A stretch of DNA of 64,000 nucleotides from Jutongia hominis. Its GTDB lineage: Bacteria > Bacillota > Clostridia > Lachnospirales > Lachnospiraceae. Numbering within the stretch: the stretch's first letter is position 1; every line of letters starts with the position of its first letter. Location: NCBI RefSeq assembly GCF_014384965.1, contig NZ_JACRSW010000032.1, forward strand, positions 181,843 through 245,842, given 5' to 3'. A program made the translations under genes and the position numbers. Positions 1-64,000 of the stretch are shown here, in pieces. Under the pieces are notes generated by a model that was given only the letters and a program-made list of their open reading frames with translations, did no database searches and was not told the DNA's origin.

Positions 1-427
1 AATATGTCACGCGAAACAGATAGTTGTTGTTCTCATATGGCTCTATATAACGGCATGGATAATCATTTTCCCGGTATACCGTTGGTGCAGGCTTTGTATT
101 TGTTTCAAAATAATACCAAAAGATACCTTTTCGCATCCGAACACGAAATGTATCAAAACGTTCTAATACTTTATCTAATGCAAGTTGCAAAACCGCCCCC
201 TGTATTTCTTCTTTTAAAGTAACGGAAATACGATATACATTTGTCATATTCTGCGTTGCGATCGCCGGGAAAAGATTTGCTGTATTATCCAGTTTTTCCC
301 ATTCTATTGTATGATTTCTTCTTTTTTTGGATGTTTTCTTTTCTGTTTCAATCTCTTTCTTTTTCTTCTCTTTTTTCAAAATGTTATGTTCCTCGCTTTC
401 AACTAAAATGAAAACAGTTTTAGTCAT
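1..427 (-). CDS. Acyltransferase/condensation-fold family protein, partial (C-terminus outside window)
   Basis: A reading frame open to the left edge starts at an ATG at 427 behind an AGGAAAGCAG ribosome site. After a very basic Lys/Glu-rich stretch (about residues 17-40) the protein reads EWEKLDNTANLFPAIA, then TNVYRISVTL, RFDTFRVRMRKGIFWYY and NNNYLFRVTY. This is the N-terminal pattern I know from clostridial proteins annotated as alcohol acetyltransferase-like or condensation-domain proteins, which belong to the chloramphenicol-acetyltransferase/condensation superfamily. The HHxxxD active-site motif would lie further on, outside the window, so activity cannot be judged. The charged N-terminal run is unusual and may be a linker. 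Family assignment is from memory of the motif pattern; substrate unknown. Confidence 0.7.
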   Translation of the reverse strand, partial: MTKTVFILVESEEHNILKKEKKKKEIETEKKTSKKRRNHTIEWEKLDNTANLFPAIATQNMTNVYRISVTLKEEIQGAVLQLALDKVLERFDTFRVRMRKGIFWYYFETNTKPAPTVYRENDYPCRYIEPYENNNYLFRVTY

Positions 428-428
428 C

Positions 429-473
429 TGCTTTCCTATACAGAATTTATAAATGATAAAATCTTTAAGCTCC
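429..473. repeat. Decayed copy of the 114-bp palindromic repeat
   Basis: Read on the minus strand, GATTTTATCATTTATAAATT followed by CTGTATAGGAAAGCA matches about 28 of 35 positions of the unit tandemly repeated at 3858-4106. It lies immediately upstream of the start codon of the left-edge gene and supplies part of its ribosome-binding region. Confidence 0.5.
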
Positions 474-689
474 ATTTTTGCCAAATGAGCAATATCCGGA
501 TTTCAAAGTCATTTTTATATTTTATTGTAACAGAAGCATTCTTTAAAATCTACTCCTGTTCTTTTTGATACAAAATAGCATCTATTCTTCCCGGAAACAT
601 TGTATATATTTTTTCAAAAATCAGAATCATTCTCTTTCTTGTCCTATATCTTCCTTATCCTATAAAAAAGATTCTTATATATCTTTCAT

Positions 690-1472
690 ACAGCATCCCC
701 CGAATATGTAATTGTACATGACGGACCGCCTTCCGATAACAGAGCACAGAATTATTATGTAAAATACAAAGATTATATTAAAAATGTAGCATCAAGCGAG
801 ATCTACGCAACATGGCCGCAGGAAACGTTGTATGCCAATATCCTTGCTATTCAGTCTATCACATTAAACCGTGTTTATACCGAATGGTATCGCAATAAAG
901 GAAAAGATTTCACGATCACGTCTTCTACAGCATATGACCAGAAATGGATGGCAGGGCGTAACATTTTTGATAATATTTCGGCTGCTGTGGATACGATCTT
1001 TGCCAATTACATTGCCCGTCCAAATGTCACGCAGCCGCTTTTTACGCAATATTGTGATGGCAAACGTGTTTCCTGCCCAAAATGGATGCGGCAATGGGAA
1101 TCAAAAACATTAGGGGACAATGGATATAATGCTTTAGAAATCTTGCAAAGCTTCTATGGTGACAATATTTATATTGATTCTTCCGAAGAAATATCCGGTG
1201 TTCCGGCATCCTGGCCCGGCGCTGACCTGACAATCGGAAGTACCGGAAGCAAGGTGCGCCAGATGCAGGAACAGCTTAACACAATCTCCAATGCTTACCC
1301 GCTGATTCCAAAGATCAATGCAGACGGTATCTATGGTGAACAAACTGCCGATGCGGTCAAAGTCTTCCAAAAAGTGTTTAAACTGCCACAGACAGGTGTC
1401 GTAGATTATCCAACATGGTATAAGATTTCTGAAATCTTCGTTGGTGTCAGTCGCATCGCAGAACTTGCCTGA
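690..1472 (+). pseudogene. 5'-truncated SpoIID-like / peptidoglycan-binding protein remnant
   Basis: The frame is open from about 666 to the stop at 1472 but has no ATG or GTG and no ribosome site. The first usual start codon is a TTG at 828, in the middle of a conserved block. Translation from about 699 gives PEYVIVHDGPPSDNRAQNYY, then DYIKNVASSEIYATWP and RVYTEWYRNKG. This is the SpoIID-like domain of clostridial proteins that carry about 130 further N-terminal residues. A PG_binding_1 domain follows (DLTIGSTGSKVRQMQEQLN, DGIYGEQTADAVKVFQ), and the C-terminus SRIAELA looks native. The 5' third has therefore been lost while the rest shows no internal stop. I infer a recent deletion; expression from the TTG is possible but unlikely. 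Confidence 0.65.
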
Positions 1473-1620
1473 TGATATCATAATTGCTATCTTTTTCTCT
1501 AGACCATTTTAATAAATCTTACCATCTATATTGACATTTTCTGTATGTTCAACTATTCTGAAAACAATCGGAAAATCCATGTACTCCACAGGGGGTAGGT
1601 GCATTTTCCGACACACCAAA

Positions 1621-1676
1621 GGAAGCGATACCCTGCCCCCATTCCGGGCGGGGTCATCGCTTCCTTTATTTTTTTA
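1621..1676 (+). terminator. Strong rho-independent terminator
   Basis: GGAAGCGAT pairs with ATCGCTTCC, and the inner ACCCTGCCC pairs with GGGCGGGGT with one bulge and one wobble. The hairpin is followed by TTTATTTTTTT. It closes the plus-strand remnant; in the other direction only a short T-tract follows. Confidence 0.85.
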
Positions 1677-1682
1677 TACAAT

Positions 1683-2198
1683 TTACTTATATGCTTTATT
1701 TACTCCATATTGTGCCTGGCTTCGCGTATATCCTTCATAGATCAATTGATTCAGCAATCCACTTCTTGAAAATGAACTGCTTCTTAAATATGCCTTTGCA
1801 CTCTTAACTGCCTGCTTTTTCCAGTTTGCTCCACACTTTTTTACTCCATATGCTGCTTCTTTGCTTGTATAACCTTCATACTTAAGCTGTTTGATCAGTC
1901 CTTTTTTTGAAAAAGAACCGGAACGCAGATATGCTTTTGCACCTTTGACTGCCTGCTTTTTCCATGACGCTCCACAATGATTCACAGCATATTTGGCTTC
2001 TTTGCCCGTATAGCCTTCAAACTTTAACTGCTTGATGAGTCCTTTTTTAGAAAATGCACCAGAAAGCAGATAAAGCTTTGCTGTCCTTGCTGCATTCTGT
2101 TCACCATAACTTGCTGCACTTGCACTGATTGGTTCCATCAATAATAAAGAGCATAATAACATAACAATCGCTACAGAAAAAAATCTTCTCGTTTTCAT
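1683..2198 (-). CDS. Secreted Ltp-family protein with three tandem repeats
   Basis: This 171-residue protein has a Sec signal peptide (basic MKTRR, hydrophobic core to about residue 22, likely cleavage after SASA) and then three copies of a 48-residue unit with the pattern AKxYLxSGxFSKKGLIKQL, YEGYT and ExAxYGVxxCGxxWKKQA. This matches the Ltp (host cell surface-exposed lipoprotein, PF07553) domain. No lipobox with an invariant Cys at the cleavage site is visible, so it is probably secreted rather than lipid-anchored. The founding member, from a Streptococcus thermophilus prophage, blocks phage DNA injection; most chromosomal relatives are uncharacterised. The start is fixed by AGGAGGATTTTTATT before the ATG. 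It stands alone between a pseudogene and a peptidase gene. Confidence 0.85.
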   Translation of the reverse strand: MKTRRFFSVAIVMLLCSLLLMEPISASAASYGEQNAARTAKLYLLSGAFSKKGLIKQLKFEGYTGKEAKYAVNHCGASWKKQAVKGAKAYLRSGSFSKKGLIKQLKYEGYTSKEAAYGVKKCGANWKKQAVKSAKAYLRSSSFSRSGLLNQLIYEGYTRSQAQYGVNKAYK

Positions 2199-2289
2199 AA
2201 TAAAAATCCTCCTACACTTTTCTTCGTATCTTTCCGTTTGCCAATAACATTTTTTACAAAATTAATATCTTCCCCCTTTTTTATAGTGT

Positions 2290-2309
2290 ATGTACTCTCG
2301 GTATCTTCT
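2290..2309. repeat. Copy 1 of the ATGTACTC-ended short element
   Basis: The minus strand reads AGAAGATACCGAGAGTACAT, matching AGAA-N4-CCGARAGTACAT also found at 10802-10843 and 30178-30221. The opposite inverted end is not clear here. It lies between the Ltp gene and the aminopeptidase terminator. Confidence 0.45.
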
Positions 2310-2403
2310 CAAAACGAATTCTTTGGGTCGGATTTCCGATACACTGCTTCCATTTCCTTAAAATACTTTTCATTCCCCCTTCGATTTCATCTAATCGTAT
2401 TAT

Positions 2404-2433
2404 AAAAAAAGAGGTGTCCAATAAAAACACCTC
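2404..2433 (-). terminator. Terminator of the M18 aminopeptidase gene
   Basis: On the minus strand GAGGTGT pairs perfectly with ACACCTC across a 9-base loop and is followed by seven T residues. Confidence 0.85.
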
Positions 2434-2555
2434 GCAATTCGAATTTTTGTTCGTTTTTTTAATAATAAAAGATGGCACAAAAAATAAAAATACAGTACCC
2501 TCATACACCTGTATTTATTTTGATCAGATACATCAATGCGATCACACAGACCTCT

Positions 2556-3827
2556 TTACATCTGAAAAAAACGCGTAAACAACTCAATTCCGCTATCTAA
2601 GTCCCATCTTCCTGCTGTCTCGACAGCCGAATGCATGGCAAGCTGTGCAAAACCGATATCCACCGATGGAATGGATACATGTGCTGTTGAAATATTACCA
2701 AGCGTAGAGCCTCCTGCCAGATCGGAACGATTTAAGAATGTCTGGTAAGGAATGTTATTATCTTTACAAAGTTTGATAAAGAAAGCACTCGAATAGCCAT
2801 CTGTTGTATATTTCTGTGCACCATGATATTTTAAGACAATTCCCCGATTCATCTTAGGGCGGTTTGTCAGATCACATTTTTCCGGATGGTTTGGATGAAG
2901 TGCATGTGCATTATCTGCTGAGAGCAGCAGACTATTGCTATATATACAATATCGCTCCTGTGCATCCAGTCCAAGTGCCATACAAAGCCGTTCTAACGTA
3001 ACTTCTAAAAAGTCAGAATCCGCTCCCTGCTTTGTACCGCTTCCGACTTCTTCATTATCAAAAAATGCACAAAGCGCGATCTTATCCTGTGGCATGGCTC
3101 CTAAAATCCCCTGTAACGCTGCATAAGCACATTGCAAGTCGTCAAGACGAGGAGACAGGATCCATTCTTTGCCTGCTCCAAGAATCGTCCCACTCTGTCT
3201 GACATATAAGAAAAGCTCATCCGAAAGAATCTGCTCTTTTTGGATACCCAGCTCCTTTGCAATAAGATCATATAAAGTCATATCCTCTTCCTGTGTCAAA
3301 ATCGGTAACAGATCCACCTGTGGATTGTAGTTATATCCCTGATTGATCTCGCGATTCATATGGATTGCAAGGTTTGGAATGACTAAAAGATTCCTCTTTA
3401 TATGCAACAATTCGGATACGATCTTTCCGTCTTCTTCGTAAAAGACACGCCCTGCGATCGATAACGGACGGTCAAACCAGCTTGACATAATCATGCCGCC
3501 ATACTTTTCTACATTTAATTTTACATATGCTTTTTCAACGGTAATTTCAGGATTTGCCTTGATCTTAAAAGAAGGGGAATCGGTATGGCTTGCGATCAGA
3601 TGAAAGCCATCCGCCTTTTTATCCGGTATCCGAAAGCAGATCATAGAAGAATCATTTCTTGTCACAAAATAACTCTGCTTCTTCTTAATCTCCCATGTTT
3701 CTCCTTCTTTTAATTCTAAGAAACCATTTGCTAAAAGTGTTTTCTTCATATAGTCTACTGTCTGAAAAGAAACAGGACTTTCCTCTATCATTCGAAAAAG
3801 ACCATCGGTCCAATCTTTTTTCTCCAT
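2556..3827 (-). CDS. apeB: M18 family aminopeptidase
   Basis: A 423-residue cytoplasmic zinc aminopeptidase of the aspartyl-aminopeptidase/DAP2 family (M18), releasing N-terminal residues from peptides. Metal-site motifs of the family are present in order: ASHTDSPSFKIK (His81, Asp83), DNEEVGSGTKQGADS (about 255-270), DLAGGSTLGN and the C-terminal MHSAVETAG. The length is normal for bacterial M18 enzymes and no signal peptide is seen. The start has GAGGAAAAAT upstream. The gene is monocistronic: a terminator follows and a repeat-rich spacer precedes it. The symbol is by family; the preferred N-terminal residue cannot be told from the sequence. Confidence 0.93.
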   Translation of the reverse strand: MEKKDWTDGLFRMIEESPVSFQTVDYMKKTLLANGFLELKEGETWEIKKKQSYFVTRNDSSMICFRIPDKKADGFHLIASHTDSPSFKIKANPEITVEKAYVKLNVEKYGGMIMSSWFDRPLSIAGRVFYEEDGKIVSELLHIKRNLLVIPNLAIHMNREINQGYNYNPQVDLLPILTQEEDMTLYDLIAKELGIQKEQILSDELFLYVRQSGTILGAGKEWILSPRLDDLQCAYAALQGILGAMPQDKIALCAFFDNEEVGSGTKQGADSDFLEVTLERLCMALGLDAQERYCIYSNSLLLSADNAHALHPNHPEKCDLTNRPKMNRGIVLKYHGAQKYTTDGYSSAFFIKLCKDNNIPYQTFLNRSDLAGGSTLGNISTAHVSIPSVDIGFAQLAMHSAVETAGRWDLDSGIELFTRFFQM

Positions 3828-3857
3828 ATTTTTCCTCTTTTCTTTGAAAACTTTTAC

Positions 3858-4106
3858 GAGTTATTACTTCATAAATTCGCAACACAGAAGAGCTTGCTTT
3901 TCTGTGCAGAATTTATGAACGACAAAATCATCAGGCACGAAGTGCGACAAGCATGCAATGCTTGGATTTTGGAGTTATTACTTCATGAATTCGCAACACA
4001 GAAGAGCTTGCTTTTCTGTGCAGAATTTATGAACGACAAAATCATCAAGCACGAAGTGCGACAAGCATGCAATGCTTGGATTTTGGAGTTATTACTTCAT
4101 GAATTC
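3858..4106. repeat. 114-bp tandem repeat, 2.2 copies, palindrome-rich
   Basis: Units begin at 3858, 3972 and 4086 (partial). The full copies differ at only a few bases. Each unit contains three hairpins: a long one pairing CATAAATTC/CACAGAAGAGC with GCTTTTCTGTG/GAATTTATG, then GCAC-GAA-GTGC, then AAGCAT-GCA-ATGCTT. Because 114 is a multiple of three, a frame stays open across it (3894-4145), but there is no ribosome site and the hairpins explain the sequence better than coding does. A decayed copy lies at 429-473. Confidence 0.85.
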
Positions 4107-4433
4107 TATTCAAATTTACAAATGAACTCTTACCACCATTTCTAACAATATATCGGTATCTTGATCTATTCTCTTTTACGGAATAGACAATTGTTCATAA
4201 AGAAGTGTTTTATTTAGCAAAGTGCCAGCTTTGCACATATTTATTTTACACATAGAAAGAATTTTATACAATATCTATTTTATATAAAACCTTTTTTCAA
4301 ACTATGTATAATAGAATCATATTTTATGTAAAATACAGGTAAATATCTATCTATTTGCACAAATCGACTGGTTTTTTTATGCAAAATGACGTAAAATCAT
4401 AAATATAAAAAAGTACAAGAAATGAGGAATACT
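4107..4433 (+). other. AT-rich upstream region of ppx-ppk
   Basis: This gene-free stretch has a perfect small hairpin GCAAAG-N6-CTTTGC near 4218-4235. A good -10 hexamer TATAAT preceded directly by TG lies at 4307-4312 without a convincing -35, and an inverted pair TTTGCA/TGCAAA flanks a T-run at about 4360-4390. I read it as the promoter and 5' leader of ppx-ppk1; the exact start is not determined. Confidence 0.4.
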
Positions 4434-6005
4434 ATGACATATACAACTTTTGCAGCGATTGATATAGGATCACATGAGACAACACTCAAAATATATGAAA
4501 TTTCCAAAAAGAATGGCATCCGTCTTTTAGATCATGTACATCATACTTCCAGACTCGGCTATGAAACATATTCGACACAGCATATCAGCTATCACTCGAT
4601 TGAAAAATTATGTACGATTTTAAACGGCTTTTCAGAAAAAATGAAAGAATATGCGGTTGTAGATTATATGATCATTGCGACAAGTGCTTTAAGAGAAGCC
4701 GATAACAATCTGATCGTATTAGACCAGATCAAACAGCGTACCGGCTTTAAGATCAAGATATTAAGCAATTCCGAGCAACGTTATCTTTGCTATAAAGCAA
4801 TCGCCTTTAGTAAAAATACCTTCCACAAATTGATCCAGAAAGGAACGCTTCTTGTGGATGTCGGTGGTGGAAGTATTCAGTTATCTCTTTTTGATCAAAA
4901 TGCATTGATCTCCACGCAAAATATTCTGCTAGGATCCCTGCGTATCCATGAATATCTTGAAGATTTAAAGAATACAACCGACAACTACCGCAATCTGATC
5001 TATGAATATATCGCGCATGACCTTCATGCTTTTAACAAGATCTTCTTAAAGAATGTAAAAGTTAAAAATATCATTGCAGTAGGAAATCAGCTGGATTCTT
5101 TTATCAAATATTTAACGACACACAACTTTGGAAACACTTCTCCGTTTGATGCTAAAGGAAACAAAAACGATTCTGTCAATCGTGAAGAATACGAAACGTT
5201 TTATCAATCCATTTCTGCTAAATCACCCGAATCATTAAGCAAAGAGATTAATATCAGCTTAGAAAAAGCTTCTCTTTTGCTGCCAACGGCTATGATCTAT
5301 CATAATATTTTTGAAGAGACAAACGCAGAACAGATGTGGCTTTCCAATATTACGATCTGTGACGGTATGGCTGCAGACTTTGCAGAACGCAAAACAAGGA
5401 TTCTGCCGGCACATAGTTTTGCGGATGATATTTTATCCGCTTCCCGTAAGATTGCAGAACGCTATGACTGTGCGACCAGACACACACGCTATATCGAAAA
5501 TATTGCATTAAAAATCTTTGATGCAGTCAAAAAACAAAACAATCTTACCAAACAGGACCGGCTGTTACTACAAATTGCATCAATCCTGCATACCTGTGGT
5601 GCTTTTATCAACCTGAATGACGTTGGTGAAAATTCCTACAAGATTGTTACTTCTACAGAGATCATCGGAATTTCACACAAACAGCGTATGATGGTTGCAA
5701 ATATCATCCGGTATTATACCAGTCATGTACCACATTATGTCAATATGACCGATGCATTTGAAAAAGAAGAATATATTACCATGGTGAAACTAAATGCAAT
5801 CCTGCGACTCGCAGATGCAATGGATAAAAGCCACCGACAGAAATTCAAAAAAATCACGGTATTACATCGTAATAACACGTTGTATGTCACAGGATATACC
5901 TTATATGATATTGCACTTGAACAGGGAACCTTTTGTGCCTGTGGTTCTTTCTTTGAAGAAGTCTTTGGTATCCATCCTATCTTGAAGCAAAAGAAAAAGT
6001 TTTAA
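4434..6005 (+). CDS. ppx: Exopolyphosphatase / Ppx-GppA phosphatase with C-terminal HD-like domain
   Basis: This 523-residue protein has an N-terminal Ppx/GppA actin-like fold (AAIDIGSHETTLKIYE, then LVDVGGGSIQLSLF near residue 140) and a C-terminal HD-like domain III (ILHTCGAFINL, LRLADAMDKSH). The family hydrolyses terminal phosphate from polyphosphate or the pppGpp 5'-phosphate. The polyphosphate kinase gene 82 bp downstream favours the polyphosphate role. I chose the ATG at 4434 because GAGG sits 6 bases before it; an in-frame ATG at 4422 would overlap that ribosome site. The same GAAATGAGGA context precedes ppk1, suggesting matched translation of the pair. Confidence 0.9.
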   Translation: MTYTTFAAIDIGSHETTLKIYEISKKNGIRLLDHVHHTSRLGYETYSTQHISYHSIEKLCTILNGFSEKMKEYAVVDYMIIATSALREADNNLIVLDQIKQRTGFKIKILSNSEQRYLCYKAIAFSKNTFHKLIQKGTLLVDVGGGSIQLSLFDQNALISTQNILLGSLRIHEYLEDLKNTTDNYRNLIYEYIAHDLHAFNKIFLKNVKVKNIIAVGNQLDSFIKYLTTHNFGNTSPFDAKGNKNDSVNREEYETFYQSISAKSPESLSKEINISLEKASLLLPTAMIYHNIFEETNAEQMWLSNITICDGMAADFAERKTRILPAHSFADDILSASRKIAERYDCATRHTRYIENIALKIFDAVKKQNNLTKQDRLLLQIASILHTCGAFINLNDVGENSYKIVTSTEIIGISHKQRMMVANIIRYYTSHVPHYVNMTDAFEKEEYITMVKLNAILRLADAMDKSHRQKFKKITVLHRNNTLYVTGYTLYDIALEQGTFCACGSFFEEVFGIHPILKQKKKF

Positions 6006-6087
6006 TCTTCTTAACCGGCAACCATAACATACTTTGCAAATCTGTGCGTGCCAGTATCAGGATCTGTACGCAGAAATGAGGACGATT

Positions 6088-8310
6088 ATGAGTGAAAAAT
6101 CAAAATATAATAAACCACAATATTTTTACAACCGCGAACTAAGCTGGATTCTTTTTAACTATCGTGTTTTGGAAGAAGCGAAAGACAAAACACTGCCTTT
6201 ACTGGATCGTTTTAAATTTTTGAGTATCACAGCTTCCAATCTTGATGAATTTTTTATGATCCGTGTCGCCTCTTTAAAAGACATGGTTCAGGTAAACTAT
6301 ACCAAGAAAGATATTGCCGGGATGACACCGGGCGAACAGCTTGAAGCGATCAATGAAAAAACGCATGCTTTAGTCAAAGACCAGTATGATACTTATAATA
6401 AAATGCTGCTTCCGGCTTTGAAAAAAGAACATATCACGATCATTGACCATCATGAAGACTTGTCTTTAGAACAGGAACAATATGTTGATCAGTATTTCCG
6501 TTCTGAGGTCTATCCGGTTCTGACACCAATGGCAGTGGATTCGTCACGTCCGTTTCCATTGATCCGCAATAAATCATTAAACATTGGTGCATTGCTCAAA
6601 ACAACACATGAAACTTCGGAGGAAAATCCGAAAAAATTCCGTGATCTGTATATGTCACATAACGGAAAGAAAAAGAAAAAAAATGATGATATTGATTTTG
6701 CAACAGTTCAGGTTCCATCTGTTCTGCCACGTTATGTAGAAATCCCCTCAAATAAGGAAGGGGAAAAAACATTTATCCTGCTTGAACAGATTATTGAGAA
6801 AAACATTGACAAACTTTTTATGAACTATGAAATTCTTTCGGTTTTTCCATATCGTGTCATGAGAAATGCTGACCTGACGATTGAAGAAGATGATGCGGCC
6901 GATCTGTTGATCGAAATTGAAAAGCAGTTAAAGAAAAGACAATGGGGCGAAGCGATCCGTCTGGAAGTAGAAGCCGATATTGATGAAAAACTTTTACAGA
7001 CATTAAAGACAGAACTTCATATCAAAGAATCCGATATCTTTAAGATTCACGGACCATTGGATCTGACGTTTCTTATGAAGTTTTCTTCTCTTCCTGAATA
7101 CGACCATTTACGAAGCAAACCTTACACACCACAGCCGGCAAAATGGCTTCATGGTGATGAGCATATCTTTGACCAGATCAAAGAACATGATATTCTGTTA
7201 CATCATCCATATGAAACATTTGATCCTGTCGTTGACTTTGTCAGACAGGCAGCAAAAGATCCCGATGTACTTGCGATCAAACAGACTCTTTATCGTGTCA
7301 GCAGTCACTCTCCGATCATCGCATCTTTGGCACAGGCAGCCGAGAATGGCAAACAGGTTACGGTATTAGTCGAATTAAAAGCACGTTTTGACGAAGAAAA
7401 TAATATCATCTGGGCAAGAAAGCTTGAGCAGGCAGGCTGTCATGTTATCTATGGCCTTGTTGGTTTAAAGACACATAGTAAGATCACTTTAGTTGTCCGT
7501 AAAGAAGAAGACGGTATCCGTCGTTACGTTCATCTTGGTACCGGTAACTACAATGACAGTACCGCTAAGCTGTATACCGACATGGGACTTTTGACACAGC
7601 AAAAAGCGATCGGTGAAGACGCTACTGCTGTCTTTAATATGCTTTCCGGTTATTCAGAACCGGCTGTCTGGAACAAGTTGATCGTAGCTCCGATCTGGCT
7701 TCGCGATCGCTTTATCCAGTTGATCAAACGAGAACGTGACTTTGCAAAAACAGGGAAGAAAGCATTCATTCAGGCAAAAATGAATTCCCTTTGCGATGCA
7801 GGTATCATTGCAGCCCTTTATGAAGCTTCTGCTGCCGGAGTAAAGATCGACTTAGTAGTCCGTGGTATCTGCTGCTTAAAGACCGGCATACCGGGTATCA
7901 GTGATAATATCACGGTCCGTTCGATCGTAGGCGATTTCTTAGAGCATAGCCGTATCTTTTATTTCCATAATAACGGATTTGAAGAGGTTTACATGGGAAG
8001 CGCTGACTGGATGCCTCGAAACTTAGATAAACGTGTGGAGATCCTTTTCCCTGTAGAAGATGTTTCTTTAAAAGAAGAAGTGATACACATAATGGATATC
8101 CTGCTTCGTGATAATAAAAAAGCAAGAGAGATGCAAGCAGATGGTACCTACAAGCGTGTAGCACGTCGTGGAAAAGAACCTCTGTCTGCTCAGGAATATT
8201 TCTGCGAGGAAGCACTTGCCAACACCAAAAGAAAGCAGCATGCACCACACTCTGCCAGAAAATTCGAACCATTAACCCCACCGGAAGAAAATGATGATTT
8301 TCTTTCTTAA
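6088..8310 (+). CDS. ppk1: Polyphosphate kinase 1
   Basis: A 740-residue PPK1, which reversibly moves the ATP gamma-phosphate onto polyphosphate through a phosphohistidine. It begins with the family hallmark FYNRELSWILFNYRVLEEA and FLSITASNLDEFFMIRV. The autophosphorylated histidine lies in RYVHLGTGNYNDSTAKLYTD (His about 482). The second phospholipase-D-like half contains HPYETFDPVVDF upstream and ends in NLDKRVEILFPV. The ATG at 6088 is chosen over an upstream ATG at 6034 because GAGG lies 6 bases before it and the homologous N-terminus starts here. It is the second gene of the ppx-ppk1 unit, which ends at a shared terminator with lon. Confidence 0.95.
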   Translation: MSEKSKYNKPQYFYNRELSWILFNYRVLEEAKDKTLPLLDRFKFLSITASNLDEFFMIRVASLKDMVQVNYTKKDIAGMTPGEQLEAINEKTHALVKDQYDTYNKMLLPALKKEHITIIDHHEDLSLEQEQYVDQYFRSEVYPVLTPMAVDSSRPFPLIRNKSLNIGALLKTTHETSEENPKKFRDLYMSHNGKKKKKNDDIDFATVQVPSVLPRYVEIPSNKEGEKTFILLEQIIEKNIDKLFMNYEILSVFPYRVMRNADLTIEEDDAADLLIEIEKQLKKRQWGEAIRLEVEADIDEKLLQTLKTELHIKESDIFKIHGPLDLTFLMKFSSLPEYDHLRSKPYTPQPAKWLHGDEHIFDQIKEHDILLHHPYETFDPVVDFVRQAAKDPDVLAIKQTLYRVSSHSPIIASLAQAAENGKQVTVLVELKARFDEENNIIWARKLEQAGCHVIYGLVGLKTHSKITLVVRKEEDGIRRYVHLGTGNYNDSTAKLYTDMGLLTQQKAIGEDATAVFNMLSGYSEPAVWNKLIVAPIWLRDRFIQLIKRERDFAKTGKKAFIQAKMNSLCDAGIIAALYEASAAGVKIDLVVRGICCLKTGIPGISDNITVRSIVGDFLEHSRIFYFHNNGFEEVYMGSADWMPRNLDKRVEILFPVEDVSLKEEVIHIMDILLRDNKKAREMQADGTYKRVARRGKEPLSAQEYFCEEALANTKRKQHAPHSARKFEPLTPPEENDDFLS

Positions 8311-8399
8311 TAAATGATAACGCAGATGCATCCAAACAGCATATAAAATAATTATATAGAATTAAGCAGATAGTATGTCTGTATTAAATCAGCATAAAT

Positions 8400-8491
8400 A
8401 AAAAGTCAGAATGCATTCTAACGGAAACCCCTTTCACTAATCTGCTGTGAATAAGATATTGTATCCGTTATGAAGCACTCTGACTTTTTTA
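8400..8491. terminator. Bidirectional terminator between ppk1 and lon
   Basis: An imperfect inverted repeat of about 25 bp pairs AAAAAGTCAGA and TAACGG on the left with CCGTTA and TCTGACTTTTT on the right. T-tracts lie on both sides. It serves the convergent ppk1 and lon genes, and the lon stop codon is adjacent. Confidence 0.8.
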
Positions 8492-10780
8492 TTATTTCAT
8501 CACAACTCCCATGCTCTCTTTTGCAACTTGTGCGATTGTTTCAACCGGAATGATCGATAATTTACCTGTGATTTCTTCCGGTACTTCCTTTAAATCTTCT
8601 TCATTCTTTTTCGGAATCAGAACCGTTGTAATACCGGCTCTTTGTGCTGCCATCAGCTTTTCAGGAAGACCTCCGATCGGAAGTACCTCACCACGAAGCG
8701 ATACTTCTCCGGTCATTGCTAATTTTTTCTTAACCGGCTTTTTAAGAACCAGCGAAGCCAATGCCGTAAAGAGTGTCACACCGGCAGACGGACCATCCTT
8801 TGGCGTAGCGCCCTCCGGTACATGAATGTGCACATCCTTTTTGTCAAACGCAAAACCACTATCGGCAAAGTGTGATTTTACAAGTGTATAAGCAATTTCT
8901 GCAGACTCTTTCATCACATCGCCTAATTGTCCTGTGATCTGAATCTTTCCACTGCCCTCTGTCTGTACACTTTCGATAAACAGGATCTCACCACCTACCT
9001 GTGTCCATGCAAGACCGGTGGCCACACCCGGTATCTGCTTCTTTAATGCTTCATCATGACTTGCTTTTTTGTTTCCAAGGATTTCCTGCAGATCTTTTTC
9101 TTTGATTGAAATCTTTTCTGATTCTTTTTCTAATATTTGTATTGCACTATAGCGGCAGATCTTATCTAACTGCTTCTTTAAGCCACGCACACCTGCTTCC
9201 ATCGTATAATTGGCAATGATCTTTTTTAATGCTCCCTGCGTGATCGTCACTTGTCCCTTTTGTAAGCCAGCATCCTCGATTGCTTTCGGAAGCAGATATT
9301 TCCGCCCGATATGGTATTTTTCCATTGGTGTATAGCCGGACAAAGAGATTACTTCCATACGGTCAAGCAACGGACGTGGAATTCCATCTAACGTATTAGC
9401 TGTGCATAAGAAAAAAACCTGAGACAGATCATATGGTACATTCAGATAATGATCCATAAAAGTATGATTCTGTTCCGGATCAAGCACTTCAAGCAATGCA
9501 CTGGATGGATCCGAACGATAATCTTTGGCTAACTTATCAATCTCGTCTAATACGACTACCGGATTACTGACACCGGAACGCTTGATTCCTTCCATAATTC
9601 TGCCGGGCATTGCTCCGACATACGTTCTTCGATGTCCTCTGATCTCTGCTTCATCATGAACACCGCCTAAGCTGATCCGCACATATTCACGTCCCAGTGC
9701 ATGAGCAATACTTTGTCCCATGCTGGTCTTGCCGGTACCGGGAGCACCGACAAAAAGCAGAATAGAACCTGCCTGCTTTCCTTTCAGGGAATTGACGGCA
9801 ATCTGCTCTAAAATACGCTCTTTTACTTTTTCCAATCCAAAATGATCACGGTCTAAGATTTTTCTTGCTTTCGCAATATCGACGTTTTCCTGTTTGGATG
9901 CTTTCCATGATAAAGATGTCATAAAGTCCAGATAGTCGTACAAAGTTCCATATTCACTACCATGACCGCCTTCCATTTTCATTCTTTTTAAGACACGGTT
10001 CGCTTCTTTTTTTGCTTCCTGCGGCATATCGGACTGTGCAATCTTTTGTTCAAACTTTTCTTCATCCGAAGATGAATCACCTTCTAAGCCCTGCAATTCT
10101 TTTTCTAAATATTTTAACTGCTTTTTAATCGCCATGACTTTATAGGAATCTTCCTGCTCCTTTGACATTTTATCTTCTATGTCACGCTTAACGCTGCTAC
10201 TTCCTACCAGACGCTTAATCCCCTCTAAGATCAGCTCATAACGTTCTTTTAAAGAATCTGACGATAAGATTGTAAAACGCTCTTTGGAATCAATATCCAG
10301 ATAAGATCCCATATTAGTGGCTGCTTCATTCAGACTCTTCCAGCGACGTATCAGTCCTCGAAGCATCGGAGCACCCGGATATCCTTTGATCACTTCTTCC
10401 GCATAATGTTTAAATGCGTCAAAATAATCTTTTTCTTCTTTCTCGCTGATATCAGGTATATCCTGAAGCACCTCATAACCGGCATCCACTCTGCCTTCTG
10501 AAAAAGTAAGTGCCGTGATCTTAACACGTTCTTTTGTATCCACTGCAAAAAGCTGTGTACCTTCATTATTAGTAAATGTGCTGGCAGTAGCCAAAATACC
10601 TACATCATAAAAATCTTCTGCTGCTAATGTACTGCGTGATTTCTGTGTTTTGATCGGTACGATAATAAATTCATCTTCCTCTTTTATATTTTCAATTTCC
10701 TGTTCCGAAAAAACTTCCTCCTGTACATTGATCTGGATATTCGATAGGATCAATGTATCATATACCGGTATTACTAACAT
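8492..10780 (-). CDS. lon: ATP-dependent protease Lon
   Basis: A 762-residue LonA: N-terminal substrate-binding LON domain (about 1-190), coiled helical linker, AAA+ module with Walker A GAPGTGKTSMGQS (about 343-355) and Walker B VVVLDEIDKL, and the C-terminal S16 protease domain. The catalytic Ser lies in PKDGPSAGVTLF (about 664) and the Lys in GGLPEKLMAAQRAG (about 707). It degrades misfolded and regulatory proteins in the cytoplasm. The start has GGGAGG 5 bases upstream. A clean vegetative promoter and a CIRCE operator in the leader indicate HrcA-type heat-shock control. It is monocistronic. Confidence 0.97.
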   Translation of the reverse strand: MLVIPVYDTLILSNIQINVQEEVFSEQEIENIKEEDEFIIVPIKTQKSRSTLAAEDFYDVGILATASTFTNNEGTQLFAVDTKERVKITALTFSEGRVDAGYEVLQDIPDISEKEEKDYFDAFKHYAEEVIKGYPGAPMLRGLIRRWKSLNEAATNMGSYLDIDSKERFTILSSDSLKERYELILEGIKRLVGSSSVKRDIEDKMSKEQEDSYKVMAIKKQLKYLEKELQGLEGDSSSDEEKFEQKIAQSDMPQEAKKEANRVLKRMKMEGGHGSEYGTLYDYLDFMTSLSWKASKQENVDIAKARKILDRDHFGLEKVKERILEQIAVNSLKGKQAGSILLFVGAPGTGKTSMGQSIAHALGREYVRISLGGVHDEAEIRGHRRTYVGAMPGRIMEGIKRSGVSNPVVVLDEIDKLAKDYRSDPSSALLEVLDPEQNHTFMDHYLNVPYDLSQVFFLCTANTLDGIPRPLLDRMEVISLSGYTPMEKYHIGRKYLLPKAIEDAGLQKGQVTITQGALKKIIANYTMEAGVRGLKKQLDKICRYSAIQILEKESEKISIKEKDLQEILGNKKASHDEALKKQIPGVATGLAWTQVGGEILFIESVQTEGSGKIQITGQLGDVMKESAEIAYTLVKSHFADSGFAFDKKDVHIHVPEGATPKDGPSAGVTLFTALASLVLKKPVKKKLAMTGEVSLRGEVLPIGGLPEKLMAAQRAGITTVLIPKKNEEDLKEVPEEITGKLSIIPVETIAQVAKESMGVVMK

Positions 10781-10801
10781 AGGAACCTCCCTTTCTTACC
10801 A

Positions 10802-10843
10802 ATGTACTCTCGGAATTTTCTGAAAAAAAAAACGAGAATACAT
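10802..10843. repeat. Copy 2 of the ATGTACTC-ended short element, in the lon leader
   Basis: ATGTACTCTCGGAATTTTCT at one end and CGAGAATACAT at the other form a hairpin of about 12 bp around a ten-A run. On the minus strand the core is AGAAAATTCCGAGAGTACAT. It sits 22 bp before the lon start. A 15-codon frame there (MYSRFFFQKIPRVHW) ends just before the lon ribosome site. Confidence 0.5.
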
Positions 10844-10868
10844 ACCATAGCAGTCAACTCTATTTTTG

Positions 10869-10895
10869 TTAGCACTTCATCTTCACGAGTGCTAA
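10869..10895 (-). promoter_or_regulatory. CIRCE operator (HrcA binding site) of lon
   Basis: TTAGCACTT-N9-GAGTGCTAA matches the CIRCE consensus TTAGCACTC-N9-GAGTGCTAA at 17 of 18 positions with the exact 9-base spacer. It lies about 60 bases downstream of the lon transcription start, in the untranslated leader. Confidence 0.93.
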
Positions 10896-10962
10896 CAGCT
10901 TTGTATAATCAAAGCGCAAACAAAAATGTCTGCGCTTATCTATTGCACTTTTTATATGATGC

Positions 10963-10991
10963 ATTCTAGCACCGGCTTTTCTTTTTGTCAA
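10963..10991 (-). promoter_or_regulatory. Sigma-A type promoter of lon
   Basis: TTGACA at 10986-10991, a 17-bp spacer and TAGAAT at 10963-10968 on the minus strand. This is a near-consensus vegetative promoter. An inverted pair AGCGCA/TGCGCT (10913-10936) forms a possible hairpin in the leader before the CIRCE site. Confidence 0.85.
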
Positions 10992-10994
10992 GTA

Positions 10995-11044
10995 TCCTGC
11001 TCTTCGCCGGTTCGAAGCATCCTACTCTTCGCCGGTTCGAAGAA
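10995..11044. repeat. 25-bp tandem duplication at the ribU 3' end
   Basis: Two 25-bp units (10995-11019 and 11020-11044) differ at three positions. Each contains CTTCG-N6-CGAAG, a small hairpin. The right unit encodes the last ribU residues and stop; the left unit is the untranslated duplicate and abuts the lon -35 box. Confidence 0.85.
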
Positions 11045-11669
11045 TCGGAGCAAGAGGCACATACAGGATCCATGCCAATACCACACAGATCAGCCCTTTT
11101 AATAAAGTAAACGGTACATTAAATACCACCAATGCCTGTAAAATATTCTTTACACCCGGAAAGATTGCCTGATATGCCTGCAAGATCAAATCTTTTGACA
11201 TAAAGTTATAATAGATCGGATATACAAAAAAATAATTCGATACAATACTTAATAATGCCATTGCAACGGATCCGGTCAAAGATGCAATGATCGCACCTTT
11301 TTTATTCTTCATCTTTTGATAGATCATACCTGCCGGAACAACAAAAGCACATCCCAAAATGAAATTAGAGATCTCACCGACAAATACGGTATTTGTTGCG
11401 AAAGAATGTAATACATTCTTTACCAGACAAATTGTCACACCACAAAACGGACCATATACAAATGTTCCAAACAAAGCCGGCAGATCTGAAATATCTAACT
11501 TGATAAAGCCCGGCATAAACGGTACAGGAATCTCCATATACATCAGAATAACTGCAATTGCAGATAACATTGCTGTTGTTGTCAGGCGTTTTACATTCCC
11601 TTTTCCTGATGTGTGATTGATTTTTTTTGTTACATGAACGGTTTTCATTGTCTTTCCTACTGTTGCCAT
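11022..11669 (-). CDS. ribU: Riboflavin ECF transporter S component
   Basis: A 215-residue integral membrane protein with about five to six hydrophobic helices. It has the ECF S-component opening pattern TTTAMLSAIAVILMYMEIPV and the substrate-side sequence LKLDIS-like FIKLDISDLPALFG, typical of RibU. It binds riboflavin and works with a shared energising module (EcfA/A'/T), not present here. An upstream FMN riboswitch on the same strand confirms the flavin assignment. I chose the ATG at 11669, which has GGAAGAGGAAAA before it; the frame extends further upstream without a better ribosome site. About 155 bases separate it from the riboswitch terminator. Confidence 0.93.
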   Translation of the reverse strand: MATVGKTMKTVHVTKKINHTSGKGNVKRLTTTAMLSAIAVILMYMEIPVPFMPGFIKLDISDLPALFGTFVYGPFCGVTICLVKNVLHSFATNTVFVGEISNFILGCAFVVPAGMIYQKMKNKKGAIIASLTGSVAMALLSIVSNYFFVYPIYYNFMSKDLILQAYQAIFPGVKNILQALVVFNVPFTLLKGLICVVLAWILYVPLAPILRTGEE

Positions 11670-11823
11670 TTTTCCTCTTCCTTTCTGTATACAGAAAATC
11701 CTTTGGAACGTTCTTTTTGTATTTGAATTTCTGAAAACAATATGCAAAGCCGGCATTTTTCATTTCATGAACATCTAACCATTCACGGAAAAATCCACTA
11801 CTGTGCGAGCATGTTTTCATAAA

Positions 11824-11857
11824 CAAAAAAGACTCTGAGAATTCTACTCAGAGCCTG
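11824..11857 (-). terminator. Riboswitch-controlled terminator
   Basis: On the minus strand GGCTCTGAG pairs with CTCAGAGTC across a short loop, followed by TTTTTTG. It directly follows the FMN aptamer, so it is the likely expression platform that stops transcription of ribU when FMN is bound. Confidence 0.85.
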
Positions 11858-11891
11858 TTCGTTTTATAAAATCATACAATAAAATGAACAA

Positions 11892-12010
11892 AAATCTTCT
11901 TTCATCCAGACTATACTGTTGGTACCGGAGTTTCACCGGTTCAGCCGATCATCTCGGTTCGCGGACTGTACCGCCAGTGGGGAATCACACCCCGCCCTGA
12001 AGAATTTTCT
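11892..12010 (-). ncRNA. FMN riboswitch (RFN element)
   Basis: The minus strand carries the conserved RFN blocks in order: AGGGCGGGGTGTGATTCCCC, ACTGGCGGTA, GTCCGCGAACC, GGCTGAACCGGTGAAACTCC, GGTACC and AGTCTGGATGAAAGAAGAT. A P1 stem closes with AAAATTCTTC and GAAGATTTT. It controls ribU in cis. Confidence 0.96.
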
Positions 12011-12146
12011 TTTTTAAACAAATGTTATTATAACATATGTATTATTCCGTTGCAAGTGCCGAAAAAAGAATGTATCATCTCTCAAAAGGGCAATTGTATT
12101 TTCATTTCAACTGCCATGAAAATGGATCACTCTGCCAAAAGAGCAG

Positions 12147-15100
12147 TTACATTTCCATAAAATCGAGTAAAGAGATCTGGTTCGTATGGGGAAGATCTCC
12201 CATCAAGCCAAGCTTTGCCATACTTTCTACGGTATTAGCACTGACTTTACAGCGGTTTTTAAAGTCTTCTCTCGATAAGAATTTACCTTTACTTGCTTCA
12301 TCTTCTATCATTTCCGCTGCTTTGTCACCCAGACCATCGATCGTTGCAAATGACGGCATCAGCTTGCCGTCAACGATCTGAAAGCGGTTTGCTTTTGCAC
12401 GATAAATATCAATCTTTACAAATTCAAAACCACGGGCATACATTTCCTGTACGATCTTCATATCTTCTAATGTGCCTTTTTCTTTATCGGACAGTTCATT
12501 CTTCCGTTTATTATAATCATTGATATAATAATCCAGACGTTCTTTTCCCATACACATTAATTCATAGTTAAAGCAGGTTGCACGGATACTAAAATACGCT
12601 GCATAATAGGATAATGGATAATGCACCTTAAAATACGCAACACGAAGTGCCATCATAACATATGCTGCCGCATGTGCTTTCGGAAACATGTATTTGATCT
12701 TTTTGCAGGATTCAATATACCAGTCCGGTACATTACATGCTCTCATATCGTCTTCCATATCCTGTGTCAGCCCTTTTCCTTTTCGTACACTCTCCATGAT
12801 CTTAAACGAACGCTCATTTTCTACACCCATATGGATCAGATATATCATAATATCATCTCGCGTACAGATTGCCGAAGAAAGGGTACAGTCACCGGTACTG
12901 ATATAATATTGTGCATTGTTTAACCACACATCCGTACCATGTGATAATCCCGAAATGCGCACCAGATCAGAAAAATTCTTTGGCTTAGCATCTAAAAGCA
13001 TTCCGATAACAAACGGTGTACCAAACTCCGGCAGTCCAAGACAGCCAAGCGTACAGCCACCGATATCATCCGGTGTGATCCCAAGTGCCGAAGTGTTTTC
13101 AAACAAGGACAATACATCTGCATCATCCATACGAATCTTAGCGGCTTCTACTCCGGTCAGATCCTCAAGCATTCGGATCATTGTCGGATCCTGGTGTCCT
13201 AAGATATCTAATTTTAACAGGTTTGCATCAATCTTATGATAATCGAAATGCGTCGTAACAGTCTTAGTTGTCATATCATTTGCCGGATGCTGTACCGGAG
13301 TAAATGTATAGATTTCTTCGCCCATCGGAAGTACAACGATACCACCGGGATGCTGTCCGGTTGAACGTCTGACACCTTCACAGCCATGTGCGATACGCTC
13401 AATCTCAGCACTTCTTTTGGAAATTTCTCTTTCTTCACAATATTTTTTAACATATCCGTAAGCAGTCTTTTCTGCCAGCGTACCAACCGTACCGGCACGG
13501 AATGTATGTCCTGCTCCAAAGATGATCTCGGTATAATCATGTGCATTACTCTGGTACTCACTCGAAAAGTTTAAGTCAATATCCGGCTCTTTGTCTCCCT
13601 TAAATCCAAGAAATGTCTCAAAAGGAATATCATGTCCGTCTTTTTCTAACATCTCGCCACATTGCGGGCAGACACGATCCGGCATATCACAGGCAGAGTT
13701 GCCTGAAAAAGCTTTGACTTCCTCGGAATCAAAATCCACAAAATGACACTTCTTACAATAATAATGTGCCGGTAATGGATTGATTTCGGTAATACCTGAC
13801 ATCGTTGCGACAAACGATGAACCGACCGAACCTCTCGATCCAACCAGATAGCCGTCTTCGTTGGATTTCCATACCAACTTCTGGGCAATAATATACATAA
13901 CGGCATATCCGTTGCTAATGATCGAGTTCAATTCTCGTTCCAGTCGTTCTACTACGATTGGTGGCAGATCCTTGCCATAAATCGCATGTGCACGATTATA
14001 ACAGATATCTCGCAAGTCCTGATCGGAATTCTCAATCTCAGGCGGGCATTTCCGTGGGCTGCATGGCTGGATCTTATCGATCATATCCGCGATCAGATTC
14101 GTATTCGTAATAACGATCTCTTCTGCTTTCTTAGCACCCAGATATTGGAATTCCGCTAACATTTCTTCTGTCGTTCTAAAATAAAGCGGTGCCTGATCAT
14201 CTGCATCGGCAAAGCCTTTTCCCGCCATAATGATCCTGCGGTATACTTCATCTTCCGGTTCCATAAAATGCACATCACAGGTAGCTACAACTAACTTACC
14301 GTAAGTTTCTCCTAATTGCACGATCTTACGGTTAATCTCCATCAGATCATTCTCATCCTGAATCTGCGGATACTTCTTTTCATCGCGGATCATAAATTCA
14401 TTATTGCCAAGCGGCTGGATCTCGTAATAATCATAAAACTTCGCTAAACGGTCAATTTCTTCATCCGGTCTCTCCTGTAAAAATGCCTGATACAGTTCTC
14501 CGGCTTCGCAGGCCGATCCGATCATCAGCCCCTCTGACCATTCCAGATACAGGCTCTTTGGAAGCTTTGGTCTGCGGTTAAAGAAGCGCAAATGGGATTC
14601 CGAAACCAAACGATACAGATTAACACGTCCGGTCTCATTTTTTGCAAGAATCACGGCATGATACGATGGCATTTTGCGGATCGTGTCATCATCCGGTACA
14701 CCAAATGCATTTAACTTTTCTAATGTATCAATCTCTTTTTCTTTTAGCCGGTCAACAAGCTTAACAAAGATTTCTGCGGTTGCGGTTGCGTCATCTACGG
14801 CACGATGATGGTTTTCTAAAGATACTCCCAGTTTCTTTGCAACAGTGTCAAGCTTATAACGCTTCAGATCTTTTAATAACGCTCTGGATAAAGCAACGGT
14901 ATCGATCACGGTAAAATCGGTTTCGATTCCCTGATCTTTGGCTTTTTGGCGGATAAAGCTGATATCAAATCCGGCATTATGCGCTACCATAACCGAACCT
15001 TTACAAAATTCCAGAAATTCCGGTAAAACTTCCTGAATCGTTCTGGCATGTGCAACCATCGTATCATTAATTCCTGTCAGTTCCTGGATCGTATACGGAA

Positions 15101-16979
15101 TCGGACATTTTGGATTGACAAATTCACTAAAAGTCTCCTGAAAAACACCGTTAACAACACGGATAGCACCGATTTCTATGATCTCACTGCTTTTTGCACC
15201 AAATCCGGTTGTCTCTAAATCAAATACCACAAAACTTCCATCGATCGACTGTCCTTTATTATTCTCAACAATCTCAAACAGATCATCTACAAGATAGGCT
15301 TCTACACCATAAAGCATTTTAAACTCTTCTTTTGGATCCACTTCATGATCTGCATCCGGGAATGCCTGCACAACACCATGATCTGTGATCGCAAGTGCTT
15401 TATGTCCCCAGCTTTTTGCCTGTTTGACAAAATCCCTGACCGGAACAACCGAATCCATTTCACTCATCTGCGTATGGGCATGCAGTTCTACTCTCTTTTG
15501 TCCTTCATATTGATCCATTCTTTTGACTCTGGTATCTTTTCCGGGCTTGATTCCTTTGACAGAAGTGATCGTAATTTCACGGCTGTACCGGTCAAACATC
15601 GGATTTCCTTTTAACTTTAAGAACTTTCCGACTTTGATATTCGAACGCATCAATTCGAGTTCTTCTTTATCAATAAAAATCTTTGCCATAATCGAATCCG
15701 TAAAATCAGAAATATTAAACATATAGATTACCTTTTCATTTCGTATCTCACGTTCTTCTACACTGACTACCATACCCTCGATCACAACTTCATCGATCTC
15801 ATCCTGAATATCAGCAATCTTTACATGTTCTCCATCGCAATTTCTTCCATAAAAGCAATCTTCATCGATATTTCCCTGTCCCCATTTGGATCTTCCTTTA
15901 CCTTTAAAACCATTCTGATATCCGTTTTGTCTGCCGTTTCCAGATGATTTCTTTTCGGTCTTTCCAGCTGAAAACTGTTTTTTAGATCCGGCTGTATTAT
16001 CTTTCTTTACTGTCTTTGCAACATTCTTTGTTTCTTTTGATTTCGAAGCACTTTGGGCTGTATCGGCTGTATCAAATCCCATCATCGCATTTTGGGCATT
16101 GTCTGTCGTATCAAAGCCCATCATTACATTTCCGGCACTGTCAGAATCGTCAAAGCCCATCATTACATTTCCGGCACTACCGGAAGCATCATAACCTGAC
16201 ATTGCATTTTCGGAACCATTTGCTGTAGCAAATCCCTGCATCGCAGCATTCTGTACTACCATACTTTCCATGTCTCTTGCACTTTCCTGTGCAGCCATAA
16301 ATGCTTCCTGATCTTCCATATTGCCATTTGCCTGTTGCAAGACATCCTCTGCTGCAAATTGCTGTTTTCTTCCTGCTTTTTTCTTGCGGTACTCTTCTAA
16401 ATCGGTAATACGGCTGCTTGCAAAAGAACCCTGTGCTGTTCTGGTATAGACTTCATATCCTTCGTTCTCTTTTTGTTCTACTTCCAATGAATAATCAACC
16501 GAAACAGAAACAAGATATCCTGCTTTTTGCCTAAAGATTTGTGCAACGGTATCACAAAATTCCTGTTCTCTGGCTTGAAACAGCATATCTTTTTCACATA
16601 GCAAAAGAAAGCTGTTCTCTTCCATCTCTACCTTGCCACGATAGACCATGTTAAAAAGCAATACATTTTTTTCTTTGAGCAATAATAAGATACTGTCTTT
16701 GTATTCTTCCCAGAAAATAGTCGGCGAATAGGCATCGGATAAAGCAAACTCTTCTTTGATCTCAACTTTCACTCCGGTACATTCTAACTTAGACGCGATC
16801 GCATTTCTTAAAAGCATGATCTCACGATATGCAATAACATGAGAGCAGGTCAGATATACGGTTACGATTCCTTCCTGCTTAGATAAGACGACTCTTTTGA
16901 CGATTACATCGGCAAAAATCTTCTTTTGTCTATCCGTCAGATTTAATCCTTCAAATGTGTCTAATACACCCTTGTCCAT
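12147..16979 (-). CDS. polC: DNA polymerase III alpha subunit, Gram-positive type PolC
   Basis: The 1610-residue replicative polymerase carries its own proofreading exonuclease. Order: N-terminal domains (1-200), a long low-complexity linker (about 200-370), OB fold, PHP domain (VELHAHTQMSEMDSVV, about 490), inserted DEDDh exonuclease (FVVFDLETTGFG, about 583), polymerase palm with GDKEPDIDLNFSSEYQ, a four-Cys zinc site (CKKC...CPQC), GSRGSVGSSFVATMSGITE and a C-terminal helix-hairpin-helix region. Typical PolC proteins are near 1440 residues. The excess is the linker, which contains five 13-residue repeats (residues 247-311). It is last in the pyrH-to-polC gene order, 65 bp after ispG. Confidence 0.98.
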   Translation of the reverse strand: MDKGVLDTFEGLNLTDRQKKIFADVIVKRVVLSKQEGIVTVYLTCSHVIAYREIMLLRNAIASKLECTGVKVEIKEEFALSDAYSPTIFWEEYKDSILLLLKEKNVLLFNMVYRGKVEMEENSFLLLCEKDMLFQAREQEFCDTVAQIFRQKAGYLVSVSVDYSLEVEQKENEGYEVYTRTAQGSFASSRITDLEEYRKKKAGRKQQFAAEDVLQQANGNMEDQEAFMAAQESARDMESMVVQNAAMQGFATANGSENAMSGYDASGSAGNVMMGFDDSDSAGNVMMGFDTTDNAQNAMMGFDTADTAQSASKSKETKNVAKTVKKDNTAGSKKQFSAGKTEKKSSGNGRQNGYQNGFKGKGRSKWGQGNIDEDCFYGRNCDGEHVKIADIQDEIDEVVIEGMVVSVEEREIRNEKVIYMFNISDFTDSIMAKIFIDKEELELMRSNIKVGKFLKLKGNPMFDRYSREITITSVKGIKPGKDTRVKRMDQYEGQKRVELHAHTQMSEMDSVVPVRDFVKQAKSWGHKALAITDHGVVQAFPDADHEVDPKEEFKMLYGVEAYLVDDLFEIVENNKGQSIDGSFVVFDLETTGFGAKSSEIIEIGAIRVVNGVFQETFSEFVNPKCPIPYTIQELTGINDTMVAHARTIQEVLPEFLEFCKGSVMVAHNAGFDISFIRQKAKDQGIETDFTVIDTVALSRALLKDLKRYKLDTVAKKLGVSLENHHRAVDDATATAEIFVKLVDRLKEKEIDTLEKLNAFGVPDDDTIRKMPSYHAVILAKNETGRVNLYRLVSESHLRFFNRRPKLPKSLYLEWSEGLMIGSACEAGELYQAFLQERPDEEIDRLAKFYDYYEIQPLGNNEFMIRDEKKYPQIQDENDLMEINRKIVQLGETYGKLVVATCDVHFMEPEDEVYRRIIMAGKGFADADDQAPLYFRTTEEMLAEFQYLGAKKAEEIVITNTNLIADMIDKIQPCSPRKCPPEIENSDQDLRDICYNRAHAIYGKDLPPIVVERLERELNSIISNGYAVMYIIAQKLVWKSNEDGYLVGSRGSVGSSFVATMSGITEINPLPAHYYCKKCHFVDFDSEEVKAFSGNSACDMPDRVCPQCGEMLEKDGHDIPFETFLGFKGDKEPDIDLNFSSEYQSNAHDYTEIIFGAGHTFRAGTVGTLAEKTAYGYVKKYCEEREISKRSAEIERIAHGCEGVRRSTGQHPGGIVVLPMGEEIYTFTPVQHPANDMTTKTVTTHFDYHKIDANLLKLDILGHQDPTMIRMLEDLTGVEAAKIRMDDADVLSLFENTSALGITPDDIGGCTLGCLGLPEFGTPFVIGMLLDAKPKNFSDLVRISGLSHGTDVWLNNAQYYISTGDCTLSSAICTRDDIMIYLIHMGVENERSFKIMESVRKGKGLTQDMEDDMRACNVPDWYIESCKKIKYMFPKAHAAAYVMMALRVAYFKVHYPLSYYAAYFSIRATCFNYELMCMGKERLDYYINDYNKRKNELSDKEKGTLEDMKIVQEMYARGFEFVKIDIYRAKANRFQIVDGKLMPSFATIDGLGDKAAEMIEDEASKGKFLSREDFKNRCKVSANTVESMAKLGLMGDLPHTNQISLLDFMEM
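16047..16241 (-). repeat. Five in-frame 39-bp repeats in the polC linker
   Basis: They encode five 13-residue units: MQGFATANGSENA, MSGYDASGSAGNV, MMGFDDSDSAGNV, MMGFDTTDNAQNA and MMGFDTADTAQSA. The consensus is MMGFD followed by acidic and small residues. They lie in a Gln/Asn/Ser/Lys-rich, probably disordered region. Confidence 0.9.
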
Positions 16980-17044
16980 CTTGTAATAACTCCTCTTTTC
17001 CTATGCACGTTGTGCTTGCACATTACGCTAAAAATCCCCTTTTT

Positions 17045-18118
17045 CTAAAAAAACTTTCCTTTTTTTGCGATCTTATCCAATTCTGTTTTTAATGCATCTA
17101 ATAATTGATCTTCCGGTACTTTTGCGATCACTTCGCCTTTTTTGATCAAAAGGCCTTCTCCTTTTCCTCCTGCTATACCAAGATCGGCTTCTTTTGCTTC
17201 TCCCGGTCCGTTTACAACACATCCCATCACGGCAACCTTAATATCCAGATCCAGATCAGATACCATCTTTTCTACTTTACCGGCAAGACCGATCAAATCG
17301 ATCTGTGTACGTCCACAGGTCGGACATGATACTACGGTCACGCCTCCTTTACGAAGACCAAGACTCTTTAAGATCAATTTTGCCGAACGAATCTCTTCCA
17401 CTGGATCACCGGTCAGTGATACACGGATCGTATCGCCAATTCCCTGATATAAGATATTCCCAAGACCGATTGCTGATTTGATATTACCGGCAATCAATGA
17501 ACCGGATTCTGTGACTCCTACATGCAGCGGATAATTTGTCTGCTTGACGATCAGTTCATGCGCTTTGATACACATTAACACATCCGATGATTTAATACTG
17601 ATCACCAGATTGTCATATCCCATCTCTTCGATCATAGCAACCTTATCTAACGCACTCTCAACCAGACCTTCTGCTGTCACCTGACCATACTTTTCTACGA
17701 TCTCTTTTTCCAATGAACCGCTGTTTACACCGACACGGATCGGTATATTACGTTCTTTTGCGGTATCCACAACTGCCTGTACACGTTCTTTCGAACCGAT
17801 ATTCCCCGGATTGATACGAATCTTATCTGCACCATTTTCCATTGCAGCAATTGCAAGGCGGTAATCAAAATGAATATCCGCAACCAACGGAATATGAATC
17901 TGCTGTTTGATCTTGGCTAATGCTTTTGCTGCTTCCATCGTTGGCACAGCACAACGGATGATATCACAGCCTGCCTTCTCTAAAGCAAGAATCTGCTTTA
18001 CCGTGGCATCAATATCTTCTGTCTTTGTATTGGTCATAGACTGGATTGCGATCGGATTGCCACCTCCGATCTTACGGTCACCAATCTGTACTACCTTTGT
18101 CTGCTCTCTTTGCGTCAT
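17045..18118 (-). CDS. ispG: 4-hydroxy-3-methylbut-2-en-1-yl diphosphate synthase (flavodoxin)
   Basis: A 357-residue GcpE/IspG, the [4Fe-4S] enzyme that converts 2-C-methyl-D-erythritol cyclodiphosphate to HMBPP in the MEP isoprenoid pathway. It has the TIM-barrel start IQSMTNTKTEDIDATVKQI, and three cluster cysteines in VVSCPTCGRTQIDL and AVMGCVVNGPGEA. The length matches the bacterial short form. GAGGAGG precedes the ATG. It shares the pathway with dxr three genes upstream. A hairpin at 18278-18314 separates it from rseP, so it may have its own promoter and then continue into polC. Confidence 0.97.
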   Translation of the reverse strand: MTQREQTKVVQIGDRKIGGGNPIAIQSMTNTKTEDIDATVKQILALEKAGCDIIRCAVPTMEAAKALAKIKQQIHIPLVADIHFDYRLAIAAMENGADKIRINPGNIGSKERVQAVVDTAKERNIPIRVGVNSGSLEKEIVEKYGQVTAEGLVESALDKVAMIEEMGYDNLVISIKSSDVLMCIKAHELIVKQTNYPLHVGVTESGSLIAGNIKSAIGLGNILYQGIGDTIRVSLTGDPVEEIRSAKLILKSLGLRKGGVTVVSCPTCGRTQIDLIGLAGKVEKMVSDLDLDIKVAVMGCVVNGPGEAKEADLGIAGGKGEGLLIKKGEVIAKVPEDQLLDALKTELDKIAKKGKFF

Positions 18119-18277
18119 ACCATTTTTCCTCCTCTATTCTTCTACTTCTGTTGCTATTTTTTTCTTTTACTATTGCATCGATCCTGAACCGGTCTTTTTT
18201 GCAATAACAATTGTTATCTGTCTTTTTCTTCCGCTATCACATCAACACAATCTTCTTTTGTATCCCGTCTGTTGACA

Positions 18278-18314
18278 AAAAGCCAAATGTGAACGAAGCC
18301 ACATTTGACTTTTT
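18278..18314. terminator. Hairpin terminator between rseP and ispG
   Basis: AAAAGCCAAATGTG pairs with CACATTTGACTTTTT with one G-T wobble and an 8-base loop. T-runs on both sides make it usable in both directions. The rest of the 235-bp spacer before ispG shows no clear promoter to me. Confidence 0.7.
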
Positions 18315-18353
18315 AAGAAATACCTCATACTTATCAGCACTTTTTACCAGATA

Positions 18354-19709
18354 TTAATGTAAGATCTTAATAATGTCATTATACATGACAAATACCATAA
18401 ATAACATCAAAATCACAAAACCGGCAAAATGTACATAGCCTTCTTTGTCTCTGTCGATCGGTTTTCCTCTGACTGCTTCGATCAGGATAAATACCAGACG
18501 GCCTCCGTCGAGTGCCGGTAATGGCAGCAGGTTCATAACACCAAGGTTTGCACTTAAAAGGACTGCCATATACAGCATATTCATCACGACAGCTTTCATT
18601 CCGTAGTCAACACTTTGTTCCATCACATTTCCGACTGTATCAACTATACCAACCGGACCGGAAAGCTGTTTGACACTTAGCTGGCCGGTCACAAGCTGTC
18701 CTAAACTTGCGATTGTTGTCTCGATCCAGTATTTAACTTCGATCAGACTGTATTTTAATACCACCAATGCATTAGAGCCATTTTTATACGTTGATGCGAC
18801 AAAACCAAGCGTCTTGCTTTCACTGGCTTTTGGCTTGATCTGATAGTTCTTTGTTGATCCGTTTCTTTCTATTTCAAAAGAAATCTCATTCCCATCTTTA
18901 TTATATTTATCAATCGTCTGTGCTAACTCTGCACCATTGGATACCTTTTCACCATTGACTGCTGTAATAATATCGCCCTGTTTGATCCCTGCTTTTTCAA
19001 ACGGAGAATCTTCGGAAACAGAGGAAACTTCTGCTTTGTCTGTCTTTTGTGCCGAATAAGAGAATCCAAATAAATGTGTCTTATAGGTCGGATCATATGT
19101 GATCGTCTTTTCTTTTCCCTCTCTTTCGACAACAAGTCTAACATCCCCTGATAATGGATGAAGCTGCAAATAGGTGTCTAATTCCCTGCCAATAGAAATC
19201 TTATGTCCGTTAATGCTTTTTACACGGTCGTTTTTCTTTAGATCCGTCTGGCTTGCCGGCTGCTTGTCATAAATATAATTTACGATTGGATAGTCAATAC
19301 CGGTATTGGCAATAATAATGATCGCCACAATAAACGCAAAGATAAAGTTAAAAAACGGTCCTGCAAAAATCACCGAAAAACGTGCCCATTTTCCCTTGCT
19401 GTTAAAAGAGTTTTCAGAAGTATCATCCTCGTCTTCTCCTACCATTGCACACGAGCCGCCAAGTGGTAGAATTTTCCAGGAATATTTTGTAACATCTGCC
19501 CATTCTTCTGTATTTTCAAAGATCTTTTGTGAACATAAAAGCTTCACTTTCCAGCCACTTGATGTCTTTGCGATCGTGATCAGTCTCGGACCCATTCCTA
19601 CACTAAATTCAGGCACACCGATCCCATTCTTTTTGGCAAGCAGAAAATGCCCCAGCTCATGTGCAACTACAATAACTGTAAATATCAATAACGCTACGAT
19701 AATATTCAT
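18354..19709 (-). CDS. rseP: Site-2 protease RseP/RasP (M50 membrane metalloprotease)
   Basis: A 451-residue zinc metalloprotease that cleaves membrane-spanning substrates such as anti-sigma factors and leftover signal peptides. The first helix holds the HExxH zinc site in VVAHELGHFLLAKKNGI (His17, Glu18). The third ligand region is MNLLPLPALDGGRLVFILIEA near the C-terminus. A PDZ domain lies between (DSPFEKAGIKQGDIITAVNGEKV, about 225-290). Helices are visible at the N-terminus, about 115-140, and at the C-terminus. It is 21 bp downstream of dxr in the uppS-cdsA-dxr-rseP unit. The symbol follows E. coli; rasP is the Bacillus name. Confidence 0.95.
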   Translation of the reverse strand: MNIIVALLIFTVIVVAHELGHFLLAKKNGIGVPEFSVGMGPRLITIAKTSSGWKVKLLCSQKIFENTEEWADVTKYSWKILPLGGSCAMVGEDEDDTSENSFNSKGKWARFSVIFAGPFFNFIFAFIVAIIIIANTGIDYPIVNYIYDKQPASQTDLKKNDRVKSINGHKISIGRELDTYLQLHPLSGDVRLVVEREGKEKTITYDPTYKTHLFGFSYSAQKTDKAEVSSVSEDSPFEKAGIKQGDIITAVNGEKVSNGAELAQTIDKYNKDGNEISFEIERNGSTKNYQIKPKASESKTLGFVASTYKNGSNALVVLKYSLIEVKYWIETTIASLGQLVTGQLSVKQLSGPVGIVDTVGNVMEQSVDYGMKAVVMNMLYMAVLLSANLGVMNLLPLPALDGGRLVFILIEAVRGKPIDRDKEGYVHFAGFVILMLFMVFVMYNDIIKILH

Positions 19710-19730
19710 TCGTCTACCTCTCTGTCTCTT

Positions 19731-20876
19731 TTAGCAAAATTTCTGATCGATCTTTTGATATACTTCCTGCTCTACCGCTAAGATTTCATCCAAAGAAGGA
19801 TTTTTGATCACCTGATGTTCCTGACATACTTCTTCAATAATATCTGCCATTGTCAGATATGAAATCTTCTTTTGTAAGAAAAGCGCCACACTACGCTCAT
19901 TGGCTGCATTAAAAACAGTTGGAAGACTTCCCCCAATCTTTCCGGCTTCATATGCTAACTTTAAGCCACGGAATGTCTCCATATCCGGCTGTTCAAACGT
20001 AATTGAAGAAATGGTCTTAAAATCCAGCGGTTTGCCAATGCGTTTCCTGCGCTGTGGATAACATAACGCATATTGGATCGGCAGACACATATCCGGTGTA
20101 CCAAGCTGTGCCATTACAGCACCATCTTTAAATTCTACCATGGAATGAATAATACTTTGTGGCTGTAATACAACTTCTATCTGATCAAATGCTACATCAA
20201 AAAGCCATTTTGCCTCGATCACTTCCAATCCTTTATTCACCATTGTTGAAGAATCGATCGTGATCTTATTTCCCATAGACCAGTTCGGATGTTTTAAAGC
20301 ATCTTCTACCGTAACATCTTCTAAATCTTTTCTTTTCTTTCCACGGAATGGTCCTCCTGATGCTGTCAGAATAATTTTTTCAATTTCGCTATGATGCTCT
20401 CCGTTCAGACATTGAAATATAGCTGCATGCTCACTGTCTACCGGCAAAAAAGCAACTCCCATCTTCTCCACTAACGGCATAATAATATGCCCGGCTGTCA
20501 CTAAGGTTTCTTTGTTTGCAAAAGCAATATCTTTTTTTGCTTTGATTGCTTCGATCACCGGACGGATACCGATCATGCCAACAACAGCAGCAACTACAAT
20601 ATTTCCTGCTGTTAATGTGGCACAAGCAATCAATCCATCCATACCGGTTACTACTTTTGTCTTAGAACCTAAAAGCTGCTTTTCTAATGCAACCGCTTTT
20701 GCTTCATCATAGACACAGACAAGTTCCGGTGCAAATTCATCAATCTGCTGCTTTAACAATGTGATATTACTATGTGCTGCCAACGAGACCACTTTCATGT
20801 CCGGATTGCGTCTGACAACTTCTAAGGTCTGTGTTCCGATCGAACCGGTAGAACCTAAAAGCATAATATTTTTCAT
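19731..20876 (-). CDS. dxr: 1-deoxy-D-xylulose 5-phosphate reductoisomerase
   Basis: A 381-residue cytoplasmic enzyme that makes 2-C-methyl-D-erythritol 4-phosphate with NADPH. The N-terminal Rossmann motif is MLLGSTGSIGTQTLEVV. The metal and substrate region reads LPVDSEHAAIFQCL and LTASGGPFRG, and NKGLEVIEAKWLF follows. All are family hallmarks and the length is normal. GGAAAGGAAGAATATT precedes the ATG. It is tightly packed between cdsA (18 bp) and rseP (21 bp), so it is co-transcribed with lipid carrier synthesis genes. Confidence 0.97.
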   Translation of the reverse strand: MKNIMLLGSTGSIGTQTLEVVRRNPDMKVVSLAAHSNITLLKQQIDEFAPELVCVYDEAKAVALEKQLLGSKTKVVTGMDGLIACATLTAGNIVVAAVVGMIGIRPVIEAIKAKKDIAFANKETLVTAGHIIMPLVEKMGVAFLPVDSEHAAIFQCLNGEHHSEIEKIILTASGGPFRGKKRKDLEDVTVEDALKHPNWSMGNKITIDSSTMVNKGLEVIEAKWLFDVAFDQIEVVLQPQSIIHSMVEFKDGAVMAQLGTPDMCLPIQYALCYPQRRKRIGKPLDFKTISSITFEQPDMETFRGLKLAYEAGKIGGSLPTVFNAANERSVALFLQKKISYLTMADIIEEVCQEHQVIKNPSLDEILAVEQEVYQKIDQKFC

Positions 20877-20894
20877 AATATTCTTCCTTTCCTG

Positions 20895-21686
20895 CTACAG
20901 ACCAAAAAATGAAACCAGATAAAAGACAATCGGTGCAATAAAGATAATACTGTCAAAACGATCTAAAATACCACCATGTCCCGGAATCAGATTACCATAA
21001 TCTTTAATTTCATGATTTCTCTTGATCGCCGATGCTGTCAGATCACCAATCTGTGAAATAACAGATGAGATGGCACCGATCACGGCAAACTGCCACCAAT
21101 AATCAGTATTCTTAAAGAAGGCTAATGCAAATAAAAATCCGATCAATGCTGCTCCGATAATACCGCCAAGACAACCTTCGATCGTTTTATTCGGGCTTAA
21201 CTTTGATGGAAGCTTATGCTTTCCAAGCAGCTTTCCAACACAATAAGCACAGGTGTCTGATCCCCATGCTCCGATAAAGATCAGCCATACATATAAAATA
21301 CCATTCTGTACAAAACGTACTTTAAATACAAACGAAAGCATGACGGTAACATAGATCAGGCCAAAGAACAACATCGTCATCTGTTCCGAGTTGTATTTCG
21401 GATATGCAATGACATAACATGCCATCAGTACCATCAATGAAGCGATCAGCCACATCAACAGATATTCATAATAATTATCAAGGATTAAAATATCAATCAC
21501 AATGCTTGACAGATATCCTACAACAGCAGGAAGTGTCTTTTCCATGCCTACGGCACGATATAATTCAAAAAGACCGATCACGGAAATCGCCGTGATCACC
21601 CAGAATAAAGGAAAACCGCCATTGACCATCAAAGCGATCGTAATTGCCATCAATACAATGCCACTTATTAATCTTGTCTTAAACAT
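20895..21686 (-). CDS. cdsA: Phosphatidate cytidylyltransferase (CDP-diglyceride synthase)
   Basis: A 263-residue multi-pass membrane enzyme making CDP-diacylglycerol for phospholipids. About eight hydrophobic segments are visible. The family signature is near the C-terminus (SQIGDLTASAIKRNHEIKDY and IPGHGGILDRFDS), with the preceding WGSDTCAYCVGKLLGKHKL and SPNKTIEGCLGG. The ATG at 21686 is used because GGAGG lies 5 bases upstream; the upstream in-frame ATG overlaps that site. It lies 24 bp after uppS. Confidence 0.96.
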   Translation of the reverse strand: MFKTRLISGIVLMAITIALMVNGGFPLFWVITAISVIGLFELYRAVGMEKTLPAVVGYLSSIVIDILILDNYYEYLLMWLIASLMVLMACYVIAYPKYNSEQMTMLFFGLIYVTVMLSFVFKVRFVQNGILYVWLIFIGAWGSDTCAYCVGKLLGKHKLPSKLSPNKTIEGCLGGIIGAALIGFLFALAFFKNTDYWWQFAVIGAISSVISQIGDLTASAIKRNHEIKDYGNLIPGHGGILDRFDSIIFIAPIVFYLVSFFGL

Positions 21687-21710
21687 AATTACCTCCATCC
21701 AATCTCATTT

Positions 21711-22430
21711 TTATATGCCACCGAAACGTCTGTCGCGTTTGCAATAAAAATCAATTGCTTTTTCCAAATCTTTTTTCGAAAAATCCGGCCAAAGCACATC
21801 TGTAAAATAAAATTCTGCATAGGCTAACTGCCATAACAGATAATTGGATAATCTCTGCTCGCCACTTGTGCGTATCATCAGATCAGGATCCGGGATTCCC
21901 TTGGTATCCAGATAGTCAGCTACCAGAGTATCGTCAATCTTTTCCGGTGTTACTTTGCCATCATGGGCATCCTGTGCAATCTTTCTGACAGCACGCGTAA
22001 TCTCATCCCGTCCACCATAATTTAATGCTACCTGAAAATGCAGACCGGTATTTTGTGCCGAATATTCTTCGAGTTCTTTTATTCTATCCTGTAAGTCCTG
22101 ATCCAAACGGGAAATATCTCCGATCACACGAACCCGCATATTATTTTTCTTACTCGTTTTCAGACAGTCGGAGAGATATTGATGTAACAGTTTCATCAAC
22201 GCATCTACTTCTGACTGTGGACGAGACCAGTTCTCAGTCGAGAAAGCATACATCGTGACATATTCCACTCCCATGTCCCAGGCTGCTTTACATATCTTCT
22301 CGACGTTCTTACTTCCAGCCGCATGACCGGCATTTCTTGGAAGCAGTCTTTTTTTCGCCCATCGTCCATTGCCATCTAAAATGATCGCAATGTGTCTTGG
22401 AATCTTTCTTTCTTTTTCAGACATCTTCAT
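21711..22430 (-). CDS. uppS: Isoprenyl transferase (undecaprenyl diphosphate synthase)
   Basis: A 239-residue cis-prenyltransferase that makes the C55 carrier lipid for peptidoglycan. The catalytic Asp is in HIAIILDGNGRWAKKR. Further motifs are TMYAFSTENWSRP, LHFQVALNYGGRDEI and the C-terminal DLMIRTSGEQRLSNYLLW. Length is as expected. It is the first gene after the frr terminator, and 24 bp separate it from cdsA, so the lipid carrier and phospholipid steps are coupled. Confidence 0.97.
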   Translation of the reverse strand: MKMSEKERKIPRHIAIILDGNGRWAKKRLLPRNAGHAAGSKNVEKICKAAWDMGVEYVTMYAFSTENWSRPQSEVDALMKLLHQYLSDCLKTSKKNNMRVRVIGDISRLDQDLQDRIKELEEYSAQNTGLHFQVALNYGGRDEITRAVRKIAQDAHDGKVTPEKIDDTLVADYLDTKGIPDPDLMIRTSGEQRLSNYLLWQLAYAEFYFTDVLWPDFSKKDLEKAIDFYCKRDRRFGGI

Positions 22431-22530
22431 TCCATCCTTTTATCTTTGTTTTCATTTGTCTCTTTTCGCAAAAAAGCTGCATCTTCAGCACTTTATCAAT
22501 AGATTTCTATGCGTATTGTCTCTTTCCACT

Positions 22531-22560
22531 AAAAAGGGCAAAACAAGCGTTTTGCCCTTT
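22531..22560 (-). terminator. Terminator after frr
   Basis: AAAGGGCAAAAC pairs perfectly with GTTTTGCCCTTT around a 4-base loop. On the minus strand it is followed by TTTTTAG. It divides the bactofilin-pyrH-frr transcript from uppS. Confidence 0.88.
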
Positions 22561-22596
22561 ATCTGTATAACCCAAAAGGAAACAAACGAATAATTA

Positions 22597-23151
22597 CTAC
22601 ACTGTCATGATCTCTTTGGATTTATCTTCTACCATTGTATCAATTTTGGCTATAAACTCATCTGTCATTTTCTGGATCTCATCTTCTGCATCCTTCTGTT
22701 CGTCCTCTGATATCTCATTGGCTTTCTGCTGCTTCTTGATCATATCATTTGCATCACGACGAATATTACGGATCGCTACCTTCGCACCTTCACCTTTTTT
22801 CTTCACATCCTTGACAAGCTCTTTACGACGCTCTTCTGTCAGTTCCGGGAAAGAAAGGCGGATCACTTTACCATCGTTATTTGGTGTAATGCCGATATCC
22901 GATACCATGATCGCTTTTTCGATCTCTTTGATCAGACTGGCTTCCCATGGCTGGATCACTAAAGTACGTGCTTCTGATACCGAGATATTTGCAACTGACT
23001 GTAAATTCGTTGGCTGTCCATAATAATCTACTGTAATCTTATCTAAAATATGTGGGTTGGCTCTTCCGGCACGTATTGATGTATACTCACTTGCCAGACT
23101 ATCAATTGACTTACCCATTTTTTCTTTGTATTCCTTTAATTCAACACTCAT
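22597..23151 (-). CDS. frr: Ribosome recycling factor
   Basis: A 184-residue RRF that, with EF-G, splits post-termination ribosomes. Hallmarks are [20 protein letters not shown] near the N-terminus, [14 protein letters not shown], and a Lys/Glu-rich three-helix C-terminal part ending [11 protein letters not shown]. The ATG at 23151 is chosen because GGAGG lies upstream at the right spacing; the frame extends 13 codons further without one. It lies 47 bp after pyrH. Confidence 0.97.
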
Positions 23152-23198
23152 GATTTCCTCCAATTTATCAGCATGATTGCTGTATTTCATTTATTTAG

Positions 23199-23903
23199 CT
23201 ATGCCGTTACCAAAGTTCCTTTGGTAACTCCCTTTACGGTATTTACAATACTGTCTTTCTCATTCAGTCCAAAGATCATCATTGGCATATGATTTTCCAT
23301 ACAAAGTACGGCAGCTGCCAGATCGATCACACCAAGACGTTTATTGATCACTTCATCAATACTGATCTCATCAAACTTCTTTGCATCCGGATTGACTGCC
23401 GGATCAGAATCATAAACACCATCAATTGATTTACCGGATAAAATTACATCAGCTTCGATTTCAACAGCACGAAGTACCGTAGCCGTATCCGTTGAAAAAT
23501 ACGGATGCCCTGTACCGCCTGCAAAAAAGACAACCATGCCTTTTTCAAAATATTTGTTTGCTCTGTCTTTTGAAAAAAGCTTTGTCATAGAACCGCATTC
23601 AAACGGTGTTAATACGTTTGTCTTAATCCCGACACTGCGAAAGATCTCCGATACATAAATGCAATTCATAACCGTTGCAAGCATTCCGATCTGATCTGCT
23701 TTGGTACGGTCAATATTTTCGCTGGTACGTCCTCTCCAGAAATTTCCGCCTCCGGTTACAACGCCAACTTCAATTCCATCATCCACTAACTGCTTTACCT
23801 GTCTTGCCACTTCAAGGCAGGTTGCTTCATCAAAACCGGTCTTTTTGGATCCCGCTAAAGCTTCTCCGCTCAGTTTTAATAACACTCTCTTATATTCTGC
23901 CAT
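23199..23903 (-). CDS. pyrH: UMP kinase
   Basis: A 234-residue bacterial uridylate kinase of the amino-acid-kinase fold, phosphorylating UMP to UDP. Motifs: RVLLKLSGEAL at the start, VVTGGGNFWRGR, MGMLATVMN-like IGMLATVMNCIYVSE, and FAGGTGHPYFSTDTATVLRA near residue 130. Usually rpsB-tsf lies directly upstream; here its neighbour is a bactofilin gene (11 bp) while rpsB-tsf is about 16 kb away in this window. Confidence 0.97.
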   Translation of the reverse strand: MAEYKRVLLKLSGEALAGSKKTGFDEATCLEVARQVKQLVDDGIEVGVVTGGGNFWRGRTSENIDRTKADQIGMLATVMNCIYVSEIFRSVGIKTNVLTPFECGSMTKLFSKDRANKYFEKGMVVFFAGGTGHPYFSTDTATVLRAVEIEADVILSGKSIDGVYDSDPAVNPDAKKFDEISIDEVINKRLGVIDLAAAVLCMENHMPMMIFGLNEKDSIVNTVKGVTKGTLVTA

Positions 23904-23914
23904 TGTTATCTCCT

Positions 23915-24805
23915 TTATTTCTCATCAAAGAAATCATCTAAGTTGACACCTGCATAGTTTAATGAGCAATATCCGTCTACTACGGCACCATTGTTAACCT
24001 GAATAGATTTTGCCTTAATATTTCCTTTAATGATCGCTGTAGAATCTACTTCCACATGACCATTTACATCAATGTCACCTTTGACTGCACCGGCAATATA
24101 AGCGGATGTCGCATCTATATCACCAATGATCACAGTACCGACACCAATCTTTACTGTGCCCTCACTGCTAAGGCTTCCTTCCAGACGCTGTGTGCTTACA
24201 TATACTTCTGAAGCAATAACATTACCGGATACCTGACCAATGATGGAAACTTTACCCTGACATTCCACATCACCGGTGATCACACCCATGACTTCCAAAG
24301 ATCCATCAGAAGAAATACCGCCACGGATCGTTGTTCCGCTTGTGATCGTCGTAACCGTACCATTGTTTCTTTCACGATCCATCACTTCTTTTGCTTCTCT
24401 CATAATAGGATCGTTATCCGAACGGCTTGCAAAATCAGGCTTTGCTGCCGGTTCTGCCTTCTCGTCTTTTTCTTCTTTTGCTTCCGGTTCTGCTACGGAT
24501 TCTTCCGGTACATCTTCTTCCACAGCCGGTACTTCCACTGTTTCTTCCATAGTATCCTGTGGTACGGCATCCTGTGTTTCTTCTTCACTATTTTCCTCTG
24601 GTGTATCTGTTTCCGATGTTTCTTCTGTATCATTATCATCACTTAACAGATCTTTCAACACATCATCTTCGGAAGTATTTGTGTCTTCTTTCTCATCACT
24701 TAGCATTTCATTTAACAATGCATCTGTCTCTGCATCATCACCCTCATCTGCAAAAATCTGACTTAACAAATCTTTATCTACATTTGCGTCATCAAAAGTA
24801 CCCAT
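23915..24805 (-). CDS. Bactofilin (polymer-forming cytoskeletal protein)
   Basis: A 296-residue protein. Residues 1-140 are very acidic (runs of Asp, Glu, Ser and Thr) and probably disordered. Residues 150-285 are a bactofilin domain, a right-handed beta-helix recognisable by repeating hydrophobic and Gly patterns such as GGISSDGSLEVMGVITGDVE and IGDIDATSAYIAGAVKGDID. Bactofilins polymerise without nucleotide and scaffold cell-envelope machines. The TTG-started extension is rejected because GAGGAGG is correctly spaced from the ATG at 24805. It leads the operon with pyrH and frr. The long acidic leader is unusual compared with the compact domain-only members. Confidence 0.9.
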   Translation of the reverse strand: MGTFDDANVDKDLLSQIFADEGDDAETDALLNEMLSDEKEDTNTSEDDVLKDLLSDDNDTEETSETDTPEENSEEETQDAVPQDTMEETVEVPAVEEDVPEESVAEPEAKEEKDEKAEPAAKPDFASRSDNDPIMREAKEVMDRERNNGTVTTITSGTTIRGGISSDGSLEVMGVITGDVECQGKVSIIGQVSGNVIASEVYVSTQRLEGSLSSEGTVKIGVGTVIIGDIDATSAYIAGAVKGDIDVNGHVEVDSTAIIKGNIKAKSIQVNNGAVVDGYCSLNYAGVNLDDFFDEK

Positions 24806-24858
24806 GTGTTTTATCCTCCTCAATCATCGTAATTCAAATTTTTTACCCATATTACAAA

Positions 24859-24887
24859 ATTATATCACAAAATAAATATCACGTCTA
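24859..24887 (-). promoter_or_regulatory. Likely promoter of bactofilin-pyrH-frr
   Basis: TAGACG (4 of 6 to the -35 consensus), a 17-bp spacer and a perfect TATAAT on the minus strand. The predicted start is about 50 bases before the bactofilin ATG. Confidence 0.65.
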
Positions 24888-24907
24888 TAATCTGTCTGAA
24901 AAAAGCA

Positions 24908-24973
24908 TTAACCATACCTTTCAGTCGTTCTCTTGCATGCATGGCAGCCTGCACAATGATCTTTCGCTTTCAT
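24908..24973 (-). CDS. Possible 21-residue Cys-rich micropeptide
   Basis: An ATG at 24973, preceded by AAAGGG at 5 bases, opens a frame that ends at 24908 and contains CAGCHACK (C-x2-C-x2-C) in a basic peptide. It lies between the HD gene and the bactofilin promoter. Length alone makes chance likely; the well-placed ribosome site and three spaced cysteines are the only support. Confidence 0.2.
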   Translation of the reverse strand: MKAKDHCAGCHACKRTTERYG

Positions 24974-25040
24974 ACATGCCCTTTTGCGGCAATAAAGCTG
25001 CTTTGCTTTTTTCTATAACTATGTAAAAAACGACCAAAGA

Positions 25041-25517
25041 CTATTTGTCATGTCTTCTTTCCCTGACCGTTTCTCTTGTACTGCATACCTTGTCTGCCAT
25101 ACATACAAGCCAGGCTTCTTTACATCCCGGCGGAATCAGTGTCAATGGAAACATATGCCTTTGTATGATATTTTCTTCTTTCCTCGTCAGTATAAAATCC
25201 TGCTTTGCATTGCAAAGTGCAGCTGATGGATGAAAAAAACCATGTGGCCGCTTATGCTCATGTTCTTTATCGTGCCAGTCATATAAAAAATAATCATGCA
25301 AAAGAGCACCACGGATCAACGCTTTTTCATCTACATGCAAATGATATTTTTTAACCCAGTAATAACAGATATAAGCCACTCTCAGACTATGCACATAGAT
25401 ATTAATCTTTCCATGCTGGTAAAATGTTCTGCTCTTATTCATTCTGGAAGATGAACACACCTGACGCACCTCTTCCCAGAAAAAAGCTTTCTCTTTGGCA
25501 GATAATTTATTGCTCAT
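25041..25517 (-). CDS. HD-domain phosphohydrolase-like protein
   Basis: This 158-residue protein is essentially one HD domain. The metal ligand set is visible: His in YVHSLRVAYICYYW, HD in GALLHDYFLYDWHD, His in HGFFHPSAALCNA, His in IIQRHMFPLTLIPP and Asp in VCMADKVCSTRETV. It may hydrolyse a nucleotide or phosphate monoester; substrate unknown. The ATG at 25517 has GGGAG 7 bases upstream; a TTG two codons earlier is less likely. It is the last gene of the DUF5685-dnaJ-membrane protein-HD operon, 27 bp after the membrane protein. Confidence 0.85.
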   Translation of the reverse strand: MSNKLSAKEKAFFWEEVRQVCSSSRMNKSRTFYQHGKINIYVHSLRVAYICYYWVKKYHLHVDEKALIRGALLHDYFLYDWHDKEHEHKRPHGFFHPSAALCNAKQDFILTRKEENIIQRHMFPLTLIPPGCKEAWLVCMADKVCSTRETVRERRHDK

Positions 25518-25544
25518 ATCCAAACTCCCATCTGTGCAACTGCC

Positions 25545-26105
25545 TTATTCATTGATCTTTAAATAATGACCATATTGCTGTTGAAAAAGAAAATATGCTT
25601 TATCAAAAAGAACCCAAAGAAGTTCTGCTGCCACAATACATATGATAGCAAAAACAGCCATATGTCCCGAAAAAAACGTATAGACAACAGACTTTTTAAT
25701 CTGATCAAGACCGGTCAGATATTGCATCAATACCACAACAATCACAAGCATAGCATGATATACAACTCCTTTGATCCATATATGTCCTTTCACCAAAAAT
25801 GAAGTCTGTCCCTGCTCTTCTTTTTCCTGTATCCTTTCTGCTAAAAGTACATAGACGCAAAATCCAAAAAAAGTTACCAGATACAGCTTTTGTGGCGAAA
25901 GGATCAATCCAATAATCGTTGTTCCTATTACAAAAATCATCGCTTTTACAAGCGAAAGATTTCTTTCAACACAACCTGCAAGAAACGAAGCGGCTGCTAA
26001 AAAAAAAATCGTACTTACATCAAAATAACATCCAATCAAAATAAAGACGATAGCAACTGCCATCAGCATCCCCATATAGGCGATTTCTTTTGATCTTATA
26101 TGCAT
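25545..26105 (-). CDS. Conserved membrane protein, unknown function
   Basis: A 186-residue protein with about five to six hydrophobic helices: [62 protein letters not shown], and two more in the C-terminal half ([12 protein letters not shown] and [16 protein letters not shown]). There is a charged cytoplasmic loop around [10 protein letters not shown]. The N-terminus resembles the start of small ECF-type S components but I cannot assign it. GGAGGTGATC precedes the ATG at 26105, and the gene overlaps the dnaJ-like stop by 10 bp, so the two are translationally coupled. Confidence 0.8.
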
Positions 26106-26527
26106 GAGCAAAGATCACCTCCCATACATTCGCACAGCGTATCGGCACACCAGAGGTCACAACATAAATTGCCGGTTCCACAGCCACCATTTCCGGTATT
26201 ATAAGGATTTCTTCCATATCCGTTTCCATAATACTGGTATTGCTGTTGGTTACTCTGACTGCCACCCTGCTGACGGTAACCACCCTGCTGATAATATCCC
26301 TGTCCGCTCTGTGATGACTGCTGATAGCTGCCATTTCCGGTTCTCTGGTTCATGATCTGCTGATATGCTTCCTGTACTTCTTTAAATTTTTCTTCTGCAA
26401 GGCCTGCTAACGGATTATCCACATAACCGTCAGGATGATATTTGCGGCTCAACTCTCGGTATGCCCTTTTTACTTCATCATCTGATGCATTCGACGGTAC
26501 GCCAAGTACCTCATATGGATCTCTCAT
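26096..26527 (-). CDS. J-domain protein with Gly/Gln/Tyr-rich linker and Cys-rich tail
   Basis: A 143-residue protein with an N-terminal J domain (1-70: [23 protein letters not shown] in [12 protein letters not shown]) that should stimulate a DnaK ATPase. A low-complexity [15 protein letters not shown] region (75-110) follows. The last 30 residues hold eight cysteines: [20 protein letters not shown] then [12 protein letters not shown]. It lacks the DnaJ zinc finger and C-terminal substrate domains, so it is a specialised class C J-protein. It follows the DUF5685 gene by one base and overlaps the next gene. The Cys tail could bind metal or be lipid-modified; this is speculation. Confidence 0.88.
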
Positions 26528-26528
26528 T

Positions 26529-27380
26529 TCATTGTTCCTCCTGTAAATTCATTTGTTTTTTCTTTTTTTCGGTCTGAATATCGTCAAAGCGATTCCAGAC
26601 ACCTGCATATAATATATTTCCTAAAATATCTTTATATTCCAGACAGGGCAGCATCTGGTATGCTGCTGCAGCTTCTTCCATTTCATGTAATAAAAGCTGC
26701 TCTGTTTTTTGTTCAAAATCCTCCTGCCTGCTTATCGCAAGCAATGGATTATAGCACCCTTTCTGCTGATCTTTTTCCAGATCATCATAGGCATCCATAA
26801 TATAGATAAAACGTCCCAGATGATATCCTAACGTTTTTAAATATTCTTCCATATAACCTTTGCGGTAAACAAAAAGTTCTTCCATCAGCCTGCCAAAACA
26901 GTCTGCCACTTTCAAGATATCTGTTTCGTCTGCCTGCTCAAGCTGATGCAGACGTGTAAGCTCTCTGCGGACTGCCTGATCCTGCCTTTGATACCGTTTA
27001 GAAGCTTTCTTCATCTTTCCTTTATAGCATTGCATACCTGCCAACGCCTTTTTGGACTTCTCATCTGCACTGTCATCCTGAAAATGATAATACGTTAAGA
27101 TCATATTCAGCCCGGCTGCATATTCCGACATCTCATTGGTGATCATCCTATGCTTTTTTGCCGGATGTACGATACAGTGTTTCTTCTCTTCGTGTATGGC
27201 ACTGTCATAGACAGACGATAACAAGATCACTAAAAATGTCATGTCATAAGTTAATGTCATCTGCCCTAAGAAGCCATATTTTTGTTTTAAGATATGACAA
27301 AGTCCACAATAAAAACCATGATAGGTTTCATAATCTTTGACCTTCATTTCGGCCTTGCGGATACGAACATAACCAAACAT
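26529..27380 (-). CDS. DUF5685 family protein
   Basis: A 283-residue protein beginning [20 protein letters not shown], then [15 protein letters not shown], the recognisable N-terminus of DUF5685. It has a Cys pair (C-G-L-C), a conserved [18 protein letters not shown] and a mostly helical remainder, with [12 protein letters not shown] near residue 200 resembling an Asp-rich helix. No enzymatic function is established. The ATG at 27380 is chosen because GGAG lies 6 bases upstream and the family starts with MFGY. It is first in a four-gene operon with a J-domain protein, a membrane protein and an HD protein. Confidence 0.85.
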
Positions 27381-27508
27381 AGTATTCTCCATCCTATTTT
27401 CTTTTCATTTTTTGTATGATACCATAAAAATATGATATGATACAAAAAAACACAAAAAAATAACATAATGTTAAGATAACACAAAGGATAATAAGGAGGA
27501 AAACGATT

Positions 27509-27967
27509 ATGCGCTTTGTAATCCAAAGAGTAAACCATGCATCCGTTGCAATAGACGGCGAGACGATCGGTTCTATTAAAAAAGGATATCTGGTATTGAT
27601 CGGTATCAGCCAGACGGATACGGAAGAAATTGCGGATAAAATGATCCAAAAAATGATCCGGCTCAGGATCTTTTCTGATGAAAATGACAAAATCAATCTT
27701 GCCTTAAATGACATACAGGGCGGATTACTTTTAATCTCGCAATTCACCCTGTATGCAGATTGTAAAAAAGGCAACCGACCTTCCTTTTTCCAAGCTGGAA
27801 AACCCGATATGGCAAATGCTCTTTATGAATATATCATTAAAAAATCATCCGAATATGTTTCCACTGTCGAAACCGGACAATTCGGTGCCGATATGAAGAT
27901 TGACTTAGAAAATGATGGTCCGTTTACAATTGTCTTAGATTCTGACGAACTTTTTCCGGTAAAATAA
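27509..27967 (+). CDS. dtd: D-aminoacyl-tRNA deacylase
   Basis: A 152-residue DTD that hydrolyses D-amino acids (notably D-Tyr) from mischarged tRNA. It starts [20 protein letters not shown] and carries the active-site strand [20 protein letters not shown] and the C-terminal GPFTIVLDS region. Length is typical. AAGGAGG precedes the ATG. It is divergent from the DUF5685 operon and converges with thiD with only 4 bp between the stops. Confidence 0.96.
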
Positions 27968-27971
27968 ATGA

Positions 27972-28763
27972 TTATTTCTGATCAGTGATTGAAAAGGCAT
28001 GATTCATCGGACCATTTCCCTGCCCAAGATCCAGCATGGCAGCTAAAGCAAGTGAAATGTAATTTTTTGCTTTTTCGATTGAAATCTCCAAAGAATATCC
28101 TTTTGCCAGATTCGATGCGATCGCACTGGATAAAGTACATCCCGTACCATGTGTATTCGGATTATTGATCCGTTCTCCATAGAACCAGCTTATCTTTCCG
28201 TCTTTCCATAAAAGGTCATTGGCTTCATTTAATTGATGACCGCCTTTTAGAAGGACATTACAGCCAAACTTTGTTCCGATATACTCTGCTGCTTTTTCCA
28301 TATCTTCCTGTGTTCTGATCGGCATACCGGCTAAAATTTCTGCTTCCGGGATATTTGGTGTTACCAGATAAGCCATTGGCAAAAGCTCTTTTTCCAATGT
28401 TTCGACTGCCTGATCCGCCAAAAGCTTCGAACCGCTTGTTGCAACCATCACAGGATCTACAATGATATTCTTTGCATGATACTTTTTTAATATCATTGCG
28501 ATTACCTGTATCAATTCGACACCAGATACCATACCGATCTTAACGGCATCCGGAAAAATATCCGTAAAGATACTTTCTAACTGTTTTTCTAAGAAAGCAG
28601 GATCCACTTCCATAATTCCCGATACTCCGGTTGTATTTTGTGCTGTCAATGCTGTGACCGCACTCATTGCATAGACACCATGCATTGTCATTGTCTTAAT
28701 ATCTGCCTGAATACCTGCTCCTCCACAAGAATCACTTCCTGCAATCGTTAATGCTGTTTTCAT
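27972..28763 (-). CDS. thiD: Hydroxymethylpyrimidine/phosphomethylpyrimidine kinase
   Basis: A 263-residue ribokinase-fold enzyme that phosphorylates HMP to HMP-P and HMP-PP for thiamine. Motifs: TIAGSDSCGGAGIQADIKTM at the N-terminus, DPVMVATSGSKLL mid-protein and the anion hole/catalytic NNPNTHGTGCTLSSAIASNL near 205-225. The ATG at 28763 has AGAGG upstream; an earlier in-frame ATG overlaps it. It is last in the thiM-thiE-HAD-thiD set. Confidence 0.96.
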   Translation of the reverse strand: MKTALTIAGSDSCGGAGIQADIKTMTMHGVYAMSAVTALTAQNTTGVSGIMEVDPAFLEKQLESIFTDIFPDAVKIGMVSGVELIQVIAMILKKYHAKNIIVDPVMVATSGSKLLADQAVETLEKELLPMAYLVTPNIPEAEILAGMPIRTQEDMEKAAEYIGTKFGCNVLLKGGHQLNEANDLLWKDGKISWFYGERINNPNTHGTGCTLSSAIASNLAKGYSLEISIEKAKNYISLALAAMLDLGQGNGPMNHAFSITDQK

Positions 28764-28843
28764 GATCAAAACCTCTCTTTCTTCTATCATTTTTTATCTG
28801 ATTTCTATGCTAAAATCGAATTAAGACCTACAAATCCGGTCTT

Positions 28844-29509
28844 TTAACTCTCTCTTGTTGCAAATTGATAAAATGTATCAAAATCTGTCAGATCTTTTAA
28901 ATAAATATCGGCTTCTTTTTTTAATAATTCCTGATGTTCATCATTAGATGCATCATAAAGTGCTACTGTATGAAAACCTGCCTTCTTTGCAGTATGTAAT
29001 GCATGATAGGCATCTTCAAACACCCATGTGTTTTCCAAAGTTGTACCAATTCTTTTCATGGCTTCCAGATAGACATCCGGCTCAATCTTTCCTACTCCGG
29101 CTTCTAAGCAGGTTACTGTCGTATCAAAATACGAAAGCAAATGCAATCTTGATAAACCGGCTTCTAAAAGCTTTCTGTCACTTGATGTTGCTAATGCAAT
29201 CGCAATGTCCTTTTCTTTTAACTTCCGTAAGAAATTTTCTACATTAGCTTTTGCCGGAATACTTTCTTTATAATGTTTATAAACAACATCGATCACGCCT
29301 TGCATTACTTCCTCCATTGTCATCGGCAGATCATAAGCATCTCTCATATACTCTGCTCCTGCCATCATAGATTTGTCAAATAAGATTTTTTGCAAGTCTG
29401 ACCTTGGCTTCTTTCCGTTGGCTTCTAAGAAAAGTGCCCCTGCATTATGCCATATTGGCATGGAATCTATCAAAACTCCATCCATATCAAAAATTGCACC
29501 ATTTATCAT
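28844..29509 (-). CDS. HAD-superfamily hydrolase (beta-phosphoglucomutase-like), possible thiamine-pathway phosphatase
   Basis: A 221-residue HAD subclass IA protein: motif I GAIFDMDGVLIDSMPIWHN (nucleophile Asp), motif II ALATSSDRKLLE, a Lys in EAGVGKIEPDVY and motif III TWVFEDAYHALHTAK. The cap is a four-helix bundle as in beta-PGM and phosphatases. It sits 17 bp after thiE and 80 bp before thiD within the thiamine-salvage operon, so it may dephosphorylate thiamine monophosphate or an HMP/HET phosphate. That is inference from position; general sugar-phosphate activity is equally possible. ATGAGG precedes the ATG at 29509. Confidence 0.85.
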   Translation of the reverse strand: MINGAIFDMDGVLIDSMPIWHNAGALFLEANGKKPRSDLQKILFDKSMMAGAEYMRDAYDLPMTMEEVMQGVIDVVYKHYKESIPAKANVENFLRKLKEKDIAIALATSSDRKLLEAGLSRLHLLSYFDTTVTCLEAGVGKIEPDVYLEAMKRIGTTLENTWVFEDAYHALHTAKKAGFHTVALYDASNDEHQELLKKEADIYLKDLTDFDTFYQFATRES

Positions 29510-29526
29510 ATCCGTCCTCATTTCTT

Positions 29527-30153
29527 TTATAGTTTTTTTGTCTTACAAACCAGTTCTCTCGTCGCTTTTTTAATGTCCTTTTGCCCAAAGATAGCACTGA
29601 TCACGGCAACACCATCAATGCCGCTTCCATAAAGCTTATCTATATTATCCTGGGAAATGCCTCCGATCGCAACAACCGGAATCGAAACAGCATGACAAAT
29701 AGCTTTTAATGTTTCAAGCGAAAGAACCGATACATCATCCTTCGACGAAGTTGGAAAGACCGCTCCGACGCCAAGATAATCGGCTCCTTTTTTCTGTGCT
29801 GTAAGTGCTTCCTCTACCGTATGGGCAGAAACACCAATGATCTTATCTTTTCCAAGCTTTGCTCGCACATCACCGGCTTCCATGTCACTTTGACCGACAT
29901 GAACACCATCTGCATTTATCTTTAATGCAATATCTACATTATCGTTGATTACAAAAGGAACATGATGCTTCTTACAAAGCTTCTGAATCTCAATTGCTTC
30001 TTTTAAAAAACTTTCTTCATCCAGTTTTTTTTCTCTAAGCTGGATAAAAGTAGCACCACCTTCTAATGCTTTTTCTACCTGACTGTATAATGTCTCACCA
30101 TTGAGCCAGTGTCTGTCTGTCACTGCATAGACACGCATATCTGTTCGTTTCAT
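29527..30153 (-). CDS. thiE: Thiamine-phosphate synthase
   Basis: A 208-residue TIM-barrel enzyme joining HMP-PP and HET-P to thiamine phosphate. Motifs: YAVTDRHWLNGETLYSQVE, GATFIQLREKKLDEESF, FVINDNVDIALKINADGVHV, GQSDMEAGDVR, GVGAVFPTSSKDD and VAIGGIS near the C-terminus. The length is normal. GAGGAAAAACAG precedes the ATG. It is second in the operon, 85 bp after thiM. Confidence 0.96.
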   Translation of the reverse strand: MKRTDMRVYAVTDRHWLNGETLYSQVEKALEGGATFIQLREKKLDEESFLKEAIEIQKLCKKHHVPFVINDNVDIALKINADGVHVGQSDMEAGDVRAKLGKDKIIGVSAHTVEEALTAQKKGADYLGVGAVFPTSSKDDVSVLSLETLKAICHAVSIPVVAIGGISQDNIDKLYGSGIDGVAVISAIFGQKDIKKATRELVCKTKKL

Positions 30154-30177
30154 CTGTTTTTCCTCTTTTCTTCTATG

Positions 30178-30221
30178 ATGTACTCACAAAATTTTTTGTC
30201 CAGAAGCTTCCGAAAGTACAT
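30178..30221. repeat. Copy 3 of the ATGTACTC-ended short element, between thiM and thiE
   Basis: On the plus strand ATGTACTC at the left and AGAAGCTTCCGAAAGTACAT at the right bracket ACAAAATTTTTTGT. Ends pair as TGTACT/AGTACA. It shares the core AGAA-N4-CCGARAGTACAT with sites at 2290 and 10802, here in the opposite orientation relative to the host genes. Confidence 0.5.
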
Positions 30222-30238
30222 TATGTTATCATTTTTCC

Positions 30239-31057
30239 TTAAAACTTCTCTATCTTACTTCCCTTTTCTAACTGTTCATCTGTCATATGATAGACAGCAT
30301 CAATAATGTGGTTCCGGTAAGAACCATTTCCTTCATATTCCTTTAAATGTGAATAGGCAATCTCTCCAGCCAGTCCCATAGTACAGACAGCTGCTACTGC
30401 AGCTTCTAAAATCTGATCGGGATTTGCTGTAATAAAGGCTGTCATTAATCCTGATAACTGGCATCCTGTACCGGTCACTTTTCCCATCATTGGATGCCCA
30501 TTTCGGATTGCATAGCATGTCGTACTGTCGGCAACCAGATCAATCGCTCCTGTGATTGCTGCAACACAATGATGTTCTTTGGCAAAGCTTTTTGCAAAGG
30601 CGACCGATTCCGAAAGATTGTGCTTGGTCACTGTATCTAAACAATCAGCATCAACCCCCTTTGTCGTTCCCTGCTTTTTCGATATCGTCTTAATCTCGGA
30701 AATATTTCCTCTGACTACATCAAATGGAATTTCCTCTAAAAGTGATAATGCAGTCTTGGTCCGTAATGTACTTGCTCCTGCACCAACCGGATCAAGTAAT
30801 ACCGTATGTCCAAGTTCTTTTGCTTTCTTTCCCGCAAGTTTCATCGAATGGATCGTTCTGGCATTCAATGTACCAATGTTGATATTAAGTCCGTTACAGA
30901 TCGAAGTGATTTCTTCTGCTTCCCTTTCGTCATCTGCCATGATCGGACTTGCTCCACATGCTAAAATGATATTTGCTACATCATTGACTGTCACATAATT
31001 TGTAATATTATGAATCAATGGCACCTTTTTTCTGACATTCTGAATGATCGTATTCAT
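30239..31057 (-). CDS. thiM: Hydroxyethylthiazole kinase
   Basis: A 272-residue ribokinase-fold enzyme salvaging HET to HET-P. Motifs: VPLIHNITNYVTVNDVANII at the start, MADDEREAEEITSICNGLNI, LLDPVGAGASTLRTK (about 88-102), DVVRGNISEI and the C-terminal GTGCQLSGLMTAFI. It opens the thiM-thiE-HAD-thiD operon. Since thiC and thiG are absent here, the window shows salvage only. No TPP riboswitch (CTGAGA/ACC-type motifs) is visible in the 80 bp upstream. Confidence 0.96.
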   Translation of the reverse strand: MNTIIQNVRKKVPLIHNITNYVTVNDVANIILACGASPIMADDEREAEEITSICNGLNINIGTLNARTIHSMKLAGKKAKELGHTVLLDPVGAGASTLRTKTALSLLEEIPFDVVRGNISEIKTISKKQGTTKGVDADCLDTVTKHNLSESVAFAKSFAKEHHCVAAITGAIDLVADSTTCYAIRNGHPMMGKVTGTGCQLSGLMTAFITANPDQILEAAVAAVCTMGLAGEIAYSHLKEYEGNGSYRNHIIDAVYHMTDEQLEKGSKIEKF

Positions 31058-31080
31058 ATAAAAATCCCTCTTTTACGTTG

Positions 31081-31130
31081 AAAAAGAGAATCCGTGTTCC
31101 AAATCGTTGTCTGGCGATCCTCTTTTTCTA
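31081..31130 (-). terminator. Terminator of the EAL-domain gene
   Basis: AAAAAGAGAATCCG pairs with CGATCCTCTTTTT with a single mismatch and one bulge around a 20-base loop, six bases after the stop of the EAL gene and just before thiM. Confidence 0.7.
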
Positions 31131-31136
31131 TACGCA

Positions 31137-34073
31137 TTACTTTCTGTTTTTATTTCTCCGGTATTCCTGCTGCATATCACGGAATCTGCTATTATATTCC
31201 AAGACATTTCGAACTCTTCTTCGAACGACCTCCGGTACAAATGGTTTTGTCACATAATCATTGACTCCAAGCTCTAACATATCAACCTGGCAATTTTCAC
31301 TGTCTTCAGCCGAAATAATGATCACAGGTATATCTGCATATTGTTTGATCTTGTTCTTGCATCGTAAAAATTCCGCACCATCCATGACCGGCATATACAT
31401 ATCTAACAATATGATAGAAATATTTGTTCCATTCTCTTCGAGTACATCCAATGCCTCTAATCCATTTGATGCTTCCACGACTTCAAATTCATCCTTAAAA
31501 AGTTCTGCTACAACCGCACGACTGATTTCTAAATCATCGACTACAAGCATCTTAGAAAGTGCCGTACCGGCTGTTGCTGAAATTGCTTTAAAACGCTGTA
31601 CTTCTCTTTCTAACTGTTTTTCCTGAGTTACATCATGAAAGAATGCAAGAATTGCATATCCGTTATCTCCTTTTGTAATATATTGTACTTTCAAATGATA
31701 CCAGAGACTTTTCCCCTGATCATCTAACTGCAGATAATCGCATTCTGCTCCTGCTTTATTCATAACGCATTCTTCAAATGACTGATAGATCTGCTTGATA
31801 TAATACTCCGGGATCAAATGATTATTCTTTGCTAAATAATCCTGTGAAGTATCTCCAATACTAAAACGGTCCGAAAACTGTTTGTTAGCTTGCAGAAGCG
31901 TAATCGTATCCTCTTTGTATTCAAAAATTGCTGCTGCCTGCATGATCACATGAAAGACTCTCTTCATTTCAGGATTAGTCATCCAGATCTTATCTAACAA
32001 TATATTATCATCACTTTGTTTTCCATCTACATGATGACGAATTTCCATATTCTTTAAGATTGCTTCGTATTCACGCCACGGCATCGGTCTTGCATAATAA
32101 AATCCCTGTGCATATTCGCAGCCGATTCCCTCCAAGAAATCACGCTGTTCTTTGGTTTCAACACCTTCTACGATTACAACAAGATTTAACCATGCTGCCA
32201 TCCTTACGACAGAAGCCAGTATTCGTTCGCTCTTACCATCCCCGTCGCCGTTTCCAAGGAACTTCATATCTACTTTTAAGACATCCACCGGAATATCTTT
32301 TAATGTATTCAAAGAAGAATACCCGCTTCCAAAGTCGTCCATCAGAATTACAAAACCAATCTCCTGCAGTTCCTGTACTTTCTGTATCATCATATCCGGC
32401 TCATCCATAAAAGCACTCTCTGTCAGTTCTAACTGTAAAAAACGTGCCGGCAGGTCATATTTATCCAATAAACTTTTTAGCATAAAAACCAGATTTGGAT
32501 TATACATATTTGCTCTTGATACATTGACAGAAACCGGATCAGGCTCTAAACCCTCATCGATCCAATTACGAAGCAGTTTACATGTATGATCCCACATATA
32601 ATAATCTAATCTGCCGATAAAACCGTTGCTTTCAAAGACAGGGATAAATTTTCCGGGTGAAATCATACCTTTTTCAGGATGAATCCAACGAACCAAAGCT
32701 TCTGCTCCGTAACATTCTTCTGTATGAATGATCGTCTTAGGCTGTAAATAAACTTCAAACTCCTCGTTATCTAAAGCTTTCTGTGCATCATTCATAATCT
32801 CCTGTTCAATCACAAGCTGTTTGGTCATGCTTTCATTATAATATCCGATATATGCCATAAACTTATGTTTACATTGTTCAGCAGCCATAGAGGAACGGTC
32901 ATACATACTCTCGATCGGAATTTTTCTGTCTTCGATCAGATACACCCCAATTGATGGTTCAATGTAATAAGCTGTATTGTAATCCCGGAGATCCTCTACA
33001 ATACCGTGCTGAAGTTCTTCTATAAATTCCTCTTTATATTCAATACAGACGCCAAAAATATCTGACTCGATACGTCCGAACGCTGACTTTCCAAACTTAG
33101 AAACTTTGTCATGAATTTTATTTGCAAAATATACCAAAAGTGTATCTCCTTCTTCTTCACCAAAGAAAGAGTTATACAGACGGAAACGATCCAAATCCAC
33201 ACGGATAAATGCATATTCCTTATCCGGATTGCTGTCTAAGAGCCATCTTGTCACTTCAAAGAATTTATTACGATTATAAAGACCGGTCAGACGATCATGC
33301 TCAGCAAGATATTTTTCATACTCTTGTGTATCAACCTTACTTCGTCCAATAATATTATGAAGACGCAACAGCAAGGTGTCTTTGTTGATCGGTTTGGAAA
33401 TAAAATCCCATGCACCAAGTTCCAGGCACTTCTTTTCGCTGGTATAATCACGTTCTCCTGTTGTAACCAATATCGGAATGTTAGCAAATCGGCTGTCCTT
33501 CGCCATATACTCTAACACAGCAAAACCATCCATCTTTGGCATAATCAGATCTAAAATAATCGCTGAAATTTTTGCATAATTCTCGTTGAGAATTTTCAGA
33601 CACTTTTCTCCGTCCGATGCTTCTAACACGTCATAATCTTTTTGTAACAAACGAGCAATCATGCTTCGATTGATCTCCTGATCTTCTACTACCAAAATCG
33701 TCTTATGTTTCTTGACATCGTCTTTGTTTTCTGTCTTCGCGATCATCTCCATAACATATACAGCACTATGTCCATCGGCATCTGTTACACTGATTGGCTT
33801 AGAAAGCACCTGGTAAATACCGTCTTGCATGTTTTCTGTCTTTGCAACAGTCTGACCTTCATGATAGGCACGGATACTGCTGCAATTACTGCATTTTACA
33901 TCTGCGTTCAAATACGAAAAACAAGATGTATCTTCCTTTAAAGTTCCCTCCGGCGTAATCCGTATCTCTCTTGATTTTACCGGATCCACTAATCGTACTT
34001 TCTCAAAGATCGTCCCGGATGTTTCCATCACTTTCCGGACTTCTTTCCATATCATTCGGGGTATATTTTCCAT
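31137..34073 (-). CDS. REC-GGDEF-EAL-PAS-REC signalling protein, probable c-di-GMP phosphodiesterase
   Basis: A 978-residue cytoplasmic protein. Order: an N-terminal sensor-like domain with CxxC (KCSNCSS, about 60); receiver 1 (ILVVEDQEINRS, phospho-Asp in AIILDLIMPKMDG); a GGDEF-fold domain whose signature is degenerate (GRIESDIFGV in place of GG[D/E]EF), so cyclase activity is unlikely; an EAL domain with intact motifs (GAEALVRW, ELTESAFM, DDFGSGYSSL, KVDMKFL, IVEGVET); a PAS domain (about 690-820); and receiver 2 (IILLDMYMPVMDG, KPF). It likely lowers c-di-GMP in response to phosphorylation at both ends. The ATG at 34073 follows GAGGTG; no histidine kinase is nearby. Confidence 0.92.
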   Translation of the reverse strand: MENIPRMIWKEVRKVMETSGTIFEKVRLVDPVKSREIRITPEGTLKEDTSCFSYLNADVKCSNCSSIRAYHEGQTVAKTENMQDGIYQVLSKPISVTDADGHSAVYVMEMIAKTENKDDVKKHKTILVVEDQEINRSMIARLLQKDYDVLEASDGEKCLKILNENYAKISAIILDLIMPKMDGFAVLEYMAKDSRFANIPILVTTGERDYTSEKKCLELGAWDFISKPINKDTLLLRLHNIIGRSKVDTQEYEKYLAEHDRLTGLYNRNKFFEVTRWLLDSNPDKEYAFIRVDLDRFRLYNSFFGEEEGDTLLVYFANKIHDKVSKFGKSAFGRIESDIFGVCIEYKEEFIEELQHGIVEDLRDYNTAYYIEPSIGVYLIEDRKIPIESMYDRSSMAAEQCKHKFMAYIGYYNESMTKQLVIEQEIMNDAQKALDNEEFEVYLQPKTIIHTEECYGAEALVRWIHPEKGMISPGKFIPVFESNGFIGRLDYYMWDHTCKLLRNWIDEGLEPDPVSVNVSRANMYNPNLVFMLKSLLDKYDLPARFLQLELTESAFMDEPDMMIQKVQELQEIGFVILMDDFGSGYSSLNTLKDIPVDVLKVDMKFLGNGDGDGKSERILASVVRMAAWLNLVVIVEGVETKEQRDFLEGIGCEYAQGFYYARPMPWREYEAILKNMEIRHHVDGKQSDDNILLDKIWMTNPEMKRVFHVIMQAAAIFEYKEDTITLLQANKQFSDRFSIGDTSQDYLAKNNHLIPEYYIKQIYQSFEECVMNKAGAECDYLQLDDQGKSLWYHLKVQYITKGDNGYAILAFFHDVTQEKQLEREVQRFKAISATAGTALSKMLVVDDLEISRAVVAELFKDEFEVVEASNGLEALDVLEENGTNISIILLDMYMPVMDGAEFLRCKNKIKQYADIPVIIISAEDSENCQVDMLELGVNDYVTKPFVPEVVRRRVRNVLEYNSRFRDMQQEYRRNKNRK

Positions 34074-34125
34074 ATCAGCCACCTCAATTTTTTGCCTTAT
34101 CTATTGTATCATTCTTTTTGTTTTC

Positions 34126-34197
34126 ATTATACATCAAAACACTAAAAATAAGGAGACCTTTTTTCGGAATGTGTATACTTTTTTTCGGAACATATAC
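34126..34197 (-). promoter_or_regulatory. Promoter region of the EAL gene with 21-bp direct repeats
   Basis: On the minus strand a perfect TATAAT (34126-34131) has a poor -35 (TCCTTA at 34149-34154). Directly upstream, GTATATGTTCCGAAAAAAA and GTATACACATTCCGAAAAAA are two related sites 21 bp apart, two helical turns. This arrangement suggests an activator-dependent promoter; the activator is unknown. Confidence 0.45.
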
Positions 34198-34211
34198 TTT
34201 TTTATTATTTC

Positions 34212-35171
34212 TTAAAATTCTATTCCCTGTATTACTTTTTTTAATGTTTCGGCTGATTCTTTCAGTCGTTCAATCTCCTGATCATCCAATGAGATCGGAA
34301 CTTGCATCTCCACACCATCTTTTCCAACGATCGCCGGCATACTAAGTACCACATCATGAATCCCATAAGCACCATCCATATAAGAAGATACCGGTAAAAT
34401 AGACTTTTCATCTCTTAAAATCGCTTCACATATTCTTTTGACTGCCATAGCAATTCCATAATAAGTTGCATGCTTCTTTTCAATGATCTCATAAGCACTG
34501 TTCTTGACTTTTTCGGCAATTTCTCTGGTTGATTTTTCATGGTGGTAAAAGCCACGCAACTCACAGAACTCATTAACCGGAATACCGGATACATTTGCAC
34601 TGCTGAAAGCTGCGATCTCGCTGTCACCATGTTCTCCAATGATAAATGCATGGATACTTCTGCTGTCAACACTTAAATGTTTTCCGAGTTCGTGTTTTAA
34701 TCGCGATGTATCAAGAACCGTTCCCGAACCGATCACACGGTTTTTCGGGAAGCCGCTTATTTTTAATGCTGTATAGGTCAGAATATCAACAGGATTAGAT
34801 ACTACAAGTATCGTTCCATGGCAGTTCCTTGATGCAATCTCCGGTATGATTGATTTATAAATATTCACATTCTTTTTAACAAGATCCAGTCTCGTTTCGC
34901 CTGGTTTCTGGTTTGCACCTGCTGTAATAATAATGATTGCGGCATCTACAATATCATCATAATTTCCTCCATAAATATTGATCGGTCTTGCTAATGGTAC
35001 ACCATGACTGATATCCAATGCCTCTCCCTGTGCTTTATCCATGTCTGCATCGATCAATACCATTTCTGAAAAAAGTCCGCTTTGCATCAACGCGAAAGCA
35101 GATGCAGATCCCACAAAACCGCAGCCGATCACTGCAACCTTTCTTAAATTTGCTTTTCCTATATCTTGCAT
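34212..35171 (-). CDS. ldh: L-lactate dehydrogenase
   Basis: A 319-residue NAD-dependent LDH reducing pyruvate to L-lactate. N-terminal Rossmann motif KVAVIGCGFVGSASAFAL, substrate-loop residues in GANQKPGETRLDLVKKN, VVSNPVDILTY, and catalytic His in FIIGEHGDSEIAAFS (about 180). No allosteric or membrane extension is present. The ATG at 35171 follows AAGGAGATAAGA; the longer frame upstream lacks a ribosome site. It is monocistronic, fitting a fermentative anaerobe. A TATAAT lies near 35312 on the minus strand as a possible promoter, without an obvious -35. The very similar malate dehydrogenases cannot be fully excluded but the motifs fit LDH best. Confidence 0.93.
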   Translation of the reverse strand: MQDIGKANLRKVAVIGCGFVGSASAFALMQSGLFSEMVLIDADMDKAQGEALDISHGVPLARPINIYGGNYDDIVDAAIIIITAGANQKPGETRLDLVKKNVNIYKSIIPEIASRNCHGTILVVSNPVDILTYTALKISGFPKNRVIGSGTVLDTSRLKHELGKHLSVDSRSIHAFIIGEHGDSEIAAFSSANVSGIPVNEFCELRGFYHHEKSTREIAEKVKNSAYEIIEKKHATYYGIAMAVKRICEAILRDEKSILPVSSYMDGAYGIHDVVLSMPAIVGKDGVEMQVPISLDDQEIERLKESAETLKKVIQGIEF

Positions 35172-35333
35172 TCTTATCTCCTTTCTGACGTACAGTTGTA
35201 CCACTTTCTGCTGATAAGACCGGTTAAAAATGGCTAATAAGATCGTTTCTGTGCGCATCACCATTTTTTTAGGAAAGGGTACACTTTTTTATATTTTTCT
35301 TTCCTGCTCCATTATAATATACAATTCTAAAAA

Positions 35334-35366
35334 AAATATCCGTAACATATGCTACAGATATTTTTT
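35334..35366 (-). terminator. Terminator of the methyltransferase gene
   Basis: AATATCTGTA pairs with TACGGATATT with one mismatch, and eight T residues follow on the minus strand. Confidence 0.8.
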
Positions 35367-35431
35367 CTCATTTATATCTTTCTTCTATCTTATTTTTATT
35401 CATCCTCAAAATATTATCTGTATTCTCTGCG

Positions 35432-35512
35432 TCTTAAATGCCTGATTATTTTGTCAGATCATTTCTTTCTGCTTTAAGCGCCTGATTATTTTGTCAGACT
35501 GATTCTTTCCTT
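35432..35512. repeat. 40-bp tandem duplication at the methyltransferase 3' end
   Basis: CCTGATTATTTTGTCAGA occurs at 35441 and again at 35481, with similar flanks (TTAAATG/TTAAGCG and TTCTTTC). The right copy overlaps the last codons and stop of the methyltransferase; the left copy lies just after it. CTGA-N8-TCAG gives each a small hairpin. Confidence 0.8.
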
Positions 35513-36273
35513 AAAATATCAAGTGTATGTGCACTTGCTCCAAGCAATTCCGGTCTTTCACAAATTGCCAGATGATAGTCAATGAAAAGCTGATAAGTTT
35601 CTTCGTCCATCGCATTCAATACCGGACGGATATAATTGGCTGCTCCGTCTGCTGCAACGATCTGTTCTCTTTGTAATCCGGCCGCATCTTGCAATGCATT
35701 TATATCTTCTATACGGACATAGGAATACAGATCTTCTTTCGTCGTCTGGCAATGAAAATCTTTTGACAATTTTCCATCCTTTACACTCTGCTTTGCAAAA
35801 TTTTCTTTGAAAGCATGCGTAATCACGCTAAATTCGTTCATACAATAAGCAACCGCGATCACACCACCTTTTTTTGCAACCCTTTTAGCTTCCAAAAGAA
35901 CTTTTAACTTGTCTTCAAATGTATACAAATGATACATAGGACCAAATACCAATACCAGATCAAAAGATTCATTTGCAAAGCGTGACAGCTTCATCGCGTT
36001 TCCCTGATATGCTTTAACAGAACTCTTCTTTGCTTTTAAGATGCCAAGATTATATTTTACAAGTTCGACTGCCGTCACGTCATATCCTTCCTCGGCTAAA
36101 GCAACACTATACCGTCCGGTTCCTGCTCCCACATCCAGAATAGCCGGTTTTTCCATCTGCTCTAAATATTTATGGATATATTTCATAGAAGTCACATATT
36201 CCACATTACCATGCCGCCTTGTCAGGCGCTTTTCTTCATTGAATTTATTATAATATTTTTCTAATTCGGTCAT
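35494..36273 (-). CDS. Class I SAM-dependent methyltransferase
   Basis: A 259-residue protein with the seven-strand methyltransferase fold in its first half: motif I ILDVGAGTGRYSVALAEEGY binding SAM, VTAVELVKYNLGIL (motif II acidic residue), SFDLVLVFGPMYHL (motif IV) and AKKGGVIAVAYCMNE (motif VI). The C-terminal helical part may hold substrate specificity. A short N-terminal EKYYNKFNEEKRLTRRHG is characteristic of a clostridial subfamily. Substrate unknown; small molecules are most likely. The ATG at 36273 is used; a TTG at 36285 is the alternative, and both have weak ribosome sites. It stands alone. Confidence 0.88.
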   Translation of the reverse strand: MTELEKYYNKFNEEKRLTRRHGNVEYVTSMKYIHKYLEQMEKPAILDVGAGTGRYSVALAEEGYDVTAVELVKYNLGILKAKKSSVKAYQGNAMKLSRFANESFDLVLVFGPMYHLYTFEDKLKVLLEAKRVAKKGGVIAVAYCMNEFSVITHAFKENFAKQSVKDGKLSKDFHCQTTKEDLYSYVRIEDINALQDAAGLQREQIVAADGAANYIRPVLNAMDEETYQLFIDYHLAICERPELLGASAHTLDILRKESV

Positions 36274-36375
36274 TTCTCTGCTCAATATTCTAATACCATC
36301 CTTTTGATCATTTTTATCACAATCTGTATTCTACACATAAGTGCATGGATTGTAAAGCAGGCACTTATCTGTTTT

Positions 36376-36490
36376 TCTATCAGCTAAGTACGACGATTAT
36401 TACGCAGATGCTTGTCCGTTTCATTCTATCAGCTAAGTACGACGATCATTACGCAGATGCTTGTCCGTTTTTCCTATCATCATGTCCGTT
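36376..36490. repeat. 49-bp tandem repeat, about 2.4 copies
   Basis: Units at 36376-36424 and 36425-36473 differ at few positions (core CAGCTAAGTACGACGAT and TTACGCAGATGCTTGTCCG). A partial third copy ends near 36490 and a degenerate half-copy precedes at 36354-36375. It lies between the divergent methyltransferase and GH43 genes. Confidence 0.85.
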
Positions 36491-36688
36491 TTGTTCAAAT
36501 ACTTTTTATTTCTTTTCTCTTATAATGAATACAAGTCATACAAAGTATTACAATACAAATATAAAATTCCGTTATTGTATTTAGAGTATACTCCTCTGAA
36601 TGTGATAACAGAATAAATGTGTTGCTAATACATCGTATGTTGGGAACAAATACAAAGATAGAACAAATTTCGCAGGGAGGGCAATCAG
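36491..36688 (+). other. Upstream region of the GH43 gene
   Basis: This AT-rich leader contains a TATAAT at 36521-36526 and a TATACT at 36587-36592. Neither has a convincing -35, so the promoter is not assigned. The ribosome site AGGGAGGGC precedes the GH43 start. Confidence 0.35.
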
Positions 36689-38194
36689 ATGAAATATAAT
36701 AACCCGATCGTAAAAGGATTTTATCCGGATCCAAGTGTCTGCTTTGCAAACGGAAAATATTATATGGTATGCAGCAGTTTTCAGTATTTTCCGGGCGTAC
36801 CGCTTTTTGAAAGCAACGATCTTGTGAACTGGACACAGATTGGTCATGTATTAACCAGAAAGAACCAGATCATGTTAGAAAAAGTCAACAGTAGTGGTGG
36901 TGTCTTTGCACCTACGATTCGTTTTCATAACGGTCGTTTCTATATGGTAACCACAAATGACACAACACACCAGCATTTCTATGTATATACGGACGATATT
37001 CACAAAGAATGGTCTGATCCGATCTATGTCGATCAGAACGGAATCGATCCATCTCTTTATTTTGAAGGAGATAAAACATATTTTATGAGCAATGGTTCAG
37101 ATGATACCGGCAAGCCGGGCGTGATCCAGTGTGAGATTGATATCGAAACCGGCAAAAAACTTTCACCAAGCACCTGTATCTGGCAAGGTTCCGGTGGACG
37201 CTACTTAGAAAGTCCTCATCTTTATAAGATCGGTGACTGGTATTATCTGATGGCAGCAGAGGGCGGCACAGAATATGGTCATATGGTTACTTATGCACGA
37301 AGCAGTTCTGTATGGGGACCTTTCGAAAATTACAAATCCAATCCTGTTTTGACCAACCGTAACAAAGCACCTTATATCATTCAAGGTATTGGTCATGGCG
37401 ATCTGATCCGGGATACAAACGGTGACTGGCATATTCTCTGCCTCGGTTTTCGTCAGATCCACATCTGGCATACCTTCCACAACCTTGGACGTGAGGTTTT
37501 CTTAATTCCTGTGAGCTTTGATCAAGATGGATGGTTTACTGCCGGTAACGATGGAACTGCCGAAGAAACATATGAACTCAAAGGCGATTTTGAGCAGATC
37601 ACAAAGGATACTTATACCTTTGAAAATACGAACTGGAATCTTGACTGGTGCTTTTTAAGACATCCTCATCTTGAAAATTATACTTTAGAAGATAACAAAG
37701 CAATTCTTCGTGGAACATCTGTTACGATCGATGAAGCGGATTCTCCTACTTTCCTTGCGATCCGTCAAAGAGATTTCAAAGGAAATCTTCGCTGTCATCT
37801 TTCTATTGATACTGGCGAGGCAGGAATCACAATATATATGTCAGAATTAGAACATTACGACATTGCGATCCGCAAAAATAAAGAACAGTATGAATGTGTC
37901 TTAAAATTAAATGTCGGTACGATCAAACACGAAGAAAAAGTAGTTCCTCTTGCTAATCCGGAAGCTGATCTTTGTATTCGTCTTGATAATGAAGAATATA
38001 CCTTCTCAGTCAAAGAACAAGGTAAAGAAACGATTCTCGGAAAAGGAATGACACGTTATCTTTCCAGCGAAGTATCCGGTGGATTTACCGGTGTTCTCTT
38101 TGGTATGTATGCGATCGGTGAGCAAAACACAGCAACATTTACCGATTTCAACTGCCATTACGAAGAGAATGAACCAATTACTGTTTTTGCATAA
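36689..38194 (+). CDS. GH43 family beta-xylosidase / alpha-L-arabinofuranosidase
   Basis: A 501-residue glycosidase without signal peptide, so it acts on imported oligosaccharides. Residues 1-300 form the five-bladed GH43 propeller: catalytic base Asp in GFYPDPSVCF, pKa-modulating Asp in GIDPSLYF, catalytic acid Glu in YLESPHLYKIGDWYYLMAAE. Residues 310-500 are the beta-sandwich found in the xylosidase-type subfamilies (NWNLDWCFLRHPHLENYTLE, GFTGVLFGMYAIG). The sequence SSFQYFPGVPLFESNDLVNW fits XynB-like beta-xylosidases acting on xylo- or arabino-oligosaccharides from plant fibre. It is a single gene with its own terminator; no transporter is adjacent. Confidence 0.93.
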   Translation: MKYNNPIVKGFYPDPSVCFANGKYYMVCSSFQYFPGVPLFESNDLVNWTQIGHVLTRKNQIMLEKVNSSGGVFAPTIRFHNGRFYMVTTNDTTHQHFYVYTDDIHKEWSDPIYVDQNGIDPSLYFEGDKTYFMSNGSDDTGKPGVIQCEIDIETGKKLSPSTCIWQGSGGRYLESPHLYKIGDWYYLMAAEGGTEYGHMVTYARSSSVWGPFENYKSNPVLTNRNKAPYIIQGIGHGDLIRDTNGDWHILCLGFRQIHIWHTFHNLGREVFLIPVSFDQDGWFTAGNDGTAEETYELKGDFEQITKDTYTFENTNWNLDWCFLRHPHLENYTLEDNKAILRGTSVTIDEADSPTFLAIRQRDFKGNLRCHLSIDTGEAGITIYMSELEHYDIAIRKNKEQYECVLKLNVGTIKHEEKVVPLANPEADLCIRLDNEEYTFSVKEQGKETILGKGMTRYLSSEVSGGFTGVLFGMYAIGEQNTATFTDFNCHYEENEPITVFA

Positions 38195-38255
38195 ATATCC
38201 GGACAATAACCCTTTCTTCCGGGCAAAAACAGTTGCTACTATCTGTAAGAAATAA

Positions 38256-38297
38256 AAATACAGCCTTTGTCTATACCGGACAAGGGCTGTATTTTTT
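38256..38297. terminator. Bidirectional terminator between GH43 and chemoreceptor genes
   Basis: AAAATACAGCC and TTTGTC pair with GACAAG and GGCTGTATTTT around a short loop, with T-tracts on both sides. Confidence 0.9.
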
Positions 38298-38317
38298 CAT
38301 TATTATATTATTGAATG

Positions 38318-40033
38318 CTACAGCTGTACTCTTTTTACATCATTTTCTAAATGGTACGCAATATCTTTTAATCCTGATGCATTATCCGAAATATCAGTTA
38401 CAACTGTATTAACCTGAGTGATCGATGCAGATGTTTCCTGGCTGCTTGCCGCATTCTCTTCTGCAATTGCAGAAAGATTCTGTACCACATCAATGATCTT
38501 TTCGCGTGACTGATTCAAAAGCTCTGTCTTTTCTGTAATTGTGTTAACACTATCCATAGCATGATCTACACCCGTATTTACCTGACGGAACATCGAATCT
38601 GTCTTCTCCATCTTTTCACTTTGTTCATTCATAATATCACGAACCTGCGCGATTGTTTCAACAGATTTTGTAGAGTCCGAAATCAAAGCATTCGTTATCT
38701 CATCAATTTGGCTTGCAGATTCATTTGACTGCTCTGCTAATTTCTGAATCTGTGAAGCTACAACAGCAAAGCCTTTTCCCTGCTCTCCGGCACGGGCAGC
38801 CTCAATCGATGCATTCAATGAAAGCAGGTTGGTTTCTTCTGCAATCGATGCGATCAAAACAGTAGCTTCTTTGATCTTCTGAACGGATTCATTTGTAATA
38901 TTAGTCTGTGTATACACCTCTTCTATCGACTGTTTCGTGCGATCATTAATCTCATTTAATTCTTTTAAGATCTGCATTGCCTGGTCACTTGAATCTTTCA
39001 TCTGCTGTGCATTGCCATTTAAGCGTTCCGCTTCCGCATTCGTATCTTCGATCATGTTCCCCATTGCAATAACATTTTCTGTTGCATTTTGTGTTTCCTG
39101 CGCCTGACTGGTTGCACCGGTTGCAATATCGCCTACTGCACGATCTACCTGTTCTACCATCTTTTGTGTCTCATCAGAATCACCATCTAAGTTTGCTGAA
39201 GTTTTAAAAAGCTGAACGCTCTGCTTTTGAATTCCTTCTAACAGATCGACTAATTCTTCACGCAAAAGTGCAACGGAACGTGTCATTACACCGGTTTCAT
39301 CTTTACGTTTCTTCATCTTTTCTGTATTTTCATTTTCAGAGAAATCAAGATCTGCCATCTTTTGTACAATCTGTGATACACGAATAATCGGACGTAATGC
39401 AATTTCTGTAATAACAGCACCGATCGCACTGACGATCACTACGACAACAATTAATGCAAATACGGCTAACTTCATCATATTGTTAACCGGTTGTAACACT
39501 TCGCTTTCGTCCGCACTGATCACAACAATCTTTGACTGATCCTTACTGATATTATAGGCCGCATATTTATTGACACCATTAAAATCATATGTAACTACTT
39601 TATTTTCCGGTTTCTGTCCATTCTTTAACTCACTGACGACACCTTTGATCACAGCATTCTCTACGGATTTTCCAATCTTTTCTGCTGTCGGATGATATAA
39701 CATTGTTCCATCGGAAGAAACAATATATGCGTAGCTGGATGAAATTCCCTCTACACCAACATTCTGAAAATGTTCTTTTAATGCAGCATCATCTGTCGAC
39801 GTCATAATATCTAAAATGGAGCAGCTGCTCTGTGCAATATCGTACATATAATTTTTTGTCTCATTTTTAATCTGTCTTTCCGAAAACGGAACCATAATCA
39901 ATAACAAAGTAGCTGCTGTCACTGCTGTTGCAACGATCAGCATCAAAACCATCTTGAATTTTAAAGATGAAAAAATAGGAATTTTCTTATGTTCTCTCTT
40001 TTCGTTCTGTGAATTTGTGTTCTGTTCTTTCAT
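38318..40033 (-). CDS. Methyl-accepting chemotaxis protein with Cache sensor
   Basis: A 571-residue chemoreceptor. TM1 at about 27-48, an extracellular Cache domain (about 50-185, with YAYIVSSDGTMLYHPTAEKI), TM2 at about 190-212, HAMP (about 213-265) and the cytoplasmic signalling coiled coil. The conserved tip is ETNLLSLNASIEAARAGEQG then KGFAVVASQIQKLAEQS. The Cache fold in Firmicutes commonly binds small organic acids or amino acids; the ligand is not predictable here. No C-terminal pentapeptide for CheR/CheB tethering is present. The ATG at 40033 follows GAGG at 6 bases. Confidence 0.95.
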   Translation of the reverse strand: MKEQNTNSQNEKREHKKIPIFSSLKFKMVLMLIVATAVTAATLLLIMVPFSERQIKNETKNYMYDIAQSSCSILDIMTSTDDAALKEHFQNVGVEGISSSYAYIVSSDGTMLYHPTAEKIGKSVENAVIKGVVSELKNGQKPENKVVTYDFNGVNKYAAYNISKDQSKIVVISADESEVLQPVNNMMKLAVFALIVVVVIVSAIGAVITEIALRPIIRVSQIVQKMADLDFSENENTEKMKKRKDETGVMTRSVALLREELVDLLEGIQKQSVQLFKTSANLDGDSDETQKMVEQVDRAVGDIATGATSQAQETQNATENVIAMGNMIEDTNAEAERLNGNAQQMKDSSDQAMQILKELNEINDRTKQSIEEVYTQTNITNESVQKIKEATVLIASIAEETNLLSLNASIEAARAGEQGKGFAVVASQIQKLAEQSNESASQIDEITNALISDSTKSVETIAQVRDIMNEQSEKMEKTDSMFRQVNTGVDHAMDSVNTITEKTELLNQSREKIIDVVQNLSAIAEENAASSQETSASITQVNTVVTDISDNASGLKDIAYHLENDVKRVQL

Positions 40034-40158
40034 AGCCATCCTCATTTCTATTGATTTTTACCAAAATAACGCGAAAGTTTCCAATTCAAAAAAATCCACG
40101 TCTGAATGCATTCATGCTTAAAATATTAAGCTATTTTCCACTTCAGTCATTCCTTATA

Positions 40159-40187
40159 ATTCTACAACATTTTTTCGTCGTTTTCAA
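40159..40187 (-). promoter_or_regulatory. Promoter of the chemoreceptor gene
   Basis: TTGAAA (40182-40187), a 17-bp spacer and TAGAAT (40159-40164) on the minus strand: a sigma-A type promoter, with a leader of about 120 bases. It is not of the flagellar sigma-D type. Confidence 0.7.
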
Positions 40188-40220
40188 CCAAAGCTCGAAT
40201 AAAGTCACCTTCTTAGAACC

Positions 40221-40259
40221 AAAAATCCCTGATTCTCCATTCCGAAGTATCAGGGATTC
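40221..40259 (-). terminator. Terminator of rpsB-tsf
   Basis: AATCCCTGAT pairs perfectly with ATCAGGGATT around a 15-base loop. On the minus strand it is followed by TTTTTGG, about 40 bases after the tsf stop. Confidence 0.88.
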
Positions 40260-40300
40260 TCTATCCGTTATTATATTATGCAATCTAATATGAAAGATTC

Positions 40301-41230
40301 TTATTTCATCTGAGCTGCTACTTCAGCTGCAAAATCTTCCTCTTTCTTCTCAAGACCGTCACCAGTCTCAAAACGAACAAAGTTTGTAACCTTTAATGCA
40401 CAGCCTTCTGCCTTAGCAACAGACTCTACATACTTACCAACATTTTCTTTGTTCTCAGCTTTTACATATTCCTGCTCAAGTAAGCAAACTTCCTTTAATT
40501 CTTTGTTAAGACGACCTGTGATCATCTTCTCAATGATATTGTCAGGCTTATTTGCATTCTTAGGATCGTTCTTAGCCTGTGCAAGTAAGATCTCTTTCTC
40601 ATGCTCTTTGTAATCAGCATCTACATCATCAGATGATACATACTTAGGATTCAAAGCTGCAACCTGCATAGCAACATTCTTTAAGCATTCTTTTACTGCA
40701 TCGCTTGAAGAATCTGTCTGTGCTTCTACGATAACACCGATCTTACCGCCTGCATGGATATAAGAAACCAATAAACCATCTGTTGTAACCTTTTCGAAAC
40801 GACGGATGTTCATGTTCTCACCGATCACAGCGATCATAGCTTTTAACTTCTCATCAACTGTTACGCTTGTATCCGCTTTCCAAGGCTCTGCTAAAAATGC
40901 ATCTAAATCTGCTGCTGATGTCTCTAATGCCTGTGCTGCTACTTCTGCAACATAAGACTGGAACTTCTCGTTCTTAGCAACAAAGTCTGTCTCAGAGTTT
41001 ACTTCTACGATAGAAGCTGACTTTCCGTCCTCTGCTACATTTACGGCTACCATACCTTCTGCTGCAATACGACCAGACTTCTTAGCTGCTTTTGCAAGAC
41101 CGTTTTCTCTTAACCATTCCACTGCCTTGTCCATATCACCGTCTGTCTCGCCAAGTGCCTTTTTACAATCCATCATACCGGCACCGGAAATTTCTCTTAA
41201 TTCTTTTACCTGACTAGCTGTAATTGCCAT
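40301..41230 (-). CDS. tsf: Elongation factor Ts
   Basis: A 309-residue nucleotide exchange factor for EF-Tu. N-terminal UBA-like domain VKELREISGAGMMDCKKAL with the EF-Tu contact motif, RENGLAKAAKKSGRIAAEG, VNSETDFVAKNEKFQ and the dimerisation core. GGAGG precedes the ATG. It follows rpsB by 36 bp and is closed by a terminator. In most Firmicutes pyrH follows; here the unit has been separated from pyrH-frr. Confidence 0.98.
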   Translation of the reverse strand: MAITASQVKELREISGAGMMDCKKALGETDGDMDKAVEWLRENGLAKAAKKSGRIAAEGMVAVNVAEDGKSASIVEVNSETDFVAKNEKFQSYVAEVAAQALETSAADLDAFLAEPWKADTSVTVDEKLKAMIAVIGENMNIRRFEKVTTDGLLVSYIHAGGKIGVIVEAQTDSSSDAVKECLKNVAMQVAALNPKYVSSDDVDADYKEHEKEILLAQAKNDPKNANKPDNIIEKMITGRLNKELKEVCLLEQEYVKAENKENVGKYVESVAKAEGCALKVTNFVRFETGDGLEKKEEDFAAEVAAQMK

Positions 41231-41266
41231 CTTTACATTCCTCCGTTATTTTTTTGTCAACACTGA

Positions 41267-41983
41267 TTATGCGTCAGCTTCCTCAGTTTCTTCCATAGAT
41301 TCACCCTGATTTGCTTCGATAACAGCGTCAGCCATTGTAGATACAATAAGCTTAACGGCTCTGATAGCATCATCATTACCAGGGATAACATAATCAAGTT
41401 CTTCCGGATCACAGTTTGTATCTGCAATACCGATAAGCGGAATACCTAATGTATGTGCTTCCTGAATACAGATTCTTTCTTTCTTAGGATCAACAACAAA
41501 GATAGCATCAGGAATCTGCTTCATTTCCTTAATACCACCAAGGTTCTTCTCAAGCTTATCCCACTCTTTTTTGAGGTTGATAACTTCCTTCTTAGGAAGA
41601 ACATCAAATGTACCATCTTCTGACATCTCTTCGATGGCTTTTAATCTCTTAATACGAGTCTGGATTGTCTTGAAGTTTGTGAGCATACCACCTAACCATC
41701 TCTCATTTACATAGAACATGCCACAACGCTCTGCTTCTGCCTTGATAGAATCCTGAGCCTGCTTCTTTGTACCAACAAAAAGAATGTTACCACCCTTAGC
41801 AACGATATCTTTTACAGCGTTGTATGCTGTATCTACCATTCCTACAGACTTCTGTAAGTCGATAATGTAGATACCATTACGCTCTGTGTAGATGTACTCA
41901 GCCATTTTAGGGTTCCATCTTCTTGTCTGATGTCCGAAATGAACACCTGCTTCCAGTAACTGTTTCATTGAAATAACACTCAT
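41267..41983 (-). CDS. rpsB: 30S ribosomal protein S2
   Basis: A 238-residue S2 protein of the small subunit, needed for S1 binding. Starts [20 protein letters not shown] and [20 protein letters not shown], with [18 protein letters not shown] and [20 protein letters not shown] further on. The C-terminus is acidic. The ATG at 41983 is fixed by GGAGGTAAAGAC; the open frame continues 44 codons upstream through the leader without coding character. First gene of rpsB-tsf, with its own promoter and a structured leader. Confidence 0.98.
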
Positions 41984-42112
41984 GTCTTTACCTCCAAATT
42001 GGTTTTTGCTGCTTCCGTATACTTCCAAACGCTTGACCCCGTGGGCACCAAGAGCGCAATCCGCATACGTGCTTATTATTTGTTTCCTGTGTCTTATACG
42101 CATAAAACACAC
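41984..42112 (-). promoter_or_regulatory. rpsB 5' leader, possible autoregulatory structure
   Basis: About 128 bases of leader separate the promoter from the S2 start. It contains a GC-rich segment (GCGCTCTTGGTGCCC with CGGGGTCAAGCG) that can fold, in otherwise AT-rich DNA. Ribosomal protein leaders of this length often bind their own product; this is an inference. Confidence 0.4.
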
Positions 42113-42118
42113 CATATC

Positions 42119-42147
42119 ACTATATCATACTTTTTTTTACTTTGCAA
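42119..42147 (-). promoter_or_regulatory. Promoter of rpsB-tsf
   Basis: TTGCAA (42142-42147), a 17-bp spacer and TATAGT (42119-42124) on the minus strand. It lies 11 bp after the stop of the GH59 gene. Confidence 0.75.
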
Positions 42148-42157
42148 GAGCTAACTT

Positions 42158-45100
42158 TTATTTCCATTTCATCTTCGTTTGAAAACCGGTCTTTTTTGTA
42201 AAAATCTTCTGATATGCTTTTTTGCTCTTCTTTGGGCAGGTCAGAACTGCCTTTTTAGCTATGCCTTTGATCGCATTTTTTCCAACCTTTTTTAATTTTG
42301 TTGTCTGAAACGTAATCTTTTGTAAAGAGGAGTCTTTAGAAAATGCTTCTTTGCCGATCTGTGTTACATTTTTACCGATCACAACTTTTTTCAGTTTTTT
42401 ACAATTGCTAAATGCTTTTGGTGCAATTTCCGTCACGGTAAATGACTGCTTACCACTCTTTGTTGACACGACAACCACAGCCGGTATCGTAACTTTCTTT
42501 ACTTTTTTGCTGATCGCCTTTTTACATTTTACCGTCTTTTTCTTTGCATTTGTCACCTCAAAAACCATACCGTTTATTTTCCAGTTTGTTCCCTTTTTGA
42601 TTGTTTCCGTAGTCGGTTTTTGTGTTGGTGAAGTGCCTGCTGTCGGCTGTGGTATCTGTGTCGGCTGCGGTGTCGGTATCATCGTTGGCTCCTGTGTCGG
42701 TGTGACTGTTGGCTGTGGTGTCTGAACCGGTTCGGTTGGGAGTTCTTCTTCCGGAAGATTTGTCTCTGTTCCTTCTTTTGGCAAAACATCAACTTCCGAT
42801 CCGGTATAGATATCACCAAGGATAGCGATCGCATCGACTACTAAAGTTCCTTCTGCTACTTCTACCGTAAATGTATGTTTTCCATTTTCTAAACCGTTCA
42901 CCTGATAGGTCGTGCACATATTACTTGCACGCTTGATCGATGCATCCGTCTGATACTCCTTGCCATCGATCGTTACATTCAGTTTTGCTTTTCCTCCGGC
43001 ATTCTCACCAAGGATTTCAAAACCTGTTCCGTCAAATGTATAACTTAATGTTGCTCCGGCTTCCGTATTTTTAGATATACTTCTCTGGTATACATACATT
43101 CCCTGGTTTGCACAGGTAATGGACCATTTATCATTATATTCTAACTTCTGATTCTTCTGCTCTGTCAGATCATATGTTTCCATATTATCAATATATTCCG
43201 AATAATATGGTGCAAAACCATTGATCTTTGTAACTGCAAGATTGTCAAAACGGGTATAGGTGCTGCTGCATCCTAATGCAACTCTTCCTGAAGTGATCGG
43301 TGTATCGTCTTCATACGAACCGACTTCCACATTATTGATATAAGCTTTGATCAGATTTCCTTCTCCACGAAGTTTGATCTGGAACCATGTTCCCGGTGTA
43401 ATCTGTGCTTCATCCACCGTGCCGCTAGCTAATGCCTGCGGCTCTTTTCCGTCTGTTGTAACGGTTTTACGATATAATGCCCATTCACCATTATCTTTGA
43501 TTTTCAAAGAATATCCGCTGCTGTCTGTAATCTTATGAGAAGAACCGGTCTGACGGATACCTACTTGTGCATACTGCCCCTGTGCCGCACGTTCAAACAA
43601 AACATCAACGGCTGCTGTATAATTCGTCCATCGGAAATCTCCAATCGTAGTCACCGGATCTCCGGCATTCCATGCACTTCCTACTCCGGTTGAAGTCTGA
43701 TCAGACTGCTGTCGTAACACATGATTGCCATTTCTGCTCTGATATACTTCAAAAGCTCCATTTAGCGTATGTGTATAACGTGCCATGGCGCCTTTTTGAC
43801 CACCTCTTGCTGTGATATAATCCTGTGTCTCTCCGGTAAAGCCACCTTTACCATCTAATACCGGTACCGTCTTTCCTTTATATTCAAAATCATCTGCATA
43901 AAGATAAGCATCTTCAGTATTTTGAACATCCCCTGTCCGGTCGGTATCAAGAACCGTACGTTTTCCTTCTACCGGCAGCTTTTGTGTATGTTCTGCACTG
44001 TCTGCAACTTCTAAAGAAGTAACCGTAACCGTAGAATATGGTTGTACCGCGAAATGATACACGCCCTGCTCATCGGCTGTCAACGACTGTGTGCATTTCA
44101 TATAATTTTCATTAAATGCACCTTCATCGGCTGCTCTTGTCTCCCAGACTTCTAACTTCTGGTCTGCCTTCAGATTCATATTTGTAGTCTTTAAGGTATA
44201 TGTCATTGGATATTCACTATCATTGACTACTACTGTAGAAAAATTATCTTTTGTTGGTGCAGCAAGTGTCACATAATTTTCGCCACCATTGCGTCCGTCC
44301 ACTGCATTGCTTGAGCTTGATTGTATTGCACTCGCTTTTGATGCCGAAGGAACACCTCTCCAGATTCCGGCTGTGTTATCGTCATTTTCCCAGCCGGTCA
44401 CCGCAAATTTACTGATATGAGCAAGTACAAGTAATCCTGCATCATAATGCATCCATCCTGACCATGGATCTCTTGCGCTGACCAATTCTTTAAATGAAAA
44501 TTGTGCTCCTTCATAAAAAGAACCGACAACAGGCTGATAGATCACATGACTCCGGCGGGATTCCACAAAACTTTTGATCACGGTATTTCCCATCTCTAAA
44601 GCACTGCCTGCTCCACCGAGCCCGGTTCCTGTCACGGTAGGATCCTGATTATTATTAGCCGGACGAAATGCTGAATTCGAAAAGGTTGCCTGTTCTTCAC
44701 TGTTCCAGACCTCTTTATCCTGCTCCTGGGCAAGCCATGTCATTCCACCGTTATTATCATCTGCTGTCTTATAGTGGTAACCAACCACGTCCACGGCATT
44801 CATGAAATCTGCATCAGCTTTTAATTTTCTTGTTACACTGTCACTGACTACATTTGCTTCATCCGATACGATCAGTTTGATCTTATGATACAGTTTTAAT
44901 GCTTCTGCATCCGGAATCGTTGATGCATCTTCTGCTGCGATCCAGCTTGCAAAACTCTTTGTATTTGCAACATCGGTTCTTAAATTCCATTTTTCATTGA
45001 CATTCGGGTTGATATAATCCACCATAAAACCGTATTTTTCATAAGCTGCCAGAATGCTCTGTTTATACCAGTAATATTTTTCTTCTGTCGTTGTCACCCA

Positions 45101-45595
45101 TGTCGGTGTATTCCAGCTTAAAATACTGACCTTTACTTTCGGATTGATCTTTTTGGCATCTGCTGCGATCTGCCAGCCCGGATTGCGCATAACATTCGCA
45201 CTTTCTCCTTTTGTACGCATTGTTGCACTTTCCGGTCCGGTTGAGTTATTACGGTCATTTCCCATCTCCAGTTTAACATGGGTAAAGATCGGATATTCTC
45301 CACCAAATAAATATTGCATCAGCTCTGCATATTTTACAGGGTTTTGTGTTTTGTAATCCAATAAAAGATCACTTGTCGAATTACCGCTTAACATGCCAAA
45401 GCCTTTGTATGTCAGACCATTGACATTATCTGCCTTGATATCATTTCCATCCAGTACAATGCTGCCTGTCTTTGTCTCCACATCTGTCCCTCGCTTTAAC
45501 GTCGTCTTTGCCATTGCGGTCATCCCACTCCCCGTAAAGAGCATCGAAAACACAAGCAGACATGTACCTACTCTTTTCCCAATTATTTTACGCAT
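42158..45595 (-). CDS. Secreted multidomain GH59-family glycosidase (galactocerebrosidase-like)
   Basis: A 1145-residue exported enzyme. Signal peptide 1-29 (cleavage after AMA). Residues 50-530 match the GH59 galactocerebrosidase fold: YKGFGMLSGNSTSDLLLDY, THVKLEMGNDRNNSTG, ILSWNTPTWV, acid/base Glu201 in NPNVNEKW, nucleophile Glu300 in EVWNSEEQATFS, and ARDPWSGWMHYDAG. A laminin-G-like domain (about 600-780) and a second beta-sandwich (about 800-920) follow, then a Pro/Thr linker of repeating TPxPT type (about 945-1000) and a C-terminal Lys-rich leucine-rich LRR_5/BspA-like domain (1010-1145), probably for surface attachment. Likely substrate: beta-galactosides of glycolipids or glycans. 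The ATG at 45595 follows AAGGAGAAGAAT. Confidence 0.85.
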   Translation of the reverse strand: MRKIIGKRVGTCLLVFSMLFTGSGMTAMAKTTLKRGTDVETKTGSIVLDGNDIKADNVNGLTYKGFGMLSGNSTSDLLLDYKTQNPVKYAELMQYLFGGEYPIFTHVKLEMGNDRNNSTGPESATMRTKGESANVMRNPGWQIAADAKKINPKVKVSILSWNTPTWVTTTEEKYYWYKQSILAAYEKYGFMVDYINPNVNEKWNLRTDVANTKSFASWIAAEDASTIPDAEALKLYHKIKLIVSDEANVVSDSVTRKLKADADFMNAVDVVGYHYKTADDNNGGMTWLAQEQDKEVWNSEEQATFSNSAFRPANNNQDPTVTGTGLGGAGSALEMGNTVIKSFVESRRSHVIYQPVVGSFYEGAQFSFKELVSARDPWSGWMHYDAGLLVLAHISKFAVTGWENDDNTAGIWRGVPSASKASAIQSSSSNAVDGRNGGENYVTLAAPTKDNFSTVVVNDSEYPMTYTLKTTNMNLKADQKLEVWETRAADEGAFNENYMKCTQSLTADEQGVYHFAVQPYSTVTVTSLEVADSAEHTQKLPVEGKRTVLDTDRTGDVQNTEDAYLYADDFEYKGKTVPVLDGKGGFTGETQDYITARGGQKGAMARYTHTLNGAFEVYQSRNGNHVLRQQSDQTSTGVGSAWNAGDPVTTIGDFRWTNYTAAVDVLFERAAQGQYAQVGIRQTGSSHKITDSSGYSLKIKDNGEWALYRKTVTTDGKEPQALASGTVDEAQITPGTWFQIKLRGEGNLIKAYINNVEVGSYEDDTPITSGRVALGCSSTYTRFDNLAVTKINGFAPYYSEYIDNMETYDLTEQKNQKLEYNDKWSITCANQGMYVYQRSISKNTEAGATLSYTFDGTGFEILGENAGGKAKLNVTIDGKEYQTDASIKRASNMCTTYQVNGLENGKHTFTVEVAEGTLVVDAIAILGDIYTGSEVDVLPKEGTETNLPEEELPTEPVQTPQPTVTPTQEPTMIPTPQPTQIPQPTAGTSPTQKPTTETIKKGTNWKINGMVFEVTNAKKKTVKCKKAISKKVKKVTIPAVVVVSTKSGKQSFTVTEIAPKAFSNCKKLKKVVIGKNVTQIGKEAFSKDSSLQKITFQTTKLKKVGKNAIKGIAKKAVLTCPKKSKKAYQKIFTKKTGFQTKMKWK

Positions 45596-45610
45596 ATTCT
45601 TCTCCTTTAT

Positions 45611-45673
45611 ATATACTGTATTTGCAAGTTTCATTGCTGTATACAGTATATGCTTTGGCAGAAAAATGCACAA
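45611..45673 (-). promoter_or_regulatory. GH59 promoter overlapped by an 11-bp inverted repeat
   Basis: TTGTGC (45668-45673), a 17-bp spacer and TATACT (45645-45650). ATATACTGTAT occurs as an exact inverted repeat (45611-45621 and 45641-45651, 19-bp spacer) running from the -10 box into the leader; one arm contains the palindrome CTGTATACAG. This is operator-like; the regulator may be the AraC protein encoded just upstream. Confidence 0.7.
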
Positions 45674-45717
45674 GATAAAATAATTGTCCTATCCCAGTAA
45701 TATGAACCCGCCTTATA

Positions 45718-46545
45718 TCACAGATCACATTCTCTCTTCCGACAGTCAGTCGGTGTCATGCCTTCATACTTTTTAAAGACCATACCAAAATAAGTCGGAT
45801 TATCATATCCGGCCAGCTTTGCGATCTCTTCAATTGATTTAGATGTCGACAATAGCAATTCCTTTGCCTGAGTAACCCGTTTTCTTGAGATATATTCCAT
45901 TGGCCGCATCTTCATTTGTGCTTTAAATACCCGGCAAAAATGCTGCTTGCTGACATTACTGATATCCGCTAACTGTTCTAAGGTGATCTCATCAGTGTAA
46001 TGTTTCTCGATATATTGAAGTGGCTTGAATAAGATCCCTTTTGTTGTCATTTTTCCATATTTCTCGTTTGTCCGAAAGGCATTACGGATATGCATAATAT
46101 ATTCATATAATAAGATTGAGCACCGATCGTCGCCATCCCATGGGTCTTTCGCAGCTGAATATAATCGTTGAAATGTCTTTTTGATTTCTTCGTTCACGAT
46201 ATTATTTGCAAATGCAAAATCAGCAAATCCCATTTCCTTCATCATTTCGTTCAGATGATTACCACGAAATACTACCCAGCAGGTCATCCATTCATCTTCC
46301 CTGACCGGATAATATTCATGGGCAATGCCCGGAGCCAGATAAAAAAGACTTCCTTCTTTTTGCAAATAACGCTTCCCATTGACAAGCAGTTGACCAGATC
46401 CGCTTTGTGTATATAGGAATTGATGGGATATCAATCCTTTCTCCCGTTTGATATGATATTCCGGATCCGCCACTCCGATCCCGGATAAATAGACCGGAAG
46501 GCTTTTTTGTTTTCCAAGGACCGGATAGAAGCAGTTTTTTTTCAT
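45718..46545 (-). CDS. AraC-family transcriptional regulator
   Basis: A 275-residue regulator with an N-terminal cupin sensor domain (SHQFLYTQSGSGQLLVNGKR, FYLAPGIAHEYYP) and a C-terminal pair of helix-turn-helices (LEQLADISNVSKQHFCRVFK and SIEEIAKLAGYDNPTYFGMV then FKKYEGMTPTDCRK). Such regulators respond to sugars and usually activate glycoside utilisation genes. The ATG at 46545 follows GAGGTGAGG. It lies 30 bp after the TIR gene and 122 bp before the GH59 gene, all on one strand, so it probably shares a transcript with the TIR gene and controls GH59. Confidence 0.93.
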   Translation of the reverse strand: MKKNCFYPVLGKQKSLPVYLSGIGVADPEYHIKREKGLISHQFLYTQSGSGQLLVNGKRYLQKEGSLFYLAPGIAHEYYPVREDEWMTCWVVFRGNHLNEMMKEMGFADFAFANNIVNEEIKKTFQRLYSAAKDPWDGDDRCSILLYEYIMHIRNAFRTNEKYGKMTTKGILFKPLQYIEKHYTDEITLEQLADISNVSKQHFCRVFKAQMKMRPMEYISRKRVTQAKELLLSTSKSIEEIAKLAGYDNPTYFGMVFKKYEGMTPTDCRKRECDL

Positions 46546-46575
46546 AAAATTCCTCACCTCATATTTGCAGCCCTA

Positions 46576-49572
46576 TTACTCTGTAAACAAATGATACTTT
46601 TCTTTCTGCTCTTTTGTAAGCTTCATACCTTTAACAAATTCATTTCCTTTCTGTAACAGTTCCTTTTCAGAATATAATGGTGTTTTATATAATGTATGAT
46701 CTCCGTCAAATGTGATCACGCTGCCATCTTCTGCCATTGCCACAAAATTCGGAATACTTGCAACAATCTCTTCCGGATGCTTTTTGTTATACAGATATGC
46801 CATGTTACTTCCGCTGGATTTACCATTTGCATCGGATTCTCCGCTTTGATACCATACAACAAAATACGGAATCTTTTTATTCGTATATACTCCATATACT
46901 CCGGTGCTGATATCGGATATATCCAGAACTTTTTTCCCTGATCGTGCATCATAAACGGCATTATAATCATTCAGAAAATAAGTTCCATCATCAAAAAAAA
47001 TCGTACACGCAAATGTTCCTGCTTTTCCCTGACTGATGATTTTTCCCTTTTCTAACGAATAGACATACCATTTGCCTGCATCCACGCTGCGATAACATAG
47101 CAGCTTTTGCTTTTCATTTGAAGTATAGATCACGGCATCTTTTAAGATCACGTCTTTTTTCCCTTTTTTCCGAATTGCTATTTTCTTATCATTTCCAAAG
47201 ATCGTATAGTCTCCAACTTGCAATCCACGGTCATAGGCATCCGGAATCGCTGTTTTCTTTTTGACTTTTCCTGTCGCCGCATCATAGGTCACTAACTCAT
47301 TTTTTTGTGCAATCGTGATCAGAGAACGATCATCATTATAGAAATAATACGAATCTTCATCATAAGAAAATACTTTTTTCATCGTTTTTGCATTAAAATG
47401 AGCATTTGCTCCATAGGCGTAATCCTGAATGCTGATATATTTGTCATTTTCCGCAGAAACGGAAAGATTATTAAAGGACTCATAATCCATATCCTTTAAT
47501 GTTGTACTGCCAATCATCTCAAGTGTATCCGCACGGAATGTCTTTACGGTATCCTGCATTCCATTTTTAAAATCCAGCAGGATTGTCTTTCCATTTGATG
47601 AAGCAGTATACCACTTTTCAGGACGTTGTGTGGTATTTGTTATAATCTCTTTTGTTGTCACGTCTTTTCTTGTCTTCTTTTTATTGCTGTATAAACGAAT
47701 ATTCTTCCCCCAAAAATCCGCACTACAGGCATAATCTTCATTTAACGCCATTGCATAGAAATTTTCTTCATTTCCGGCAGACTGGTTGATCAACAGATGT
47801 TTTTTGCTGTTATAAAAATAACTCTGTCCGTTTTTGAGTGTAACCATTAAATAATTGCCCTGTGCTTTCACAGAAGTCACATCGGAAGAATATGTATTTT
47901 TCCAAATCACTTTTCCGGTCTTGTTGCTGACTTCACAAACGTCTTTATCGACATAGAAAAAGCAGGTTTCATTGCCTGACATGGCAATCGTTCCAATGCT
48001 GCTTCGTTCGGAATCTACGAGATAATCATCTGCATTTTCATTCAGATCATAAACAACGATGTGGCTCTTTCCCATCTGTGTATCCTGCCGCACAAAACAT
48101 AGACTGTGATCATTGATAAATGAGATCTGACTGCAGCTTTCGCTTTTATCTACAAAAAGCGTGCCGCCATTCGACGTGTCAGCAAGTAAGATTCCGACAC
48201 CGTCTTTAGCATCCTGTGACAGAACCGCAATGCTGCTGTCAGGGCTGATACAATATAGTGCATATTTTTTCTGTGCGGATAAAGCTGTCTGTGCCTGTAA
48301 TCTGCCATCTGTAGCATAAGAATATAACGTTGCCGTATCATCATCATAAACAGAAATCACATCATTTTGCTCACTCAATACCATCTGACAGCCTTTCTGC
48401 CCGGTAAAAAGCTCTTTACCGCTCTTTAGATCCATGGCACAAAGTCCGTCTTTTCCGAGATAATAAAATATCTTTTCATCATTTGTAAGACAAGCCATAT
48501 GTGAAGAGGTATGTATCGCTGTTTTACTGATGTCATCCAGATTGACACACTGTACCAGCTTACGGTTATCAATCCGGTAAATATAGGCTTTTCCATTCAA
48601 CATATTATTAGCTGCTGCCTGATAACGTTCAATGACCAGATACGTTCCTTTCTTACTGATCGTCACTTTCGTATGATAGGCTTCTGTATTAAAATCATAC
48701 ACCTTGTCCGGCTGATAGCCGCTGCTGAAATCATAGACTCCCAGAGCCGATGACAAAGACCGCATTACACTTGGCACAAAAGGCCTGTCCGGTTCTTCAA
48801 GATTCTTAGGCAGTGCTTTCAGTGCCAGAAGTGCTGCGGTTGCCCTGTCTCCATTAAGATAGGCGGTATTTGAGTATTCCGACAGATAGTAAGATTGTCC
48901 TTTTAATGTCTGCTGCATCGAATGATCCAGACTGTCATATGCAGTATTTAACTGTACATTCTTATAAGATACTACACTTGCAAAGACAGCAACACCGGCA
49001 AAAACAATACCGGCAAGAATTGCATTTCTCTTTCTTTGACGTTCTTTCTGGCGCTGCTTTAGATCATCGTAATCCATATCTAACATTTGTGAGATATAGC
49101 GAAGCTTTTCTTTTGTTACATTTTTTAGGATCTGCTTTTCCGTTTCGGCACGGACATCAACCGCCAACGGTTCAATCGCTACGATCTTACCGTCACGCTC
49201 GATATGCGTCAGGATTTCAGGAAAGCTTTCCTGGGGTTCTCCTTCGACTAAAACAACAATAATATGTTCTCTGTCGCGTGTTTCTAAGAAATATTCAATC
49301 TCTTCCATACACCAGACGGATTTCTGGTATCGTTTCGTACAGATCACGATCAGATATTCCGATTCATCAATTCCGGCACGTATGATTGCCGATAAATCGC
49401 TGGCTGCACGCAGATCATCTGCGTCACGAAAGACTTTACCAAGACTTTTTTTCCCAATACTCTTTGCAATCTTTGAAGGTATCTTATATCGTTCCAGATC
49501 GTGCTGTATCTGCATACCTACTTTTTCATCAATCCCACCATGGCGGTAGCTTATAAATGCTGCGTATTTCAT
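46576..49572 (-). CDS. TIR-domain transmembrane protein with C-terminal beta-propeller-like domain
   Basis: A 998-residue protein. Residues 1-165 are a TIR domain: AAFISYRHGGIDEKVGMQIQ, KVFRDADDLRAASDL, ESEYLIVICTKRYQKSVWC with Glu91 in the WCxxE position used by TIR NADases. A basic stretch (KQRQKERQRKR, 172-182) precedes one hydrophobic helix (about 184-202), so by the positive-inside rule the TIR is cytoplasmic and the remaining 790 residues are outside. A helical segment (GDRATAALLALKALPKNLEE) leads into a region of many short strands typical of a WD40/PQQ-like propeller. No ATPase domain is present. GAGAGGATAAGAAGG precedes the ATG. It heads a group with an AraC regulator and a GH59 enzyme. 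Function unknown; sensing or defence are both possible. Confidence 0.85.
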   Translation of the reverse strand: MKYAAFISYRHGGIDEKVGMQIQHDLERYKIPSKIAKSIGKKSLGKVFRDADDLRAASDLSAIIRAGIDESEYLIVICTKRYQKSVWCMEEIEYFLETRDREHIIVVLVEGEPQESFPEILTHIERDGKIVAIEPLAVDVRAETEKQILKNVTKEKLRYISQMLDMDYDDLKQRQKERQRKRNAILAGIVFAGVAVFASVVSYKNVQLNTAYDSLDHSMQQTLKGQSYYLSEYSNTAYLNGDRATAALLALKALPKNLEEPDRPFVPSVMRSLSSALGVYDFSSGYQPDKVYDFNTEAYHTKVTISKKGTYLVIERYQAAANNMLNGKAYIYRIDNRKLVQCVNLDDISKTAIHTSSHMACLTNDEKIFYYLGKDGLCAMDLKSGKELFTGQKGCQMVLSEQNDVISVYDDDTATLYSYATDGRLQAQTALSAQKKYALYCISPDSSIAVLSQDAKDGVGILLADTSNGGTLFVDKSESCSQISFINDHSLCFVRQDTQMGKSHIVVYDLNENADDYLVDSERSSIGTIAMSGNETCFFYVDKDVCEVSNKTGKVIWKNTYSSDVTSVKAQGNYLMVTLKNGQSYFYNSKKHLLINQSAGNEENFYAMALNEDYACSADFWGKNIRLYSNKKKTRKDVTTKEIITNTTQRPEKWYTASSNGKTILLDFKNGMQDTVKTFRADTLEMIGSTTLKDMDYESFNNLSVSAENDKYISIQDYAYGANAHFNAKTMKKVFSYDEDSYYFYNDDRSLITIAQKNELVTYDAATGKVKKKTAIPDAYDRGLQVGDYTIFGNDKKIAIRKKGKKDVILKDAVIYTSNEKQKLLCYRSVDAGKWYVYSLEKGKIISQGKAGTFACTIFFDDGTYFLNDYNAVYDARSGKKVLDISDISTGVYGVYTNKKIPYFVVWYQSGESDANGKSSGSNMAYLYNKKHPEEIVASIPNFVAMAEDGSVITFDGDHTLYKTPLYSEKELLQKGNEFVKGMKLTKEQKEKYHLFTE

Positions 49573-49646
49573 CCTTCTTATCCTCTCTGTGTGCTACTGA
49601 TCCCAACACATTTTATTGAAAATGTATCTTTCATGGTTTCTCATTT

Positions 49647-51227
49647 TCATTCTTCTACTTTTTCATAGGTTTTCTTAAAAATATCTCCGCGTACAATATA
49701 AATGTCATGCTCATCATCTTCCCGCATCACAATATAATCTCCTGCCAGACCGGTATAATATTTATGTTCATCCCAGGCTGTAAACACTTTCACATTCTTT
49801 TCTAATGGCTTGGCATAGATTTTTGTCGTGCCGGATGCTACACAGCTTCGCATATAATCCATTAACCGGTATATCTCCCCATCAATATTATTTCGAATCG
49901 TAGGTGCGTATTCCATATCAAATTCTGCTACTTCATCGACATAACGATAGGTTCTTTCAAACTTCTCTTTGCGGATCGGATAAACCTCGCCTTCAATACC
50001 GATCATAAAATAAAGATCTTTAGATACGATCAGATCGACATCCCCTTCTAAAGTACGCACTAATATCGGTGTACCCATTTTCAGGAAGTCTTCTGCTCTC
50101 GTTACACCTACCGGAATTGCTTTCTTTAAATACGGCTGTAATTGTGCTTTATCTAATTGATATGTTTTTGCATAGATTACTTCATACGAATCGAAATAGT
50201 TACGGATCCTGTCACATAGGTAATCCTGCATCTGACAGTCAGGATATGTCTGCTCAAAGCTTTTCTTTGCAATAAAGCCTCCACCTTTTGTCAAATGACC
50301 TCCGCCATTTCCAATATCGGCACATAAAAATTGTGCCATTTCATTTGCTTTTGCCTCTTTGACACAGCTTCTGACCGAAAGCTTGTATCCACCCGGATTC
50401 GGATTAAATGCAACACAGGTGTTGATTTCTTCAACCTGAATCACAAAATCACTGACAATTCCAAGAATGTTAGGATCACATTGCTTGACCGGAATGACAG
50501 AAAAGCGATACTCTTCATCATAGATCCGCTTTGTCAGGGCTTCTCCCGCAATACTAAGCTCTTCTAACGAAAGATTCGTATTCATCAAATGAAATAACAG
50601 CTGATCATCTTTTTCTAATGTATCACGCATGTCCTTGTCTAAAGGATGAAAAATTTCTTCAAACTGGCTGGTATCCATATACAAACCATAATATAACGCT
50701 GTAGACAGATGGATATTCCTGCTGATATCAAATCCCACTTCCTGAAAAAGACTCCATACCACAGTAGAACAGCTGCCTAAGTTCGATTTGATACAATAAT
50801 GATCTCCCTGCATCAGACCACATTGATGATGATCTACCATAGCTATTTCCGGTGCTTTCCACTTTGTTACATTGCCGGAACCATATTGGCAGTCTGCCAT
50901 GATCAAAAGATCACAATCCGGTAATTCTGTCACATATTGTACCGGAATCTCTAATTCTTTGATCATCAATAACAAATTTGATTTTTGGATCTGATTTGCT
51001 CCACCATAGACGAAAGTAACTTCTTTTCCCTTTTCTTTAAAAAAACTCCACAACGCATAACCGGAGGCTAATGCATCCGCATCGGGGTTATCATGACATT
51101 GGATGCAGATTTTTTCATACTGGTCAAAGCGATCTAAAAAAGCCCTCTCACCGTTTTTTCTTCCATTATTCATTCCCATATTATTCTCCTCTGTAAATTC
51201 CATAACTACTCTTAAATGTTTTTTCAT
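49647..51227 (-). CDS. DHH/DHHA1 phosphoesterase with C-terminal extension
   Basis: A 526-residue protein. The DHH domain holds CHDNPDADALASGYALW, LIMADCQYGSG and AMVDHHQCG, the manganese-binding motifs of RecJ-like phosphoesterases. DHHA1 contributes ADIGNGGGHLTKGGGF. This core resembles NrnA/GdpP-type enzymes cleaving nanoRNA, pAp or cyclic dinucleotides. About 200 extra C-terminal residues contain two related segments (ending RKEKFERTY and RGDIFKKTY) not in NrnA. I use the ATG at 51227 (GGGAGG 5 bases upstream). An ATG at 51179 with GAGGAG is equally good and begins closer to the conserved core. Substrate unresolved. Confidence 0.85.
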   Translation of the reverse strand: MKKHLRVVMEFTEENNMGMNNGRKNGERAFLDRFDQYEKICIQCHDNPDADALASGYALWSFFKEKGKEVTFVYGGANQIQKSNLLLMIKELEIPVQYVTELPDCDLLIMADCQYGSGNVTKWKAPEIAMVDHHQCGLMQGDHYCIKSNLGSCSTVVWSLFQEVGFDISRNIHLSTALYYGLYMDTSQFEEIFHPLDKDMRDTLEKDDQLLFHLMNTNLSLEELSIAGEALTKRIYDEEYRFSVIPVKQCDPNILGIVSDFVIQVEEINTCVAFNPNPGGYKLSVRSCVKEAKANEMAQFLCADIGNGGGHLTKGGGFIAKKSFEQTYPDCQMQDYLCDRIRNYFDSYEVIYAKTYQLDKAQLQPYLKKAIPVGVTRAEDFLKMGTPILVRTLEGDVDLIVSKDLYFMIGIEGEVYPIRKEKFERTYRYVDEVAEFDMEYAPTIRNNIDGEIYRLMDYMRSCVASGTTKIYAKPLEKNVKVFTAWDEHKYYTGLAGDYIVMREDDEHDIYIVRGDIFKKTYEKVEE

Positions 51228-51414
51228 AGCAACCTCCCATTTAATGAAAGCAGCTCCATACTTTTTAAGGTATGAAGCTGACATTTATAATCTGTCATCA
51301 AAAAATATAATAACATATTTAGGAAAAGTTTGCCATGTAATAGAAAAGTCTCATTCTTTATAAAGATACTATTTTAAAAGCTGTTATCTTACATAAAAAA
51401 TTCAAAAAAAGTGG

Positions 51415-51428
51415 CGTAAAAACTTACG
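51415..51428 (-). terminator. Weak hairpin after the amidase gene
   Basis: CGTAA-GTTT-TTACG followed by CCACTTTTTTT on the minus strand. The stem includes the amidase stop codon. Confidence 0.4.
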
Positions 51429-52206
51429 AAGGCATCGCATTCTTAACAATAATCCGTACTTCGTAATCTCGCGCAAACAGTTCATCTCGTTTCTTTTTTG
51501 CTTCCATGCGATTCGTAAACCTTCCATGCCCAACACGATAACAGTTGTTCACAACTTCGATATAGCTTTCATATCCTTCTTCCTGTAAGGTTTTTGCTAA
51601 GTTCTGTGCATTCTTTTCGTGCATAAATACACCGAGTTCCAGACTATACGTTTCCACTTCACTGCTTTCTATGTTCGCTCCCTGTACCGTCTGTAAAATT
51701 CCATCTGCGATCGCCTGTGCCGTTTCCGGGAATTTCAGATCCAAAAGCCGGTTATCCTGCTCGGTATTGATAAATCCGACTTCTACTAACGCTGCCGGCA
51801 TATTGGTTCCACGAAGCACTGCAAGGTTTGGCCGGACGGATGTGCCAAGATTGGCATATCCTACTTTTTCAAGCTCACGGTTGATATTTTGTGCAAACAA
51901 TGCCGGAATACCTGCATCTGCATAAACAAGTGTCTGTACACCGGAATACGTGTTTGGCTGTGGGCTGGAATTTCTGTGTATGGATACAAAATACGACGTA
52001 TCGCTCCGATTGGCTATATTCGCTTTTTCATTCGGACTTTGGTAGATGTCTGTTGTCCGTGTATATAAGACATCCACACCATTATTTTCTAAAATGTTTC
52101 CAATCGCAAGAACCAGATTCAGATTATCATCTTTTTCTTTTCTTCCTTCAAAACTGGCACCATTGTCATAACCACCATGCCCGGCATCTAACATTACTGT
52201 TGCCAT
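51424..52206 (-). CDS. N-acetylmuramoyl-L-alanine amidase with SPOR domain, no signal peptide
   Basis: A 260-residue protein. Amidase_3 domain (1-175): zinc His in MLDAGHGGYDNGA, YFVSIHRNSS with the second His, and the catalytic Glu in PAALVEVGFINTEQDN. A SPOR-like domain (185-255: GVFMHEKNAQNLAKTLQEEG, YRVGHGRFTNRMEAKKKRDE) that binds denuded glycan follows. The protein begins directly with the first beta-strand of the amidase (MATVMLDAGHGG) and has no leader, unlike CwlD. AAGGGGAAGTAT precedes the ATG. Export without a signal, lysis-dependent release or a mother-cell role are all conceivable. Confidence 0.9.
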   Translation of the reverse strand: MATVMLDAGHGGYDNGASFEGRKEKDDNLNLVLAIGNILENNGVDVLYTRTTDIYQSPNEKANIANRSDTSYFVSIHRNSSPQPNTYSGVQTLVYADAGIPALFAQNINRELEKVGYANLGTSVRPNLAVLRGTNMPAALVEVGFINTEQDNRLLDLKFPETAQAIADGILQTVQGANIESSEVETYSLELGVFMHEKNAQNLAKTLQEEGYESYIEVVNNCYRVGHGRFTNRMEAKKKRDELFARDYEVRIIVKNAMPS

Positions 52207-52335
52207 ATACTTCCCCTTATTAACACTCTTTTTGTCATTCTATGCCGGTTTGAATAAGAAGTTCCTATAACCATTCTGTCTTTTTAGTCTTTTCCATCTT
52301 TTACAAAAAGAAAAAATTCAAACCCAATGTAGCAC

Positions 52336-52364
52336 AAAAAGAGCCGCTGCATATGCAACGGCTC
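52336..52364 (-). terminator. Terminator of rplS
   Basis: GAGCCGTTGCA pairs with TGCAGCGGCTC, with one wobble and almost no loop beyond TA, followed by TTTTTG on the minus strand. Confidence 0.9.
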
Positions 52365-52387
52365 CCAAAGCTGTAAAACAGATTCCA

Positions 52388-52735
52388 TTATTTCACAATC
52401 TCTTTTACCTTAGCTGCTTTACCAACTCTGTCACGAAGATAGAATAATTTCGCACGTCTTGCTTTACCTCTGCGAACTACTTCAATCTTGTCAATGATTG
52501 GTGAATGTAATGGCCAAGTCTTTTCTACACCAACACCATTAGAAAGCTTTCTAACTGTAAATGTTTCTCTTGCTCCACCATTCTGTCTCTTTAATACTGT
52601 TCCTTCGTATACCTGAATACGCTCTCTTGAGCCTTCAATAACCTTTGCGTATACTTTTACAGTATCACCTACATTAAAATCAGCTACATCTGACTTTAAC
52701 TGTGCATCTTCAATTGCCTTAATAATCTCGTTCAT
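52388..52735 (-). CDS. rplS: 50S ribosomal protein L19
   Basis: A 115-residue L19 located at the subunit interface. [60 protein letters not shown] and the C-terminal [20 protein letters not shown] are all family signatures. The ATG at 52735 follows AAGGAGG. It is transcribed alone here, with its own promoter, leader and terminator, instead of in an rpsP-rimM-trmD-rplS operon. Confidence 0.98.
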
Positions 52736-52751
52736 GTTGAACCTCCTTATC

Positions 52752-52803
52752 ATTTTGACATTCTTAATACTTATGTGCTTTCGCAACCGTAACAGAGGAA
52801 TAT
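52752..52803 (-). promoter_or_regulatory. Candidate L19 leader element
   Basis: Between promoter and rplS the RNA reads TTCCTCTGTTACGG, TTGCGAAAGCACATAAG and AATGTCA, with a TGCGAAAGCA hairpin. Position and size fit the Firmicute L19 leader that mediates autoregulation; I have not aligned it to the family model. Confidence 0.45.
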
Positions 52804-52822
52804 CTCTACTCACAACCATGCT

Positions 52823-52851
52823 ATCATATCATATTCTTTTTGAGATTTCAA
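52823..52851 (-). promoter_or_regulatory. Promoter of rplS
   Basis: TTGAAA (52846-52851), a 17-bp spacer and TATGAT (52823-52828) on the minus strand, giving a leader of about 80 bases. Confidence 0.75.
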
Positions 52852-52950
52852 GCACTTTTTGGCATCAAATTCTCATTTTCCATATCATAGACTTTCAGAT
52901 ATCATTTTCACGAATGCATTCTGTGACTGCTTTTTCTACCGCCTGCCCTC

Positions 52951-55900
52951 TTACTCCTCTTCTTCAAAAAGATCAAACAATTCTTCTTTCGTCAACTGAT
53001 TAATGAAAACCTCTCCGGTATCGATCACATGATTGGATAATTCCTTTTTCTTCTTTTGCAATTTGTAGATCTTTTCTTCGATCGAATTTTTCATCACATA
53101 GCGGATTACCTGTACTTTCCTGCGTTGGCCGATGCGGTAAGCACGGTCGGTTGCCTGTTCTTCTACTGCAGGATTCCACCACGGATCAAAATGGATCACG
53201 GTATCTGCACCGGTCAGGTTCAAGCCGGTTCCTCCGGCTTTTAACGAAACAAGAAACACTTTTACCCTTCCTTCGTTAAATTCTTTTACATATTTTTTGC
53301 GGTCGATCGCCTTTGTCGATCCGGCAAGATAAAAATAAGCAATGCCTGCATGCTCTAATTCTTTTGCTATGATCGAGAGCATCGAAGTGAATTGCGAAAA
53401 GATGATCACACTATGACCACCATCCAGAATATCAGGAAGCTGTTCCATCAGAAGATCTAACTTTCCGCTTCCGCTATGATAATTCTCTACAAATGTTCCC
53501 GGATGACAGCATATCTGACGCAATCTTGTTAAAGCCGCCAGAATCTGGATCCTTCCGGCTCCACTGCCAAAATCTTCATTCTCACGGATCTCTGACTGGA
53601 TCCTTGATAAATATGACAGATAGATTTTTTCCTGCTTCTTTGTCATCTCAGCCATACGCATGGTCTCAATCTTATCCGGCAGCTCACGAAGAACCTGCTT
53701 TTTCATACGTCGTAAAATAAATGGTTTGATACGAAGTTTTAATTCCTGCATCACCCGTTCATCTTCGCCACGCATGATCGGCTTTTCGTACAGTTCACTA
53801 AACTTACTGTATCGCGGGAAAAATCCCGGCATGATAAAGTCAAAGATCGACCAGAGTTCCGATAACGCATTTTCAATCGGTGTACCGGTTAGTGCGAAAC
53901 GATGTTTTGCCTTGATCGCTTTGACCGCCTTTGCACCGAGCGAGCTTGGATTTTTGATAAATTGTGCTTCATCAATAAAGATCGTATCAAAGACAATATC
54001 CTGATACGCTTCCATATCTTTTCGGATCAATGGATAGGTCGTGATCAAAACATCCACATCCTCGATATCATGTATCAGTTCCATTCGCTCCTGCGGGTTT
54101 CCACTGACAACTCTGGTGCGTATCGTCGGACTGAATTTTTCAAACTCTTCCTGCCAGTTATAGGCAAGAGAAGTCGGACATACAACCAATGTTTTCTCTC
54201 CCGGATTCGAACAGATATAAACGATCGCCTGTAAGGTTTTTCCAAGTCCCATATCATCTGCCAAGATACCACCCATATTATAATAAGCTAACGTCTTTAG
54301 CCATTGGTATCCTACTACCTGATATGGGCGAAGCACTGCATTTACCCCTTCAGGGATCTTCCAGTTTGTCTGTTCGGGTGAATGGATATCATTGACAAGC
54401 TTCCGATACGATTCTTCTTTTTCAATCTTGTGTGTTCTCGGTAAGAAATCATCAAGATATAGTGCCATTGTCTTTGGCATCTCAATACTGCCATCCTCAG
54501 CAACCGTTCCATTCTCAACGATCCAGGATAAGCTTTTCAAATGATTATTCTGCTCCTGTAAATCAATAAAAGCACCGCTTTTTAAACGATAATATCTCTT
54601 CTTTAATCGAAGTGCCTTAAAAAAATCAACTAACTCTTCTTTTGGAATCTGTGAATATTCAAGATCCATTTCCAGAAAATCAATCTCTGTATCCAGACGC
54701 ACTTTACCGGACAGATAGCCAAACTTTTTAACGGAAGCGGATTTGTATGCTTTCGAATAAAAAACTTCAAAGTTTTCTGTCAAAAGATTCATCTTATCTG
54801 TCATCAAAAGAAAGATATCTTCTTCTTTTTTTAATAAAAAAGCATCATCTGTCACCTTAAAATTCAGGTTATACAATAAACGTGTCAGACGCTCTTCCTC
54901 TTCCTTATCACGCACTAAAATGTATTTCCCCGATGAAAAAGGATGCAACGGATCTACTTCATATTCCCCATAGACAAAATGAATTCTGGCACTGACATAG
55001 ATTTTTGTCTTAGAACGCACTATGTCAAGATATAACTTTGGCACCAATGGCTCTACAATATAATTATTCTTTAATTCCAATGGTACGGTAAGTTGCATCG
55101 ACTTCTTAATGACAGGCAGCACTTTCTCAATAAATCCGTTTTTATTTTCATTTCGAAACTCGATCGTTTTGGTTTCATTTGAAAAAAGAGCGGTGTAAAA
55201 TGGTAAGATATTACAGATAAAGTCCTTTTGCGGAAGATATAAGCATTCTTCATAATACAAAATGCTTCCGTCTTCACATAACGATAATAACTTCTGTTCG
55301 TTGTTATTTTCTACAAAAAGGCTGTCTTTTTCCATACGAAGATTTAAGCCGATCTGCGGATTGCCTTCTACGATCTGTACATTTTCGATCTTCTTGCCAT
55401 ACAGATTCAGGTTACAGGTCATGCCTGCTGCCAGATGAAGCACTTTATAGAGCATATTACGTGACAGAACCATCTCCTGTCTGTTAAAAAGATTTGAATA
55501 ATACGTCTTGCCAAGCGTTTCCTGTACTTCTAAAATTTCTGTCAGATAGTCAAGCACCGGGACAGACTGTTCATCAAAAGCACACTCTCCGGGCATAAAG
55601 CAGAACTCTTTTCCTAACGTAATCTTTTTCTTATGATAATAATCCGATACGAATTTCTTTGTGTTCGAAACCTTATACATCTTGCCGGAACCTGCATAAA
55701 GGCTCAGATAGGCTTTCGCATCCTGTTCTTTTAAAAAATCTGCAATATGGATCTGTAATGCAATATGAAAATATTGCGGTGAAAGATGACGATATTCTCT
55801 TTTACTAAAATATTCCACGATCTGATATGCCATCTTATCTTCTGCATTCAGATTTTCTTTTACTTCCTGTCTTTGCTGGTAATCTGTGATAAATAAAAGT

Positions 55901-56160
55901 GTTGCAACAACATGCTTGCATGCTCCGGTATATTTGACATGTGCCGGACAATTACAATTATAAACGATCTCTCCCTGGTCATCTGCCTGTATCGTTACAA
56001 CATACTGGTTGCTGCCTTTGACAATGGCACGATACTGCTTATTACTTTCGCTCCATGTCACTTTGCTGACAGCATGTGCAGCATAATAACGCATCCCCCT
56101 GTAGTACACAGTTTCTGAAGATGCTAACTGACGTATGGTTTCACGCGTAATTTTCTGCAT
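52951..56160 (-). CDS. SNF2-family helicase with SWIM zinc finger
   Basis: A 1069-residue DNA-translocase-type ATPase of the RapA/SNF2 superfamily 2. The N-terminus has a SWIM finger (CNCPAHVKYTGACKHVVATL, about 70-90) and a large middle region found in bacterial SNF2 proteins. The ATPase core has motif I ILADDMGLGKTLQAIVYI (about 640), motif II FIDEAQFIKNP (DEAQ form), motif III LTGTPIENALSELWSIFDF and motif VI EQATDRAYRIGQRRKVQV. The likely role is remodelling stalled RNA polymerase or protein-DNA complexes; no nuclease is attached. It follows the flippase by 32 bp, at the end of the yqfC-to-SNF2 gene string. Confidence 0.93.
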   Translation of the reverse strand: MQKITRETIRQLASSETVYYRGMRYYAAHAVSKVTWSESNKQYRAIVKGSNQYVVTIQADDQGEIVYNCNCPAHVKYTGACKHVVATLLFITDYQQRQEVKENLNAEDKMAYQIVEYFSKREYRHLSPQYFHIALQIHIADFLKEQDAKAYLSLYAGSGKMYKVSNTKKFVSDYYHKKKITLGKEFCFMPGECAFDEQSVPVLDYLTEILEVQETLGKTYYSNLFNRQEMVLSRNMLYKVLHLAAGMTCNLNLYGKKIENVQIVEGNPQIGLNLRMEKDSLFVENNNEQKLLSLCEDGSILYYEECLYLPQKDFICNILPFYTALFSNETKTIEFRNENKNGFIEKVLPVIKKSMQLTVPLELKNNYIVEPLVPKLYLDIVRSKTKIYVSARIHFVYGEYEVDPLHPFSSGKYILVRDKEEEERLTRLLYNLNFKVTDDAFLLKKEEDIFLLMTDKMNLLTENFEVFYSKAYKSASVKKFGYLSGKVRLDTEIDFLEMDLEYSQIPKEELVDFFKALRLKKRYYRLKSGAFIDLQEQNNHLKSLSWIVENGTVAEDGSIEMPKTMALYLDDFLPRTHKIEKEESYRKLVNDIHSPEQTNWKIPEGVNAVLRPYQVVGYQWLKTLAYYNMGGILADDMGLGKTLQAIVYICSNPGEKTLVVCPTSLAYNWQEEFEKFSPTIRTRVVSGNPQERMELIHDIEDVDVLITTYPLIRKDMEAYQDIVFDTIFIDEAQFIKNPSSLGAKAVKAIKAKHRFALTGTPIENALSELWSIFDFIMPGFFPRYSKFSELYEKPIMRGEDERVMQELKLRIKPFILRRMKKQVLRELPDKIETMRMAEMTKKQEKIYLSYLSRIQSEIRENEDFGSGAGRIQILAALTRLRQICCHPGTFVENYHSGSGKLDLLMEQLPDILDGGHSVIIFSQFTSMLSIIAKELEHAGIAYFYLAGSTKAIDRKKYVKEFNEGRVKVFLVSLKAGGTGLNLTGADTVIHFDPWWNPAVEEQATDRAYRIGQRRKVQVIRYVMKNSIEEKIYKLQKKKKELSNHVIDTGEVFINQLTKEELFDLFEEEE

Positions 56161-56192
56161 CGTATTTCACGCCTCCCTCAAATCAATACCTG

Positions 56193-57839
56193 CTACTCTT
56201 TTAATAAATGTAATTTATCTGCAACAATGCCCATTTTACGTCCAAATGGGAATTCATAAAGCTCCTCTCTGTCCAATCCATTCAATTTTAATACCATAAT
56301 AAAGTATACCACAACGGCTGCCGCTACTGCCGGAACGATCGCTACATAAATTCTATGTGTCACAATAAAGAACAACTCATAGATTACAAAAGTAACTACT
56401 CCCATGACAACAGAAGAAAGAAGTGGTACGATAAACGTCTTTTTCAATTCCTGCTTTTGCCTGATATACCGGCTGACAGATCTGCCATTAAGATAACATA
56501 CCAACATCGGATATGTCACATTACCGATCACTAAAGCATAACCTGCCAGATTCGTAAATTGCAATAATCCAAATACGATCACAATGTGTAAGATCAAAGA
56601 GATCAAAGAATGGATTACAGGAAGACTCATCCGGTCAATACTCTGTAATACTCCACTCGTTACGGTTGACAATGCATAAAAGATCACGCAGGAAGAACCA
56701 AGCATTAACATCGTTCCACCTACGATATAATCCGATGAAGGAAACAACAGACGAATGATCGGCTGCGCTAACACAGCAAGTCCGACTGCGGATGGAAATG
56801 CAATGATCATATTAAATTTCACAGCGATCGAAACTTTATGACGAACCGAAGACATATCCCCTTCTGCAACCGAAAAAGCAAGTCCCGGTATCATCGAAGA
56901 TGCGATTGCCGTCGATACTGCGATCGGAACGCTGACAAGTACACGATAATTTGTACTATAAATACCAAGCAGACTGCTGACAGTCTTATCGGCAAAATTC
57001 TTACCACCCATTACGGCATTAAATAATGTAACATCCACAATACCACTAAGCTGGTATACCGTCTGGCTTAAAATGATCGGGATCACAGTCCATGCGATCA
57101 GCTTATAAGTAGCTTTCAAGGAATCTTCTACCGATACTTTATCGTGTCTTTCATGACGTTTCATGACCGGACGATATGCCCAGTAGATCACAAGAAGGAT
57201 CAAAAAAGCGGTCAGCGCACCCAGACAGGTTCCCAATGTTCCACCGGCTGCTCCCCATGCTGAGATCTTTGATGATGCACTATGGCTGCGCATCAAAGAC
57301 CATGCGGCTGCCACACTGACAAACGCATTGACGATCTGCTCAAAGATCTGCGAGATCGCAGTCGGCATCATTGTATTTCTTCCCTGAAAAAGGCCACGAA
57401 GGGTTCCCATCACCGCAACGATAAAGATTGTTGGTGCCAATACACGAAGCGGAATTGCAATACCATGGTATTTTGAGAAGAAATTATTCTCTAACATATC
57501 CGCTCCAAAGAATACAAATAACGCTGCCAGACCGCCTGATACAATAGAAAAGATCATCGAACAGCGGAATATATAATAGGCATTTTTATATTGCTTTTTC
57601 GCACATTTTGCAGAAACCATCTTTGAGACTGCCATTGGCATACCATATGAGGAAATAATCAATAACAGGTTATAGATCTCAAATGCTGCTGAATAAATAC
57701 CATTTCCTTCATTTCCAATGATATTTGCCATCGGAATACGATATACCAATCCAATGACACGCACTAAAATTGATGCTATGGCAAGTATACTGCCTTGCTT
57801 TAAAAAACCACTTGCTTTGCTTTTATTGGAGGATTCCAT
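56193..57839 (-). CDS. Polysaccharide/lipid flippase of the SpoVB/MOP family
   Basis: A 548-residue integral membrane protein with about 14 helices of the MATE/MOP fold. The opening GSILAIASILVRVIGLVYRI then PMANIIGNEGNGIYSAAFEIY is characteristic of SpoVB/YtgP (MurJ-like) exporters. These proteins flip lipid II or related lipid-linked precursors; SpoVB is used in spore cortex synthesis. Which of these applies cannot be told from the sequence. It lies 18 bp after ybeY in a run that also carries sporulation genes yqfC and yqfD. Confidence 0.9.
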   Translation of the reverse strand: MESSNKSKASGFLKQGSILAIASILVRVIGLVYRIPMANIIGNEGNGIYSAAFEIYNLLLIISSYGMPMAVSKMVSAKCAKKQYKNAYYIFRCSMIFSIVSGGLAALFVFFGADMLENNFFSKYHGIAIPLRVLAPTIFIVAVMGTLRGLFQGRNTMMPTAISQIFEQIVNAFVSVAAAWSLMRSHSASSKISAWGAAGGTLGTCLGALTAFLILLVIYWAYRPVMKRHERHDKVSVEDSLKATYKLIAWTVIPIILSQTVYQLSGIVDVTLFNAVMGGKNFADKTVSSLLGIYSTNYRVLVSVPIAVSTAIASSMIPGLAFSVAEGDMSSVRHKVSIAVKFNMIIAFPSAVGLAVLAQPIIRLLFPSSDYIVGGTMLMLGSSCVIFYALSTVTSGVLQSIDRMSLPVIHSLISLILHIVIVFGLLQFTNLAGYALVIGNVTYPMLVCYLNGRSVSRYIRQKQELKKTFIVPLLSSVVMGVVTFVIYELFFIVTHRIYVAIVPAVAAAVVVYFIMVLKLNGLDREELYEFPFGRKMGIVADKLHLLKE

Positions 57840-57857
57840 CTCTTACTCGTCCCTTCT

Positions 57858-58364
57858 TCAATCTCTTGTAATTCCTAAGTTCTGCAAAATCTCTTCCTGT
57901 TTCTTCTCCATGACGATCCTCTCGTCCTCTTCCATATGATCATATCCCATCAAATGTAACATACTGTGTGCTGTCAGAAATGCCATTTCTCTTTTCAAAG
58001 AATGACCATATTCTTTTGCCTGCTCTTTTGCTCTTTCTACCGAGATTACGATATCTCCCAAAAGCAGTTCCCCTGATTCCAGATTAAAGTACATATTTTG
58101 TGCTTCCAATGTATCCAGATGAGAAAAATCACCTGCCATCTCGTAATCTACCATCGGAAAAGATAACACATCGGTTGGAATATCCAGTCCACGAAATTCC
58201 TGATTGATCGTGCGTATCCCCTGATTGTCCGTCAATGTGATATTGACTTCACAGACATAAGGACATTTTTCATATGACACGGCTTCATTGACCACCTGCG
58301 TCAGAACCTCTTCATACGAAAAATCAAACTCTTCCCGCGTTTCATTCTCAAATAATATCGTCAT
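57858..58364 (-). CDS. ybeY: Endoribonuclease YbeY (rRNA maturation factor)
   Basis: A 168-residue metal-dependent RNase acting in 16S rRNA 3' maturation and 70S quality control. The zinc motif is in FLTAHSMLHLMGYDHMEEDE, preceded by TDVLSFPM and LLGDIVISVERA. The ATG at 58364 follows ATGAGG at 6 bases; a TTG extension is less likely. Its placement after phoH and a pgpH-like gene is the standard Firmicute order. Confidence 0.96.
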   Translation of the reverse strand: MTILFENETREEFDFSYEEVLTQVVNEAVSYEKCPYVCEVNITLTDNQGIRTINQEFRGLDIPTDVLSFPMVDYEMAGDFSHLDTLEAQNMYFNLESGELLLGDIVISVERAKEQAKEYGHSLKREMAFLTAHSMLHLMGYDHMEEDERIVMEKKQEEILQNLGITRD

Positions 58365-58473
58365 AATAATCCTCATTTCCAATTAACTCTGTACTTCTCT
58401 TTTCTAATCACTGTTTCGCAATCCAAACAAAATAATCTGCTTTTTCAAATCAATCCTATATTGATCCTGTTGA

Positions 58474-59712
58474 TCAAAAAGCATTCCGTATATAGAATTC
58501 TTTTAATTGCTCTATCTGTTCTTTTGAAAAGCCTGCTTCATCTAAATTTCCTTTATCCATGCGGTTTTGAAAAATACTGTCGACAAGACGCTCGTCCGAT
58601 ACGGCTCCTCTTTTTCCTGTATCCTGCAAATAGTCACTTGTAGAAACAATACAATCACTCAACATAACGATCGCAGCCTCTTTTGAATCCGGTTTCTCGA
58701 AACCGGTACTATGCTGCCGCATAACATGAACCAACGCATTCGGAAAACGGTACTGCCTTGCAAGCTTTGTTCCGGCTTCTATATAATCTTCTTCGTCAAC
58801 AATTCTTCCGACTTCATGATACAGACCACCTGCTTTTGCTAACAATGGTTCTGCTCCGATAAACAATGCTGCCTGTTCTGACAGACCACTGATGTGCATA
58901 GAATGCGATAACAGTGGCAAAGAATAATGCTGTAATCTGACAAAGAGATCAAAGTCCGGTTCAATAATGCTCTGTAAAAAGATCCTGTCATTTTCTGTAA
59001 TCTGATCCTGTACGATTTCTTTTGTTTCTGCCTGTACCTCCTCTTGCGTCTCTTCATCTGCTGTCTTTTTATCCAGCAACAGATAACTGCTCACACTGCA
59101 GATGCCAAGCAAAATTTCACTTCCGATTCCCCATAAAAAAGAAATCATCTCACTTTTTATTTGACCGATCTCAAACTCATAAACAACAATCTGAAGAACC
59201 AGACTAAAGACTGCTACAATGCCAAGGAAATACCAAACACTCTTTTTACTGTCTAATCCACGATATAAGATCAAGAGCAGATATCCAAATACCAGATATT
59301 TAACAAACAATGTAAAATCCTTATTTTGCGGTAAAACCAAAATAGCATACTGGACACACAAAAGAGTTAAAACAGCCTGTGCCGTCTTTTCGTTCTGTAC
59401 TGCTTCTACTACCGGAACAGCAAGAAGCCATAACGCACCGATCGGAAGGTAAGAACACATTCCTAATAATACAAAAGAAACAATATAAGAAACTCCTACA
59501 AGAACCGGATAACGGCATGATTTTTTTTCTAATGTACGATCAGTGTGCAGATGTAGTAAAAACAGACCGGTTACGATCAATGTCATAACCAGTTTACTCC
59601 ATACCAGTCTTTCTTCTTTTTCTCCCATGCCATACCAGATCAGAACGCTGCATATTGGTGCCGCATATGCAGCTATCTGATATATGGCTGTTCTATTTTT
59701 CCTGCTTTCCAC
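58474..59712 (-). CDS. Reduced, degenerate PgpH-like HD membrane protein
   Basis: A 412-residue protein with about seven to eight helices (10-210), then a cytosolic domain resembling the HD domain of PgpH/YqfF c-di-AMP phosphodiesterases: HSMHISGLSEQAALFIGAEP, LLAKAGGLYHEVGRI, VMRQHSTGFEKPDS and IVMLSDCIVSTSDYL. Position between phoH and ybeY is that of pgpH. It is odd in two ways: it lacks the long N-terminal extracellular 7TMR-HDED domain (family about 700 residues), and the defining His-Asp pair is His299-Glu300 while the NPHD loop is absent. It may be inactive or a sensor. The start is a GTG with GGAG upstream. Confidence 0.8.
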   Translation of the reverse strand: MESRKNRTAIYQIAAYAAPICSVLIWYGMGEKEERLVWSKLVMTLIVTGLFLLHLHTDRTLEKKSCRYPVLVGVSYIVSFVLLGMCSYLPIGALWLLAVPVVEAVQNEKTAQAVLTLLCVQYAILVLPQNKDFTLFVKYLVFGYLLLILYRGLDSKKSVWYFLGIVAVFSLVLQIVVYEFEIGQIKSEMISFLWGIGSEILLGICSVSSYLLLDKKTADEETQEEVQAETKEIVQDQITENDRIFLQSIIEPDFDLFVRLQHYSLPLLSHSMHISGLSEQAALFIGAEPLLAKAGGLYHEVGRIVDEEDYIEAGTKLARQYRFPNALVHVMRQHSTGFEKPDSKEAAIVMLSDCIVSTSDYLQDTGKRGAVSDERLVDSIFQNRMDKGNLDEAGFSKEQIEQLKEFYIRNAF

Positions 59713-59739
59713 GAAATACTCTCCATTCCTGTTTAAATA

Positions 59740-60786
59740 CTATCCTTTTTTCTCTTGTATCCTGTTCTTCTTGTGATGTTCAAAGTTTCCCTGATTCTTT
59801 TTAGCCGCCGATACCTGCTTTTGTCTTTCCTGTCGTTTCTCATATTCATCATAAGCTGATACGATCTTTTGTACCAGAGGATGACGGACTACATCCCGGT
59901 TTGTCATATAAGCAAATCCGATATCTTCTACTTTCGATAATACTTCTACGGCATGTTCCAGACCGGACTTTACACCTCTTGGCAGATCTTTTTGTGTCAG
60001 GTCACCGGTTACGATAACTTTTGATCCGAAGCCGATTCGTGTTAAGAACATCTTCATCTGTGCCGGTGTTGTATTCTGTGCTTCATCTAAAATGATAAAG
60101 GAATTATCTAATGTTCTTCCTCGCATATATGCTAACGGTGCGACTTCGATCAAGCCCTTTTCCACATTTTTCAGATAACTTTCCGCTCCCATGATCTGAT
60201 ACAGTGCATCATATAAAGGACGCAGATACGGGTCTACTTTACTTTGCAAATCACCGGGCAGGAAGCCTAAGTTTTCTCCTGCTTCAATTGCCGGACGTGT
60301 CAGAATGATCTTGTTGACTTCATCCTTTTTGAACGCATCGATCGCCATTGCCATCGCAAGATAGGTCTTACCGGTTCCGGCAGGACCGACACCAAAGACG
60401 ATCATTTTCTGACGGATCAGATCAATATATTTTTGCTGACCGGCTGTTTTTGGTTTGATCGGTTTTCCCTGAATTGTCCGACAGATTACATCCGAATCCA
60501 TTGCAACCATATCTGTCTTATCATTATCCATTGCAAGAGCAAGTGCATAGTTGACATTCTGCTCAGTAATACTGTTACCGCGTTTGGAAAGTTCTAAAAA
60601 CTGCATCAGGATATCTTCTGCTTTTTTTACATTTCCTGCATCTCCGACTAACTTTAATGTGCCGTCTCTTGCAATCATTGTGACATTTAATGTCTTTTCG
60701 ATCTTTCTGATATTTGCATCAAAACTTCCAAAGATATTTCTTTCATGCTCCACCGGTATTTCTACTATTGTTTCCATTATTGCCAT
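59740..60786 (-). CDS. phoH: PhoH family ATPase
   Basis: A 348-residue protein with an N-terminal KH-like segment (IEKTLNVTMIARDGTLKLVG) and a P-loop ATPase domain: Walker A VFGVGPAGTGKTYLAMAMA, ILTRPAIEAGENLGFLPGDL, Walker B NSFIILDEAQNTTPAQMKMF and VTGDLTQKDLP. A basic C-terminal tail follows. PhoH/YbeZ proteins are linked to RNA metabolism together with YbeY, encoded two genes on. The ATG at 60786 follows AAGGA and overlaps the yqfD 3' end by 44 bp, indicating coupling. Confidence 0.94.
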   Translation of the reverse strand: MAIMETIVEIPVEHERNIFGSFDANIRKIEKTLNVTMIARDGTLKLVGDAGNVKKAEDILMQFLELSKRGNSITEQNVNYALALAMDNDKTDMVAMDSDVICRTIQGKPIKPKTAGQQKYIDLIRQKMIVFGVGPAGTGKTYLAMAMAIDAFKKDEVNKIILTRPAIEAGENLGFLPGDLQSKVDPYLRPLYDALYQIMGAESYLKNVEKGLIEVAPLAYMRGRTLDNSFIILDEAQNTTPAQMKMFLTRIGFGSKVIVTGDLTQKDLPRGVKSGLEHAVEVLSKVEDIGFAYMTNRDVVRHPLVQKIVSAYDEYEKRQERQKQVSAAKKNQGNFEHHKKNRIQEKKG

Positions 60787-62029
60787 TGTTTTCTTTTTCC
60801 TTATATATCGTTTTATTCTTTTTATTGATCTTTCGATACGTGTCTTCTTTCCGCCAGAATACAAGACTGCCTTTACATAAAAATTCATTGCCTTTTTGAT
60901 AAAATCTGATTTTTTCTGTTTTTAATGCATAGCCTTTTTCTTTTTTATGACGGATATAACGCTTATATCGTTGCAAAAGTGCTTTTTTTGCTTCTTTTTT
61001 TGAAAGCATATCACTTTGCAGCATATATTCCCGATATGTCTTTTTATAACAGCTTAGCGGGAAACGCAAAGACACTTCAGGACAAACTTTCCCACCTTCA
61101 CGGATTATATCATATTTTTTATAAGTTTCCAAATTTTTTAAAGGATTATGACAAAAAAAGCTATGACCGGCTATCTGCCATTCAAAAATATTTTTTGTTC
61201 TGCCGGTATAGCTTCTCTTTTCCTGTTTCTTGCAAATACTGTCACTGTATTCCTGTGTTGTCTCTAATATCACATCACCATCCGCATGAACATATTCCCT
61301 GCGATACAATGTATCCCCGTCTCCGTAGATTGAAATCGCTCCTGAGATCAAAATATCTCCCTTTTTCACCTGATTGCCGGATCGCTTCTTTGCAGTTCCT
61401 TTTCTGGTTACGATTGAAACCACTTTTGCATCTTCTCTCGCGATCAAATGACCTTTTTGCTTCTTTTTCCGAGAGGAAGGAACGGTTACCTCTTTAACAC
61501 GCACATAGATCTTACTGCCTTTTAATTCCACACTTGCCCATCCGATATCTGTATAAATATGACGAAGCTTTTCCTCAACCTCATTGCAAGTCAGATCATT
61601 TGCTGCCATACCTCCATAGACATTCATCTGTTCTAAAGTACGAAGCAGGCTTTCTTTGCTATGATACGATTCTCCTCGTACATAGATTCCCCAGATCCGC
61701 CCGGATAAGAAAAAGAGAATCCCAACAAAACAAAGCACTCCGAGACAGAAACTTTTATGACGTTTCATTTTGCCAACCATAAAAGGAAAACCATAACGAC
61801 GGATGATCAGGGGATGTACTTTGCATTTTCTCGCAATGGGGCGTAATTTATAAAAATCATGCAATGCAATCTTAAAAAACAAACAATCCTGTCCTTTTCT
61901 CTCAGCAAAAGAAATCTGCCAGAGATCAAACCGATTATTTTTGCATAGATTGATAAATCGCTCTACATTCTTTCCCTGAATTGACACCAGCAAAAAACCG
62001 GCAAACCATCCAAGCACTCTATGTATCAT
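60743..62029 (-). CDS. yqfD: Sporulation protein YqfD
   Basis: A 428-residue membrane protein. Starts MIHRVLGWFAGFLLVSIQGK and VERFINLCKNNRFDLW, with a transmembrane helix at about 90-108 (LGVLCFVGILFFLSGRIWGI) and a large extracytoplasmic beta-rich part (WASVELKGSKIYVRVKEVTV, KKGDILISGAISIYGDGDTL). It is a sigma-E-regulated stage IV factor in Bacillus. The ATG at 62029 follows AAAGGAGGAAACT. The C-terminal end is Asn-rich (NNGNNGNNSRN) and overlaps phoH. Confidence 0.93.
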   Translation of the reverse strand: MIHRVLGWFAGFLLVSIQGKNVERFINLCKNNRFDLWQISFAERKGQDCLFFKIALHDFYKLRPIARKCKVHPLIIRRYGFPFMVGKMKRHKSFCLGVLCFVGILFFLSGRIWGIYVRGESYHSKESLLRTLEQMNVYGGMAANDLTCNEVEEKLRHIYTDIGWASVELKGSKIYVRVKEVTVPSSRKKKQKGHLIAREDAKVVSIVTRKGTAKKRSGNQVKKGDILISGAISIYGDGDTLYRREYVHADGDVILETTQEYSDSICKKQEKRSYTGRTKNIFEWQIAGHSFFCHNPLKNLETYKKYDIIREGGKVCPEVSLRFPLSCYKKTYREYMLQSDMLSKKEAKKALLQRYKRYIRHKKEKGYALKTEKIRFYQKGNEFLCKGSLVFWRKEDTYRKINKKNKTIYKEKENNGNNGNNSRNTGGA

Positions 62030-62124
62030 AGTTTCCTCCTTTTGCCCGTTGACAGCAAATCCATAAAATTCTATTGTCGAAATTTCTCCCGATGTCATCT
62101 ATTGTCTGATCCACCAGACTTTTA

Positions 62125-62463
62125 TTAATGATACTCTATTGACAAAACCTCTCCCATCACACACATTGCATCGTCCCTGAAATATGCAATCACCAGATTT
62201 CTTCCAAGAATGTGGATCTTTCCGGTCTTTGTCTGTACACGGATCAGATTAGTCGTATATTCTATGATATTTCGATAATTTTCGATGCAGAACCGTTGAT
62301 TTCCGTATCCTGTCACGATGGGAACACGCAATAAGATGTCTTCTGTCAGTTCCATTTTCTTTGTCAGCTTTTCTGAAATAACCGGCTCACGAAGCGTCAG
62401 CGTTGTATTTTGCTTTTTGCTATGCTTATGTCTGGTCATATGCATTTTTTCCTGCTTTTTCAC
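62125..62463 (-). CDS. yqfC: YqfC/YabP-family sporulation protein
   Basis: A 112-residue protein whose last 75 residues match the YqfC/YabP fold: LRVPIVTGYGNQRFCIENYR, NIIEYTTNLIRVQTKTGKIH, ILGRNLVIAYFRDDAMCVMG. It precedes yqfD by 95 bp, as in Bacillus. The N-terminus is uncertain: a GTG at 62463 has AAAGGA at a good distance, while ATGs at 62445 and 62439 would also serve. YqfC works in the mother cell during sporulation, presumably with YqfD. Confidence 0.88.
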   Translation of the reverse strand: MKKQEKMHMTRHKHSKKQNTTLTLREPVISEKLTKKMELTEDILLRVPIVTGYGNQRFCIENYRNIIEYTTNLIRVQTKTGKIHILGRNLVIAYFRDDAMCVMGEVLSIEYH

Positions 62464-62575
62464 ATAATTCCTTTCCTGACAATCCAAGATCAGCATACTA
62501 ATATTATCCCTATTCTATGCTCAAAAAAATTATTCGTGACCGTCCTTGTCTTTCCTTCAATACAAAAGCCAAAAC

Positions 62576-62604
62576 TTGCGTTGCCTCTTTTTTTGCGATA
62601 TAAT
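62576..62604 (+). promoter_or_regulatory. Promoter of the DUF1836 gene
   Basis: TTGCGT (62576-62581), a 17-bp spacer and a perfect TATAAT (62599-62604). Transcription starts about 65 bases before the gene. Confidence 0.75.
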
Positions 62605-62676
62605 TATAAAGATATTGTCAGCACATTATCTGTATATCCTGCAGAAAACGAAAAAACAGAAAGGAACATATCGGAG

Positions 62677-63297
62677 ATGGGAAATAAATATAACAGAGAA
62701 ATTTTAGATTTGATCCGAAGCATTCAGGATATTGATTATATCCTTCCAAAAGACATTCCTAATATCGAACTTTATATGGATCAGATCACAACGTTTATGG
62801 ATGAACATTTGCAATCTTCCAAACGCTTTGCCGATGATAAGATCCTGACAAAGACAATGATCAACAATTATACAAAAAATAATCTGCTGCCTCCATCCAA
62901 TAAAAAGAAATATTCCAAAGAACATATGATCTTATTGATCTTTATTTATTACTTTAAGAATTTCCTGTCGATCAACGATATCAAAAGCATTTTAAATCCA
63001 ATCACTAAAGATTGTTTTCAAAATCAGGAAGATATTAATTTTGACCGTATTTATCAAGAAATTTTCAATATTGAATTAGATAATATAGATGTCCAGATCC
63101 GTGATATCATCCGCAAACTGAACAGATCCAATGAAACGTTTGCAGATATTGAAGATGAAGAAAAGCGTAATATGCTGACAAACTTTTCTTTCATCTGCAT
63201 GCTAAGCTTTGATATCTGGGTAAAGAAATACGTCATTGAAAATATTATTGACCATAAATTGAATCCCACAGCAGGGAAAGAAAATAATAAAAATTAA
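62677..63297 (+). CDS. DUF1836 family protein
   Basis: A 206-residue protein matching DUF1836: LTKTMINNYTKNNLLPPSNK then KKYSKEHMILLIFIYYFKNF, and LSINDIKSILNPI. The first of these reads like a MerR-type helix-turn-helix, where a plant-in-helix step chooses DNA, so a DNA-binding regulator is a reasonable guess. The ATG at 62677 is used with AAAGGA 12 bases upstream (longer than usual). The gene diverges from yqfC and converges with scpB with 6 bp between stops. Confidence 0.85.
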   Translation: MGNKYNREILDLIRSIQDIDYILPKDIPNIELYMDQITTFMDEHLQSSKRFADDKILTKTMINNYTKNNLLPPSNKKKYSKEHMILLIFIYYFKNFLSINDIKSILNPITKDCFQNQEDINFDRIYQEIFNIELDNIDVQIRDIIRKLNRSNETFADIEDEEKRNMLTNFSFICMLSFDIWVKKYVIENIIDHKLNPTAGKENNKN

Positions 63298-63303
63298 TTT
63301 GAA

Positions 63304-63873
63304 TTAAATATCCAGTTCAAGCTGAACTTCTTCTTCCGCTTCTAATTTAAAATCTTCAATCTTTTCCGGATTGACAACCGGAAGTTCATCTAAAGATTCG
63401 ATTCCAAAATTTCTTAAAAATTCTTCTGTTGTTGCAAAAAGGATCGGTCTTCCCGGTGCATTTAACCGTCCCACTTCACAAACAAGATTATATTCAACCA
63501 GACGATTAACAACATGATCTGACTTTACACCACGGATATGTTCAATCTCAATCTTTGTGATCGGCTGTTTATACGCAATGATCGAAAGTGTTTCTAACAT
63601 CACATCTGTCAGCACATGCTTCTTTGGCACATGTGCAATCCTCACTAAATGCTCATACATCGCTGCTTTCGTACACATCTGAAAAGCACCATTCAGTTCA
63701 ATGATCTGGATTCCACGATCCTCTCCTGAATACTTATCCATCATGCTTCTGATCACACGACGGCAGGTATCTTCATCCTGCTGTGTGGCTGCTGCAATAC
63801 GTTCCAACTCTACTGCCTCTCCCATTGTAAAAAGAATGGCCTCAATCGCTGCTTCTAACTCCGACAATTTCAT
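63304..63873 (-). CDS. scpB: Segregation and condensation protein B
   Basis: A 189-residue winged-helix partner of the SMC-ScpA condensin. LEAAIEAILFTMGEAVELER at the start, LETLSIIAYKQPITKIEIEH and IRGVKSDHVVNRLVEYNLV mid-protein, and GRPILFATTEEFLRNFGIES. An acidic tail follows. AGGAGAAGG precedes the ATG. scpA is normally directly upstream and is probably the gene ending at 63968. Confidence 0.97.
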   Translation of the reverse strand: MKLSELEAAIEAILFTMGEAVELERIAAATQQDEDTCRRVIRSMMDKYSGEDRGIQIIELNGAFQMCTKAAMYEHLVRIAHVPKKHVLTDVMLETLSIIAYKQPITKIEIEHIRGVKSDHVVNRLVEYNLVCEVGRLNAPGRPILFATTEEFLRNFGIESLDELPVVNPEKIEDFKLEAEEEVQLELDI

Positions 63874-63967
63874 TTTATCCTTCTCCTATCTCAATATTTG
63901 AAATTTGTCAATATATCTCTCCGATATATTTTGTTTTTTATATTCAATACCTAACGGTATGAATGAC

Positions 63968-64000
63968 TTATTGTTTCTGTTGATTCATTTTCTGATATAT
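63968..64000 (-). CDS. C-terminal end of an upstream gene (possibly scpA)
   Basis: The last ten codons read IYQKMNQQKQ and a stop at 63968-63970, 94 bp before scpB. Too short to identify; scpA is suggested only by the usual gene order. Confidence 0.3.
   Translation of the reverse strand: MYQKMNQQKQ

What the first reader, a model, noticed from the sequence alone, without database searches (positions are those of the whole stretch)
42158..49572. TIR-transmembrane-propeller receptor, AraC regulator and GH59 glycosidase as one candidate sensing module
Three genes lie on one strand: a TIR domain anchored by a single helix to a probable extracellular propeller, an AraC regulator 30 bp later, and a secreted GH59 enzyme whose promoter carries an operator-like palindrome. 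The architecture resembles an inverted Toll receptor (TIR inside, sensor outside). TIR domains make NAD-derived signals or act as adaptors (established), but a TIR receptor wired to glycan foraging would be new (inference). A defence role is the alternative.
Basis: partly seen in the sequence, partly recalled or inferred. Interest (0 to 1): 0.75.

Follow-up and report, generated by a model that had tools for sequence, protein, structure and literature searches.

The report
TIR membrane receptor with phosphoesterase partner
A bacterial membrane protein with an immune-type TIR domain, predicted to lie inside the cell, and a propeller-shaped sensor outside is linked in related bacteria to a nucleotide-cutting enzyme and a secreted repeat protein, not to the sugar-digesting genes beside it here, which suggests a bacterial surface-signalling system that has not been described.

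Summary
Grouping TIR with AraC and GH59 is not supported: no such pair beside TIR in 25 homologous loci, 20 of them with at least 2.8 kb downstream, and no TIR or DHH profile match in 12 GH59 regions. The conserved partner lies upstream, outside the given coordinates: a 545-aa DHH/DHHA1 phosphoesterase (49647-51284), directly before TIR in 21 of 25 loci. In all 28 held genomes of one genus the two are both present (15) or both absent (13). DHH also neighbours TIR genes of other build at 16 of 34 further places; chance about 0.04. A third partner is a secreted protein with variable front and constant BspA-type LRR tail: in 21 of 24 TIR genomes, not found in sampled genomes without this TIR type, beside the TIR gene or pair in 14 loci. 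Best reading: a surface receptor signalling through a TIR nucleotide product that DHH removes or reads. Linkage is shown; chemistry is inferred. I found no description in print.

The parts
49647..51284 (-). DHH/DHHA1 phosphoesterase gene (545 aa as listed; conserved start about residue 20), conserved upstream partner of the TIR gene
   Evidence: Pfam DHH 2.4e-12; invariant HDNPDAD, DC, DHH and GGG motifs in 20 aligned sequences; model core matches PDE TM1595, GdpP catalytic domain and NrnA; directly upstream of TIR in 21 of 25 loci
46576..49572 (-). TIR-TM-propeller protein, 998 aa
49078..49572 (-). TIR domain, residues 1-165; E91 of the SxWCxEE motif in 42 of 42 aligned sequences
48958..49026 (-). 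single predicted transmembrane helix, residues ~183-205, basic on the TIR side
46678..48717 (-). predicted extracellular propeller region, residues ~286-965, probably a double propeller
45718..46545 (-). AraC-family regulator; adjacent here but not a conserved member of the module
   Evidence: start read
42158..45595 (-). secreted GH59 glycosidase with BspA-type LRR_5 tail; not a conserved member of the module
   Evidence: tail scores only 51 bits against the partner-specific LRR tail profile
45611..45651 (.). inverted repeat, 11-nt arms 19 nt apart, upstream of the GH59 start

Best explanation
The unit is not TIR-AraC-GH59 but a two- or three-part surface signalling module: (1) a cytosolic DHH/DHHA1 phosphoesterase of the NrnA/GdpP type, (2) a single-pass membrane protein with the TIR domain in the cytosol and a propeller ectodomain outside, and (3), in this subfamily, a secreted or surface protein with a variable N-terminal part, a P/T-rich linker and a constant BspA-type LRR tail that probably docks on the propeller. 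Likely working (inferred): ligand capture by the secreted protein or the propeller clusters the receptor; clustered TIR domains, which keep the catalytic glutamate, make an NAD- or nucleotide-derived signal; the DHH enzyme removes it and so sets the threshold, or is the enzyme it controls. AraC-GH59 is a separate carbohydrate cassette that happens to lie downstream. Shown: linkage, co-occurrence, intact catalytic motifs. Predicted: topology and folds. Inferred: docking, signal, role of DHH.
For: DHH directly upstream of TIR, same strand, gaps -23 to 199 nt, in 21 of 25 loci. Within one genus, all 28 held genomes: DHH in 15; TIR in 14 of these, and in the fifteenth (G236) the contig ends inside the TIR gene (L088); no match to DHH, TIR or partner tail at the limits used in the other 13 (Fisher 2.7e-8). 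Family sample of 200: 13 of 15 genomes with a TIR-TM relative carry DHH against 21 of 185 others. DHH directly beside a TIR gene at 16 of 34 further places; all 16 TIR proteins have a strong hydrophobic segment after the TIR domain, and 7 of 9 scanned have propeller-type matches, two others are TIR-DUF6273. The 50 TIR places in those 33 genomes give an expectation of 0.04. Second sample chosen by TIR alone: 21 of 30 have DHH, 9 beside it by coordinates. Secreted partner tail: 25 near-full-length matches of 261 bits or more in 21 of 24 TIR genomes, next best 111 bits; of the 9 genomes that gave no row to the profile, 6 have it. In the genus, counting only genomes that gave no row: 5 of 7 with TIR-DHH, 0 of 13 without (p 0.0014). 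Elsewhere 1 of 200 and 1 of 392, each time the seed genome, the only one with a full-length TIR of this type. N-terminal parts match in 54 of 276 pairs, tails in 276 of 276. Distances correlate: DHH-TIR r=0.85 (18 loci), partner-TIR r=0.80 (15 loci).
Against: DHH also stands alone: 17 of the 34 further places have no TIR gene within one gene, and 11 of 33 DHH genomes have no TIR_2 match. Three loci (L014, L017, L021) have TIR and the secreted partner without DHH beside them; whether those genomes have DHH elsewhere was not searched. The partner tail was missing in G008, G012 and G016, is not adjacent in G001, G002 and G011, relatives of the window with 58-64% identical TIR proteins, and is not in the 64-kb window; the window's genome is not held. 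Searches scored at most 15 or 7 candidates per genome. The basic flank that supports TIR-inside is clear in the window's family but not in several of the other 16 DHH-linked TIR proteins (for example L029, L034, L040). Distance correlation is also expected from shared descent alone. No NADase, ligand or binding data were seen.
Confidence: 0.6

Rival explanations
1. Anti-phage defence: the TIR protein is a suicide NADase or signal maker triggered by phage at the envelope, DHH an immunity or signal-removing enzyme, the secreted protein a phage decoy or receptor.
For: Bacterial TIR NADases are established in defence (for example SpbK, start of abstract of PMC12847820 in the listing; Thoeris). Presence is patchy within a genus (15 of 28). 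Partner N-termini are diverse. One TIR gene is split in two frames (G016). Among 117 flanking proteins 129 PADLOC families match at 1e-5, some strongly (DpdE, DndA, SspA, MTase_II, mad3), which I read as matches to common helicase, desulfurase and kinase-type relatives but did not check gene by gene.
Against: In the window PADLOC gives only weak similarity for the TIR protein (PDC-S66 0.0015, ThsB 0.0018) and nothing for DHH, AraC or GH59. By eye many neighbours are housekeeping genes (rplS, rimP, nusA, infB). No match among 50,697 phage records. These tests are weak.
Confidence: 0.25
2. DHH is a housekeeping nanoRNase/pAp or cyclic-dinucleotide phosphodiesterase whose position next to TIR genes is shared expression or history without a common pathway.
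For: Half of the DHH places have no TIR beside them; single examples lie beside a GGDEF-EAL gene (L049) or an HD gene (L044).
Against: Adjacency to TIR genes of at least three builds, in both orders, far above chance; all-or-none presence in 28 genomes of one genus.
Confidence: 0.15
3. The first reader's module: TIR receptor wired through AraC to GH59 glycan foraging.
For: TIR and araC are 30 bp apart without a terminator; a real inverted repeat lies before GH59; in one of 25 loci (L003) a GH59 gene lies about 5.5 kb from TIR.
Against: No AraC-GH59 pair beside TIR in 25 loci, 20 with at least 2.8 kb downstream; no TIR or DHH profile match in 12 GH59 regions; an AraC relative lies near GH59 without TIR in 2 of 12.
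Confidence: 0.05

Closest known systems
Toll-like receptors (animals)
   Same: single-pass receptor plan with TIR predicted inside and a sensor outside; in this subfamily an LRR protein is linked to it
   Different: TIR is N-terminal, ectodomain is a propeller, the LRR is a separate secreted BspA-type protein, and a DHH enzyme is the genetic partner
Thoeris and other bacterial TIR defence systems
   Same: TIR domain with the catalytic glutamate; several DHH-linked relatives match Pfam ThsB_TIR
   Different: no ThsA-type match among the window genes tested; membrane receptor build; conserved partner is DHH
NrnA / GdpP / TM1595-type DHH-DHHA1 phosphodiesterases
   Different: about 175 further C-terminal residues with two similar small beta-domains; linked to TIR genes
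Bacterial effector-propeller conflict proteins (passages seen of PMC7159879 and PMC8195603)
   Same: effector domains combined with beta-propellers or repeats
   Different: neither main text holds the word DHH; no TIR-TM-propeller with a DHH or secreted LRR partner in the passages seen

Membership tests
TIR domain family | TIR profile match above the curated cut-off | tested here: met
   TIR_2 46.8 bits against 28; TIR 36.6 against 21.3
TIR NADases | catalytic glutamate in the WCxxE position | tested here: met
   E91 in 42 of 42 sequences; aligned with the glutamate of Roq1 and Cat1; that this residue is catalytic is recalled
TIR NADases | NAD+ cleavage | not testable with these tools
   needs an assay
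Toll-like receptor | extracellular LRRs, TM helix and cytosolic TIR in one chain | tested here: not met
   ectodomain is propeller-like; LRR only in a separate gene of relatives
Thoeris | ThsB TIR with a ThsA-type effector gene beside it | tested here: not met
   ThsB model only 16 bits; the genes on both sides (DHH, AraC) and GH59 match no PADLOC model; other window genes were not scanned
NrnA/GdpP-type DHH-DHHA1 phosphoesterase (for 49647-51284) | DHH and DHHA1 motifs and fold | tested here: met
   motifs invariant in 20 sequences; DHH over, DHHA1 under the Pfam cut-off; core 46-367 matches solved structures
NrnA/GdpP-type DHH-DHHA1 phosphoesterase (for 49647-51284) | hydrolysis of pAp, nanoRNA or cyclic dinucleotides | not testable with these tools
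   needs an assay
GH59 | PF02057 match | tested here: met
   7.2e-77
BspA-type LRR proteins (secreted partner in other genomes) | LRR_5 match | tested here: met
   8 of 8 scanned

The most novel reading that the evidence does not exclude
A bacterial cell-surface TIR receptor system: a secreted LRR-tailed sensor with variable front end docks on a propeller TIR receptor, the TIR makes a nucleotide signal inside, and a dedicated DHH phosphoesterase erases or reads that signal. This would be a functional counterpart of Toll signalling with the LRR on a separate protein, and a writer-eraser pair for TIR signals coded in one operon.
Probability: 0.3. Interest if true: 0.9.

Novelty: new variant of a known kind. 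Interest (0 to 1): 0.72.

Why it matters
Bacterial TIR proteins are mostly studied as cytosolic defence enzymes. A membrane TIR receptor with a conserved phosphoesterase partner and a dedicated secreted LRR protein would show outside-in TIR signalling in bacteria, give a named candidate for a TIR-signal eraser, and make the question of what receptor-type bacterial TIR proteins do directly testable.

Tried and rejected
AraC-GH59 as part of the module: rejected. The GH59 LRR_5 tail as the window's version of the secreted partner: it scores 51 bits, in the range of generic LRR matches, so rejected; no other window ORF matched the tail profile, and the window's genome is not held. A phage or plasmid origin: no phage match; plasmid matches cover at most 17% of the query, the TIR part (7 records). 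Terminator and promoter scan: counts close to those of shuffles, so it says little. PADLOC on flanking genes: 117 of 133 listed proteins scanned; the genes of L002 and L016 and three others were left out for size; 25 of 129 matching families were shown and the output does not say which protein gave which match. The search for TIR genes beside DHH used a profile from this TIR family and missed other builds; three were found by Pfam, and TIR_2 over the whole genomes shows none within one gene of the other 17 DHH places. Literature searches that brought no paper seen to describe a DHH-TIR pair; others (TIR domain-containing, Lachnospiraceae, WD40; NrnA, TIR, defense, phage) returned no paper. No known fold was seen for DHH residues 370-545, but the second look was filled by the core domain, so this is inconclusive.

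Rows dropped before counts: L011 and L016 (split or partial TIR) from the DHH-TIR distance test; L013 and L088 (partial) from the N-terminus comparison, 24 proteins kept. In one search G236 was counted TIR-positive because L088 shows the TIR start at the contig end; as returned by the calls the partner-TIR table is 12/2/1/13 (p 7e-5). Fifteen of the 21 tail-positive genomes gave rows to the tail profile; the count without them is given in the report.

Full report
What is there. The minus strand of 42158-51284 reads DHH phosphoesterase, TIR-TM-propeller, AraC, GH59, followed by genes read by eye as rpsB and tsf. The TIR protein has one strong hydrophobic segment at residue 183 (median of 42 homologues), basic before it (6.5 K+R per 20 residues) and not after (1.8), so TIR inside and propeller outside is the better topology. 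The AlphaFold model has a TIR domain with mostly good confidence and, by my count of strands, about 15-16 blades; Foldseek ranks WD-repeat propeller proteins first, with TM-scores of 0.17-0.29 on the query length, so I claim a probable double propeller and no closer kinship. The glutamate of the WCxxE motif is present in 42 of 42 sequences and aligned with that of Cat1 and the plant protein Roq1.

The given grouping fails. A profile of 42 sequences brought 25 loci from 24 genomes; 20 of the 25 have at least 2.8 kb downstream of the match. The window's GH59 catalytic part matches only L003, about 5.5 kb from TIR (in G004 a similar block stands on another contig without TIR nearby); in L004, L018 and L020 only the LRR tail matches; AraC matches only in its HTH part in L022, about 1.9 kb away. 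In three relatives with long contexts (L001, L002, L016; also L024) the TIR gene is followed by rimP-nusA (names by eye). From the GH59 side, 12 of 200 family genomes have GH59; none of the 12 fetched regions matches my TIR or DHH profiles, and an AraC relative lies in 2 of 12 (33% and 22% identity). AraC-GH59 therefore looks like an ordinary carbohydrate cassette.

A third partner. Among 312 flanking ORFs a second cluster stood out: secreted-type proteins in 15 of 25 loci (16 proteins), directly upstream of DHH-TIR (8 loci), directly upstream of TIR where DHH is missing (2), directly downstream of TIR (4), or one ORF away upstream (1, L013). Of 24 such proteins compared, 22 have a hydrophobic N-terminal stretch; one of the other two is cut by the contig end. 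N-terminal parts match in 54 of 276 pairs; the last 200 residues match in 276 of 276. Pfam sees LRR_5 in 8 of 8. Against the 24 TIR genomes the tail profile splits cleanly: 25 near-full-length matches of 261 bits or more in 21 genomes, next best 111 bits. Fifteen of those 21 genomes gave rows to the profile; of the 9 that gave none, 6 have the tail. In the genus the tail is in 13 of 15 TIR-DHH genomes and 0 of 13 others; counting only genomes that gave no row, 5 of 7 and 0 of 13 (p 0.0014). In 200 family and 392 order genomes it appears only in the seed genome, which is also the only one with a full-length TIR of this type; these searches scored at most 15 or 7 tail candidates per genome, and the samples overlap. 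G016, which lacks the full tail, has its TIR split in two frames and only a partial tail match near a contig end; this may be decay or assembly error.

How it may work. Shown: linkage, co-occurrence, motif conservation. Predicted: topology, folds. Inferred: the secreted tail docks on the propeller; clustering activates TIR; the product is a nucleotide; DHH removes or reads it. TIR enzymes make ADP-ribose derivatives, and NrnA/GdpP-type enzymes cut small nucleotides (established knowledge, recalled); a preprint (PMC13232231, title and start of abstract) reports phage proteins that degrade ADP-ribose-type immune signals, so such erasers exist, though of another family.

Defence or other sensing. 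Patchy presence and diverse sensor parts would suit defence. PADLOC on 117 flanking proteins gave 129 families, which I read as mostly superfamily matches but did not check one by one; by eye many neighbours are housekeeping genes. I cannot decide.

Print. None of the papers listed was seen to describe the DHH-TIR pair or the secreted LRR partner. I saw passages of PMC8195603, PMC7159879 and PMC7075850: the first two hold no occurrence of DHH, the third none of WD40 or propeller, in the main text. Of the rest I saw only listings and starts of abstracts. The library is open-access only.

Noticed in passing
L034:4736-6253 and L040:137-1552: TIR proteins with a strong hydrophobic segment and a C-terminal DUF6273 domain directly before a DHH gene: a second receptor-like build paired with the same phosphoesterase.
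   Followed up: partly
L049 and L044: DHH genes of the same family without a TIR neighbour, beside a GAF-GGDEF-EAL gene and an HD-domain gene, hinting at cyclic-dinucleotide turnover.
   Followed up: no
window 49647-50177 (DHH residues ~370-545): The C-terminal part holds two similar small beta-domains ending in GEVYPIRKEKFERTY and HDIYIVRGDIFKKTY, without a Pfam match.
   Followed up: no
G204:C9, G184:C31, G447:C24, G533:C6: Two or three TIR genes lie within some 11 kb of each other.
   Followed up: no
L004:13064-17437: Two tandem copies of the secreted LRR-tailed partner directly after the TIR gene.
   Followed up: no
L055:6492-10052: A DHH gene without TIR neighbour sits next to genes read by eye as tsf and rpsB, the same pair that follows GH59 in the window.
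   Followed up: no
L026:7458-10559 and L016:9989-12975: TIR-propeller genes split into two frames; decay or assembly error.
   Followed up: partly
window 36689-38194 (+): GH43 with GH43_C2 domain on the opposite strand, 8 kb from the TIR gene.
   Followed up: no
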